NCBI RefSeq assembly: GCF_019649055.1
Contig: NW_026570243.1
Location: 434,001 to 498,000, forward strand
DNA length: 64,000 nt
Reading direction: 5' to 3'
DNA from: Paramacrobiotus metropolitanus
Taxonomy: Eukaryota > Tardigrada > Eutardigrada > Parachela > Macrobiotidae
The translations under genes were made by a program, and so were the position numbers. Below the pieces are notes generated by a model that saw only the letters and a program-made list of their open reading frames with translations, was not told the origin of the DNA and did not search any database. Of this stretch, positions 1 through 64,000 are shown piece after piece (the first letter of the stretch is position 1; every line of letters starts with the position of its first letter).

Positions 1-746
1 CGCTGTTACTACCCACCCGGTTCTATTCGAGAAAAAAGCGCCCATGTCTTCTTCATCCAAAAGATGTCCTTTGGATGGTTGTTTTTTGAGTTTCAAAAAG
101 CCATAATATAGTTTCCTAGACCATGTATATTAGACGTGTAAATGTACATGAAAAGGGGCTCCATAAGTATACTGAAACATGCCGCTCTAAAGACGGCGTG
201 TTGTGCTCCGACGATGTCTAAAGCACATGCCGTAGAACCGGGCCATAGCTAAATATTTTTTACTTCCAAAAATTGTTGTAGCAAATGTATGCGAATTTAT
301 GTAAGCATATACAGCGCTGCGCAAAAGTGCAAAGCAAAGCAAAAAAATAATATCCTGCAGAACCGCACTGTACAAGAACAGTATGCAAGAAGCATAGATG
401 GTACTTTGCAGAATTTCACATTCGGATTATAACACTAATGTTTACATTTCACCTTTTCACTAAATCTTATTGCAATGTTTTCAGCATCAGTACAGTGTTA
501 AATGTGAATATTGCATGATTACCTTTTTGTCGATCAGCAAGTCACTTACAAAATTTTAACTGATACCGCAATCGTAAACCGATATAATCGTATATAGAAC
601 CGATTAATATTAATTGTGAGCACACTGCCAACAAAATGGGACACAAATCGCACAATTGCTCGTATGTATTTCTAAAAAGATGAACTCGCCCGGTATTTGC
701 GTTTATATGTCGATATGAGTAATGTTGAAATTAATAATATCCGTAG
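1..746. other. Intron or upstream flank of the P2X gene
   Basis: AT-rich sequence with no recognisable coding exon on either strand. A P2X exon carrying the N-terminus and TM1 must precede position 747, because the acceptor CCGTAG ends at 746 and the exon opens with one leftover base of a split codon. I searched this stretch for a hydrophobic exon ending in a GT donor and found none. Confidence 0.6.
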
Positions 747-3700
747 GTATGTTTTCCTCTATAAAAAAAGCTATCAGGCTACGGACACTGCAGATTTTAG
801 CGTGGTAACGAAAGTCAAAGGCATGCTATACCGCAACGTTAATGGGTCCAAGGAGGTTTGGGACAATAACGACTTTGTCGTACCAGCACAGGTACGGAAT
901 CGTTTAGGTATCATTTACCAAATTCTTTTTGACTGATAATTAATCATAGCTATGCCCTAACGATTGTATTTTGTCTTCCGCGAAGCTAGGAAAGCAATGC
1001 GTTTTTTATCGCGACCAACATGGTTTACACTAGGAATCAAAGTCAAGGAATTTGTCCAGAGGTAACTCCGTGATGTACAGCAATAATTACTCACGTACAA
1101 ATACCGAAAACTAGGTTGTATAAACCTACAAAGCTTTAATAGTTTCTGTTATATCTGTACAGTTTAAACTGCTTGGGAATAAAAACATTAATAATGAGGA
1201 AAGCATATATAAAGCAGTTAAAATACAAGTAGTGCAATCAAATGGAGTAAATAAAATTAAGAAGGATAATTGCATTGTCGTGATTGCCCGTTGCCTAGCT
1301 TAACTGATTGCGCTGTCAAATTTCTTCAGTTTTGTGGTTTGTGATTCTCATGAATACAAGGTTTGCATTTTGTAAATGTCTTGGAAATGTGCAATTACAG
1401 GATGCCAATGTTGGAGTAGAAGGCATCGAATGTTCGGAAGATTTCGACTGCGAGAAGGGCAAACCAACCCCCTACGGAAACGGTATCAAGACCGGCAAAT
1501 GCGTCCAACGAACCGGCACTTGTGAAATTTCCGGTTGGTGCCCGACCGAAATTGACGATCCGCCATCGTATGTGCTGTGTACCATATGTGTCTTTATAAA
1601 TAACACGGCTTGGACGCCCTGGAATGAAGATCCGATTAATTGGAATTTATTTCAACAGGAAGCCGGTATTGAGTGGATTTGAGACGATAACCATATTAGT
1701 CAAAAATCACATCGCCTTCCAGAAGTTTAAGATTAAGCGGTACATACATAATACGCCCATTGATCGGCGGCGCTGGCGTATACACACTCATATTTCACCA
1801 CATGTGTCGTCTGTTTGCAGGCGGAATATTTTGTCCCACTTCACGCAAAAGTATCTCCAGACCTGCCGCTACGATCCAGATGATGATCCAAAATGTCCAA
1901 TATTTTCCGTCAAAGAAATTGTCAAATATGCTCAAGAGAAATTCGAAGATATGGCTGTTAAGGTAAGCTTTTAATTTTCGGCATATGTAATTATAAAGAA
2001 GTAAACAATTTTCGTTTCGATAGTACAGTATTTTCTTTCTTTTCTTTATATAACTAGTTACCTAATTATCCTTTCTTAAAAGCCCCATGATAAATGTCGC
2101 CATTTTACAATTTTTCCTCATGACGGCTCAATCACTGCGTAAAGTTTCGCAATAAATCCCCGGTCATCGGCCGTGAGAGGCAAATGATTTACGGATCACA
2201 ATATGGTTGTGTTTAAAGAGATGGAAGGCATCTTTCGCAGAGAGAATCCGGGCGCACTAGCAATTGGTTTTCTTTAACATCGTCGTGACGTCGACGTAGA
2301 ACGCCGGGAATAGTAAAGCATCATTGATAAAGATATCCATGTCAATTATCAGTAGTTGCAACATGCAGCGGAATGTTTTTTTGACGTTCCGACTCCACAG
2401 GAGTGACAGGATGCGTTTTGTAGCCGATCGGTTTTGGCATGCAATTTGCTGCACAGCGAGAAACGTACAGTGCACTTGGCGCTCGCTGTTCACTGCACAG
2501 AATCAGCCGAAAAATATTACTACACATGGACTTGAGCAATTGCATAGACAAAATTTTGCTGTTTTAATATTCCACGATGGATAGCATTGAGATACATAAT
2601 TTGATATACACAAAATTACGCCATATATGTATGAAATGCTTCCGAGTTTAGGAAGAAACAATTTTGCTTAAAATCTACCTTTTTGTTGTTGGACGCAGAT
2701 TATAGTAGTGAAAACTACGTTGAAAAGTAAAATGGGTAAGATCTACGTAGGAATGTGGCGCGCGCTTAATACTCTAGTGACGACGATTAACCAGCAATAT
2801 TTTTAAGCGTACTGAGAAATCGTTTTGTTTATTATGGAACATTATACGCACAAGATAATTATGTCATCTCTTTTGGAAATTGCGCTATATATAACTTTGC
2901 ATATTATTTCGAAAGAAACTGTAATTCAAGACGCTTTCGTAGGGTGGCATAATTGGTTTCCATATACGATGGATGTGCGACCTAGATCGTGGTGAAGAAG
3001 AATGTCTGCCGGAGTATTCTTTCAAACGCCTCGATGACCAAACCGACAAAGTGGCCAAAGGATGGAACTTCCGGTAATGTGTGCTGGATGCTGTTTATTT
3101 TTAAACAACTATTCCACATTTTTTCAACGACTGTACATGCATGATGCGTGTTGTGTGAACGACTACTTAATTATTTTGCAGCCATGCATATTACTTTTAT
3201 GATGCTAAAGGAGGGAATCGAAGAGATCTTGTCAAATTTTGGGGAATACGGTTTATTTTTATTGTGACTGGGCAAGCCGGAAAATTCTCCATTGTTCCAT
3301 TCGTTATGCATTTAGGTTCCAGTTTGGGATTGTTTGGCATTGTATGTATGACAATATTATATACTAAATTTGCATTTTAATGGGTTATTATTAGTAGTGT
3401 GTGTTTTTATTAGTAGTTTCCCTTTGGATTTGCATACTTGATTAAATTTGATGCCTGTTCAAATTTTAGGTATCACTTGTATGCGAGTTGGTAATCTCAT
3501 GGTGTTTCCGATCTGATTTCCTCAGAGAGCAGAAATATATTGATTTGGAAACTATTAAGGTAAGCATAGCGTCAATTACAAATCAACGGCAAGATTAAAT
3601 CATTAATCAGACCTTCATTGTACATTCATTAGCCAGTGTTTTTATGTAAAAATAACTTCAAAAATGTAATAAACGTTATTCAAAATAAGAGCATGGTGGT

Positions 3701-4266
3701 TGGTCATTATGTACACAAAACGAACCGTAATTTTCATGCCGATGGTCGCAAATACATTTTGTATGTATCTTCATGTACAGAGTACGTTATAGTTTATACA
3801 TATAGAACTAATTTTAACTTTTATATACGCAAGTGTCTTTCATATACAAAGTTCGTAAGCAGAATATTCATTTTTGGTATTTCTGTAGCAGGCCCGACGA
3901 AGGTCAACTGCCGCCGGCCTGCTTCCACCGGACACATTCCAGATGCAAGTGCGATCCAACAGTGCCACACCGTACAGCAGCACCCGCCATCTGATCAATG
4001 TGAATTCCACACGCAGTACGCCGGCGTTGGCCCGCGTTACCGCTGTCCATCCGTCACCGCGCACGGTGCGCATCGAAAGTAACGCCAGCAGCGGCAGCAC
4101 CGATAGTTTAGCTTATATGGACATAAGTCCAACCGCTGGTCGGCCGGGTCGGTCGAAAAGTGATCCCATTGTGCCGCGCAGTGTGATGTCCAAAGCTAGC
4201 AGTAAACCGGATGGTCAAAATCGCAGTGTTGTTACGGATGAGATTGACGAGCTGGAATGGATATGA
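747..4266 (+). CDS. P2X purinoceptor, ATP-gated cation channel (first coding exon not found)
   Basis: Trimeric plasma-membrane channel opened by extracellular ATP. Exons, phase-consistent: 747-891, 990-1061, 1401-1567, 1659-1739, 1821-1962, 2943-3073, 3182-3341, 3470-3559 and 3892-4266 (the last acceptor may be 3 bp earlier). The protein shows the KVKG ATP-binding lysines in exon 1, then NGIKTGKC and CEISGWCPTE, then KCPIF, GGIIGFHIRWMCDLD, NFR and GIRF...GKFS, which are hallmark P2X ectodomain segments. All ten conserved ectodomain cysteines are present. TM2 spans the 3182 and 3470 exons. The C-tail is long (about 150 residues), Ser/Arg/Pro-rich and ends ELEWI. About 40 N-terminal residues including TM1 are missing. 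They should lie upstream of 747 or outside the window; I could not locate them. Exon 747 starts in phase 2, so it cannot be the true start. A poly(A) signal follows at 4339. Confidence 0.95.
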
Positions 4267-4338
4267 TAGTTTTGAATCGGCTACATTAGACGTATACAGT
4301 AATATTGTTGTGAAATGTGCTCATGATTGGATATACAA

Positions 4339-4344
4339 AATAAA
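4339..4344 (+). terminator. Poly(A) signal of the P2X gene
   Basis: AATAAA lies 73 bases after the P2X stop codon, a normal distance for cleavage and polyadenylation. Confidence 0.6.
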
Positions 4345-5175
4345 ATTTTATTGAACAGCGACTTGGATTCTTCTATTCGTTCTCGGCGCTACTGGTAGAG
4401 AGTGCAAGAAGTACAATTGTATAACACCAATACTCACAACTGCCATCAGAGCAGCTAGAACGTGTGTGACCTTACAAACCTACAGTAGAAATTTATGGCA
4501 AATTACATTTGAGAGTACAGCAAGTGATAGAATTATGCATTTACGTACTTGTGACAGGGTGATTATGATTTTGCCAACTACATTAATTATCCTAGTCGGC
4601 AAAGGGCACACAGGCACACAGGTAGTGTACGTGTATGGTCGACGATAATTCAGAGCAAAAAGTCTGCACTATGGTCGCAAACAATTTTTGCAAATATTGC
4701 GCGATCACAATGTTTATCGCAATAATAAATTCAAGCAATTTAGACTATCGTGATCGTCACCTACCAAAGTATGATTGAGAAATGAGTGAATATTTTAGGG
4801 AACAACAATGTCGAGCAGTGTCCACTGCCACTATGCAGCACTTGGTCAGATCAAACAAATATCCTGTAAGGCTGTAAACACAAGGCAGAACGTGTCGGTG
4901 TATAGTGCGTACCCCACGGGAAGTATGTACCATGCTTATCAGGATTATTCACTACTAATCGTAATGCTTCCAGGCTTCACTTGTCAGTACTTTTAGATTT
5001 TATTTATTATTGGTGAATCGGTGATCTTGGAGTTTGCAAACTGGCATTTGTTTTTCGCCCATTTCTCATTATTAATAATATCCTTAATTTTAAGCCCAGT
5101 TTCCTGATTAGATTCTTATGTGATTCGGATTTATTACCTCAAGCGTTTCCTGCCAGTAGATCTGAGTAAAGCATC
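4345..5175. other. Intergenic: P2X 3' flank and CCDC25 upstream region
   Basis: About 0.8 kb between two same-strand genes. Only short, compositionally random open frames are visible. It should contain the CCDC25 promoter and 5' UTR, but no TATA-like element stands out. Confidence 0.5.
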
Positions 5176-7266
5176 ATGGTGTTCTTCTTTACGTCAAACA
5201 GTAAGTTCCACGGATTTGTAACTTGCATGCTGAATCTTCAGCTGTCAAACATTTTGTTTACCACATTGCTTGAACTTTTTGGAAAAATTTCAGTTGTAAC
5301 TCCAGCCGTTTCGATGTACATGGGAGTGGACAAGTACGAGAGTACGTGCGGACCATATGTTATAATGCATAGGACAGTTAGGACCTCTGATTCCGCGAAC
5401 ACGTTGCATAATATAATATTTTGTTGTCGTTTTTGTGCTTTCATTGTAATAGGCCTGAATGGCTGAATCTCTTTTGCATTCCTTTATTCTGGACGACTCC
5501 TCCTATGCGTGTTCGTTTTGCAGATGAAGAACTGATTAAGCACTCCTGGCCGGAAGATGTGTGGTTCCATGTGGATAAACTTTCGTCTGCTCATGTTTAT
5601 TTACGTCTGGAACCTGTAAGTTATTATGTATTATGCATCTCGAAAGTGAACACAGAAACGTTTGTTGCATTTTTCCTTAGACGAAAATTAGCCCGTTATT
5701 TAAGAAAGTGTAGACAATGTTTCGTTAAGGTTATGCATTTTCGAAATTGGATAGATGTTACGAAAACCAGTAAATGGGACATGAATATTATGAAACTTGA
5801 AAGTATGTGTTACAGATATGCACCGAACCTCATGTGAATACTTATTTCATCGTTTGTAGGGCCAGACCATTGACGACATTCCCGAAACCGTTGTAACAGA
5901 TTGCTGCCAGCTGGTAAAAGCCAACAGTATTCAAGGTATTTAAACCATTGATAAGTTTATTTATTTTTACAATTTTTACGTATTATTTCATTATTCATTC
6001 ATTCATTAGTATTATTTAGTGTACGAGTATGGGAAATATTACATACATATCTGAATCTGAATTTCATAGTTTTATTTGCTCAATGATGATCCCCCATGAA
6101 TAAATTTATGAAGCAAAATGGATTGGTGTTTCGTTGTATTGCTGTTTTCATTTTGCGGTATTATAACTGTGCATTATTTTATTTGTCATTTCGTCTTAAG
6201 AATCTGTTTGTTTTTCTTGATGCTTGTTTTTGTATCTTCTTGTATACAGTTGCTGGAAAACGTTTTTCATTTCATCTTAAACACGTCTTGTACTCGTGGC
6301 TAGTGAATATTTCACTTTTTCAACATTTTCCCTTTTGGATGGTTCTGCAGCAAGAGCCATGTTTGGCAAGTGAAGTACATCCTGTTTCTAATCACTAATC
6401 CAGTTAAATTGTCAATCTGCTTTTAAGCCTGACGCGTGCCTAGTTTGAAAACATTTAAGCTCAATTGTAACAAGGTTAAGGAAATTATCAGCCAGAGCCT
6501 GTTGAAAAATACTTAAAATTTCATTGCGCTGTTGCACTGTGTTAACCAGGCAATAAGGAGAACAATGTGGGCATTGTATATACGCTGGCGTCTAATCTGA
6601 AGAAAACTGGCGATATGGATACGGGCCAAGTGGGATTTAAGGATCAGAAGGCTGTGCGGCGTGCACGGGTGGAAAAGCGGATTAATGAGATTGTCAATCG
6701 GCTGGAGAAGACGCGCAAAGACATGCCCACGCAGACCTTCATTGAAGCTAAAGAGGAGCGTGATCGCAAGGAGCGGGACGAGCGTAAGAAGGATGCACGT
6801 GAACAGAAGGCCAAGGATGCTGAAGAGGCCAGACGGAAGCAAGAAGAAGCCAGTTTGCGGTATGTTTTTCTAGCGCACAGTTACAATATTCAGATCGCGC
6901 CTTTTTTAATCTATTTCGAATAATTGCTTAATAAGTAATATCGCTTTCGTTTTTTTATTCTGTGTAGCTTCAATGTTTTGATCGAATCTTCTACTTTCTA
7001 TTTCGGTTTTGCCAACAAGAGGATAGTTTTACTCTCCTGATTCTACCTAGCTCTGATTAAGAAATTTGTTGATTTTTTTGAATATTTTCGTTTTTCATTT
7101 TTACTTTGTTTGAATTCGTAATAACTGATGTCACTCAAAACAAGCAAGAAACGTCAGGCTTTGCATCTATCTGAATCATTTGCTTTTTAGATCTTACGAC
7201 ACTATGATGCGGTCGGAAAATATGAAAACCAACCGAGATCGAGGAGATGATGATGATTTTATGTGA
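5176..7266 (+). CDS. CCDC25: Coiled-coil domain-containing protein 25 (NFACT-R/DUF814 family)
   Basis: Six exons, all junctions in phase: 5176-5200, 5294-5341, 5524-5615, 5860-5935, 6550-6859, 7191-7266. They give 208 residues, the same length as vertebrate CCDC25. The N-terminus MVFFFTSN, the segment [20 protein letters not shown], the stretch LVKANSIQG, and [16 protein letters not shown] are diagnostic of the family. The second half is a charged coiled coil rich in Lys, Glu and Arg ([13 protein letters not shown] and following), and the tail GDDDDFM matches the acidic end of other CCDC25 proteins. The NFACT-R fold is shared with the ribosome quality-control factor NEMF. In mammals CCDC25 has been described as a membrane-associated sensor of extracellular-trap DNA; whether that applies here is unknown. 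The start is fixed by the conserved MVFFF beginning. AATAAA follows at 7334. Confidence 0.96.
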
Positions 7267-7333
7267 TTTGGCGCTGAGAATGTTTTTTTTACTTTAAAAA
7301 GAAGTTTGTGTTTGTCAACATAGAGCCGTTCGA

Positions 7334-7339
7334 AATAAA
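7334..7339 (+). terminator. Poly(A) signal of CCDC25
   Basis: AATAAA lies 68 bases after the CCDC25 stop codon. Confidence 0.6.
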
Positions 7340-10300
7340 ATGATCTGAAATGTTTTTCCGTGTTTTTATGGAGATTTATGAGAAGGGAAAACGCAACAGA
7401 TTCCCATTAGAAAGAAAATTCTGCCAAGAAATTTATCGCATTTAAAGAACGATAAGGGTTTGACGCAATACCGTAAAATCGTAAAAGCATTTTATGTGGC
7501 CGTTAGGTGCGATTAGCAGTGGTGAAATGCCCCCAGGGGCCATGCGCATATGATTGTACAACCCTGTTTTGTTCAGCTTTATTGTTTTAATCCTGATTAT
7601 GAACTTATACATGCTCCACTTCGTGACGTAATGTCGGCATTGATCGAACGCAGCAGAATTTTTAATTTATATTTATTAATAACCGTTTTAGTCCCGTACT
7701 ATATACTCTGGTTGTTGGTTTAGGATACTGGTGTGAGCAAAAATCGTGTTTAGTTAAACAGATATTAAATGGAAATTCTGTAGCTGATTCGAATTTGAAT
7801 AAAAAATTTAATCGGCTTTGCTAGGCAAAAACATGGATGCATGTTTTGTTGTCTAAATGGACTTCATATGTAGAAATATGCCGTAATTGCACGTAATTCG
7901 GTATGTACTGTATAATACCGTTGGAGTTTTATAGCCGCAACTTGTACGTTTTTCCTCCTTCCTAAATGTGCCGCTTTTATTTCCGCGTGAAAACTGAGAA
8001 ATGTCGTTAAATAATTAAGGAGATTGTACGTGGGAGTTCAGACTTACCATGGTTAAGCAAACAGCAACATTAGTGCAATTCGTCTGCGCAATTGCTTCCA
8101 GACGCTCATCCGTCAACCTGTGCCATCAGAATGGCGCGGAAATGTCTGATAGCAAAATCTCATCGGTGGTGTGCAGCGGGAACATTCCACCGGCTAATGT
8201 GTTTGTTTGCGAGCTCAATTGATTTACATGCATAGTAGTATTCATGTTGTTCCTGTTTTTGGCTGAAATGTAATGTGGGAATATGGGCGAGACGCGAGAC
8301 GCGTGGTATACCCGGTTTAGAGCTCAATATTTAATTGTAAGTACCAAGTATTGCAGTAATTGCACTTACACTATACACTGTATGCCTGCCATCCATGATC
8401 GCTGCGATTACAAAATTAAATTTGTCGATCAGTTTCTAATAAACAAATTTTATTAGAGACAAAAACGGTTACTTACCTGAATGGGTTCAACAGCATGTTG
8501 TCAGATTTACACTGTATAAATTAATCGATAGATATAACACTTCTAGTTTGCCGATCAGCGTACCTTCACGACCTTAATCAAAGGCCCGAATGGCAGGTTT
8601 TTTTTTATTTGCTCTACAAAATCGTGGACATTAACTGGAGTTGGAAATCAACGCAAATGAAAACTCGGGAGAGTGCTAAGTAGCTTCGACCCGTTATATT
8701 GCGGAAGCGCAGTCTTGCACGTGCGGTGCTACGGTTTTGGAAATCGATTAAGTAAAGGTATGTCCGTTTTGGTGGTTCCAGAAAAAGAATAAATTAACTA
8801 TAGTTTGAATATTGTACGTAGGTAGACTCGAAAACTGTGGGATACTGGTCAGTAGTGCTTAGTCGAATATGCACCTAGTGTATGATATAATTATGATACA
8901 CTGTAGATAAAATCTATCTTTACTTGCGGTTTTGTTAGAGCGTCTTGTTTTGCATAGAAATGTTTCTCTCCTGACATTTATGCTTGAAAATCAAAGCTTG
9001 TCATCCCGCAACGGGATTTCAATTTTTTACCCTGCTTCACGTGGTGAGCGCATTGTCATATAGGCTCGCCACTGCTAGCTCGAGACGAGAGGATTAAGTA
9101 CTTATTCATTGCTAGTGACCTTTGCAATCAAACTGCCCTGCAGCGCAACCTGGATGGCTTCCGCCTGATCACGATGGCTGCCGAAAGAGAGTGAGTGTGT
9201 GTGCAGCAATGGCGTCGATGGCGCGATGTTTGTTCTCTTAAAGCAGTGCATGCGTAATGATCTTCCATTAGCTTCGTTAAGAGGCCTGCATTTTGTGTTG
9301 TCGTAAATCGTTATTCAGGATGCGTTTTAGCCGAATCTACCAGTGATCAAGTGCATTTTGGCTCAGGCTAATGATCTCACAAATAATCTTATTGGGTGCA
9401 GCGCGTCGCCGTTATATACGTATTGTACATATGAACCGCCAATACGCCACAGTACAAGCCTCGACCGTGCGGCATTCAAGTTGGCGGAGATTTTTCGGGG
9501 AATTATTATGCCGCCACCGGTTTTCAGGGTTGGGGGAAAAAGGAGAGAAAATGCTGCTGCATCTTAGATTTCACTCATTTACGACGGATGAGATGGTGGA
9601 GCCCGTCAAAAGGGGTCATAATGGGAAAAGTCTCCGTGTTCTCATTAGTAATTTAATTAGAAATTTAGGATAGGTTGGAAAATTGCCGCCACGCGCCATC
9701 TCAGAAATACCGAGAAATGTTACCACTCGCTGCGCCTTATAAAATACATTTCCAATACAAAAGCAAAATTTTTGTTTTTCGAAAAATTTTATTACATGTA
9801 AAACTATCCAGCGGTAATTGTCGGTGACCGAAAACAATATTGTGTAAACGCACGCAATAGTGCTTTGATGTACGACAAATATTAATCATAGCGCGACAGT
9901 TGACATTTGCATTATAAATTGCTACTATAAGCTTGCAGTCGGTGTCTGATATGCCTTCGTCATTATATCGGTCGAGCAGCCGGAAAGCATAGTATAACAG
10001 TCAGCGTTGAGGATTTTATCACGTTTAACCGCGCCGCTTCTTTCGATACATTCCCGGGAGCACTGGATGTCATAGACGGTTAAATCTAATTGCACTATCC
10101 AATTAAAAAGCCGGTACAGCGGCAGGCAATTTGCCGGATATATGCTGTCGCTTATCCAATGTGATCCGATTCATGCGTTATGGGGTTCTTGTTTACGAAT
10201 AATCATTTCTGATTATTCCGCCGCATTTCAACAGAGGCGGATACAGGAAGGGATGGGATAGTAACACAGAACATTCAAGTTCATCGTAAATCATTGCGCC

Positions 10301-11735
10301 AGTAGCGTGGGTGATAAATTATCTTTTAATGTTGCTTGGGCCGAGGTTAAAAGTTGACGTAAGGCCCCGTTTACACCTCGTAATCGGCGCCCGAGAATCG
10401 TGCATGTGAAAGACTTCAGACGGGCGTGTCGCTTTCAAAACCAGCGATTGCTTTGGGAGAAATTACATAACAAAAAACTGTTGTTTATGAATAAAGTGAA
10501 ATGTAAAAAATTGTTCGATTCAGATGTTGTTAAAACATAATAATAAAAATAAATTAGCTTTACGTATAATTTTCCTTGGTAAATCAGGAAGCGTATAAAG
10601 ATTGTTGCAGATTTACTGTGCGGTTGGATATACACTTGATCCATGCAATACACCAACCCGGTGAAATCGATACGTTAACGCTGTAGACAATTAATTAAAT
10701 ATTAAACTACTTAATTGTTTCATTACTTTTTTATTGGCAAAATTCACTGTGACACCAGCAAATATCCAAGTGTAATTACACAATGTTCCTTGATGTGAGT
10801 CAACGGGGCGGAAACGCTAATTAAGATGTACGGAAATGGCAGTAAGGTCATTGCTGTCAATTATCCGACGTGCCAAATATTTATGTGCCCGCATACGATC
10901 GAAGATACATTTATTACGTTCGTGGTCATCGCCATAAAGCCCCCCTATCTGCCTTGTACCTTTTGGAGACATCACTCACATTCACTTTTCCTACACAACC
11001 AGCTCTTGGCACACATCCTCGACATACATGATTTTTAGGGAAGCGCGCTTCACTTCCGTTCCGATAAAAAGCTTATGGATGCCTGCAGACAGTTAGCTGC
11101 GAAAATTGTGTACAATATATCCACTGATGTGCTACGAGCTATGTACACGGCGGCGTCTACGTAAATGACAGTCTTATCTGGTTAACACCAAGCGCCATCA
11201 TTGGCATAGAACAGTGCACTGTATGTATAGTTGTATACATGTGTGTCTATATGGGATTGTCTGAGGAGCGGAAAAACGAGTCCGCTAACGCTTCAATCCA
11301 CATTTCCTGTCAACTCCTCCTCTTCTGGCGTAGATGTACAGTTTCCTTAGCGTCTTTTCTCTCTGTTGAACAACGTCCAGTGTAGTCAGTGGCAAAGAAA
11401 CAGTGTGTGGCCGTGGTGAGATAGCGACGGGATTTTTATAACCCTAATTCCGATGTTCTTTAGGATACAACGGTTGTCGTCGTCGTCCATTATGTGATCG
11501 GTATATTACAGCGGACTAGTGTGAACTTGGTGTTGTTTTTCCATCGTGCCGGGACATCCAAGAATGGACTGGTAATAGAATTTTCCCCTTTTGGTGGCCG
11601 TTTAGGCGGATTGAATAAATCACACGGGTGTATATGTAATCGATGACCCCGGTGTAATATCTATCTGCCGATTGAATTATCACCAGTTGCAATTGTCGGA
11701 TTATACAAGAACGGGGTAAACCTCCATATCGGCAG
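7340..11735. other. Gene-poor 4.4 kb upstream of the neuropeptide GPCR
   Basis: No exon of a recognisable family was found on either strand. Open frames around 9340-9670 and 10435-11040 show no protein-like composition or splice context. A 57-codon frame at 8050-8223 is listed separately. The right end, about 11300-11735, is pyrimidine-rich and likely contains the promoter and 5' UTR of the GPCR; an in-frame stop at 11673 lies just upstream of its ATG. Confidence 0.5.
8050..8223 (+). CDS. Possible small ORF, 57 codons (weak)
   Basis: ATG in a strong ACCATGG context opens a frame beginning MVKQTATLVQFVCAIASRRS and ending CELN before TGA. The local GC content is higher than the surroundings. 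No signal peptide, family match or splice context supports it, and the opposite strand is also partly open here, so this may be chance. Confidence 0.15.
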
Positions 11736-14700
11736 ATGGAGACCATTATCGCGGAGAAAATGAAAACAACTTGGGATTTTTTTAATTATGACTATGCGAC
11801 TAGTACCGGCTTTCTGAATTTCACGGATTTACTGAATAACTTTTCCTCCACATTACCGTATAATTATTCTATGCTGCCGGTCAATCTCAGTCCGGAGGAT
11901 TTTCAGAAACGGGTAATGGTCTATCTAGAGGATGAACTTCTCGGTCCACAGCGCAGCGCCACACCCGTCCTGATCCCAATGTGTTTTTTCTACGTTCTGA
12001 TCTTTATTACGGGTATCGTGGGGAATAGTGTGACCATCTGGGTGATCAGCCGGAATCCGCGGATGCACACGGGTGGGACCAATTATTATCTGATCAACTT
12101 GGCCATATCGGATTTAATATCGCTTATCCTGGGACTTCCGTTTGAAGTCTACGTAAGTGTTGGTGCAGTGATGTGCTCTGCTGTATCATGATCAGGAAGT
12201 AGATCGTTTAAATATTTGTATGACTTTACTGGTATATGCCGGTGTGTATGTGCAGTATATATTGTCAACTTCTTGTTTTCCCGTGTAGCAACTCTTTGAA
12301 GAGTATCCTTATCCGTTTGCTGAGCAATTTTGCCAGGCACGTGCCTGGGTGTCGGAAGCATCAACCTTATCAAGTGTTTTTACCATTCTGGCATTTACCG
12401 TCGAAAGGTAACCCGGCAGTTTCGTAATATCCGCACACATATGGACGTACCTGGATCAAATGCACTGTACAATTATGGGACGATGTACTTAGGAGAACCC
12501 ATAATTTCAACCTAAAAATATTGTAGTTCTCGTAGGAGAGGAATGAACTTGGTGTGGAGGAGTCGTGACCGTTCACACCAAATAAGATTACAGGTCACCC
12601 AGCTTAACATAATTTATGATTAATCTGTTATGCAAGTTTGATTTAAAACTCGAAGAATAGACAAGGTTATATTTAAAATACTATGACCATTTGTTTGTAA
12701 CATCCAAATTTTACTGAAATGGATTCAGCATAGTTTCTAGTTACTTTCTTGTTGAATCATAAAAATGTAAGAGCAATGTCAAATTTCAACATGTATAGCC
12801 TGACAAGCTGCATGCGGTTCGTTAACGTTATCACATTTCACAACATTTGAACTTCTGAACCTAACATACGTATTAAATCTGACAGATGATTTACACAACC
12901 CTTTTGGCACCGTAACACAAAGCATTCAATCAAAATACAAATGTGTGAAATTCCTAGAAATTTTAGAACTACAAAGCTAATTATTTGACTGGTTAAAATT
13001 ACTTCACACGTATGTGACGTTTCCATTTCAGCATAATGCTCAATCCTTCAGCAACAGTTCAAAACGGGAGTTTTGTTTTTCTAAAAACATTCTGTAAATC
13101 ACGCATTACGAAAGCGCTTTCATAACGTTTTCCTTTTACGGTTTGATGATAGGATTTAAGTATAATCTGACAATGAGCTATTAAAGTGCACATGCGGTAC
13201 CGTACTAACATTATATATAATTATTATAAGGCACATTTGTCAGTAGACTTTGAATATTACGAACCTTGCATGCAAAATTGAGGATTTAGGCAACCAATGC
13301 GTACATCCTCGATTTCAAATTTGCCTTGCAAATTACCGTGTTGATGATTCGCTCATTAGGATTTTTGAACTGTCTCTTTTACTGAGAATACTGTGCCACA
13401 CTGAGAGCATCATTACAACAACGTTCGAAAAGTTTCTTTTTGCTTACGAGTAAGTTTTTATAAACAAATGTACAATAATATTACGCATCTTGGTTTTAGT
13501 AAGTACATTGAGCTAAACAGTAACAATACAAAGCGCAGCACTTTTCGCAACAAGAAAATGCTGTTTTGTTTACGCCCAAATGCGAATTATTGGAATTGCA
13601 TTGGTGTATTGATATGAATTTCGCTGCCCACTAGATACATTGCCATATGCCATCCGTTTAAAAATATTCATTTCCGGACGAAATCATCGCGTGTCATATT
13701 GACGATAATTGTTTCATGGATCTTGGCATTTACCGCAGCAGGACCAATGGGCTTAGAATTCGGTATCATGTTGTTCCCTTATCCGCTCTCCGCGGACTGG
13801 GCCAGTCATCTGGATCCCACCGGCGTGCCCGGTGGTCAGTTGCTCATCCCGGAGTCGGCGGTGTGTACGGCGCGTGCGGAGGGCCCCATGGCCATCCTCA
13901 TACAGTTCAGTACGTTCGCGTTCTTCTTCCTGCCCATGTTCGTCATCATCGCGCTGCATGTGATTATTGCCGTCCATCTGCGCCGGTCGGCCTATTTGAC
14001 GGCACGCGAGAGCGCCGGCCCGGAGGTGTACAGCCAGTACACAGCGGGCAATGGGATGGCGCATGTCAATAGTGGCGGCGGTGGAGGTGGGGGACTGCAG
14101 CCGTCCAGTCAAATGTCACAGGGACGCCAGTCGGTGCTGCGCATGCTCGGTAAGGCAGACTAGTCAATGGAGGCTGCCAATGGCTGCTCTTAGGAATTTT
14201 TTTGAGTAAAGGACATTATCGTTATTATCGTTGTTAACCGGCTAAATTTTGATCCTTATTTTTAAGCAGCATAAAGTAGTGCTTACTGCACGTACGAACG
14301 ACTACAAAAGATGGAGTATTACTTTTCAAAAAACCTTAAAATTTTCTAGCCTTTTTTGTTGTATTAATGTATGGCACTGATGGCAGTGTAGGGGTATATG
14401 GCATTTAGTTGTGTGTTACTTACTATGTGTCTGTGTGTGGCAGTATCACACTGTATTTCATTTTGTAAATGTTTTGTGAATGTTTGTGAATGTTTTGCCA
14501 TTTTATTATAGAAGTGTTCCATCTCTCTCTTTTAGGTATGTAGGCTGTTCATGTTTGTACATTTTATGTAATCCTTTGAGGCTGATTTCTGGTGTACAGG
14601 AAATGCTCCCATTATATACAGCAGGAATGCTACAGATAGAGACAGTTGTACTCATTATTTATTCATGGGCAGTCAGTCAAAAAGTCAAACTCCACGTCAT

Positions 14701-17700
14701 TCCGGCTGAACTCGGCTGTCGCGTGTTGCACAAAAAAACAGAGGCATCATAACTGTGTCAACAAGTTTAGCGGGCCACCGATCAACACATTTCTCAAGCA
14801 GCTTCCGCAATTTAATTTATTGCTGTAGACTCGGAAGGACCGGGATAAGCTCTATCTTGTCTGAGGCTTATATGCTTGTGTTATGTTTGAAAAATAGCAC
14901 CGGAATGTGGATCACTAGATACCCCCAATTTTTCAGTGTCCTTATACATCGCTTAACCAAAACTCAGGAAAGCATTTCCTTACAATATCCAAAGATACCA
15001 AACAAGTCTTAGCAAGTTTAAATTTATCCTCCGTGTCAAAAATTTAATTTTACTGTACTTTGATTTAAGTACATTTCTATCTTTTCGTATAAAAAGCAAT
15101 ACCGTAATGACTTGTACTTCAGGCGAGCTTATAATTCGCTAATTGCGGTGGTTATTTTTGCACTCCTGTGTTCTTTATTGGTTTTTTTCCTAGGATGTGA
15201 ATTGTTTACATTACAAAATTAGTATTCTTCATCGTTATCTAGTGGCGGCTTAGCGGAAGACGTAAAGTGTATGATTTCTTCCTCGAGCGGCAATCGTAGC
15301 TTCATAACAAGCTTTCGCACCACCGGCGGGATTGTCCGAGTCAGGAAGACAGCCCGTAATGGTTACACACTGTAATGGTCTAATCTGTCTCAATTATCAG
15401 AACTTTCCATGTATATAGAAACGATAACATTACCGAGCAAAAACATCTTTGATCGTCGCATCTAAATATCGATTTCTATGGTTTTTTTCACAATGGCCCG
15501 ACGTGCTTACGCAAGCGACGAATTCCGCTGCCAGTTCAAACTGTAAAGAGAGCAGAGACAGATTTAATACAAAACAAGGCTCCACTTGAAAACATCCATT
15601 TATTATGTCTCTTTTCAAAATAACATTATATACTGTTATAATAAATTGATTTACCCATATGGTTCTTCTCGGCAAACGTGCACATCGTTGTAATAATTGC
15701 TTTAACGCCGACACATACTTTGTGTACTTATGACTGTATATACCGTATATAATATGCCAGTGTTGGTCTGGCGGCCATGTCGTGATTTCTGAGAGGTTTT
15801 TATGTGACTGTATATACCCGTTGCACAATTATTTTTCAATCTTAGCCACGCTCTATGCAATTACTATTTTGTCAAGGATAATTGAATTACGCAGCGGAAG
15901 AATGGCGTTTTCGCGTCAGGGTGTCTTATAGAAAGAAATGCCGGTCCGGTCCACATGTGAGCTGGCTTAATAGGCTGCATCCCACCAGCAGCACAGGCGC
16001 ATTCCCCTTTCATTATGCCCGGGCTACTCTAGGGGGAGTTAACGCTATTTTATATTAACCTCACTGTATACAACAGTGTGCGCGCGCAGACTGTGTGTGC
16101 TCGGTTCTCCGTGATTCCCTTTTCCTGTAGCACACCAGCCCGGGCTAAAGATACCCTACCACAACTTCCGGATTTTCTTGACAGTGGACTCGGTTTGTGT
16201 GTGAATTTCAGTTCCGATCCGTATCGATATTGCGTGGCCGGTGCCAATGTTGAATGTTGCCAGCACATTCATGGCCAGCTTAGTTAACCGTCTTAAGTCT
16301 TCCCTGATCATGATCGTATATATGTAACCCACCGAAAGGTTTTCGCTTACGTGATTCCCGGCGATTAATTGCAGCGCGCTAAAGCGAACGAAACTTTAAA
16401 CACATCAGAAAATGGGCACACATACCGACCGGATGACCTTATAACTGAGACGCTAGCGTACAATATCTGCCGGTATAATGATTAAAAACATTTTCAAATG
16501 CTATTCCAAAATGATCAGAACAATTACAAATAGCTGTGATCAACGTCAGGTACAAGTACATAAAGAGCAAACTAATTGAGCAATCAAATTAGTTGTTTAT
16601 CTTAGTAACGTTAGCATAGCATTTCAACAGTGATAGTTTTCAAAAGGCATATTGTTTTAGTTGGTCCAAGTGTATTATTAGAACAAACGCATGCTTAAGA
16701 TATTGCTACCGATGCTACGTATACACTACTGTATGCAAGGAGTGCCATATTACGTACGAGATATTCAGAAATAGTTTGAGAAATATTTATAGATTGAGTT
16801 AAGTGGAGTGACATTTTTCACGTTATTGATACTTGACATGTGTGAAACCCACTACTTCGGATACTGTAAGTTTGTCTGCCGCTGTATAAACTTTCTTGTA
16901 AACAAAGCGGCTATCAAGGTGGCAAAACGTATAATTTATTATGTTTCGTTACCCTTATGGGTATTGTGGTCGTTTCCAAACAGTTTTATAGGAAGTTAAG
17001 ATCGGCATAAACCTATTCTCGAAGCTGGCATACAAGTATACAGTAAAGCCTTTGTCTTTGACTTTGTAAAAAGCTTTGTAGATCATCTGTACAATATACA
17101 GAGTAGATATGCTTGTGCGCATGCTTTTTCCCGTTTGATGATCAAGCAGTAGGATAATGATAATGTTATTCCAAAAATGCAAAGTTCACGGTTTACGAAA
17201 GAGTATACCGACATCATGTTCTGACGTCTACTTCGTTAGCTACGCTTTTTGGTTGGGTAGGTTTTGTTTCAAAAGTCATAAACTTTGTCACTATATCTAA
17301 AAATACCATTTTTAATTAAGCTTTGTACGACGTGATCGATTTTAGAAAGCTGCAGTGCTTAATTTTGTCCATTTGAAAATTAGACAGCTGCAGAAAATTT
17401 TTCTGATGACGTATGGGGTATGCTGCATAATGTAGTAATGAAAGGGCTTCAAGTACATCCGTTGCATAAAAACAGTGTCAAAGCATTTTTTAAAATATAA
17501 GCATACGGTATTTTTGAGTTTTTTAGGCGTTCGCGTGCTGTGTGTTTTATTCAAATTCATTGTCTCTCAAATAGACACAAAGGATCAATGTACACAGATT
17601 TACATATTATACAGAAAGATACACAAAATGTGTGAATTGCTTTATTTTACGAAAAAATTAGCTGTTACAAAAACTGTTTGAACAGTATCGGGTATATGTC

Positions 17701-20700
17701 TAAGATATCCAAGATATCCAATTTACGCTGGATGGTTAAAAGGCGAAACCAGTTATCGGCGATCGATCAATTTTCCTTTCGCAGTGCACGAGTTTTCCAC
17801 AGGGAATAACCAATAGAAAATCTAGCTCAGTAAAAGATGGTAATTATTATAACTGGCCGTTTAGCCTTCTGGAAATCGGTCCTGACTGCGTGAGCGTCCA
17901 AAAATTGGTTTGTTTCCAATAAAAAATAGCATAACGACTAAAAAAAAGTGGTATTACGTACAAAATGGTACAGTATAACTTTCACTTGTATTGCACTTAA
18001 ATGCGTATTTATGCTAATGAACTTTATACACATCCTCGTGGTTAACACCTTGTAGTCTCACATTTAAACACATCTCGTTCTAGTTTTTGCACAGTTAAAA
18101 ATTTAATTTTTTTACGTTGTTAGTGCTTCGATGACAAGCGAAAGAATATTTACAAAACTGGGATAGCTGTAATTTGCACAACTGTTGTTCCTACAGATTT
18201 TGAATAAAGGTTTACTGATGAAAAAAGCGGGATGGTCCAAAATTCTTTAACTAATTAAAAGTAATTAAGAGCATATCTTGCAGCACTACAATACGTATCC
18301 GTCGCTGCCCGGTGCCATACAGTGAAAGCGAATTGAAATGGCTGAGAAATATTGTACAACAACACACCTTGCATGCCCATTTCGGATTCATAGCTGAAAA
18401 ACTCGTTATATAAGGTTTTTGCACTATGGTTTTAGTTTTATGTAAATATTTTGTATTTAACTTTGGAGATATCCGGAAACGTAATTCAGGAAATCTGGAC
18501 GTGCTGCTCGGTTAATTAAGCGACGTGTCATCAGTGAATAATTGCATCTCTTTGCAGTGGCGGTGGCATTAGCCTTTTTTGTTTGTTATGCGCCACACCA
18601 TGCCCAAGTAAGTTGCCGTTGTTTATATTATTACTCGTATTATTATCTCGTGTTGTTACACCCAGACCTTGCAGTGCAATAATGTTTTTCAGCGCATGCA
18701 TGCTGTGTACGAGAAAAACTGGAACAGCGATAACATGCACGTCCATCGCGCGTTAACTTATATATCCGGTAAGTCCCGTCTCCTGTTACGCTGAGCCAAC
18801 AGGGTTTTTTATCCATGTTTTTCAACCAACAACTTTTTGATGTAGGTGTTTTTTATTATGGAGCATCCACGGTAAGGAATATGTTATTAAAAGCTAATAA
18901 AATTTGAAATTTCTGTTTCGTCATGTGCTAAAATAATAATTTTTTGTCGTCAACACTGTAAACGAATGTATAACATACTCTGTAATTTATATTGTATTGC
19001 CAGTATTGGGAACTTGTACGAGTAGAAGTATACGTCCATAGGTTTTTTCAATTCTAATCCATGAGACATATTGTACATATAGATATAGCTGACATATTGT
19101 ACCTCTGTACACCGTGCAAGCGTGTTTTCTTTGTTTGTAATGTATATTAATGTATATTCATACAACGGAATGTTTAGTAATGTAAATCGGAACTGTTGCA
19201 GGTTAATCCATTTTTATACTCTATCCTGTCCGCTCGCTTTCGCAAAGCTTACCGCTCTACACTGTGCTATTGCTTCTTCCGGCGCCACGAACATTTCCAA
19301 CGGGAGAACTTCTCCGCCCATTCCTTCAACTCGCAGGCCTGCAGTCTGCGCTACCGTCCATCAACGTCCAACGATGAGCTAACTTATCTGGGCACACGGC
19401 AGAACAGTCTCGACAAGAATGGTCTGGGCCGGGTATGCAGCCGAAATGCCTCCAATGGGACGATTATGCCTATGCCGGTTCCCATGAATCTCCTGTGGAC
19501 GGCGCCCAAATACCTGGTACCGGTACCCACCGCCGTTGGGGAAAAACTGGTGATTTATTATCCGAAAAAGAAGAAGACGAAGCGCTCCAAAGGGAAGAAA
19601 AGTAAAAAGCCCCGAGCAAAGCCGGTTAAAGCTGCACCGGCACAGGATGATGCGTCTAGCATTAGTGGGAGCAGTTTACAGGTATATTACGTAAATATGA
19701 ATAAACAAATGTCATAAAGTCTAATGGAAGATATTGCGGGTTGGGCCTTCAATGTCGCCGGTGACATTAGTGCGCTTAAAGGTTAATATCGTTCATTATG
19801 CTTGTATAAACCATATAACTATGTAATATTATTAATTATTGAAATATTGTTGATTGTTGGCTTGCATAAAATGTACTGCCTTAAGCCGTCTTAAGTACAA
19901 TCATTTACTTGAAATTACCGGTGTAAAGAATTTAACACTGACTTTACTTGAGACGGCTACAGTAAATTTTATGCAGGTGCGCAGTTACTACAGTAATATT
20001 ACATATTTGTATGGTGTTTAAGAATCAAAAGAATTATCGGTACCATTTTATGTAAATATTAAAAGTCTACACCATTTCCTCGGGTTGCTTTTTAAATTTG
20101 TCCAACGCAGTAATAAATGAACCACTGACGCCATTCCGGAAGCTAACGCTCCGGAAGGTCATGGGCGCATTATACTAATGCGCGCTTGAAAATTTAGTTG
20201 GGCCGCATGCTTTTGCGTGGAATACATTTGCGTGAAGTTAACTGCGCAAGTAATTAAAATTATATATATAACAAGTATATATCTGTAACCATTGACATCC
20301 CCACCGCCACCATTTAAATGAAATATTAAAATGGCTACGAAATTTCGTCTGCTTAATTGTAAACCCTTATACCGTAAATGCACATATTTGCAACTACGTC
20401 TCTGACTCTTCTAAAACTTAACAAACTAATGCCCTCTCGAAAATTTTACTCCGGCCCTGTGCGACCAATGTCATTAAATCAGATTGCAATTAAATAAGTC
20501 ATGCCAATGATGATCCAGTCTACTCGATCTCGGAAGCCACTACACAATTCTATTTTAATGTCGCAAGATATGCTCCATGTTATTCCACGTGACGTGTTGT
20601 TTTCGTGATTGACATTCTTCTTATGGTTTCTTTTTTGGTGTGTTTTCATATAAAGGAGAACCATATCGATCCGGAACAAGTTAGTGATTTCCTTATGAAT

Positions 20701-20790
20701 GGCGCCCCGACAATGGGCCGGTCGGTAACCACACCCCGCCTCATTGTACATCCGCCCAGCAGCAGCGGAAGCGCGAAATCGGAGTGCTGA
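11736..20790 (+). CDS. Neuropeptide GPCR, CAPA/pyrokinin/neuromedin-U receptor class
   Basis: Rhodopsin-type receptor for a PRXamide-like peptide. Exons: 11736-12152, 12289-12407, 13635-14149, 18558-18607, 18675-18768, 18846-18871, 19202-19681, 20656-20790; every junction keeps phase and the sum is 611 codons plus stop. The extracellular N-terminus carries several N-glycosylation sites. TM1 has GNS, TM2 LAISDL, and TM3 ends TILAFTVERYIAICHPF (ERY in place of DRY). TM6 is a tiny exon reading FFVCYAPHHAQ, and TM7 reads ALTYISGVFYYGASTVNPFLYS. The TM3 Cys and ECL2 Cys for the conserved disulphide are present. Intracellular loop 3 holds a poly-Gly run and the C-tail a cluster KKKKTKRSKGKKSKK. TM3 and TM7 sequences match insect CAPA/pyrokinin receptors and vertebrate NMUR best. 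Start chosen: first ATG after an in-frame stop at 11673. The final exon is predicted from phase and an AAG acceptor only. Confidence 0.88.
14150..18557. other. 4.4 kb intron of the GPCR gene, before TM6
   Basis: The intron separates the loop-3 exon from the TM6 exon. It is AT-rich and contains no plus-strand exon I can recognise. A cluster of exon-like open segments on the minus strand (15198-15778) is listed separately as a possible nested locus. Confidence 0.6.
15198..15778 (-). pseudogene. Possible nested minus-strand gene or decayed gene inside the GPCR intron
   Basis: Three segments look like exons with splice signals. A start in good context (ACATGG, A of ATG at 15778) reads MAARPTLAYYI. 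An exon with acceptor TTTACAG at 15541 reads FELAAEFVACVSTSGHCEKN and continues to RYLDATIKDVFAR before GTAATG. A last exon after ACAG at 15370 is open in two frames. One of them ends in an acidic, C-terminus-like SSAKPPLDNDEEY followed by TAA at 15198. The frames do not join cleanly: with the obvious donor and acceptor, the last junction meets a stop after two codons. I recognise no family. It may be a real gene with splice sites I misplaced, a pseudogene, or chance. Confidence 0.25.
19861..19977. repeat. Foldback (MITE-like) inverted repeat in the last GPCR intron
   Basis: The left arm, 19861-19896, starts CTTGCATAAAATGTACTG and contains AGCCGTCTTAAGT. The right arm, 19946-19977, is its imperfect reverse complement, containing ACTTGAGACGGCT and AGTAAATTTTATGCAGG. 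About 30 of 33 positions pair once a 3-4 base indel is allowed, with a loop near 50 bases. No ORF lies inside. The size and structure fit a miniature inverted-repeat element or a hairpin-forming transcript. The copy number in the genome cannot be judged from one window. Confidence 0.6.
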
Positions 20791-22349
20791 GACCGCGAGC
20801 GTGTACTACCAGAGTATTATTTAGTTTTTTAGGCCCGGTCTTTCTTTTCCATCACACCATACACAAGCGGAAGTCATGGCATTGATTCCCCTTCTGACTT
20901 TGTCTTGTGTACCTCAAGATCATTCCCGGCGTGCGCGGCACACCCCCTGGGTGGGAGAGAGTGAGGGACGATGCCGACGATTGTCGCATATATATGCCTC
21001 TATCTCAGCGTTTCCCCTACATAAAAGGCTCAAAGAAATATTGGCAAAATGGTGATTGTTATTCCGTGCAGTTATTAAGCATGAATCACCTTTCTCTTTT
21101 TTTATAATGGATCTTTCATTAGAGAGGTTGTTACTGGCATACATGTACAGTGTATTGCTGGGATGTACAGATTTATTTATAAACACACTCGGTGTGTATA
21201 CAAATTCTGTGAGAATATTGTATTAAGAGATTTTTAGCAATCGATATTTCACAGAGAAGTGAGAGAGCGATATTTTTAGAATAAATGCAAATTCAAAATA
21301 AAACCGCAGAGCGAAAGCCGGCGTTGACGTCAGCGCGCGGTATTCAACATCCGCGTGATCCTTACACGTCCTGCCGAAACCGAAACCGATGGGCTCTAAT
21401 AACGCTTCACACAACGGATCTTTAAAGCCAAAACAAAACACACAGCATGGAAGAAAAACGTAAACATGCGCACATTGTTGTGGATACCCATGAGTCGTGA
21501 CGGTAAGTGCATGTGGCACACAATATTAATTATAATCACTCAAAGATTGCGGGTTGAAAGGGCAAGAAAAAGAAAATGCACGGGGTGCAACGGACTGCCT
21601 GCTGCGCTCAGGTCATACTTCCGGCCGAGTGTTTCCTGCTTATTGCTCGTATCATATTTGCGCCTTTTATGCTATTGTTATAAGGCCAACATTTTTCTTA
21701 CTTTAACATTGAATTACACATACTGAAGAGAAAAATCTCGGTTAGAAAACTATCAGCTTCATCCAAAAGAGCGTCGTCGTTAATTAAATAACTGCTGTCT
21801 TGTAACATACAAAACGCTCATAGCTGTAGCACTATTCAGTTCGGCGGCTATCACACGGGTAAATATGTTTCGTTATTAGTATGGCATTACTTCCACTGAT
21901 GTGGTATTTTAATATAACCACCGTTATGTTATTTAACTGGATTTCGCAATCCTAGTATAGCATCAGATTCACAAGATACACAGTTTACTGAATTTCGTTA
22001 TTTCAAATTCGAAATCAATCCTCAAAAATAATGTAGGCTACCAACAACAAAAACAATTCAAATACAGTACCCATTCCAGAGTTATCCCGGCACAAATCCA
22101 CATAAATGCCTTGCGCCAAAAACAGCAAAAAGACACCAAATATTCTCAGACCATTCCAAGGTTAATCAGACCAGACCGTATACCTTGGTGCAAACGTAAG
22201 CATAATCAAGATTAGTGTGACAGCGCTCGTACTGTCAAAAGCTGTCGAGAAATACCGAGCAAAACTTCCACAGAAACTCGACAATTATAAAAAAAACATT
22301 GCTGGAAAAACTTCTTCTACGATGACTCAAGAGAACAACCACCGAGAAT
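20791..22349. other. Intergenic between convergent GPCR (+) and Argonaute (-) genes
   Basis: 1.6 kb holding two 3' ends. A plus-strand AATAAA at 21280 could serve the GPCR. Open frames at 21223-21519 and 21466-21726 overlap on opposite strands and lack any protein-like feature. I see no further gene. Confidence 0.5.
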
Positions 22350-25300
22350 TCAGATGTACGTCAGACGTTTTAACTGCTTCAGACGGTCATGTATCTGAAT
22401 GCCTCGCGAAATCTCGTTGGCAGCCGCGCCCCAATTGACCTGTCTACGACCTCCGCGCCCTCCTCCACGACCACCGCGCCCTCCACGTCCTCCGCGTCCA
22501 CCACGATCGCTCATCATTTCATACGGCAACCTAATTAACCAACCAACAAAAGTCAGAACGTAATAAACAATCATGCAGTCAAAGCCGAGTCGAGTTAGTT
22601 TTGTATTTACACTGAACACTACACTGTATTTACACTGTTTTGTATTTGTTTTGTAGTAAAAACAAACAATTTATCAAAATTGAGTTTCATAGTTAATTAA
22701 CATGACACGAGACAACTTACCCACGAACAACTCCTTCCGCCAAAACGCTGCAACGCGCTGCGGCCAAATTGGCATAATACAATGGAGCCGGAATAGAAAC
22801 GCCCATGGTGCACCGTTGGTACACATAACACAGACTCATGGTGAGCTGCTGAATATCATCCGTTGTGAATGCCTCGTCGTCCCGCACCAAAATGTGATAC
22901 CGAATTGGACGGCTGGTGCCCTACGAAAGAAAAAGGTTAACGTAAAGTTGACATGAAGTCCGCTTGAAATAATTTAAATTAAACGGAAATACCATTTTAA
23001 CAAAACATGCAGCCTAACTCAATAACTGTAATCAGGGCATACCAAAGCTCCGCGATGCGACGCCAGATAGAAATCATCATCATAAGGATCCACAACTTCG
23101 CTATCCACAACCAGACCGGCCGGAATATTATCAGGCATGTAACGCAGTTCTCCTCCGGCAAGCGGTTTCGGTTTACGGAAAAATCGGATACGGTGCATCT
23201 TGTTGACAACGACAAAAACGAGTTTCGTAGCGGCGCCCATATTATCCAGTGCCTGGCGGATGCACTTCAGGTCGTTTTTATGCAACTGAAACCAAGAAAA
23301 CAGGGTTCAAGAATCCACACCGACAAAGCTGTTTTCAGGGGCACGCAACAATACTAGTTAACCATCAAAATGCACTCGTTGTATTACCTCATTCTCATGC
23401 GTTCGAGTCACCCCATCGCGATACACCACCATAACTTCCGGATTAGTGCCAGTGTTCTTTCTGTACTGGCTGAGCAGGTTTTCCATCTGCGACGTGATGT
23501 CCGGCAGAACCGCCGTATTCGATTCTGCATAAAACCAAAACGCATTGCCAAATGTTATACTACAGTGAAGTACAGTACTTGTATTACACAATATCCAGTA
23601 CTAATCAGCAGGGAAAATCATTATCACTAATGTGAACAGTTTAATAACTACTGAGTGATGTGAAATTTTAGAGGTTTCAACAACTACTGAAAACGTACCA
23701 ATGACGCTGACATCGGTAGCCCAAGAGCGGAACGAGTCATCGACGCTCGCCACAAATCCCGCGTAAGATGGCTTTGCATCGGCTTCCTTTGTTTTTCCAT
23801 GCGATAGCGAGATCCCGACAATCATGAAAACTCGATCCAATAGACGCAGTGTGCCCAGCGAGCTTTCCGCAAGAACATTATTAGTGCCTGAAAATTACGG
23901 AAGTCAAGATTCAGACGCCGAAAGAAGGAAATAAAAATGCAGAAATTCCGTAAACGGCATGCTGTTCACTAAGCACAACCAAACTACACTACCTCCACAT
24001 TTTACGTTAACCTTGTACATGATGTTCTCCACACAACCACGCGGATTTTTTATGACCGTCTGAGAGAGCAGTCCCTGCAAAAACAATCGTAATAAATGGT
24101 GAAACCATTTGCGATGGTGCTAAACAATTCTGACAACGTTCAGTACCTGGCTCGGAATTCCCATCTCATTGTCCATCACTTTCTTGAAGTCAGAATACTG
24201 TCGGTCCATGCCTTTTTCAAACACCCCGAAAACAAACTGAGGTCTTTTGCTCTGCACAACTCGCGTAATCTCCGGAATAAAGCTGCCGGAATCTTGCAGT
24301 GACACCACATGCATGCCTTCGTTCCATCGCATGCCTCGGCGCTGACCTTCCAATCGCAATTCATTAACAAAGCGCTCGATCTGCGACTTTTGGATGCATT
24401 CTTGTCCATTACGATTCGGAAAGACCATAATCACAAAATTGGGCACTGCAAAGATAAGCATTTTACTACCCACGATTTCACGAAGAGATGCAATAGAACG
24501 AGTTTCAATCTTTCAGATACCACATTAACAAAATATGTCTAAAATACTGCAACACTGCAAATATTTTTATGAACAGAAAACCTGGTAGTTCTATGCGTAA
24601 CTGTCAAAAGCTGTACAAAAATAATTCAGATCTACAACGCCGATGTGCAAAAAAATAATTTGTCACCAGGCATTTGCGAACGAAAATGCTTAAATTAAAA
24701 GCTGAAACTTACTGTCAGATGTCTGGTTGTATCGGATCGCACGTGGCATATTCCAAGTCCCATTGCCAGGCTGTACACAGCCTCCGTCGGTGGACCCATG
24801 GGTATCGTACTGGATTATGGGCTGTGGGAGAATCCGCGCCCCGATCTCGATAAAATCTTCAGCTATTTCAATTCCCGTCGTTCGCATCACCGCGTGATCG
24901 CGAACCCGGCAAAGATGCAAGAAATCCTTGATAGTGCTGATGCGCTTGTCCGGTGTCTTTCCAACAATTCGAATGAATCCGGCCTACAGGAAAAGCGCAA
25001 CAGATGACAGGTAAGTTAAAGACGTACAACAAATTGGAGACAACAATACTTTCAAGAGCGCTGATATTTCAGATCAAAACTCGTTAACGGCGGCTACAAT
25101 TAATATTACATGAAAATTTACGAACTGCTATCTCACCTGTTCCTGCTTTGTCAGCGCCTTCTGGTAGCGCTGTCCAGCCACCAGATAACACAGCTCCGGC
25201 GCAACCCAGTACAAGGTCTGTCCCAGGCGAACTTCAACAGCCGGCAGATTGGGGTGATTCAGTTTCTTGTTACGGTTGGCGTACATCTGCTGCAAAGAAT

Positions 25301-26774
25301 GCTGCTGTGGATTCTGATCTCTTGGAACGAAGTGGGAACATGGGGACATGGCGAACTTCGTGATGACGCCTCCCTCATAATCTCGGCCATCCGACGCCTG
25401 AAACTCCACCTGACGGCCACCAAACACCTGCGACAGTCCCTTTAAATCGCGGTCGTGAATTCTTTCCACGTGTAGAGGGGCACGCAAAGAGTTGGTAAGA
25501 CTGTTGGACAAGAAGTCTTCCTTAAAGAACACTGAGTGGGTCTGGTCCGCAGTTAGGATCAATCCGGTACGCGAAAGACGCATGGCCGCAGTAAACCCAG
25601 GCCTAGAAGCCAGAATAACACCAATTTTCACAATGATCAGGAAAATACTGAACGAACAAATACTAACATCCTTTTCATATAAATTTACTAATTCAAATAA
25701 CCCAAATCCAAACTGAGGCCGTGCTTCTAGAGTAGTTTTCTGTTACAAAATGATACAAAGCGTACGAATTTTTTTCCATACGAAAATACAGATACGACTT
25801 TCACTTACCAAATAGCACGCCACTTCTCTTGATCGCCAGGAAAAACGTCGACGTTAACGTTGGCGTACACTTTGTCACCCATGGCTACAACCGTGTGGTT
25901 TGGATTTTCAATGGCGGCTTGATGCGTGTCGGAGATGGCCTCGCGCAGCAACAGATTCAGTGCCTGCAGACGCTCGATAACGCTTCGCACCGCTTTCTTG
26001 TCCTCTGGGTTGACTGGCTGAAGGAAATCGGCTTCGGTGACCGTCAGGTACTTCGTGTACGTCAGGACGACTTGAAACGGCATTCCATTGGCCTGTCCAT
26101 TGTTCTGCACTGGGCCCTCCAGCGTAACGTCGATGGTCTCCTTGTGACGAAAAGGCCAGGAGAGATCCACGTTGACCAGAACAAAGGTTTTCTCATCGTC
26201 GTACGCGAAGACGGGAAGTTGCGAAAAGCCAAGGCGCTCACTCAGCATGGGAAGAACAAGGCGGATGATGCGCCGATTCTGATCCTTCCGGATACGGCCT
26301 TCTTCGCCTTGTTGATTCGGCGAAGTAATCTTGACGTCGAAAAATCGGAGGGCAGCTTTACTAGCTGTAAAGACAAGAAGAAACCGAATCATAATAAAAA
26401 CACAATACCTGCACAAACAGGTCTCACTAATCACTGATACTAACAAACCCGGAACTGATGATATCATCATTTCACTGTACGCCCTATCTCAAATTTATAC
26501 GTAAACAGCGACTTCACCAAATCCGTCACGTTAATTCGAACACGGAAATAAGTTAGCTCAGTTTTTGACCTTATCGGAAACAGTAGAAATCAAAGCAACA
26601 AGTGTTTTACAATTTTCACAACGTTTCATTTATAATTTTGCATGAAATTTAACGAAATCAGCAGTACTTACGTCCGCGGACTTTAAAAGGAGTTCGTGAT
26701 GACGGCTTCTGGGATGCCGTTCGTTCCTGGATCTCCTCTGGGGCAAAACGACGGCATCCACTGATCGAGGCCAT
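22350..26774 (-). CDS. Argonaute-family protein with degenerate slicer site and C-terminal RGG box
   Basis: Small-RNA-guided effector. Eleven exons, read downward: 26774-26672, 26364-25809, 25602-25137, 24983-24713, 24445-24147, 24074-23993, 23887-23699, 23524-23388, 23285-23043, 22920-22721, 22530-22350. All phases agree; 908 residues, normal Argonaute size. Domain order is N (FKVRG...LRFFDVKI), PAZ ([14 protein letters not shown]...[10 protein letters not shown]), MID and PIWI. The MID pocket keeps Tyr and Lys in QYSDFKKV, Gln in GIPSQ and Lys in [10 protein letters not shown], the four guide 5'-phosphate contacts. In PIWI the usual GADVTH reads GISLSH, and the Glu-finger position is Ala; YRDGV Asp and the RYHIL His remain. 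After [13 protein letters not shown] comes an inserted Arg-Gly repeat tract, then [17 protein letters not shown], equivalent to the usual C-terminus. The start is the first in-frame ATG (26774). The frame stays open upstream, so a longer N-terminus is possible. Confidence 0.95.
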
Positions 26775-27477
26775 CCGATCCGTCTGAAGCGGACCGTCCA
26801 ATGGACGTGGTGCTTTCTGCTCGCTGCAGAGCCATTCCGGAAAAAAACGATGGACGACGATAAGACGGATAAAAAAACCACGATCAAAAACGGAACACTT
26901 TAGCAGCTAAAGGTCGATTCGCTGAGGCGCAATGACACCAAAACCGTCTGATCCAAGAATGAAAGAAAAGTGAAAATTTTCGCCAGACATCGCGTGAACG
27001 CGCTAGCGGTTTTGGCGGTTTTGGCCCTGCACCAAGCAGAGGTGCAACAGTAGCCAATCAGAAATAGGAGGCAAGTTTGACAAGCCTTCCGTCTATTAGT
27101 CACTCAGCTGACTGGTGAATGCAGTTCAAACTTCAAAGTAAAAAAATTTTTGTAGAAATTTGCACGAACATTACAGTACGTACAGTACGTGCTAGCACTG
27201 GACGAGACTGTACGACACTACGACGTACGACTGCAGGCACTCTTTCATTGTGACTTGTGATTCTCCTCATTACCAATAATATTTCAATACCACAACTCCA
27301 CAAGAAAGCAAATAAGTACAGTAATCTTTTAAGCCTTCATTTAATCCTGTACTTTACTAATCCTTCGTAATAAGGCTTTGTTGTTTTTAATTACGTATTG
27401 AAGGGGTTTGAAAAATTTGTAGATCTGACAGTTCGGTAGCAGGATAAGCCGTACGATAATTAAAGCTGCGCACTTAA
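26775..27477. promoter_or_regulatory. Divergent promoter region shared by Argonaute (-) and HLCS (+)
   Basis: About 0.7 kb separates the two predicted start codons, which point away from each other, so both promoters must lie here. The region includes an imperfect repeat of GTACGTACAGTACG type near 27175-27190. No TATA box is obvious on either side. The exact transcription starts cannot be read from the sequence. Confidence 0.5.
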
Positions 27478-29471
27478 ATGGAGAAATGTTTACATTTGAA
27501 GTTAATCAAGCCGATCCAAGGTAAGAACGTCGATGACTTACAATTTACACTTTACAGTGCAGTTTGCCATTTGCGTCTGACTTGTTCGGATTCTGGGTTA
27601 CATTTATTGCATGTAATTAAACGGCTCATTTCGGACTAGGTTTATGATACACTTCAGGTAAAAAATATAACAAATTATTACCGAGCTTCGGGAAATTTAA
27701 AAGGGGTATTTTCAGAGCCTAGCAGACAGTCTACAGATTTGCCTACTCAAAGCCGGTGGCGTGAGAGATCAAAGTAATCAGCTGATTTTTCCTATCCACA
27801 CCAAAGGTGCTCGGGATGAAAGCTTTGCAAAAATCTGCGACGAAGATGATCCACAGGTGGAACTGGATAGCGGATGGAATTTTCAATCAGCTGATTATTT
27901 CCGACATACCACAGCTGAGCTGCTGGGGAACTGCGTGCTGTTTGCTGATCGGATTCCAAGTACAGTTCATATCATTGACAGGTTTGTTAAAGTAACTGCT
28001 GTGCTGCTTTAGAATTTCTTAGAATTAATGCGACTGTATTTTTCCAAATTTATCTTTTTTTTACGTTGCGATGCTAAGCTGTTGCTGCTTAAACTAGTTC
28101 TGTAATTTGACAGTTTTGACTTATGTTCAACTAATTTTTAATTGGTTTTTGCTCTACCGTTAGATTAGCGTCGGTTCTGCTAAAAGATATCAATGTCGTC
28201 TGCGTTGCGGCTCAACAGTCATCCGGAAAAGGTAAACCAAAAAGATATAATTTCGTTTTGATATTACTTAGTAGCGAAGTGTGAAGTTTATATACGTTCG
28301 TGTTTTTAACAGTTGTTGCTGTTTTGACAGGGCGCAGTGGCAATGTTTGGGAGAGCCCTTTGGGCTGTGCTATGTTTTCCTTCCCCCTGGTTATTCCTTT
28401 GGCTACACGTCTTGGCCAGGCGCTGACTTTTGTGCAGCATCTTGTGGCGACAGCGTGTGTGTTGGCCGTTCGCAACACTCCAGGATATCAGGTAAAATTC
28501 CATACGAGCCTAGTTTTAAGAAAAAATTAAGGGTGCATTGTTTTTTTGTTGACATCTGGACATCTGTACTGATGAATTTTTTCACCTTTATTCTGCCCAG
28601 AATAGCGTCTAACCAAAATGTTTTCAAAAAATATGACTTCGCTGCACTGTAATTTAGTCTAATAATTATCGTGATGCAGTTTTCACCTAATTTTGCAGGA
28701 TGTCGATTTGCGTATCAAGTGGCCAAATGATATTCTCACGAGTGATAAAGTCAAAGTTGGTGGGATTCTGGTTACGTCGTCCATAATGAATCAAACGGCT
28801 TATTGCAATGTGGGTGAGTCTGCTCCACCTTTTTTGCATTTGCTTTCACGCTTCGGCCAAGAGTTTCCGGCTTGATATTGAATGATATATTTTATAGGTG
28901 TCGGGTTTAACATTAGCAACACCAAACCGACAATTTGCCTGAACGAGCTGATCGGGAAAGTTTCCAGTACTTCGAATGCATTCAGTATTGAGAGATTTAT
29001 TGGCAGAACCTTATCTGAACTGGAGAAGCTTCTGAGGGAATTCGCCGTATCTGGCGAGACGACATTTCTTCCGCTTTATTTGAAGTACTGGCTGCACATG
29101 TGAGTATGATTCCAGATCCGAAAACGTTTGTCCAAATATGTTTCATGTGTACAGTACAGTGCAACTTATACGCACAGCGCTTACAGTAATTAAATTAAGT
29201 TGTATTCGCAGACAACGGTTCAAGAAATAATGCGTGCATCTTGCTTTTGTTAACGGTTCATTTTCTTCGCAGGAACCAGCAGGTGAATATACGGCAGGTA
29301 AATGAAAATCCGGAAGTCAAATCACAAGATTTCGCGGGAAAAATCATAGGATTGGATAAGTTTGGTTTTCTCTTGGTGCGACTTGAATCTGGTGAATTAT
29401 GGAGCGTACAATCTGATGGAAACCGTTTTGATATGATGGCGAATCTCTTACTGTTACAGCGAATTTCTTGA
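27478..29471 (+). CDS. HLCS: Biotin--protein ligase (holocarboxylase synthetase), short form
   Basis: Activates biotin to biotinyl-AMP and attaches it to the lysine of carboxylases. Exons: 27478-27520, 27723-27981, 28164-28231, 28331-28491, 28699-28813, 28898-29099, 29273-29471, in phase, 348 residues. Catalytic signatures are present: SSGKGRSGNVW (the GRGRxG biotinyl-AMP loop, with the first Arg replaced by Lys), LRIKWPNDIL, KVKVGGILV with the active-site lysine, and VGVGFNISN. The C-terminal cap domain IIGLDKFGFLLVRLESGELW is intact and ends FDMMANLLLL. Vertebrate HLCS is roughly twice as long; this one lacks most of the N-terminal extension. The first exon (MEKCLHLKLIKPIQ) is inferred from phase, and exon 2 has adjacent acceptors TAG/CAG, so the N-terminus is the least certain part. 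It is divergent from the Argonaute gene and convergent with MRPS7. Confidence 0.92.
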
Positions 29472-29623
29472 TAGATTTATTTGACTTGTCTTTCGGATAT
29501 TTTATCCTTAGCACAAAATTTGTAACACCACAAGATTCCGTGAGAAATATCCCAGTTCTGTACAGAAGTCTGATAACACTTTATCTGTACTTCATTACTG
29601 ATCCACCCACTGCGTGATAAAAT

Positions 29624-29629
29624 AATAAA
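29624..29629 (+). terminator. Poly(A) signal of HLCS
   Basis: AATAAA lies about 150 bases after the HLCS stop and only 15 bases before the end of the convergent MRPS7 coding sequence, so the two 3' UTRs probably overlap. Confidence 0.55.
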
Positions 29630-29643
29630 AAACAAACAGCCTG

Positions 29644-31322
29644 TCACCTCGCCCAGCGATAATGCGCGTATGCTTTATTTGCCTCGCACTGCTTATGGAG
29701 ATCGTGCTTCCTCTTCACAACTTTTCCCTGAAACAAAACCTTGAACTAAATTTCCGCTCTACGGTTTTGGTAAATTAAATAGCGCAATATAAAGCTTCGT
29801 GCAGAACCTTACCTGATTGTGAAAGGCACTGGAAATTTCCCTCGCAAGAGCAATCTCTGATCTTTCGAATTTCGGATTATCCCTTGATGCCAAAATTAGC
29901 CACTTCATTGCAGTCCATTCTGATTTTTCATCTCTTACCGCTGCCGGAACCTTCATAAAATTGTCAGTGAGATCAATCACATCAGCGACTCATTACCGGA
30001 GCTTACATAATCCAAGAGAAAGATTCAAATATTAACTGATACGGCAATGTTGACAGCGTTTAATAAAATCGCCAATAAATGCTTATGGAAAACTGCATCG
30101 GAAAAGTTGTTCGATACGAAGATTTATTTCACAAGAAGACATTTATTTTACGAAGATTTATTATTCAGATTTATTTCAGAGCACACTAAAATTTTCACAA
30201 TATCAGCCATCAGGAGAAGAAATGCCAACACTATGAAGTATCAATTGGGTAAAAAGTACTAGGACTGTACCAAAACACTAAACAGGTGCAATATGTTAAT
30301 TCGCTCCGATTAATATATTATTATATGCCGAAAAATATTAATTCGGAAAAACAAATTAAGCGTGCATAACTGTTAAATTCACCTGATACACAATTCCACC
30401 GCGTCTAATACCGGTGAGGCATAAAACGGGTTTGCAGTTGTTGATGGCAGTTAGCAACATTCTGGTCGGATTCAGCTCGATTTTTTCCTTCTGTGCTTCA
30501 TCAGCGTTACGGTACTTTTCCAGCTGCTCGCGCTTCATAATCTCGTACGTTCTCCGCATTATTTCGTCAGCTAATTCACGCTTCCCTCTCACCATCACCA
30601 TTTTAAAAAATTTGCTGAAAATCAAAACAGACAAAATGCGTTGAAAAGATATTATTGGGACATCAAATAAAAACACTCATCACTTACTCAGGTATTCGTA
30701 CTCTTAAAGTAATTAATCATAAACTACAACGGGTTATTACGGAAGTACTGCACATGCAAACAGAAATCAACTTTCTTCATATTTCAGTAAGTTCACTGCA
30801 GGGCGTTCTGCTTAAATTAGACATTTCAGATATCAAACACATATGCCAAAACTTCCGAATTTCAAATAAGGTTTCATCACCAAAATTTTAATGGCATCTG
30901 AATCTGATGTGTAATAAAGAAATTATTTTTGTATAAACAATAAACTGATCAACTTGGCAAAGTTAACGAAACGCAGAATGCCTGCGCAACGTAATGGGCA
31001 CTCACTCTTCAATAGGATTATAAAAGATGGATGAATTCTGATTTATCAGAGCAGGAGCGATCTCTTTAAACTGCACTTCAGGTTCCGCTTCTATCCTTTC
31101 GCGTGCCAGATCCTGATCGAACACCGGCGGAACCAATCGACGAAACCAATAAACCTGTTTGGGAGTCTTGGTTCGCATCCGACTCAAACATCGCACAGGC
31201 CTAGGGACAATCCGCATATAAAATTGCTGCTACCAAATCCTGAATCAGACGGATCAAATTTTTACTCACGTGATAACAGGGAATACTGCGCGTGAAAATT
31301 TATTCAGAAGTGGCGAAAACAT
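29644..31322 (-). CDS. MRPS7: Mitochondrial small ribosomal subunit protein uS7m
   Basis: Structural protein of the mitochondrial 28S subunit head. Five exons, read downward: 31322-31270, 31200-31006, 30614-30383, 29950-29813, 29727-29644; 233 residues, close to the vertebrate length. The first exon, [18 protein letters not shown], is a typical mitochondrial presequence (Arg/Lys, Ser, hydrophobic, no acids). The core shows [18 protein letters not shown], the loop [17 protein letters not shown], then [20 protein letters not shown]. The end reads [20 protein letters not shown] followed by AHYRW, which is characteristic of the S7 family. The start is chosen because it supplies the targeting peptide and joins in phase; a downstream ATG at 31217 would be inside an intron. 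It is convergent with HLCS, whose 3' UTR abuts the stop codon. Confidence 0.94.
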
Positions 31323-32102
31323 CACTGCGGTTCTGTGATGGATTTCCAAGAGGAGCGAAGAACGGATCCGATCCCGCAGCAGCGACAACACGCGCACAAT
31401 GCCAATATGGATCTCGTAGCTAGTTACTAGCTACGGTATAACTGCTACAATTGTATAAAAAAAATTGAAATTTTAAAAAATTAGTCCGCAGTTCACAACA
31501 CACAAGGCCAAGAAATTCGGCAGAATAATGAGAATAATAAGAAAATATTAGAATTTCGATGCAGTTTTAAATGGGAATGGAAAAGCACTGCTGCGTTTAT
31601 AAACATTTTGATTTTCGGTTTCCGCTGTGTGAAAGCTGTAAGCACGTCACCGTTACAGGGCGGTTGCGCAGTGCGGCAGTTGCCCATGTAAGCATATTCG
31701 CTTGACTAACGGTAAGTGCAAGGTAAATTGGCATGATTAATCCGTAAATTTTTGCGATCAACCATTTGCAGTAATCTACTTTTGTAGTGTTTCTACACAT
31801 TTTTCCCGTACAGTTTCTCAAATCCTTCAGTATTTTTCCTGAAAATTTACCAATCCGATTAAATCGCATTAAAATAACAACACCACCTTCCGCAGCTTCG
31901 GGCCTTCGGCCCATTCACACCAGCCGGCAGCGAATGGCTTCGAAAATACTTAACAGAAATCAAGCAGTAACAACTATGAATAAAAAACACACGAATGCAA
32001 AATTAATCAGAGAACACTAGTATGTATAAATAAAATGAAATCAATATTGTTAAATGCTAATATCCCATATAAGAAAGTCGAACTGCGGCATGGCAGTTCA
32101 CC
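31323..32102. other. Intergenic: MRPS7 promoter side and 3' flank of the 630-residue gene
   Basis: 0.8 kb between two minus-strand genes. A small perfect GC hairpin, GGGCCTTCGGCCC, sits near 31900-31912. Frames at 31493-31914 show no family features. The MRPS7 promoter should lie at the left end, just above 31322. Confidence 0.5.
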
Positions 32103-35100
32103 TTACATAAGATACTGCGGAGCTGACAAGTTGCTGGAACGCAAAAGATAATTATGACGAGCGGGACATTTTTCCAGGCCCTCGGCAAACTTGTTGTTCT
32201 TCAGCGGCGACATCGTAATGGGGCTGGTCAGCAATGGCACGCGCCTTGGTAGCACTCGTTCCTGCGTGCCTTCCCACGTGGAATAACGTTGTTCGCTGCA
32301 TTGTACAGCCGCGGTCGTGGGGGTGTTCAGCGCATCCGCCAGGAACATAGTGACTTCTCCCGGTGGAATCTCGAAGCCGCCGGGTGTGCCCGGCGTTTTG
32401 GGGAAACACATGGAAGTATTGGAGCCTTCCGAAATAGCTTCAAACATCGCATTGCTGTGGCATGGCGGATTAGTGGGCGCCACCGGCGACAGGTGTTTAG
32501 GTGCTTGTGGGTTGCCGCTACGGTAGTGCGCAATTGTTTCCCGAATCATTGACTCGTTCACCACTTCCTCCTCAAAAATATCGTAAATTCTGAAAAACAA
32601 TTGGTTTATTAATTAGTATTTCACAATACAGCATGCTGTAAACCAAGCAGAAATTCCGGGAGTCAATATTTCACATTTCATGATCACCGATCAGCGTTGA
32701 AAATACAAAATATGATTACACTGATTAAACAGAATGGGTTTCGTAGATAAGCCTTTTGCAACCGCACCGGTAAATCGAAACATTGCTCAGCATGAGCAAA
32801 TTCTCACAAATGAGCATGAACAAACTCTCACATCGCCCCTGACCATAATAAAAAGCTGTTATTCAATTACGTCAAGCTTAAACTATGAGCATTGCATTGT
32901 TAGTGTTTATCCTTACTCTGCGGGAATAAGGGCTTCGTGGCCATTTATTTTCAGCATCTGAGCAATGGGCGAATCTGGGTCCTGATCTTCGCCTTCCCCA
33001 TCCATCGATACACCGCGTCTAACAATTTTGTGGACAGCCTTAATTAAATACGTCCGAATATCGACATCTTCGGTTTTGCGTAACTCCAGGATGAGGTTCT
33101 TTAAAACAGCAGTCTTTCCATATAGAACCGGTGCCACGTCCAGTATTAATGGGCTGCCATCGTGGATCATCAAAGCAAATATCAAATGGGTCAAATTTTT
33201 ATCGACTTCTGCAGCCTTTTCGAAGCACAAACACATCTAAAAAACCGGTAGTCATGTTAACCTACCCAAAAAGTGAAAAACTATAAACAAGTTAATGAAA
33301 AATATTTACGAAGTCTAGACCACGATTAAAACCATAGAATTTCGATCTAAAGCCGAAAATTAGTGCACTTCCGTCATACACTTTCAATACACTGCGCTTC
33401 GTGTGGGAGTGTAAAGAGAATCTTATGTAAACTACAGCAATGTCTAGGTAGTACAGACACTCGTACCTTATTTACGTCAATGCTTCCATATATAAACTGG
33501 ACAATACGCAGGGCGAAATCCATGAGGACAACGTTATCCACAGCATCCTGCACACTTTCTTGATGACCAACAGGAAGCTGTCTGCGATTAAGTACAGCAT
33601 CGAAAATCTTTTCCAGATTTCGCTTCATTTCATCAGGAAAATCTTCGCGCTACAACGTATACCCAAATTACCGATATAAACTAACATTACAATATGCAAA
33701 CTGCAAAGTAAGTACTCGTACAGTAATTTGCATTCAGCATTTGCAACTTGCAAGCACGCCAATACGGCAAAGCTACTTACGCTCAGGTATTTCCTCAGCT
33801 GATTGCCAACTGGCTTGTAAATATCCGCGATGGAACGATTTTCCACGAAGGAAGCCTTGGATTCATTAGCGGCAAACTGAACGTTCTGCTGTCTTCAAAG
33901 TCAGAAAAAATTGCTCATTATTCGATATTAAAGGCTCGACGCGCTTCAACTAGCAGCCATAAACAGAAATACAATCAATCACGTACCTTTTGATTACCGG
34001 TAACGGTGGCTTAAAACGGTCCCCATAATTAAAACCGTCATAACTACCAGCACCGAAACCACTGGGCAGACTTCCTGCGGCAGGTTGTTCAGCATAATAT
34101 GATACCTTGCTGGGAGAGGAGCTGATAGATCTTGTGGCGCTAAACTGTCGTGTCCGCGCTGCTGATCTGGACATACAAAACCAAGACAAATATTCATTAA
34201 ACAGTGCCTACTGCAGTATTTGGTTTATAAAGTCCATAGGTCTCGCGCGAAATTTACAGAAAACAGAACTACAATTCAAATTTACCTTGTAATTCTGAGA
34301 GGCTCCTCAGCTAGTTGAGACGTCATCTGGAGACCATCGATTGGATTGACTTCCAAGTCCGCTTGCAGTTCCCGAATTTCCCGTGCTGCGATTAGATAAT
34401 TTTTATCACCTCGCTCTAAACTCGACAATCTCCAAAATCTACCACTGCTTTTATACGCACGTTTCAGAAATAATCGACTTATGGGAAAACCACTGAATAT
34501 TATTAACGCAACACTGCCAAGCAGAACAAACTATTTGCAGACTTCATCTTTGCAGCAAATAACAGTAACACTTTAACAAAATAATGCGTACACTTTTCCC
34601 ACACTATTTCTCATGCTTTAACTGGCTTGTGTTATTTTAGTAACAATAATACGGTAAGGAGAAGAAAGATTACACACTCACTTAAAATTAATTCAAAAAT
34701 TTTAAAGTACTACTATTTGTTAAGTAACTTAAGTTACCGGGAATTTTCTTGATATATGGAACTTCATCGTCCTCGTCGGCCTTATGGAAGCGATATGTCG
34801 GATCAGTCCGTTTATCATCCACCACCAGGCTCGGATCGCTGGCCTGATTCAGACCCTGCACGAAATGATGGTAAATCGCATCGTTACTCTGCGTCCCCGT
34901 AGCATCCACATCGGAGATTCCCGCGGTGCTCGGTTCGGGAATGTGCACAACGGTGCCCAGCGCCTCGTTGTCCGCGTTCAGCTGGTCCACATGATACACA
35001 TGGCCGGAACGAGTGACCGAAGTGCGCGGTGGAGAGAACAGGCCCACTTGCTGGGCTGCTGTTCGTGTGCGGGTCTGATAGGGATTGGTTGCGATGGGGG

Positions 35101-35539
35101 TGGGCACCAACGTGGGCGCTTCTAGTTCGCTCACCACGTTGTGATTCTGTGGATTTCTGCAGAGGAACAACGATAATTAATAATATAAATAATGCACTGC
35201 AGCAGTGCGAGTTTGCCATTGCTGGCTTAAAAATGTTCCACTTAACATTTCTTAAAAATTTTTACAACATACCTTAAGAGCTCAATAAAAAAATAACGGC
35301 ACGATATTAAGACCTGCGATGGTGAAGCTTATATCAGTTATATCAACTTATATGTGAAACCCGCAAATCGTAAGCGGAATCCCTTGAGTCCTGAGCTCTA
35401 TAGCTGGAGCTTGGAGTCATGCAATAATCAGCAATATGCATACGTACAGGATGTAGTTTTTAAAGGGACTCGATAGAAGCTGATCCATCCATTCTTCGCT
35501 CAGTTGACCATCCATACTTTGATAATCGTTGGAATCCAT
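32103..35539 (-). CDS. Uncharacterised 630-residue protein with helical (ARM/HEAT-like) middle
   Basis: I do not recognise the family. Eight exons join in perfect phase, read downward: 35539-35448, 35156-34738, 34385-34286, 34166-33987, 33892-33781, 33649-33467, 33236-32917, 32589-32103. The N-terminus MDSNDYQSMDGQLSEEWMDQ is acidic. Residues about 32-265 are low-complexity and Pro/Ser/Thr-rich. From about residue 290 to 450 the sequence is amphipathic and helix-rich (IYKPVGNQLRKYL, VVLMDFALRIVQFIYG, KNLTHLIFALMIHDG, VLYGKTAVLKNLILELRK, IRTYLIKAVHKIVRR), reminiscent of armadillo/HEAT repeats. The C-terminal 160 residues are again disordered, with repeated Thr-Pro and Ser-Pro sites (KTPGTPGG, TSPITMSPLK), the kind of sites Pro-directed kinases use. 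That pattern would suit a scaffold or cell-cycle regulated protein, but this is inference. No signal peptide or TM segment is seen. Confidence 0.85.
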
Positions 35540-37969
35540 GCAAGTTGTGGCTACAACGTCCAAGTAGCAGTTATGCGTTCTTTGAGCACCAGAACTCCGT
35601 TACTCCAGCGTAAATAACACCTATAACAGTCGATTCACGATTAACACGAAGTGTGTGCATCGAGATACAATCAACCCCTGGTAATCCTCAAACTTGCCAG
35701 TAATAGCCTGAAACTTGAATGATTTGGGGCTTTATCTTAAAATAAATGAAAACAGGCTAACACAGAAACCGCACCAGATAGAGAAATCATCGGATTTGTA
35801 GAATTTGGATTCTGATTTTAGGAGACTCGGAAGAAAGAACTCGGCAGCGCTGCAAAGGCCAGCAAGGGACAAAACAAAACGCAATATTTTGACTGTCTCT
35901 TCATGGCACAGCATTCTGCGGGCGGAAGCAGAAATGTGAAAAAGGCGGCCGCCGTTCCAAACTGGTCTGGTATCTGATATACGTTGTAGTTGGTTTTCAC
36001 GTTTTATTCCATTTTTTGTAGCGCGTATTAAAAGGCATTCATGTTTTATTTTGTAGTTTGAAATGGTATATGTAGAAGCAGTGATAGAAATATTGAGAGT
36101 TTGTACTTCGTATAAACACTCTTTAAGTTGCTGCACTCCTCTGTCAAAGAAATAGTTTTTGAAATCTCTCCGTCTCTACGACGCTCTAGAGAGCCGACCG
36201 CTGGCTGGTATATGATAGTTGTGCATGAAATATATATATAAATATATGAATAGTTAAATACTTGTAGACTGGCAGTTAATTAAGAGATGTTGAGCTTAAA
36301 TCCGTTGCTTCCGCTGAGCAGACGGTGCTTCCATTTCTGATACAAAATACTAAATTAAAGTTAACACTTAACGCACGATAACCTTTTGTTTTTATTATTT
36401 TGACTGACAGCTGTACATCGAACAGCCAGTTGTATCAGGAGACTTCGCAGCAGAAAAAAGTAAAGTATCAGATACGTTCTTAGTTATAACTTGAAGAAGA
36501 ATTCTTGTGTTCAAGTACATGCAGTACCATCTGACCGGTTAGTTCGGATGGCCGCTTTTCCGTCAGATCGCAAATCCGACATCCGACTTTTGTTGCTGAT
36601 GTAATAATCTGTACTTACAATTAGGTTTAACTCAAAACAGCAAGCTACGACGGCTGAATAAACAATGGGCGTTGGAATTGCAGCTTGCGCGAGAATTTGC
36701 AGCTAATTTATTGGGCGGTGATTACTTTGTGCGGGCTGTATAAACTTTTTTTCGCTTGAGAACTGATAATATGTGCGCCCAGCACTGTTGAAATCAATCA
36801 ATCACCATACATGCACTAAGGATGAATATTTTGATTTTGTTGCATAACGGGATGTAAATTCGTTAATCCAACAGTGCCTTGAGAAACGAGCCCTTTATAT
36901 GCCAAAATCCTATCGGCGACGAAACCGTGAATTTTTCATGACGTCAGTTACTGATCAACCCATGCACACAAAGTTTATTTATTCTTTAGGTTAAAACGGC
37001 AGGTAAAATACTGCATTGCAATGCAGTAATTTAAAATTATTATAAGAATGTATAGAATTCTGTGGACGCTTAGCTTTACCAAAAGCCCATTTCAATTCAC
37101 CAACGATACTGAACACATTCCCAGTATTTTTGCAAATTCCTATCGAATGGCTGTGCCGGCTGTGCATAGCCTTTAGGGCTCACGGATGCATAAAAAGTAT
37201 TGTTTAATGAGAATGCGCGTGATATTGGCATTTTCAGCTTGAATCACGATGTTTTTATGTGGATGTTATGACAAGTTTTTTGGATGATCGAGTAACAGTT
37301 ATTTCCGGCACAAGTTTATTATGAAAATATATAGCATGCTTCTCTGGATCGAGCACAGCAAATACCGAGTAAATTAAACTTTGATGAGCCACAACCATAT
37401 ATATGTACATATTGACACAAACTCTCCAGTGGGAAGATCAATACAAACTTATCATTGCCATGTACACACAAGCAGCGCGTGCGGCCTGCGCAGTAAAGCC
37501 CTGTACAGCAGTGTAGACGCAGCGGGCGGTCAAACAGGGGGCGGATGAATGTACGGAACAGCAAAATCCCTCAAAACTTGGAGAGCATTCCGGAGTGCAG
37601 ACGCACCGTTATTAAGGGCGTTATTATTTTGTCGTCGACGTAGCAGTTATTCGACACCGGGGACAGTTTTCTACTGTGCAGTGTACTACAGTATATAAAG
37701 CAGAACATTTTTGCATAATAATCGATTGGCCAGAAAACGATCGATTCACCATGCGCGTATATGCACTTGAAAACTCCCAAACGGTAAACTTGACATTGAA
37801 AAGTGATTAAATTTCCCCCCAGCCTGGGCGCAGAGAGAAAAATCTTCAAGGTCTTGTGTGCGCGTGCGCGCGCCTGTGAAATCCAATCCGTACTTCCGGG
37901 TTTACTTTTCGGTACATTCATCATATTGGCTCCATCTACTGAGTAGGTATCTTGTAGAACAGCCAGCTT
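35540..37969. other. 2.4 kb intergenic upstream of the 630-residue gene
   Basis: It lies between the start of one minus-strand gene and the end of the next (Ras-like). A GC-richer patch at 35800-36000 has overlapping open frames without recognisable features. An AT run with TATATATATA occurs near 36226-36245. On the minus strand a possible AATAAA (TTTATT at 37315-37320) could terminate the Ras-like gene. I see no further gene. Confidence 0.5.
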
Positions 37970-40900
37970 CTACGAAATGGCACAAGAATCACGCTTGCCC
38001 AAACCGATGACGCTTCCCCGACGGGAACTGGACGCACTGCCCATTCGCGATGGTGTTGCCGAAACCTGACTGCTGTACTCTTGATCGTTCTCCGGACTGC
38101 TATTCCGGGCGGGAATACCCGCGAAAACGTTGGGCATGGATTCCCGCCGTTTCTTTATTGCCGGGCTCAGGGCGTATCGAACATTGGCTTGCACCAAAAG
38201 TTCTATCAAATTCAAATTGTTTTATGCAGAGAAATTGATATATACAATGTACATAGTGCATACCTAACAAAAAAATGCTATAATTTAAAAAGTAAATTAA
38301 AATAAGTGCAGCTTTTCATAGAAATGGCATAAAGCTTTATGAATACTCTCGCGGAATCGTCGCGGCTAATGTAGGCCATACAGTTCCACTTTAAGTATCA
38401 ATAAGCAGTACAATATAGAGCATTTAAATCAAGAAAAAAGTACTGTATTGGAAAAAAGTTAATTAAGATCACACTGGCACTTACAGACCTGTACTGTAAA
38501 ATAAAACTAAGCGAAACATTTTTAGACTTGAACAAGAAGGGCTCACTCTAATAATGCAGTATACAAATCATACGATACTAATGATTCGCCGATTAGAATC
38601 AGATTTTTGTATTTGGTCCTACTATTCGACAGGAGGACATATAGATATTTTTCCATAAACACAAAACCAAAATTTAACATCATATTGTGATGCGTATGGA
38701 GTGTTGATTTAATTCTACGCTACGCAGCGCATCGTAATCTTAGGCTTTGTCAATAATTTTACTTCGAAGTAAATATATTCTTGAAGAAATTTTATGACCT
38801 TTGTATCCCGTTAATTTACCTCAACATGCCACGAATGTCATTATGTCACATGCATAAATAACATGTACTGCGTGCATATAATCAATTCTGACATATTATT
38901 AAATGCCCAACCTTTAAATATCTCCACTATTCCCACACTGGTCTTTGCTGACGCTTCCACATATCCACATGAATCCCAGTCACACTTAACCTGTAATGAC
39001 ATTTGGAAAATGTGGCATCCCATCGTTCAATACTTGGTCAACGAGGTTGTATGAAGCTTATTCAGGTTTCATTGTCAGGCGATCTCAGTGCTCAGTATAC
39101 GCAGCGCCGATGTCAGATATCCTGTCAACAATGGCGCTGCCCAAGTTCAACAACCAAATTTACCGGTTAATGCTCCAACCGGAAGTATTTAAACCCGAGG
39201 CTCCCGTATACAATACTTGTCCCTAATTGCAATCTTCGCAGAAATACGTCTTAGATTTTGGAATGGCGCTTAATGTAAGCCTAAAGTTCCCAGCAAAGGG
39301 CAGGAGATCGTGCTATGCGCGTGTTATTATCTGCCGACGCAGATAATAACGTATTTTTCATATTTAGCGATTAATAACACTTATGCACAGATCAGTGTAC
39401 AGATAATGCCTTCCAAGGGTATGATACATACAACAGAATTTCAATATTATAATTTCCTAGAGGCTGATGTTATTGTGGCACATGTGCAACTTATGCTCAT
39501 CTTCTACATGTAATTGATTGTTTATTCCGTACGCTAATGCTACCACATAGATTGCTTTTTAACTTTGTATTGCATAAAATTGCACTGATCATTAAGCAGT
39601 CATTCAGTGACCCCACCGTTCCGGAAGCTTAACCCTGCCTTCTTGAAAAGCTCACGACTTTGGCAAGAAATTAGCTTCTTGGGATCAATTATTGATAGGA
39701 AAGAGGAAAACGTCTTTAGACATGTCTAATGATGAAAAATCCATAAGGATGCCGTTCATTACCGATCACCGGATATTCACCAGTGGCTGATATGCGGCAT
39801 TGACAGCGCTGTTACGCATATGCGACTATGACATGTAAAGGGGATTTCGAGGTTGCCCAGAAAGAATTTAAGATCATCAAGAGAGTTCTTTGAGGAATTA
39901 TAAACCCAGATTTCGATGGATAAGAGGATACTAAAGAGCTGCAACTAGGTAAAGCGCAACTTCGTTTTCTCGGATGAGATGCACAAGTGCTTAAAAAAGT
40001 TGCCGGGTTGAATAACAATTTAATCAGTTACAGCTTAAGATTTGCGCTTCTTCTTTAAATATTCATGTAGTGTATTCTGTATATGCAACGATTTGCTAGG
40101 CACTGCTTGCATACAGTATCTTGTGCCGAAAATAATTCGTTTTCTAGATGACCTCTTGCGCCAGAATAATCATAATATCAAAGTAGCAGAGATTTGCGAA
40201 ATTTTATTACTAGCATATTATTACCGGCAAGATTAGCTTTCCAAAACCTAAAAAACACAAATATTTCTTTTACTACTCAGTGTCTGTGCAGCCGAATTCG
40301 CATTGCAAATAGGAACTGCTACCGGAAATGGACTATTAGTCCAGATTTTATCAGAGTATAACCGTTTCCGCACTGCTTATTTGCTGTCTTCAACCCGCCA
40401 AATACAGGAAATCATGCTGTACAAGAATTTAAGGGACGTAATTTCATTCTATTAATGTTTTTGTATTTCTGCCACCAATGTGCTTTTATGGGTGCTCAAA
40501 AAGGCAGCGGCCTATTACAACCAAATTATTTTCACGTGATATGTGTTTTTGTTCAATCTTGCTTCAGTAATTTATAGTACTTGATCATGAACACCCGTTT
40601 ATTTAATTTTACAAAATTATTGATTTGCTGGAATAGTTCTTATCGTATTGAATTGTGTATCCTCCCACATAATTTAGTAGTTTCTGCGTGCAGGTTAAAT
40701 GGCACGGACATGCCCTGTAATTACCAAGCATTCCACGTAGGTCCGATCCACTTTCCACTTATTGTCTTCCAGTTCGGCTTTGTTGGCCACGACGACCATG
40801 GGAATTTTCAAAGGTTCAGACTGTTGTGCAGCACGACGTTGCTCGTTCTTGACACGAATAATTTCCTCCCGTATTTCTTTTAACTCTTCTAATGAGCCCT

Positions 40901-43622
40901 CATTATCGACGCTGAACACGAGAATAAATGCGTCACTCTTCTTGATGGCCAGCTCGCGCATTGCCGGAAATTCCGAATATCCGGAAGTATCCAGAATCTC
41001 CAAAGTCAGGTTCTGGCCGGAGATCTCGTATTCGGCACGGTGCAGTTCATCCACTGTCTTTTTGTATCGATTGGGGAATCTGTACGGGAGAATAAGCGAC
41101 AAATTAAAATTCCCTAATGAAGCATGAGTAACGTTGCTGATGGGTATAGGGCAGCCACGGATGCGCAAGACCGCGCCTTTGTCATACAGTCTGTCATGCA
41201 TACCTTTCATATAAAAACTGCGTGATGATGGCACTTTTTCCGGTGCTTCCTGGAAAATGCAGATGATGTAAGCGGCGGTAATCAGTGATGCTTAAATTAA
41301 GCGAACAAAACATCTTTTCCCATATAACCTTCGATTGTGTAATTTAAAGTGCCGTTTAAAATCGTAGTATGTATTTCAGTAAAGGTACATTAGTAAAATT
41401 ATGGCGTTTGCATATGGATATATAATATACGTACCTACTACTACAGAGTACAATTATAGTAAGATGTACTCCGTTAAAGCTAGCACAAAATTTTGAGAAA
41501 AGTTTTCTGCCGGAAGGTAAAATAATAACGCTACATAGAAAATCTGAACGCGTACAAAAGTTTTTATTTTCGGAACACTAATTTATATGTACAAGCAGTT
41601 ACTATATATGAATTTACCATATCATATTACGTAAACTTATTTAATTCAGTAGCAAATGAAAGAAGTTACATATCATGAATACAACTGAACGCGACACTAT
41701 GACCAGCGGAAGTTTATTGAAATTTAACTGCCTTGCGTGTCTCTTTGTGGGAAGCTGTTATGCTGGACCATCATTTGCCATGTAATTGAAAAATACCGTG
41801 TAACATATTGCTTAACATTACGCGTATAAAGAGCACAAGTAACGAATTAATCTTACGGCTTCCGCGTCCACAGACGGCAATAATTCGATTTCACTGTTGT
41901 CACATACATCATATTAAGATAATGGTGTATTATGGCCTCTGTTCTTGCCGGCTAAGTGATCTTTGCCATCTTCCTGGCCACAGAGTGTCCGCTTCACATA
42001 TTGCGCAACTGATGAGGAAATATCTATACAGCTGATTCTGTATGGCTGCTGAATGAATAACCATGATCATGCCGATCACATCCTGACTTATGATCTGAAG
42101 CGGCTGGATACTTATATAAACGAAAAAACGTTTGCTCAATTGTACTTGAAATTTGCACGATTGTGTTGCTACAACAGATTAACGCGAGCTCCAGAATCTG
42201 ATAGGAAAAGAAAAGTTTGTGGTTAACGGTTGGTGTTCTTCATAGATATTTGTGCAGAACGAATTACTACAGCCAACTAAACTATGCAAATTTTGCACGA
42301 TTTTACACTTGCAACGTGATTCAAACATGCGTGCATGTATTTAAAATTAAAATCATACAAGAAATGACGATGTCACAGTGTACGGCAAACTTGACGGTCA
42401 GCATAAAATTCGTAATTATTTGTTTGTGTTACCTCTAGCTTTATATGCATTAGAAATCCAGTTTTATATTTTACGGATACAGTGCCGATAAAGTGAAAGT
42501 GTAGCTGATATAATCTAGCCAAAATACAGGGCAAACGCACATGCAAGCGTTACATAAAAAATTTAACACGTTTATTGGCGGTGAAGTGGATATCAATTAT
42601 TATCGATTGCGATAGTTTACTCATACTGGCAGCTGGCTTTTCAAGCCGATAGATGGTTAACTGTTAACATATTAATAAGTATGCCGACTCGTAAATACGC
42701 AAAATATTTTGATATCCGCCTTGTGATCTATAGTCTGCGATGACCTATGCGCACCGTTTTATTTCGATATGATAGTCTTACAGGTGACTGAGGTGAGCAA
42801 AAATTTGAATGAGTACTCGTACCGTACTTGTATCAAGTGTTTGCACATATCATATGCAGTATCATTTTTGTCATGTAGTAGCATTATCAAAAAGGCACAA
42901 GTTTGTAATATTAATCAAGCATCAAACAAACTCTGCAGCATATATACTGCTCAAATATATAATTGCAAATTAAGCGTAAAAAACCTAACGGAGATTATTG
43001 ATTTAAAGAAGGAGGTATGATCGCTTTGTCACGCGGTCCGCCAAACCCAGCGTATATAGTATACGCTTGCGATATGACTGTACAGATAATCAAACATCGT
43101 GGGCGTATTACAGTGAGAGAGAGCATCGAGATCGAAGTTACCAATATATGCCGATGAACCAGTCATCCTCACAATTACAATACAAGATGCCAGGTGCAGC
43201 AGTGGTTTAACACAGTAACTAAAAATACCCTTATCCCGACACACTTCCCTACGAGAGAACTGCACCGGCAAACTTCCGCTCAACAACTTTTAGCGCAAAA
43301 GAATCCTGTAGCGATAACAACGCGGTAAAACCTTACCTGCACCCAACACCGTTACCCGGCGATGTTGCTCCTTAGGGATTTGAATTTCGGGGACACACGT
43401 CGTGGAGGCCTTCCGTTGAACCCGGCCTTTTGCCGAACGGAAACTACTGTGGTTACACGGCTGCATAATACTGCTGCGGCGTACTAATTGCTGAAGGGCC
43501 ATCTTGGGACCATTGGCCGTTGGCTCGCTAATGGGAAATAATTCCGGACCCATTTGGGGATAATCCGCGATGCGGCTGGATGAGGCACTACGGTTGGTGT
43601 GGCGTGAAGAGTACAACAACAT
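37970..43622 (-). CDS. Ras-like small GTPase (Rhes/Ras-dva type) with N-terminal extension and CaaX box
   Basis: Membrane-anchored GTPase. Exons, read downward: 43622-43337, 41249-41204, 41079-40725, 38990-38912, 38202-37970; all in phase, 332 residues. The N-terminal ~85 residues are an extension rich in Ser, Arg and Pro. The P-loop GAGSTGKS is split by the first intron. Switch I is KKTVDELH with the effector Thr. G3 is DTSG followed by YSEFPAMRE, as in Rhes and Ras-dva proteins, so the Ras Gln61 equivalent is absent. G4 reads NKAE instead of NKxD, and G5 is ASAK. The C-terminal region is basic and Ser-rich (KKRRESMPN, SSSRRGSV) and ends CAIS, a CaaX motif predicted to be farnesylated because the last residue is Ser. 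Introns of 2.1 kb and 1.7 kb contain nothing recognisable. The exact subfamily is uncertain. Confidence 0.92.
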
Positions 43623-45271
43623 TTAGTGAACAACAAATTAAACTCTACAACCGGAAGCGTTGCTTGTATGCTGCACTGGCACGCCAATTACTCAAGCATG
43701 CACGCTTAGACAAATGAATTTACATGCCAACGCTACACGGTCGTTTTTATACTGGACCCGGGCATTAAATCGTTTCACGCAAGGAGACGAGAGAGATAGT
43801 GCAGAAAGGATACTCTCTGTTTGTGTAAAATTGCCACGATATATCGGTAGTTAAAGTGACTTTTCACTGCATTGTCCAACACGAGTTCAAGCTCTATCGC
43901 ATGCATGTATGTGTATATATGCCCGGATAATGCACATTAAAGCCGGGAAAAACCAACAACAAACGCCGCGGCATGCAAGCCTTCGACACGCCCACTACAT
44001 GCTCCACACCAGTCAGCAATTCATAGTCATTAAATTCCTATGTTTACCGACCTCCCCAGACGTGACATCAGTCGGGAAACAAGAGCTTATTTTAGGGAGG
44101 AAGTTATATAGTGCCTGTGCGTGAGCCCTGTACTGACTCTACGTTCACTACACGGCACGGCGTTGTTCCCGGCTGAATTAGCTGACAGTGTTTTCTGTCT
44201 CTGACTTTTCCTGAATTTTGCTTACGGGCGGCGCAGACGTCAAAATGAATTTACTGATGATTAAGGAAAGGCATTTACTTCTATGAACCGTGTGGCCCAG
44301 TCTTTCACGAAGCTTTTAATTTGCGAAAAATCGGATTGGAACCCAGACCTTCGGGACATGCGTTGTATACGTCATTGTAAACCGGCAACCGCATACTCTG
44401 TCGATTCTTACTTTTTTTCATGCAGGACCTAGAGTTACGACTTACTATTACTACAGTAATTTCAAATTTCAAAATATTTGTGATTGAAAAGAACATAATT
44501 TATTGAAATACAACATTTTCATAGTTTCATAAAATGTACAGCTAGTTCTATGTAGTAAGCATGCTCAAACGAGTTTATTAAGTATAAACAGGTTACCGGC
44601 AAAGTCCCCTTAGGCAAAGGTCACATAGGTGTGCCGAACAAGTGCGGCCATGTTTGGCTTTATCTGTACAGACGCAAGCTCCAGCGCATTAATCAAATTT
44701 GTTTGCTCATTTATTAAATTGTTTACGAGCTGCCTGACATTGAACTTTGTCTGTGCATGTTGCTAGTGCTGCTGATTTTGCGTGGAATTAAATGAAAGCG
44801 ATAAAACATATGTTAAAAGTCGTAGCACAGTGGCAGTACAAAGTAATAAAAAAATATTAGTGTGCGTAGCGTTCCTTATTGATGAACTGTTGATTTATTT
44901 TAAAATAACATTCCATATTTGCCAGTCTGCATTTGTTGTCCTTGCTGCAGCTTGTACGTACAGATAGTGTTGTTGGGCTAATTCTCTTTGTACAAGTACG
45001 TACTCAACGTATTGATCTATGGAATAATTCATTTACAACTTTGTAAACTTTGGACTTATAATTAGAACTTACTACATATCTGTAGCACTTTTTTAAAAAT
45101 ATTGCTATCTTCTGGCCATGCGCTGTTGCAATTTGTAATATCGTACTCGCTCGTTACTGCTGCGCCACGCGGAAATTTCTACGCTGGAGCAAAATTTAAT
45201 TAGCTCAAGAGATTAAGAATGTGATTAAACTGATCCCAGGAAGATCTCTTTGTTGGGCCTGCGGAATATGT

Positions 45272-45294
45272 ATGCATGGCCAATGGCCATGCAT
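45272..45294. repeat. Perfect 10-bp inverted repeat, 3-nt loop
   Basis: ATGCATGGCC is followed by AAT and then GGCCATGCAT, an exact self-complementary hairpin. No coding frame covers it. It could be a protein-binding palindrome or chance. Confidence 0.7.
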
Positions 45295-45827
45295 GGATTG
45301 CTTCCGACGAATCGTATGTTGTCGGCGACTTGAAAAAATACTAGTGGGCATGTACACAAAACAGATGTTGCTAACCGTAAACTATGCATGATCAGTAGGC
45401 AGGCGAAGAGAAGCGCATTGCAGTATGAACGGATATACTAGCCAGAAGCGTAAATTAACAATTAATGTTATCAATGCAAATTTAGTCAAAACTTGCATGC
45501 GCATAGAAGTACCGTATTCATAATCTGTATTAATACAATAATTGTGTAGTTTTGAACTCAAAACAGTCAGAATACTGTAACTATAATAATCATTTTGTCT
45601 AGCCGGATTGCCCACTAGTATTTTAACTTGCCGATCAATCCGCAGTGCATGTACTGTAAGCATCTAGAGTAGCTTGTGGTTAGCACAAAGCAAAACAGCG
45701 CATATTATTATAAAATAGATACAGTATCTATATAACAGCATAGAAATCCTAAGCCTGTATGCAAGAAGGATACCTATAGCGGCGGGCTACAGCAGCCTGA
45801 TTGTATACTTAATTTTAGAACCAGCTA

Positions 45828-45960
45828 GGTTAATAAATGGGAAGTTGTTTCGCAACCGGCATTTCATGACCGGAAGATCAGCGTGAATCGCGGTATCAAT
45901 AATCTGAATTATGACATCACCTGCATCCGAAATACCATTAATAATGGATGGAAAATCAAT
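45828..45960 (+). other. Orphan exon-like open segment
   Basis: After an acceptor-like GCTAG the plus strand reads 44 codons without a stop (WEVVSQPAFHDRKISVNRG onward), up to AATAG and GTATGA, a donor-like end. The minus strand is also open here. No neighbouring exon or family was found. It may be a gene fragment or random. Confidence 0.2.
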
Positions 45961-47603
45961 AGGTATGAATTCTATACAAGTCCCAAAAGTCAATTATTAC
46001 AAGTAGAACTGCGTATTACTAGTACTGTATTACCATCATGTACATAACCCAATGAGTTTTTGTTCCACCCTAGTTGCACTTAATCACGGATTATTTTCAT
46101 ACTTTAGGTAAACTTTTAGGAAAGCGTACTGTGATCCCATCTTTTTTCATATTGGCTCTGTGTTGGATTCGCAGAAATTTTGTATCTATAGGGTCTTTTT
46201 ACATGCAGCTGTATAAATATTTTTCGCTACGCGGATCTCATCATTTCCCATGATGTAATTCTTGTAACTAGTACTACGTCAGTACTGTATTACTCTGAAC
46301 AAAAGTACGTAACGAAATATGTATGGGCATGCAAAATCTTAGAAGCGCAGGGTGTATATATTATGCCATAATACATACGTACAGTGCTGTTCTTCTGAAT
46401 AACATAAACAAATAAACAAATAAATAATAGAGACATTGCCGAAACTCGGACATGCATATGCTTAATTGTAGCCTTGACCAACGTTTCTCACGAAAGCGAA
46501 ATTCTAAAAACAAAACTGGAATTAAGTAGTAACTTTAATCGGTTCTTTACACAAATACACATTGGTGAAAGTTGAAACAAAAAATCACACAGTAAATCAC
46601 TTCAGTACGTAATACATTTCGTCTTAATTAGTTGTTTTAGTCAAAAAAGAAGCGCAGATGGCAACAGGCCATGCGTTTCCTGGAGTGAACTGTGGTAATT
46701 AAACGATTGTAGGGAAATTCTAGCCCACCTGAAGCTCCAAAGAAACTTTAAGGCTCCAAAACATTTTTAAACCCAAATGAAAGTGGGTAAATTTATCCTA
46801 CAAAATACACCCGAACGTATTCACTCGAAGAGCGAAACACTTATCTGACCTGCTACCACGTTATGAAAGCTCTGGCTAATTCACTCAGGCTAACGTATCT
46901 GAAACAGCAGACAGACCACAGCCACTCCGTAATTCATGTATTGTATCCGGCTTATATACCGCTTCACTTTCCATTTATAGTTTGATTCTTCCTGCAGTTT
47001 TTACCGAACATTTTACAAACCAAATGGGAATAAATATGAAATACATTTTGCACAGGTATAAGCTTTAGACTAAAGGTTGATATTATCAAATCGTTAGAAT
47101 CTTTGTTTATGATTTTGTTTGTTGGCAAGAAGTGCTGACTGAATATTTGCCGTTTTGAGGTGATTTTTGTCAAATCCGACAAGGCAGGAAGCCTTCATAC
47201 TCTAAAATATTTACCGACAAGTATTTTACCGGCTGTCAGCTGCAGTATTATATTTATTCTTAGTTTATTCAGTTTTAGTGTTTAACTGTTATTTATTCAC
47301 TTGATGATGAACTTTATTTATCTCGATTGATCAGTAAATTCGCTTTGGGCAGCGTAATGTAACTTTCAAGCATAACAAATTACTCGTATTTTCAATGTCC
47401 GTCCTAGTATCACGACGTAGCTATACTACTATAGCACATTATTGATAAAAGCTCACCATTTTCTTTTACAGGTGGACTTTGATTTGTAATAGAGTAATAA
47501 AACTGTTGTACAAGTTGTCTGGTGTAGTGGTCACTGCAATATTTCAGAATGCTCTAATCAAATAATTATAATCAGCTTTTGGATCATAGGCAGTGTTAAG
47601 GTT

Positions 47604-49520
47604 TCATTCGTATTCGAACTCCAAGCCTTGTAATTTGTCCTTGAGCCTATTCTGCTCGCTTTCGATCCACTCATCAACGCGCTTATTTAATTCCGGTGGC
47701 AGTTCCGTTTTCCAGTTTCCTACTTTTCCTACACGTACAGCAGATATAAGTTTTCACTATGTAAGTACGTTTTTTTACTACAAGCTACACAACTATATAT
47801 TAATAGTACTCTGTAGGATCAATTGTAAGGTTCATATTTACCGGCTCTCATAAAATGGGAGATATTAAAATCCCAGTAGCCAGCGGCGGCAATGGCTTCC
47901 CGATTGGTTAATTTGTTCTTTTTCATAGCATCAAAGTTACAGTGGAAAAGGATGGTGTCTAGTTGCTCATCAGTGAATTCCTTGCCGAGAAAGCGCGCTA
48001 GTCTTTGCGTCTCACCTTTAAAATCCTAAAACATTTGATCAAAAATACAAATGCGTAAGAACTAATAACTACCATAATACATTATTTCCTTTACAAGCAA
48101 AATTTCCAAAATTAGCCTAAGAAAGTTAACTGAACAGCCACTGAATATTTACCTTTAACAGTCGTTCGAATGTGGTGAAAAAGATATTGCTGTGATTTTT
48201 ATGTTTTGACCAAAAGTCAGCCACGTGATCCCAAAATGGTGCATAAATGCAGCGGTTATTAACAAACGACTCGAAGGTCTCCTCGATTGTCCCCTTGAAT
48301 GCGGCTGACGGCGTTGCCCGCATAAAATGGTGCATAGACACAATGGTATCTTTCGGATTTCGAGCAACATAAATAATCTAAGAATCAGTGCAAAAATAAC
48401 ATTTGTTAATAGAATGTTAACAATCACACTTTCTTCCCATTTGCGTTAACCTTTTTGAATTATATATGTTTTTCTTTGTTTGGTAATTATTGTACCATCC
48501 TAAATTTCAGACACCTTGGCTTTTTCGATGACGCTTTTCGGCAGCGCATCCCAGCCGAAATGCGTGTAAAAGTGCCGTGGCGGCTTCATGGCCAGCATCC
48601 GGTCAATGGGGCGCGCCCCGACCGGCATATTAGGTGTGCACATTTCCATGTACGGAAAATAAGTTTCCAAATTGGGGCCTTCGGTCATGCATTTGGGACT
48701 GGCGTCATTGTTGATCATATGCAGGATGGCTGTCATGAATGTTGTGCCTGAAGGTTGGATGCATATGGAAGTATTAGATTATAATCTTTCCTTACATTCC
48801 GATATGTTCCGCATAAATCCATAACTATTCAACTATGTTGGTGCTGGTTATGCCGACCTATGCATGTCCATCGGATAAACCGTTCTGCGTTTTCAACGAA
48901 GACAGAGATAACATTCCTCTGATGTTTAAGTAAAACTACGTTTGCGTCATCTACCATTACATTTTCTGATAATTTCTAGTTTTATGCATGTGAAAATTGA
49001 TTATGCATATGTTTTTGCTTGTACTTATTTAGTCAGATAGGTACACGTACATGAGACATCGAAAATAAATACTAGTAATTAAACACGCCCATAGCAGGCA
49101 TCATGGTGCATGTAACGTAATGTGTAGACTTCCAGTCGAATACAAAATAAGTTTGCAGATTTACCGCATTTTGGGAAAGTTACGATTGCCACATCCGATG
49201 GATCCGCTTCAAATTTCTCGATGCTGGGTATGGTGAGATAAAATGGGTAAAAGACCCTTGTTCCATGATAATTTTGTCTAAACAAGCACCAAGAAAGCGA
49301 TAACAAAATCCACAATGGAATATTATCTGCTGACGATATAAATAATTAGCTAAGCTGCACTGCTCCGAAAGCCATACAGAGAGCCGGTATTAAATTAAAC
49401 AACAGGAGCGACTTACAAAAAATCCTTGTCGTGGAATTTGTACTTATACGCTTCCGGTCCTTCGACCTTCTTCGGGACAACTGTGGCATTCTGCTTCGGA
49501 TTGTCGTCAGGCGATGCCAT
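47604..49520 (-). CDS. Cytosolic sulfotransferase (SULT family)
   Basis: Transfers sulfate from PAPS to small hydroxyl or amine acceptors. Exons, read downward: 49520-49417, 49277-49165, 48747-48515, 48377-48153, 48025-47842, 47728-47604; in phase, 327 residues, slightly longer than typical SULTs because of an N-terminal extension beginning MASPDDNPKQ. The PAPS 5'-phosphosulfate loop reads TFPKCGTTF (normally TYPKSGTTW). The catalytic His lies in FYTHFGWD, where the usual Lys-Thr-His has Tyr in place of Lys. The 3'-phosphate site YVARNPKDTIVS is intact, and the C-terminal signature is MRAGKVGNWKTEL. There is no signal peptide or TM segment, which argues for the cytosolic type. Substrate cannot be predicted. 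Confidence 0.94.
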
Positions 49521-51984
49521 CTGCAAGGAAATTGGGCGCGTATAAACATTAATGCATTCGCTATCAGTATAGGCACTTTGTAGGTTTACCTTGTGATACG
49601 GATTTCGCTAGAATTTTCGCAAAACGTCGATAAATTCTTGATGCAGGTCATGCAAAGATAAGAATAAGTGCCTGCATTCGCGTTTACAGTATATATACGG
49701 CCATATATACGTTGACATAAAGAAGGTAATATTATGGAAATTCTTCGTTTGCCTTCGGGGCGCAAACTTCTAGCGCCTGGATTGGAACGACGCGGACTAC
49801 ACCATATTAACGTTTTAGAATTTATGGTTCGTACTGTACAATTCGCAACCAAGTTGTACATATTTTTGTACCGTACTGTACGTTTATTCTGTATACCTAT
49901 ACCCGTATTGTCATGCCTGAACAAAACCGTTACTGGTACCTACAACCAAAAAGCAGATCATTAGAAGCAAAAGTGCTCACGTTTGCAGTTTTAAAAACGT
50001 GTTTTGATCATTCATTAGATATTTTACAGGACGGTACAATGTCTATTCAATTTGTCGTACGAGAACGCAGCTGTGTGCTACATTAGGTTCGACATTTGGA
50101 ATGAATGATCATCATTAGGACTAATACATTACTGTCATAATCAAAGAAACTTTCTAATAAACTACTGGTCCATGAAATCTTCAAAGGTGCTATTTTGATA
50201 CATTGCACATTTCTGCACAGCGGGGTTGCGCATGTCTCATCACACGTATTCAGATTGAGTAGCTCATATTGTATATGCGTTTTACCGGTAACTGACACTG
50301 AGAAAACTACGAGACAAAGTTTAATTTGTCGTACAATTAATAAAAGTTGGCAAAGATTTACTGCCGAAGAGATTTGCGAAACAGTGAAGGTATTGTCCAA
50401 AACACAAAATGTAAACGGTGCATCGTCAGTGAAACTTTTCTCAAACCTACAGTAGCATGGCATACGAAGTAATGCGGCGTATACCGTTTGGGTTACAGCA
50501 ATTTTAACTCAACTACTTCTGCCTATATCTAGCCCAACATAATAGAACATAAGTTTGTATTGCCATGCCCGAATTATCTTTGGAAGTGAAAGTTTTCCTA
50601 AATACATTAAACTTTAAGCTAACATTTATTTTTGTATAAACTATGCCATAAAATATTATATACAGCAGGAGTAAAATACCAATCTGCGGTTGCTCATAAC
50701 TTTGCAGATTTTATGCAGTAAAAGTTAGATGCATGAATGATGAAACGAAGCCGCGGTTTTCATTTGTGTGCGGTTTACATTTTCTGTACAGTTTATTAAC
50801 TTTTATTGAAAAACTGTTGATTTAGCAATAAGTCATCTGATAATTTGGTTTATTTCCGTGCTGTTTAAGTTTTCGCTAATTGCTGCATTGCAACAAGTAC
50901 GTATTCATTTAAAGAAGCTTATACGGTAACTTTTCCCCATAAAACGCACGCGTGCAAACAAACATATTAAAATAAACAGGCAAACATTTATCAATGTGAC
51001 AGCATCACAAGGCGCTACTCTACACAGCTGCCCATATTGGATGTACGTTGCGCGCCAGTGACCGTGAACTTGGTAGGCACCGTTGTGTATTCTCGCGCGC
51101 GTTGTCTACGTGCTGGGTTCCAAATTTAAAGCATATCACATCATACCAGCACGGTAAAAACGACGACACCCACTCCCACAGCACCTGACCTTTAACGACA
51201 TTTGCATTGCGCCATGATCTAACAGCTTTCCTAAGGTCAAAGAAACTGCCGGTATGGCTAAATGTTTGAAGAAGTTATGGTCAGATGGTGCTTGACAGGT
51301 GTAGTACTGTTTACAGCGCGAAATTAGTGCTACGTATCAAGAGGACATTTCGTCCACTTAAATCGTGGAGATGTTTGTATGCTGGGGGGATCTTGTGATA
51401 TAACGATCACACCCGTTCGTTGGGATTATAAATTAAGCATTTACGTATGCGCTAAAGCTATAGTTTACCTTTATCGGAAAGTTTAGAATTTACGATAATT
51501 TTGTGGAAGGTTTGCATTCATTGCAGCATGCAGGCATGATTCAATGCACATAACTTGTGCATGCAGGGTGCTTACTTTTTTGGACCGTATCGTCACCGTC
51601 ACCTAAAGAGATTATTCAAAGCAACAGAGGTCGACAAGCCATTATTTACTTTCCATTCATTTGATATTAACAACCACTGCAAATACTGTATAAGAATAAA
51701 AAAGAGAGCGCATAGAAATGCTTTAATTTTAACATCTTATTCTTTGCATAAAACTGTATACACGTATGCCTTATAATTATACAACATACTTTTATAAAAT
51801 GACCCGATGGGCCACATATATTTGTGCAAACATTTCGCATTAAAAACCTGTAATTATTACTCATTAATTATATTTTCGTAAACTTTTTGAATTTTTGCTC
51901 CTACAGTACCGATGAATGTCACATGCATTTTTCAGGAATTTCGATTTGGTTTTATAAAAATAAGTTTAACACAGCAGTAACGTC

Positions 51985-52007
51985 ATTAATTGATTAATTA
52001 ATTAATT
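51985..52007. repeat. ATTAATT simple repeat
   Basis: Short tandem ATTA/TTAATTA run; low complexity, no function inferred. Confidence 0.7.
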
Positions 52008-52352
52008 CTTGCTATATTGATAAAATATTTATAAAATCACAAATTTTATTTTACCTATTCATTTTTTGTAAGTACTAACAGCACCGCTGTAGCATTGGCA
52101 GTTGCACCATAACAACATGAGCCCTAGCTAACAGGTAGCAGATATTTTTGATACTACAGTTTCTCTTTATTTCCCTATGACAGTTTCACAAATGCCGAAC
52201 CGAAACCGCTAAGCTTTCAACCGTTGTCTTGTCGTACGCGTTATTGGATTATCAAAGTTACTTAGCTGTTTTGATTCAACCTATCGATCCGGAAGGATTC
52301 CATCAAGCCAGTCTGTGCGCGAATACACACACACAGACCGCACGTTATTAGG

Positions 52353-52490
52353 ATGGCTGAGAACGCACATCATCACACGACGTTACGCATGTCGTTGATG
52401 GAAAACATGATTTTTGGCGGATTAAAAACTGGACAGTATCTTGAAGCGTATAGTCCGGTGCTGTACGGCCAGCACCGCAGGGATTTGTAG
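52353..52490 (+). CDS. Possible small ORF, 45 residues
   Basis: ATG in context AGGATGG opens a frame with start MAENAHHHTTLRMSLMENM and end LYGQHRRDL before TAG at 52488. Composition is protein-like, and the local GC content is above the AT-rich flanks. There is no signal peptide, splice context or known family. It lies about 220 bp upstream of the TATA box of the Gly-rich gene, so it could be an independent peptide gene, an upstream exon or chance. Confidence 0.25.
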   Translation: MAENAHHHTTLRMSLMENMIFGGLKTGQYLEAYSPVLYGQHRRDL

Positions 52491-52712
52491 TTGTTTAACA
52501 TGGATGTTGAACGGTTTACGCTACCGGTCAGCTTGATCGTTTACAGTGGAGAGACAAATTAGTTCAATCACTCCGGCTCAGCATATTTGTCTTTCTAGTT
52601 AACCTGTTGCCTTGAATGAACAAGCGTCATAACTTATGATACCGAGCGCTATACGGGGCAGGCCGGGCTATAACGGAGCTCAAGTAATATCGAGAAAGAA
52701 AGAAAAAAAACA

Positions 52713-52719
52713 TATAAAG
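52713..52719 (+). promoter_or_regulatory. TATA box of the Gly-rich secreted protein gene
   Basis: TATAAAG after an A-rich tract, about 310 bases before the ATG. A start about 30 bases downstream (near 52745) would give a 5' UTR of about 280 bases. A strong TATA box fits a highly or tissue-specifically expressed structural gene. The transcription start is inferred. Confidence 0.45.
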
Positions 52720-53026
52720 ACAAGAGCCAGACATTCACGAGCATTTGCTCGGTTATTTCAAAGTCAAGAGCTATTAGCAGCCAGTGCAGCTGCCCAGTGA
52801 GGGGAGAGCATCATCAGTTTTTCTTTAGCTAACACCCTCAAATAAACTCGCCGCGATGCTCGGATGGTCAGTTGGCTCCTAAGACCTTTTTAGTGCAAAC
52901 TCCCTGCGCTGAGTCGTCAGTCAGTTGCATCGACTTGTCTGCTTTTTTATCAATTAATTTTCAATAAATGGTTAAGGATTAAGTTGCCACCATCTGCGGT
53001 CACTGTCTCTCTTCCCCCGAGAAACA

Positions 53027-56000
53027 ATGCGGCTTCTCGGCCATATTTTTGCCCTCATCTTCCTTTCGTGCGTCTGCGCGGAGACTGCTCAAGAGCCGGC
53101 GGCGGCCGCATCCTCCTCCAGCGTCGCCAAACGCGAATTCCAGCCCACAATTGCCGATGCATCAAAACGGAAAGAAGTGTCGGCCCGGCTGACCGCCGCG
53201 ACGGGCAGCGCACTGACCAGTCGGCAAGCGTCACCCGCGAGCGGTAGTGTACCGCTCAGTATCACCGTTACAACCGCCGCCCAGGGAACAGCGGATCCCG
53301 CTCGACAGAATGTGGTGGTAGGGACACCGGTGGCCGGCACCACCGTCACCGGGACAAACGTCATCCAGGGTGTTCCCATTACCGGCTCAAGTTACGGACA
53401 GTCCTCTAGCTATTTGGCGCCCAGCTATGCCATGCCGTATGGTGGCGGATATGGAGGATATGGCGGAGGCGGATATGGAGGCGGCGGATACGGAGGAGGC
53501 GGTTATGGCGGCGGTGGTTATGGAGGTGGCGGTTACGGTGGAGGTGGATACGGCGGTGGCGGGTATGGCGGTGGCGGATATGGTGGCGGCGGTTACGGAG
53601 GAGGATATGGATATCCAAGTAAGTTAAACAAGCCATAAAAATGAATGCATAAAAATTGTGATATTGATCAAAAAATCCAGATTTATCTTATTTTAATTTC
53701 GTCTTCATTAGTTTTTTTGCCCGTTTAGCCGTGCTTTCCACTTTACATCCGCAAAAATGTATAATGTATGTATAGGTAGTACTTATATTGTGCATGAACA
53801 AAAATGTGGATTTGTGGAATCAATACCCAAACGCGGTAACCTTCTTGAAAGCGTTCGAAATCGACATTTGACGCCACTGACCGTTGTCCATACAGTGATC
53901 GTGCGATCTCCGCAAGATTCAGTTCTCATCACTTTTAAACAACTGGTACTTCTATTTAGTTTTTCGGAAAATTATTGACGAACACATTATCCTCAACCTT
54001 ATTTGCTCTACTTCTATTTCTCGAAAAAGTCTATGCTTAGTATACTTACGAGCCAACAACTTCAATACACATGCACCTTTAAGCCATCCTTTTTGTTTGG
54101 CTCCTTGAAATAGGGCTTTCCGAGAAAGCAGAGTTGTTGGTTTTTTTTGGAAAGGTTTCAAGTGGCATGTAAAATATTCTTCTGAAACCGAAGGGCGCAA
54201 TCTTTTTCAGCAGTTGTTAATCCCTTTTTGAAAACTGAGAATTATGTACTCATATCTCTGTCAGTAAAAATTTCAAGGAATTATAATTCATTTGTGGCAA
54301 TAGGAATGTGTTGCTATGAGAATACCAGGCTTTGCTTAAGATATCACAGATTTATAACCAAATGTGGAATGTTCACAAGCCACGAATGTTAATTTGTAAT
54401 AACCTTATTTTGCTAATTTCCAATATTATATGCGGCTATCATTTATGTACAAAGGATTTTATAATGATAATTATACCCACAATTGCCTTTACGGGGATGC
54501 ATGCCTCCGTTAGATTCTGTCGCAGTCCAAATATAAATCATGGCATGAGCACAGGTCACAGACTCACAGTGCAAGGAAATCAAAAATGAAGGTTACCGCC
54601 GTATCACCAATGTAAAATCAGTTATAACTGTCGGCACTTAGGAGCCACTTGTCCGTAATAAGCACTTGTGCTCCCTGGCAGAAAGCCGGGGAGCCGCGCG
54701 GCAGAATCTCTGTGACATCAGCTTTAGATGCGCATTGCTCGATTATGTGACCTGCTTAGCCTTTAGCAATTTAACCAGGCTCCTTAAGGTTCAAGTTTGC
54801 TTGACCACTGCATAAACTGTCAAAACGCCCAGTATTGATTAGCATCAAGTGGTGTGCCGGGTCTTTAACAAAACTGTTGTCTCTGTGTCATTATAAACAG
54901 TGCCTCCTATTCTCTATCCACCACCACCACCAATTCCCATTCCGGTACCGGTGCCCGGTCCGCCCATTCCCGTGCCGGGACCACCGATCCCGATTCCCGC
55001 ACCTATCCCGGTGCCGGCCTATGATTACGGTTACGGTGGCGGTTATGGAGGGTATGGCGGAGGTGGTAACAATTATGGGGGTGGTTACGGCAACAACAAC
55101 TATGGCGGCGGCGGATCATACGGCGGCAACAACTACCGAGACAACAGTTATGGCGGAAACAGCTACGGCGGAAACAGCTATGGCGGCGGTTACAGCAACA
55201 ATAATAACTATGGTAGCAGCGGTTATGGTAGCAATAACAACAATTACGGCAGCAACAGTTACGGAGGTGGCGGCTATAATGATTATGGAAACAAAGGTTA
55301 TGGCGGCAGTAACTACGGCAGCGGTGGCTATGGAGGGAAGGGCAGTTCTAGCTATGGCTATTCCAGCGGAGGCTATGGTAAGTTTCTGCATGCACAGCAA
55401 AACATTGACCAAAACCGGTAGGTGGGAACCCAATAAAACCTTAATTATCTTATTAATTTTACATCTTTTTGTTAAATACAATCTGTGGAAAATTGTTTAA
55501 ATTAATTTTCCGAAACCTATTATTGCCCCCCTTGTTTTTTTATTGAAAACCGTAAAGGGTCCCATCTATCACGTTTTTGGTTAATGTTTAGGTGCGGGCC
55601 CATATATGCCGGATTATTTATTTAATTCTGATAACACAAATGCTTGCTACAACTGTAATAATAACGGGAACCAAGCTGTTGCCTCTGGTCGACAGAACAA
55701 TATTAATTACGGCAATCAGTTGTCGTCATCCGGCAATAATAACGCGGGCTACATCAATCAATATGCGACAAATTCTTTTAAAGCCTCCTCTGCAGGATCC
55801 AGCTACGGTGGCAATAATTATGGATCGGGTGGAAAGTATGGAAATTCCGGTGGATACGGACGTTCGAGCTACGGCAACAACAACAACAATAATTATAATA
55901 ACAATAATAACTATGATTCTTATTCCTCAAATCTGTCGGGATCCTACAGCAGTCATTATCCAACCGGAACCAGCTCCAGCTCATATTATGATCCCTACAC

Positions 56001-56196
56001 CGGCGGCAGTACATACAGTGGACCGACACCCTATGGACGCAGTGCCAAAACTGCCGATAATACCGGGAGTAAATATGATATTAGTGCGTCGGGATTAAGT
56101 GCACAGATTGCTAGTCAGCTGGAGGGTGCTGGACACCCTGGTCTGCTAGGAAGCAATGCTAATGAAAAGGTCATGTTGTACACTAGTAGAAGATGA
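53027..56196 (+). CDS. Secreted Gly/Tyr/Asn/Pro-rich repeat protein (cuticle- or silk-like)
   Basis: Extracellular structural protein by composition. Three exons, each splitting a codon after its first base: 53027-53618, 54901-55377, 55592-56196; 557 residues. Residues 1-18 (MRLLGHIFALIFLSCVCA) are a signal peptide. Exon 1 continues with an Ala/Ser/Thr-rich segment and ends in at least ten GGYGG-type repeats. Exon 2 opens with a proline tract (PPPPP, then PIPVPGPP-type repeats) and changes to NYGG/SYGG repeats. Exon 3 is Asn/Tyr/Ser-rich, includes the only later cysteines (CYNC), and ends in a non-repetitive tail (ASGLSAQIASQLEGAGHPGL). Such Gly-Tyr repeats occur in cuticular, eggshell, adhesive and silk proteins. 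Which one applies here is unknown. The symmetrical intron phases would allow exon-by-exon repeat expansion. AATAAA follows at 56317. Confidence 0.9.
53441..53612 (+). repeat. Coding minisatellite, GGN-TAY-GGN units
   Basis: Tandem 15-base-like units encoding GGGGY repeats in exon 1 of the Gly-rich gene. Units differ mostly at third codon positions, so the repeat is conserved more strongly at protein than DNA level. Confidence 0.85.
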
Positions 56197-56316
56197 AACG
56201 GGTTGTGGAACTGAAAGCATGGTTCTGTATGAAGATGTCTGACGGTAAAACTGTTGTAAGTTTTTGTTCTGATTTGGTTCTATCGTCTACCGCTCCCAAA
56301 GTAGCATACAGTTCGG

Positions 56317-56322
56317 AATAAA
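56317..56322 (+). terminator. Poly(A) signal of the Gly-rich gene
   Basis: AATAAA about 120 bases after the stop codon. Confidence 0.55.
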
Positions 56323-57286
56323 TTTAAAATCGATGCAAATGTGGACAGCAACTTTGTATTAATAATGTAGACTTCGAGCCATAAATAAGTCCACCGCTTG
56401 CGGCATTAATTAAGGTCTTGCGGCGCTCATACGCGCTTCTCGCCGCAAACGAAAAATTCCCGAAATCCATTCTGAAGAGACAAATTTGGTTGATCAATAA
56501 ATCAAAATCATTAAGTCAGCAGTATTTAACATGTACGAGTTACTTACAATGTGCTGCACAAGCTTCAGAAGCGGCAGTACCTTGTACAGCTCTTACTGGG
56601 TAGCCGGGTCGCAGTGTCAGCTGAAGTTGTGCTTTGCACATGTCAAATACCTACAATAGGTGCTGGAGTCGTCGCCGCTTCCAGTAATCTATATAGTTAT
56701 TTTGCTTATTATGCAGACAAATATACGGTACAAACTCGAGTGCCGAATAGGGGTCGGGAAGACTAGGCAGCACTTGTTATACCTGGCAGGTGAATAACAG
56801 GAAAACGTATGTACGTATTAGTTTTACTGGAGCGGTGAAGTGCGGAAGCACGGTAATATGTATGAAGCACGGTACTTCTACAGGTGTGGAAGTTGTAAAA
56901 TTATTGTGGCCTATATAACATATGGTTTCCTTCTGTGCGGGTCAATATTCAGTATTGCTAACTATGGACTTCTAATTAAAACGCTATCAAACTAAAAGTG
57001 CGGTGATTAAGGCGACCACTGGTCCAAAAAGGATTAAGTACATGGACGCAAATGTTTTTGTTATTGATACGAGCACGTCTGACAGCCCTACTATAGTACT
57101 GTGTCATTGACAACTCTGCCCTCATACGGTGTTACGAAATTTACGGTAATAACAGCGCCAGGAAACCCGGCAGTATCTTCATTCTGTAAGGTAATGAGAG
57201 GATGACTATTCGTACATTATAATTATAAGACATTTCTATTTCTATGTTGTTAACGCCATTGATATCGTGAAATTCATACATCTTCG
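56323..57286. other. Intergenic, about 1 kb
   Basis: No convincing gene. Frames at 56418-56766 have no protein family features and no splice context. The right end should contain the promoter of the 98-residue membrane protein gene. Confidence 0.5.
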
Positions 57287-57316
57287 ATCGCTTTCTTACA
57301 CATCGCTTTCTTACAC
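57287..57316 (+). repeat. 15-bp tandem duplication just before a start codon
   Basis: ATCGCTTTCTTACAC occurs twice head to tail, ending 11 bases before the ATG at 57328. It lies in the presumed 5' UTR of the next gene. Confidence 0.8.
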
Positions 57317-57327
57317 ATCGCATACGG

Positions 57328-57624
57328 ATGTCTTACGAAATGGTCGTTGCCGGGTCTATCTTGGGCCTAATGCTGAAAGCCTTGGAGTTAATCGTACTCA
57401 TGTGTCTCTTAATTGCCGGAACGGCATGGCTACTGCGGCAATGGATCCGATACAACCGACAGGTTCGCCAACGTGATCCAGAGGACATTCTGCCGGATGA
57501 GGACCACCTAACTGAAGGAATCAACCGCGACGTACGGAGAAACTCGGGCTCGCTCATCGATATCCAGCCTTCTGCTCCTCTTCCACAGTGCTCCATGTGC
57601 GGATGGCAGGGTTCCGAGAAATAA
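57328..57624 (+). CDS. Small single-pass membrane protein, 98 residues, unknown family
   Basis: An intronless frame in good codon composition, in contrast to its AT-rich flanks. Residues about 6-34 are one long hydrophobic helix (VVAGSILGLMLKALELIVLM and following), flanked on its C-terminal side by Arg/Lys (LLRQWIRYNRQVRQ), so the C-terminus is predicted cytosolic by the positive-inside rule. The rest is acidic, then Ser/Pro-rich, and ends with a CSMCGW motif whose CxxC could bind metal or form a disulphide. I recognise no family. AATAAA at 57908 supports a short transcription unit. Confidence 0.6.
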   Translation: MSYEMVVAGSILGLMLKALELIVLMCLLIAGTAWLLRQWIRYNRQVRQRDPEDILPDEDHLTEGINRDVRRNSGSLIDIQPSAPLPQCSMCGWQGSEK

Positions 57625-57907
57625 TACCGCAAATCACTACTGTGCGCAAGTGCAACTACCGTGACTTTCGTATATAAATATTTTGTTAATAAGAACTATC
57701 GTGAGTTGTTAAAGGACACAACACCGGAACCTAACTGTGTACCATATATCTATACAATAACCATATTGAGTGGGCGTTGTTTTTTTGCACTTTTCGTCCT
57801 GTACGATTTTTCTGTCCTTACCACTGCAAAAAAAACTTGCTTTGACTTTCGCTAGTTTCTAACCGCATGAGATGAATCTGCCTTCCCCAAACAGCGAACG
57901 TATTCTC

Positions 57908-57913
57908 AATAAA
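57908..57913 (+). terminator. Poly(A) signal of the small membrane protein gene
   Basis: AATAAA about 285 bases downstream of the stop at 57624. Confidence 0.45.
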
Positions 57914-58549
57914 TATGAACTGTAGGAGTATCTCGAGTGGAAGCCTTCGAGAACCGGCGACAGTAATGCAAACAACGGAATGATTACAAATAATTATTGT
58001 AATTTACAGCTTAATTTTATGCAGTTTATGTAATTACAACTTTTTAAATTTGACAAGTACTAGTACACTAAAGTAAGGTAAGTGATACCATTTACCGATT
58101 TAAGTTATTTTACCGTTTAGATACACCGGCAAACACACAGCGTGATAACTGCGCTACCGCCTTGTTACGGTGACGAGAAAACAAAAACATCAGTTTCCGC
58201 AAAGACCAACCAACGATTGTCATAAAGTTACGTAATTTGCCCTAATAATTTCGTCGCCGTTATTGAATTAATAATTTATTTGTGCTACAATTTAGATTTC
58301 ATTGTCCGCGTGACTTCATTCAAGTATTTCTACTGCGTTTTTACAAATCATATCCATTTTTGATTTTTCAGTTGTTTATGATTTATCGTTCATTATCGCA
58401 GCACGTGCACTTGCTAAGTAGTAGCAGCTGATTGCTTAAGGCTTATGAGTTATGATAATTATAATTCTGAATCAATGGAACTGTTTGATTGATCCCCAAG
58501 CGCGCGGAGAAGATTGTGTACAAGTACAATAAGCCTTGCTCTTCAAAGA
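57914..58549. other. Intergenic upstream of WDR45B
   Basis: 0.6 kb of AT-rich sequence that should hold the WDR45B promoter. It contains CACGTG, an E-box, at about 58402. Nothing else stands out. Confidence 0.45.
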
Positions 58550-61500
58550 ATGGCGAGCGCCAACTATGGGATTTTGGGTCTTCGATACAACCAAGATTTC
58601 GGTAAAGTGTGGTTTGTTGTTGATCTAACCCTGTTATCGAAGCTGACTGCTGTGATGCAGAATGAAGAAGGCTTGAATCGTGATCTGTATTCTGTACTAG
58701 GCTGTTTTTCCGTGGGACTTCAATCCGGAATGCGCATCTATAACGTTAATCCTTTGGTGGAAAAGCTACGTCTAGGTAAACTTAAACGCGCTTATCATTT
58801 TCTAATCGGGTTTCTGAAACATTGGCTCAGATTTTCAAATTTGGTAATTTTTTTAAAAAATTGAAATTCTTGACTAAATTTCAGCGTAGCCGTAGTAAAT
58901 TACAATCTCTCAGTTTTATAGGGTTCTTCGGACTTCTTCCTTTATTACTTTATTGATTCTCCTTCGCTGCTAAACTGAAGTAGTGATCTGATGATGAAAT
59001 TCTCGAAAATGTTATTTTAGCAAAAACTTGAGATCGGCAGCACTTCGTTGTTCAGGATGTAATGCTTAATCGTTCTCCTAATATTTCTTTTCTGCTCCTG
59101 TGTTTCAAATCAATAAACGGTCCGAATTGTGATTGCAGACCAGGATCTTGTTGGTAGTGTTGGAAACTGTGAAATGCTGTACCGTAGCAATCTCATTGCC
59201 ATTGTCAGCGGAGGGAATATGCCGAAATTTGCCGAGAATACTGGTACGACAGAAAAAACTATAAAAAAATTGCGAATGGTGAAAATATGGCTTTTATTCT
59301 TCAAAGAAACAGTTTGGAACCCTGTAAGTGTACTGTGTTATAAAACAGTTACATTTTTCTCTTATCATGAATGTAGTCTTGATCTGGGATGATACTGCCA
59401 AGAAATTCGTGTTGGAGCTGACGTTTGCCCTGCCAGTAATTTCGGTTCGTCTCCGACGTGATAAGTAAGTTCCCTTCTTAAAATAAGTAATTAAGTGTCG
59501 GTCCTTATTTCCTACGATGTAGAATTTGATTTTCCTTTTGCATGTATCGCCTTGTTTGAGTCGGGCAAGAAGCAGCAGAGTTTTAAGCCAATGTTGAGCA
59601 ATGTTATTATTGAGAATTTTTAAGAATAAAAATTTGCCTTTTTAAATGCTTAAAATTTGTGCTTATTATGCAACATTTTTATGCACGTGTACTTATCTAT
59701 AGAATAATTTGCATCCTTCGGAGTGAAATCCACATCTTTCGATTTCCTAATAATCCGGAAAAGATTGTCACACTTTCTACGCGTGACAATCCTCGAGGTG
59801 AGTCAGCGCTACAGTAGTGAAATAAGTACATATACAGTAAGTACGAGTACCAATGCCTTGCTTATTATGATAATTGCATAGGTTTGTATCGTATTGTTGA
59901 TACATAATTTTTACTTTCATTGGTAATTTCCTTCTCAGCTACCTACTGTACATACATTAAATTTTAATTACTCAAATGAGCGCTGTGGATTTGCTATATA
60001 ATTTATTTTAGGGCTGTGCGAAGTAAACACCGCCAGTGACCGACAAATTATGGTTTACCCTGGCGTAAATAAAGGAACTCTTCAAATTAAGGTATGTGAT
60101 CGATCACCGGTGGTATCCGATATAGCTTATAGCTTGCGGGCAGAAGCTGGCGCAACCAGTACCACGTTAGGTCTTTGGCCTGGAAAATTCCGCGAACTTT
60201 ATATGCAGCGAAATAGAAATGTCTGGTGTCTTATTCTTGCTTGAGTTGTAATTTACCGTGTTTTCTGGTTGGCTGCATCAGGAGCGTCTTCCTGATGACG
60301 TCGGTCGACCTTGAACGGGTGAGAAAACTCGCATAACTGTGTCTGATTTTCTTAGGATCTATCAGGAGACGACGCCAGCTCATTCAAAGCCCAGGCTCCA
60401 ATTAAGGCGCACGAAAATGATCTTGCCTGCCTCGCAATTAGCCAGAATGGTAACAAATGCGCTACGGCTTCCACAAAGGTATATACTTTTAAAGGTTGTG
60501 ATTCTGATTACCGGTACGGGTTAAGGGACGTTTACAGTTTGTAATTGTAGTATATAATATGGACTACTACTTGCATGACATAACGTACAATAGCATGCGA
60601 AAAAAATCCCACAATATGGCAAATGTGGACAGCCTAATGCTACGTATGCCTAGCGAAAGAATGGGATTCTTGTTGTAATTTTGGTGCCTGTAAATCGTCG
60701 AAACGGCTTTCTTGAATATATCAGCAGAAGAATACTGACTTGTGAGTATACTCACAATTGTTAGAGTAGTTCTTATAGTATCAACAGAATAAGCACTGAC
60801 GTCTCGGATTTTGAATCATTTACGCATTTCTTCGCATTTTGTAGGGCACCTTGATACGCGTTTTTGACACTCTGAAGAGGACACTGCTGGTGGAACTACG
60901 CCGCGGAATGGATACTGCTCGCCTCTATTCGATCAATTTCAGCTTGGATTCCGAGTATCTGTGCGTGTCAAGTGATAAGGGAACGGTTCACGTTTTTGCT
61001 CTTGAAGATCAGAAACTCAACAAAAGGAGCAAGTAAGCAGTGGTGTAATCCAGATGGTATACTAGCTGTTCTCACATGCATTTTTTTAAACGGGATGCTC
61101 AAGTTATTCGCTACTGCTCGTTGGTGCCGTTTGGGAACCGTCGTTTAATGGTTTCCAACTTTCCATAAAGTACATTATTGTTGCTTTGTTGTACGCTACG
61201 TTTTTCTAAGGTAATTACAACAAAAAAGCACAGTTAAATTGTCTCTGGCATGGGGGAGTTATTTTCTAACATTGTGATCACGTTTGAAATTTTGAATAAT
61301 TATTATTACAGGTTACCAAAAATTGGATTGTTTAATCAGTACAGTGACTCACAGTGGGGAATCTGCAGTTTCACCGTACCAGCCGAAGTTCCATGCATCT
61401 GCGCTTTCAACACTCAGCAAAATTCGCAGTCGATTGTGGGTAAGCGGGAGATATGAAATAGGTTTTCAATAGGTTCGATTCTCAATTTTCAACGCCACGG

Positions 61501-61956
61501 TTTTTGGATTACCGAGATTTAGATGAGAAACCATATCAGACGCTTTTTCAAAAGTGGTATACTAATTTTAAATGTTCAGTACCCATGTAGCGGATTAAAA
61601 GATGAATGTGAGTTAGTTTTCCACTGCGCGAAAACAGTCGGGAAAATTAAATGAGGTTGTTATCAGCGTAATAACGAACTTATATTCATGCCCCTGTGCA
61701 GTTTCGCTCATTCCCACATGCTGAATAGTATGTTGTTAATACTTTATTAACAAGAGCTTGATAGTCGCACGTGCAGTTAGATTAACGAGGTTTCTGTGCA
61801 GCTCGGGCGATTTGTCGGCTGGGTTTAACTGTGCTTTTTTCTTCTGTAGCGATATGCGTGGATGGCAAATACTACAAGCACTCCTTCTCCGACTCAGGCC
61901 ACTGTAATCGCGAAGAATATGATGTTTTTATGGAGATTAGCGGGGAAGATTTGTGA
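58550..61956 (+). CDS. WDR45B: PROPPIN WD-repeat protein WDR45B/WIPI3
   Basis: Seven-bladed beta-propeller that binds PI3P and PI(3,5)P2 on forming autophagosomes. Ten exons, all in phase: 58550-58601, 58701-58775, 59139-59243, 59377-59464, 59703-59797, 60012-60091, 60356-60478, 60845-61032, 61312-61439, 61850-61956; 346 residues, matching the family. Diagnostic segments are [61 protein letters not shown] and [30 protein letters not shown] contains LRRG, the form of the FRRG lipid-binding motif used by WIPI3/4. The last exon ([12 protein letters not shown] to the stop) matches the final blade of WIPI3 rather than WDR45. The start codon sits in AAGAATGGCG. Confidence 0.96.
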
Positions 61957-63738
61957 CCAGGATCCGACTAGGTACTTATTTGGATTATTTCGTTTCTTTT
62001 ATTCTCTGGAGATACCTAGACCTTGCCGGTGCTACAGTCTGTCTACGTTGTGATTAGAAAGTCTTCTGTTTTTACGCCTCTTTTGTCTTGATGAGACCTG
62101 GAAGGCATTTTTAGCAAAAATCCGTTTTTCTGGATTTTATTAGGCATTTGTGATAGGTTTTGTTACAATCGCTTGTACCTACGATTAAAATCGAATGCAG
62201 CGCAGCGGCTTCATCATTTCAGACTTAAGCAATGTGAAACAATGCATATGTATCAACATTTGCTCGAATTATATTTTGACATTTGTCCAGATTAGTTCAT
62301 GGTTGCATGAGTTTTAATCCGTAAATTATCCAGGTTAAGATTTCGGGAAAGGTGGTCTTTTGCAAGTAAGATTATGTTGTATAATTATTATATGCACTGG
62401 TAATGCACAAAGCGTGCATGGTTTAATGATTTAAAGAATTTTGGATGCTCATTTCGCACAGTGAGTACTCGAGGATTTATCATTTATGGTTGTCGTAAGT
62501 GACGAAGCAGAAATTTTACCTTCCTGCACGTACTCTGCCATCTTGTACATTTGTTTTCCGGCGTGTTACGGCTTGAGTGAATTTGCAGTTAATAATAATA
62601 TTTCTTCGGAATCAGTCGTGGTAATAATTGCAGCAAAAGTATCAGTCTTTCAGTAACGCTTGCTCGAAGACGCTATATATATTAATTGTACCAGTACATC
62701 GCCCATGTTTCGGCTTACAATTAGCATGCGTTTCAGATTTATTAATGCCTCAATAATTACTTGTTCTCGACCGTCTCCACCGGCTCATTAATTGGGAGAT
62801 TGTCCGCTCCAATTTGCAGATGCCATGAACACACTCGCCATATGTGTCAGCTGCACCCGTCAAAAAAGTGTTGATTTCTAGTTGCTATTTTCCCGGTAAA
62901 CATCCCGGAAAGACATCGGTCGGTTTCGTTTATCTTTTACAAGCTACTTGAAGTTGCTTTCCTAATGATGTTTTTCCCGCAACGGCGTTAACGCGCAGTT
63001 TCTTTTTCGCCGGCTTCGATCAAAATTGCAAAACGACTAGTGCAAAACAATATTTGTTTACCGATTGGCTTAATGCGTAAATGCAGTATCAAATTTTACC
63101 AAAACATCTAATAATTTAGTTTTTGTGTGTGCTGTTTTGCAAGCTATGGCTCTCGAATGCTAAAATAACGGTTTTTGTGCGTACATATCTGTAGGCAGTG
63201 TACATACGAACTTCTTACTTCTTTTCCGACCGGGACGTGTTCCCGTGAAAGTGCGCAAGTACTGTACTTACTTGCATACATATAATATTACTACGCAATA
63301 CTGTAGTGCTGCTTCGCCTGTTTTAAAGCGCCGGCATGAATGCTGTGGGCGGGGTTGTACATATGCGCCTGCAGATTGTGGCACACGTAAAGGGAGGAAG
63401 TGCAGCAACACAAACTCATTCCTGTTTTTTTCCTTCAGTCGTTCAAATCAATTTGTTCTTGACAGTTACTGTAATTTACAAAAACCCTCGCTCGTTTTAC
63501 GATTGCATATATCATGCTGCTTTTCTACTTCGTGCAAATTGAGTTGTCCGCATGATTTATCAAGCATGGTCAGGTTCCCGTGATGCAAATACGGTATAAT
63601 ATAGAACAACGCGAAGGATTTTATCACTGCTTTACCAAAACTGGATTCATCAGAATATGTGGTGCTTAGGATTAATAAAAAAAGCGGGGAAAACTTCAAG
63701 CAGAGTGCATCTCGTAATTATTTAATTAGGACGTCTTA
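61957..63738. other. 1.8 kb intergenic after WDR45B
   Basis: AT-rich with no recognisable gene. The right end must carry the promoter of the truncated gene starting at 63739. Overlapping frames at 63245-63699 on both strands look random. Confidence 0.5.
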
Positions 63739-64000
63739 ATGGTCATCAGCATGGACTTCTTACGGGGACTGGATGATAATGCATCCGATTTCGATGGTCT
63801 AGACGTACTGAACAAAATCAAAGCGTGCATTAATAATGCCGCCGGCTGTTCGGCATCGGAACTGGGAGCTGACCTTGGTCAGTCTCTGGATGAATTACAG
63901 GAGAGTGTCAGTCTGCGTCTGGCCAATCAGACTGACCTCTTGTATGATTATCGTGCCTTATCGGATATGCCGTTTCCGGTTAGCTTTGACAATGCATACA
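63739..64000 (+). CDS. 5' part of an unrecognised gene, truncated by the window edge
   Basis: ATG at 63739 opens a frame that stays open to the window end (87 codons). The sequence is acidic and helical (MVISMDFLRGLDDNASDFDG, then LNKIKACINNAAGCSASELG, LDELQESVSLRLANQTDLLY). Codon composition is strongly protein-like compared with the flank. An acceptor-like TTAATTAG lies 9 bases before the ATG, so this may be the first coding exon after a 5' UTR intron. The family cannot be named from this fragment. Confidence 0.7.
   Translation, partial: MVISMDFLRGLDDNASDFDGLDVLNKIKACINNAAGCSASELGADLGQSLDELQESVSLRLANQTDLLYDYRALSDMPFPVSFDNAY

Follow-up and report, generated by a model that had tools for sequence, protein, structure and literature searches.

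The loss of slicing in Argonautes, and the existence of non-slicing members of this family, are well known, and the Argonaute gene found in the window (the whole stretch of 64,000 nucleotides analysed here) raises the question of whether its product is such a protein, how much of the apparatus for holding a guide RNA it retains, and by which route it might act on its targets. The Argonaute gene is real. It lies on the minus strand (26774..22350) and its coding span is divided into 11 exons encoding 908 amino acids; the 2727 spliced bases form a single open frame ending in a stop codon, and all ten introns have GT-AG ends. The start codon was taken to be the first in-frame ATG of the translated stretch 26864-26672, and a further upstream exon is possible. 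The exons, given from high to low coordinates, and the domains matched by Pfam are the following:

Exons 1-3: 26774-26672, 26364-25809 and 25602-25137, minus strand.
Exons 4-6: 24983-24713, 24445-24147 and 24074-23993, minus strand.
Exons 7-8: 23887-23699 and 23524-23388, minus strand; the region of the finding made in an earlier note on this DNA.
Exons 9-11: 23285-23043, 22920-22721 and 22530-22350, minus strand.
PIWI domain: 22750..24224, minus strand; PF02171, amino acids 540-839, spread over several exons, 230.8 bits, E 3e-68.
PAZ domain, weak: 25137..25352, minus strand; PF02170, amino acids 304-375, 28.4 bits against a gathering score of 28.8.

In the same Pfam scan, ArgoL2 reached 23.3 bits, under its cut-off of 33.3, and the N-domain had no match in the product. 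When amino acids 1-375 were compared with PDB sequences, a weak AGO2 match was obtained (best E 0.0064), running from amino acid 217 on, and each of the 24 PDB sequences that this segment matched had its best stretch beginning at amino acid 217 at the earliest.

The whole product matched 43 distinct PDB sequences at E ≤0.001. Chains of human AGO3, AGO2 and AGO1 stood at the top with 215.6-222.2 bits, followed by Arabidopsis AGO10 (198.6 bits) and human AGO4 (198.2 bits), with QDE-2 (91.1 bits), KpAGO (88-90 bits) and the archaeal HrAgo1 (45.4 bits) found lower down. Since PIWI-clade chains did not exceed 100.4 bits, a PIWI-clade identity was ruled out, and by score the window protein is a divergent Argonaute of the AGO clade. 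At the position of TVTPTH, given as a PIWI-clade motif in the flatworm motif list of PMC8191739, it has TSRPIR instead.

Human AGO3, AGO2 and AGO1 are also the closest among the sequences compared, a set that holds no WAGO. The references full enough for a detailed comparison were human AGO1-3 and one further sequence, L001, the only relative among 113 matches of a pattern search of genome contigs; the same search of viral contigs gave 81 matches and no relatives. L001 (2654-4315 of contig JAKSDK010001527.1) is an AGO-like gene split among several open stretches; its contig has been assigned to a Phycisphaerales MAG, where it looks like eukaryotic contamination. L001 is of the animal AGO type and served as the control in the MAFFT alignment. 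Identity to human AGO2 (hAGO2) over MID-PIWI amounts to 34% (103/301) for the window protein and to 65% (201/309) for L001, and the window protein keeps 85 of the 186 columns that are invariant in human AGO1-3 and L001. From this divergence we infer a fast-evolving paralogue, distinct from the standard miRNA AGO of the animal. Titles and opening abstracts among the literature matches listed hold no description of the protein, which is not proof of its absence in print.

The published catalytic tetrad of hAGO2 comprises D597, E637, D669 and H807, as given in PMC13049099. The corresponding columns were set by MAFFT and, separately, by HMMER pairing, with the same outcome, and the hAGO2 numbering was checked against PDB chain rows:

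23808..23810, minus strand: S619 (GISLSH), codon TCG, in the hAGO2 D597 column; residue lost.
23511..23513, minus strand: A660 (TAVLPD), codon GCG, in the column of the glutamate finger E637; residue lost.
23415..23417, minus strand: D692 (YRDGV), in the hAGO2 D669 column; residue kept.
22768..22770, minus strand: N833, codon AAT, in the hAGO2 H807 column; residue lost.
22894..22896, minus strand: H791 (RYHIL), paired with hAGO2 H766, outside the published catalytic set.

The tetrad of the window protein reads S-A-D-N, so that three of four residues are gone and the DEDH/D slicer signature is absent. The control L001 kept D/E/D/H in the same MAFFT run. Serine for the first aspartate and alanine at the glutamate-finger position, both proposed in the earlier note, were confirmed down to the codon, and the second aspartate is indeed retained. 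On the other hand, the histidine of RYHIL had been mistaken for the catalytic one; the true column is that of N833, and due to this assignment to the wrong motif the loss had been put at two of four residues instead of three. An aspartate four positions further on, common to the window protein and the human AGOs, fixes the E637 column. The motif around H807, YYAHLVAFR in hAGO2, reads YYANLAAAR in the window protein, and within the block SIPAPxYYAxL this column holds H in AGO2, R in human AGO1, D in KpAGO and N in the window protein.

None of the three bases of the S619 codon agrees with those of the two Asp codons, which rules out one sequencing error as the source of this replacement; by contrast, a change of one base would turn the codon of A660 into a Glu codon and that of N833 into a His codon. 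No Asp or Glu occurs within seven positions of S619, the nearest in the printed span being E627, and the nearest acidic residue before A660 is E656, four residues off. With only one tetrad residue left, it is very unlikely that the protein slices by the known two-metal mechanism, although the sequence alone does not exclude slicing by this protein. These observations lend good support to the earlier description of a loader unable to cut, which the additional loss of the histidine strengthens.

Guide contacts were compared using the hAGO2 positions listed in PMC4504477, with R179 and S180 left out, the alignment starting at 196. The residues that form the 5′-phosphate anchor in hAGO2 (Y529, K533, Q545, K566, K570 and R812) are all kept in the window protein, next to an altered loop:

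24183..24197, minus strand: Y549 and K553 (hAGO2 Y529 and K533), 5′-phosphate anchor, kept.
24147..24149, minus strand: Q565 (hAGO2 Q545), 5′-phosphate anchor, kept.
24000..24014, minus strand: K586 and K590 (hAGO2 K566 and K570), 5′-phosphate anchor, kept.
22753..22755, minus strand: R838 (hAGO2 R812), 5′-phosphate anchor from the PIWI domain, kept.
24198..24218, minus strand: EKGMDRQ, amino acids 542-548, replacing the hAGO2 5′-nucleotide specificity loop LPGKTPV, with K525 and T526 changed.

Two MAFFT runs placed a gap of 13 residues just before Y529 and HMMER placed none, and the anchor columns agree among them. In L001 the R812 column holds His, so one of the six anchor residues is not universal. 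The four MID residues singled out before (Y549, K553, Q565 and K590) are thus conserved as stated, and K586 and R838 join them. The guide-binding pocket had also been called intact, which holds for the anchor and fails beyond it: MID contacts are kept at 6 of 12 positions, five of them being anchor residues, and PAZ contacts at none of six, in a weak pairing where one or two could match with gaps moved. Among the remaining contacts, 5 of 8 non-catalytic PIWI positions (R812 included), 1 of 3 linker positions and 1 of 3 catalytic residues on the list are kept. In a one-sided Fisher test the contrast between the anchor (6/6) and the catalytic residues (1/4) has P = 0.033, suggestive only, as the grouping was picked post hoc. 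The window protein probably holds the 5′ end of a guide, and its nucleotide preference and 3′-end grip have probably changed. Given the absence of all six PAZ contacts and the altered seed contacts in MID, a guide may be bound less firmly or in an atypical way.

For the contact with GW182, we used 22 hAGO2 positions that we take to lie on or near the tryptophan pockets, P590, K660 and R688 alone having been checked in print. Five of the 22 are kept in the window protein and one is unaligned, and when the list is narrowed to 11 positions, mostly assumed in the same way, the window protein keeps 2 (L650 and R688) and L001 keeps 8. The three positions checked are reported as mutated sites in PMC11336974; R688 is the only one of them present in the window protein, and L001 has P590 and K660 without R688. 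Three fully conserved pockets are ascribed to metazoan AGOs only in the account given in PMC12477606. Measured by the features of miRNA-class AGOs, the window protein has the 5′-phosphate anchor (6/6) and keeps few of the GW182 pocket positions (2/11), and it has probably lost the usual contact with GW182.

A further peculiarity is found in the C-terminal tail:

22449..22505, minus strand: six RGG motifs, amino acids 858-876, in the last exon, with different synonymous codons per unit.

From R838 to the C-terminus there are 70 residues in the window protein compared to 47 in hAGO2, and the excess is about the length of the RGG stretch. Judging by the distance from R838, with the alignment ending at hAGO2 813, the motifs would be situated near PIWI loop 2 of hAGO2, where the counterpart of the tail carries the acidic residues E821, D823 and E826 (PMC4504477). 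When the tail served as the only query, its RGG run paired with a similar low-complexity run located elsewhere in KpAGO, a match that we ascribe to composition. Titles and opening abstracts of the best 15 of 175 literature matches describe no RGG-bearing PIWI loop in Argonautes.

We consider it likely that the window protein is a non-slicing loader of the AGO clade which silences or captures its targets via bound proteins. According to this proposal, a small RNA would be loaded by its 5′ phosphate, as the kept anchor suggests, and the loaded protein would find its targets through base pairing. With replacements at the first aspartate, at the glutamate finger and at the fourth position of the tetrad, the targets would be left uncut, and their silencing or capture would go through the bound proteins. 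GW182 attached by the usual pockets is an improbable partner, because the tryptophan pockets look degraded, and the basic tail with its RGG motifs offers a candidate surface for docking or for holding RNA. Silencing through partners, as suggested in the earlier note, is a fair inference.

Compared with known systems, the window protein resembles human AGO1, and equally AGO3 and AGO2, in its clade, its best PDB matches and its 5′-phosphate anchor, with about 34-35% MID-PIWI identity to human AGO1-3; human AGO1 is likewise without the fourth tetrad residue, having R in the H807 column. It differs from them in lacking the equivalents of D597 and E637, the PAZ contacts and most of the tryptophan-pocket positions compared, and in carrying RGG motifs in its tail. 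A dead slicer that comes together with altered GW182 and PAZ contacts and with RGG motifs in the tail is less usual. CSR-1 keeps its slicer residues. Its C. elegans form CSR-1A is reported to carry dimethylated RG motifs in an N-terminal exon (PMC8270938), whereas those of the window protein belong to the C-terminal tail, and retention of the slicer residues is also described for Ascaris AsCSR-1 (PMC8837657).

As a special case of the main non-slicer reading, the protein could be a WAGO-like carrier of secondary small RNAs made by an RdRP; such a carrier would be a genuine WAGO, given a nematode host, or else have arisen in parallel. We regard this as a possibility worth keeping in view, albeit an unlikely one, and the likeness to the worm WAGO class drawn in the earlier note as only an analogy. 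Strong divergence (34% identity to hAGO2 against 65% for L001) and the altered 5′-nucleotide specificity loop would fit such a carrier, and the incomplete tetrad, common but not universal in WAGOs, is present here as well. By their description in PMC8837657, nematode AsWAGO-1, AsWAGO-2 and AsNRDE-3 have an incomplete tetrad as the window protein does, and AsCSR-1 and AsWAGO-3 retain a complete one. An AGO-clade score is compatible with a WAGO as well, since one published tree, with a single WAGO representative, puts it on the AGO-clade branch (PMC12477606). However, the anchor residues are shared with hAGO2, a binder of 5′ monophosphates, and none of the ten neighbouring stretches chosen for the Pfam scan matched an RdRP. 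Among the features observed in the window, none relates to secondary small RNAs. WAGOs are also presented as reported from nematodes only in PMC11114477. The neighbouring P2X gene is of a kind described in PMC2633282 as absent from C. elegans and the fly and present in a tardigrade, which would speak against a nematode, yet transcripts from the nematode Xiphinema, as well as from a tick, are mentioned in the same source. Outside nematodes, tick Ago-16 and Ago-30 are described as distant from miRNA AGOs and linked to RdRP-dependent small RNAs and, unlike the window protein, are reported with their catalytic residues kept (PMC10062562).

A bolder version, which we find doubtful, would see in the window protein an independent WAGO-like silencer of a non-nematode: slicer-dead, uncoupled from GW182, with a relaxed 3′-end pocket and a basic RGG lid replacing the acidic PIWI loop 2 as the docking site for partners. 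Confirmation outside nematodes would point to more than one origin, among animals, of a cut-free and partner-dependent branch of Argonautes. Nature would then also have tested which of the slicer, the GW182 pockets, the PAZ grip and PIWI loop 2 a silencing Argonaute can do without.

Another special case of the main non-slicer reading is a decoy that holds guides or targets away from slicing Argonautes, in the manner of rice AGO18, for which sequestration of a microRNA is reported (PMC4358150). The kept guide anchor, alongside changed cutting residues and GW182 pockets, is what such a decoy might look like, but the altered PAZ contacts speak against a tight hold on a standard guide, and we find this explanation quite improbable. 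It is still less probable that the gene is decaying on its way to a pseudogene. Its divergent N-terminal half, with PAZ and L2 below cut-off, the N-domain unmatched and PDB matches starting at amino acid 217 at the earliest, could be read as decay; however, 908 codons stay open across 11 exons with every intron canonical, the anchor is complete against 85 of 186 columns invariant in the four other AGOs, and the RGG codons differ synonymously. Finally, that the window protein still cuts RNA through substitute residues is hardly credible: slicing with a DDK site has been reported for fly Piwi (PMC8191739), E656 lies near A660 and the AAT of N833 is one base from a His or Asp codon, but Piwi, by the notation DDK, keeps both aspartates, the first of which is missing here, and the surroundings of S619 offer no obvious two-metal ligand.

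The preferred reading remains that of a non-slicing loader acting through bound proteins. As for its surroundings, the window gave no hits to Rfam at gathering scores and none in a tRNA scan, and seven of the ten stretches chosen for the Pfam scan beyond the Argonaute gene matched a family at E ≤0.01. A P2X receptor exon is present at 1398-1577 (PF00864, 50.6 bits), with more P2X-like exons around it by eye, and two stretches of a rhodopsin-type GPCR (PF00001) occupy 11676-14163 on the plus strand. A Ras-like GTPase exon (PF00071, 40731-41054) and a sulfotransferase exon (PF00685, 48512-48730) both lie on the minus strand. Neighbours of these four kinds point to an animal as the host, possibly a tardigrade or another invertebrate, and an early-branching nematode is conceivable too. 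Weak matches were obtained for ribosomal protein S7 (30437-30601, minus strand, 17.8 bits against a cut-off of 24) and for NFACT-R (23.3 bits against 29.8) in the exon 6546-6851, which by eye is CCDC25-like. Open frames rich in glycine, carrying repeats of GYGGG or of Gly/Asn/Tyr, extend over 52976-56196, and the first of them, without a Pfam match, has a signal-like start by eye.
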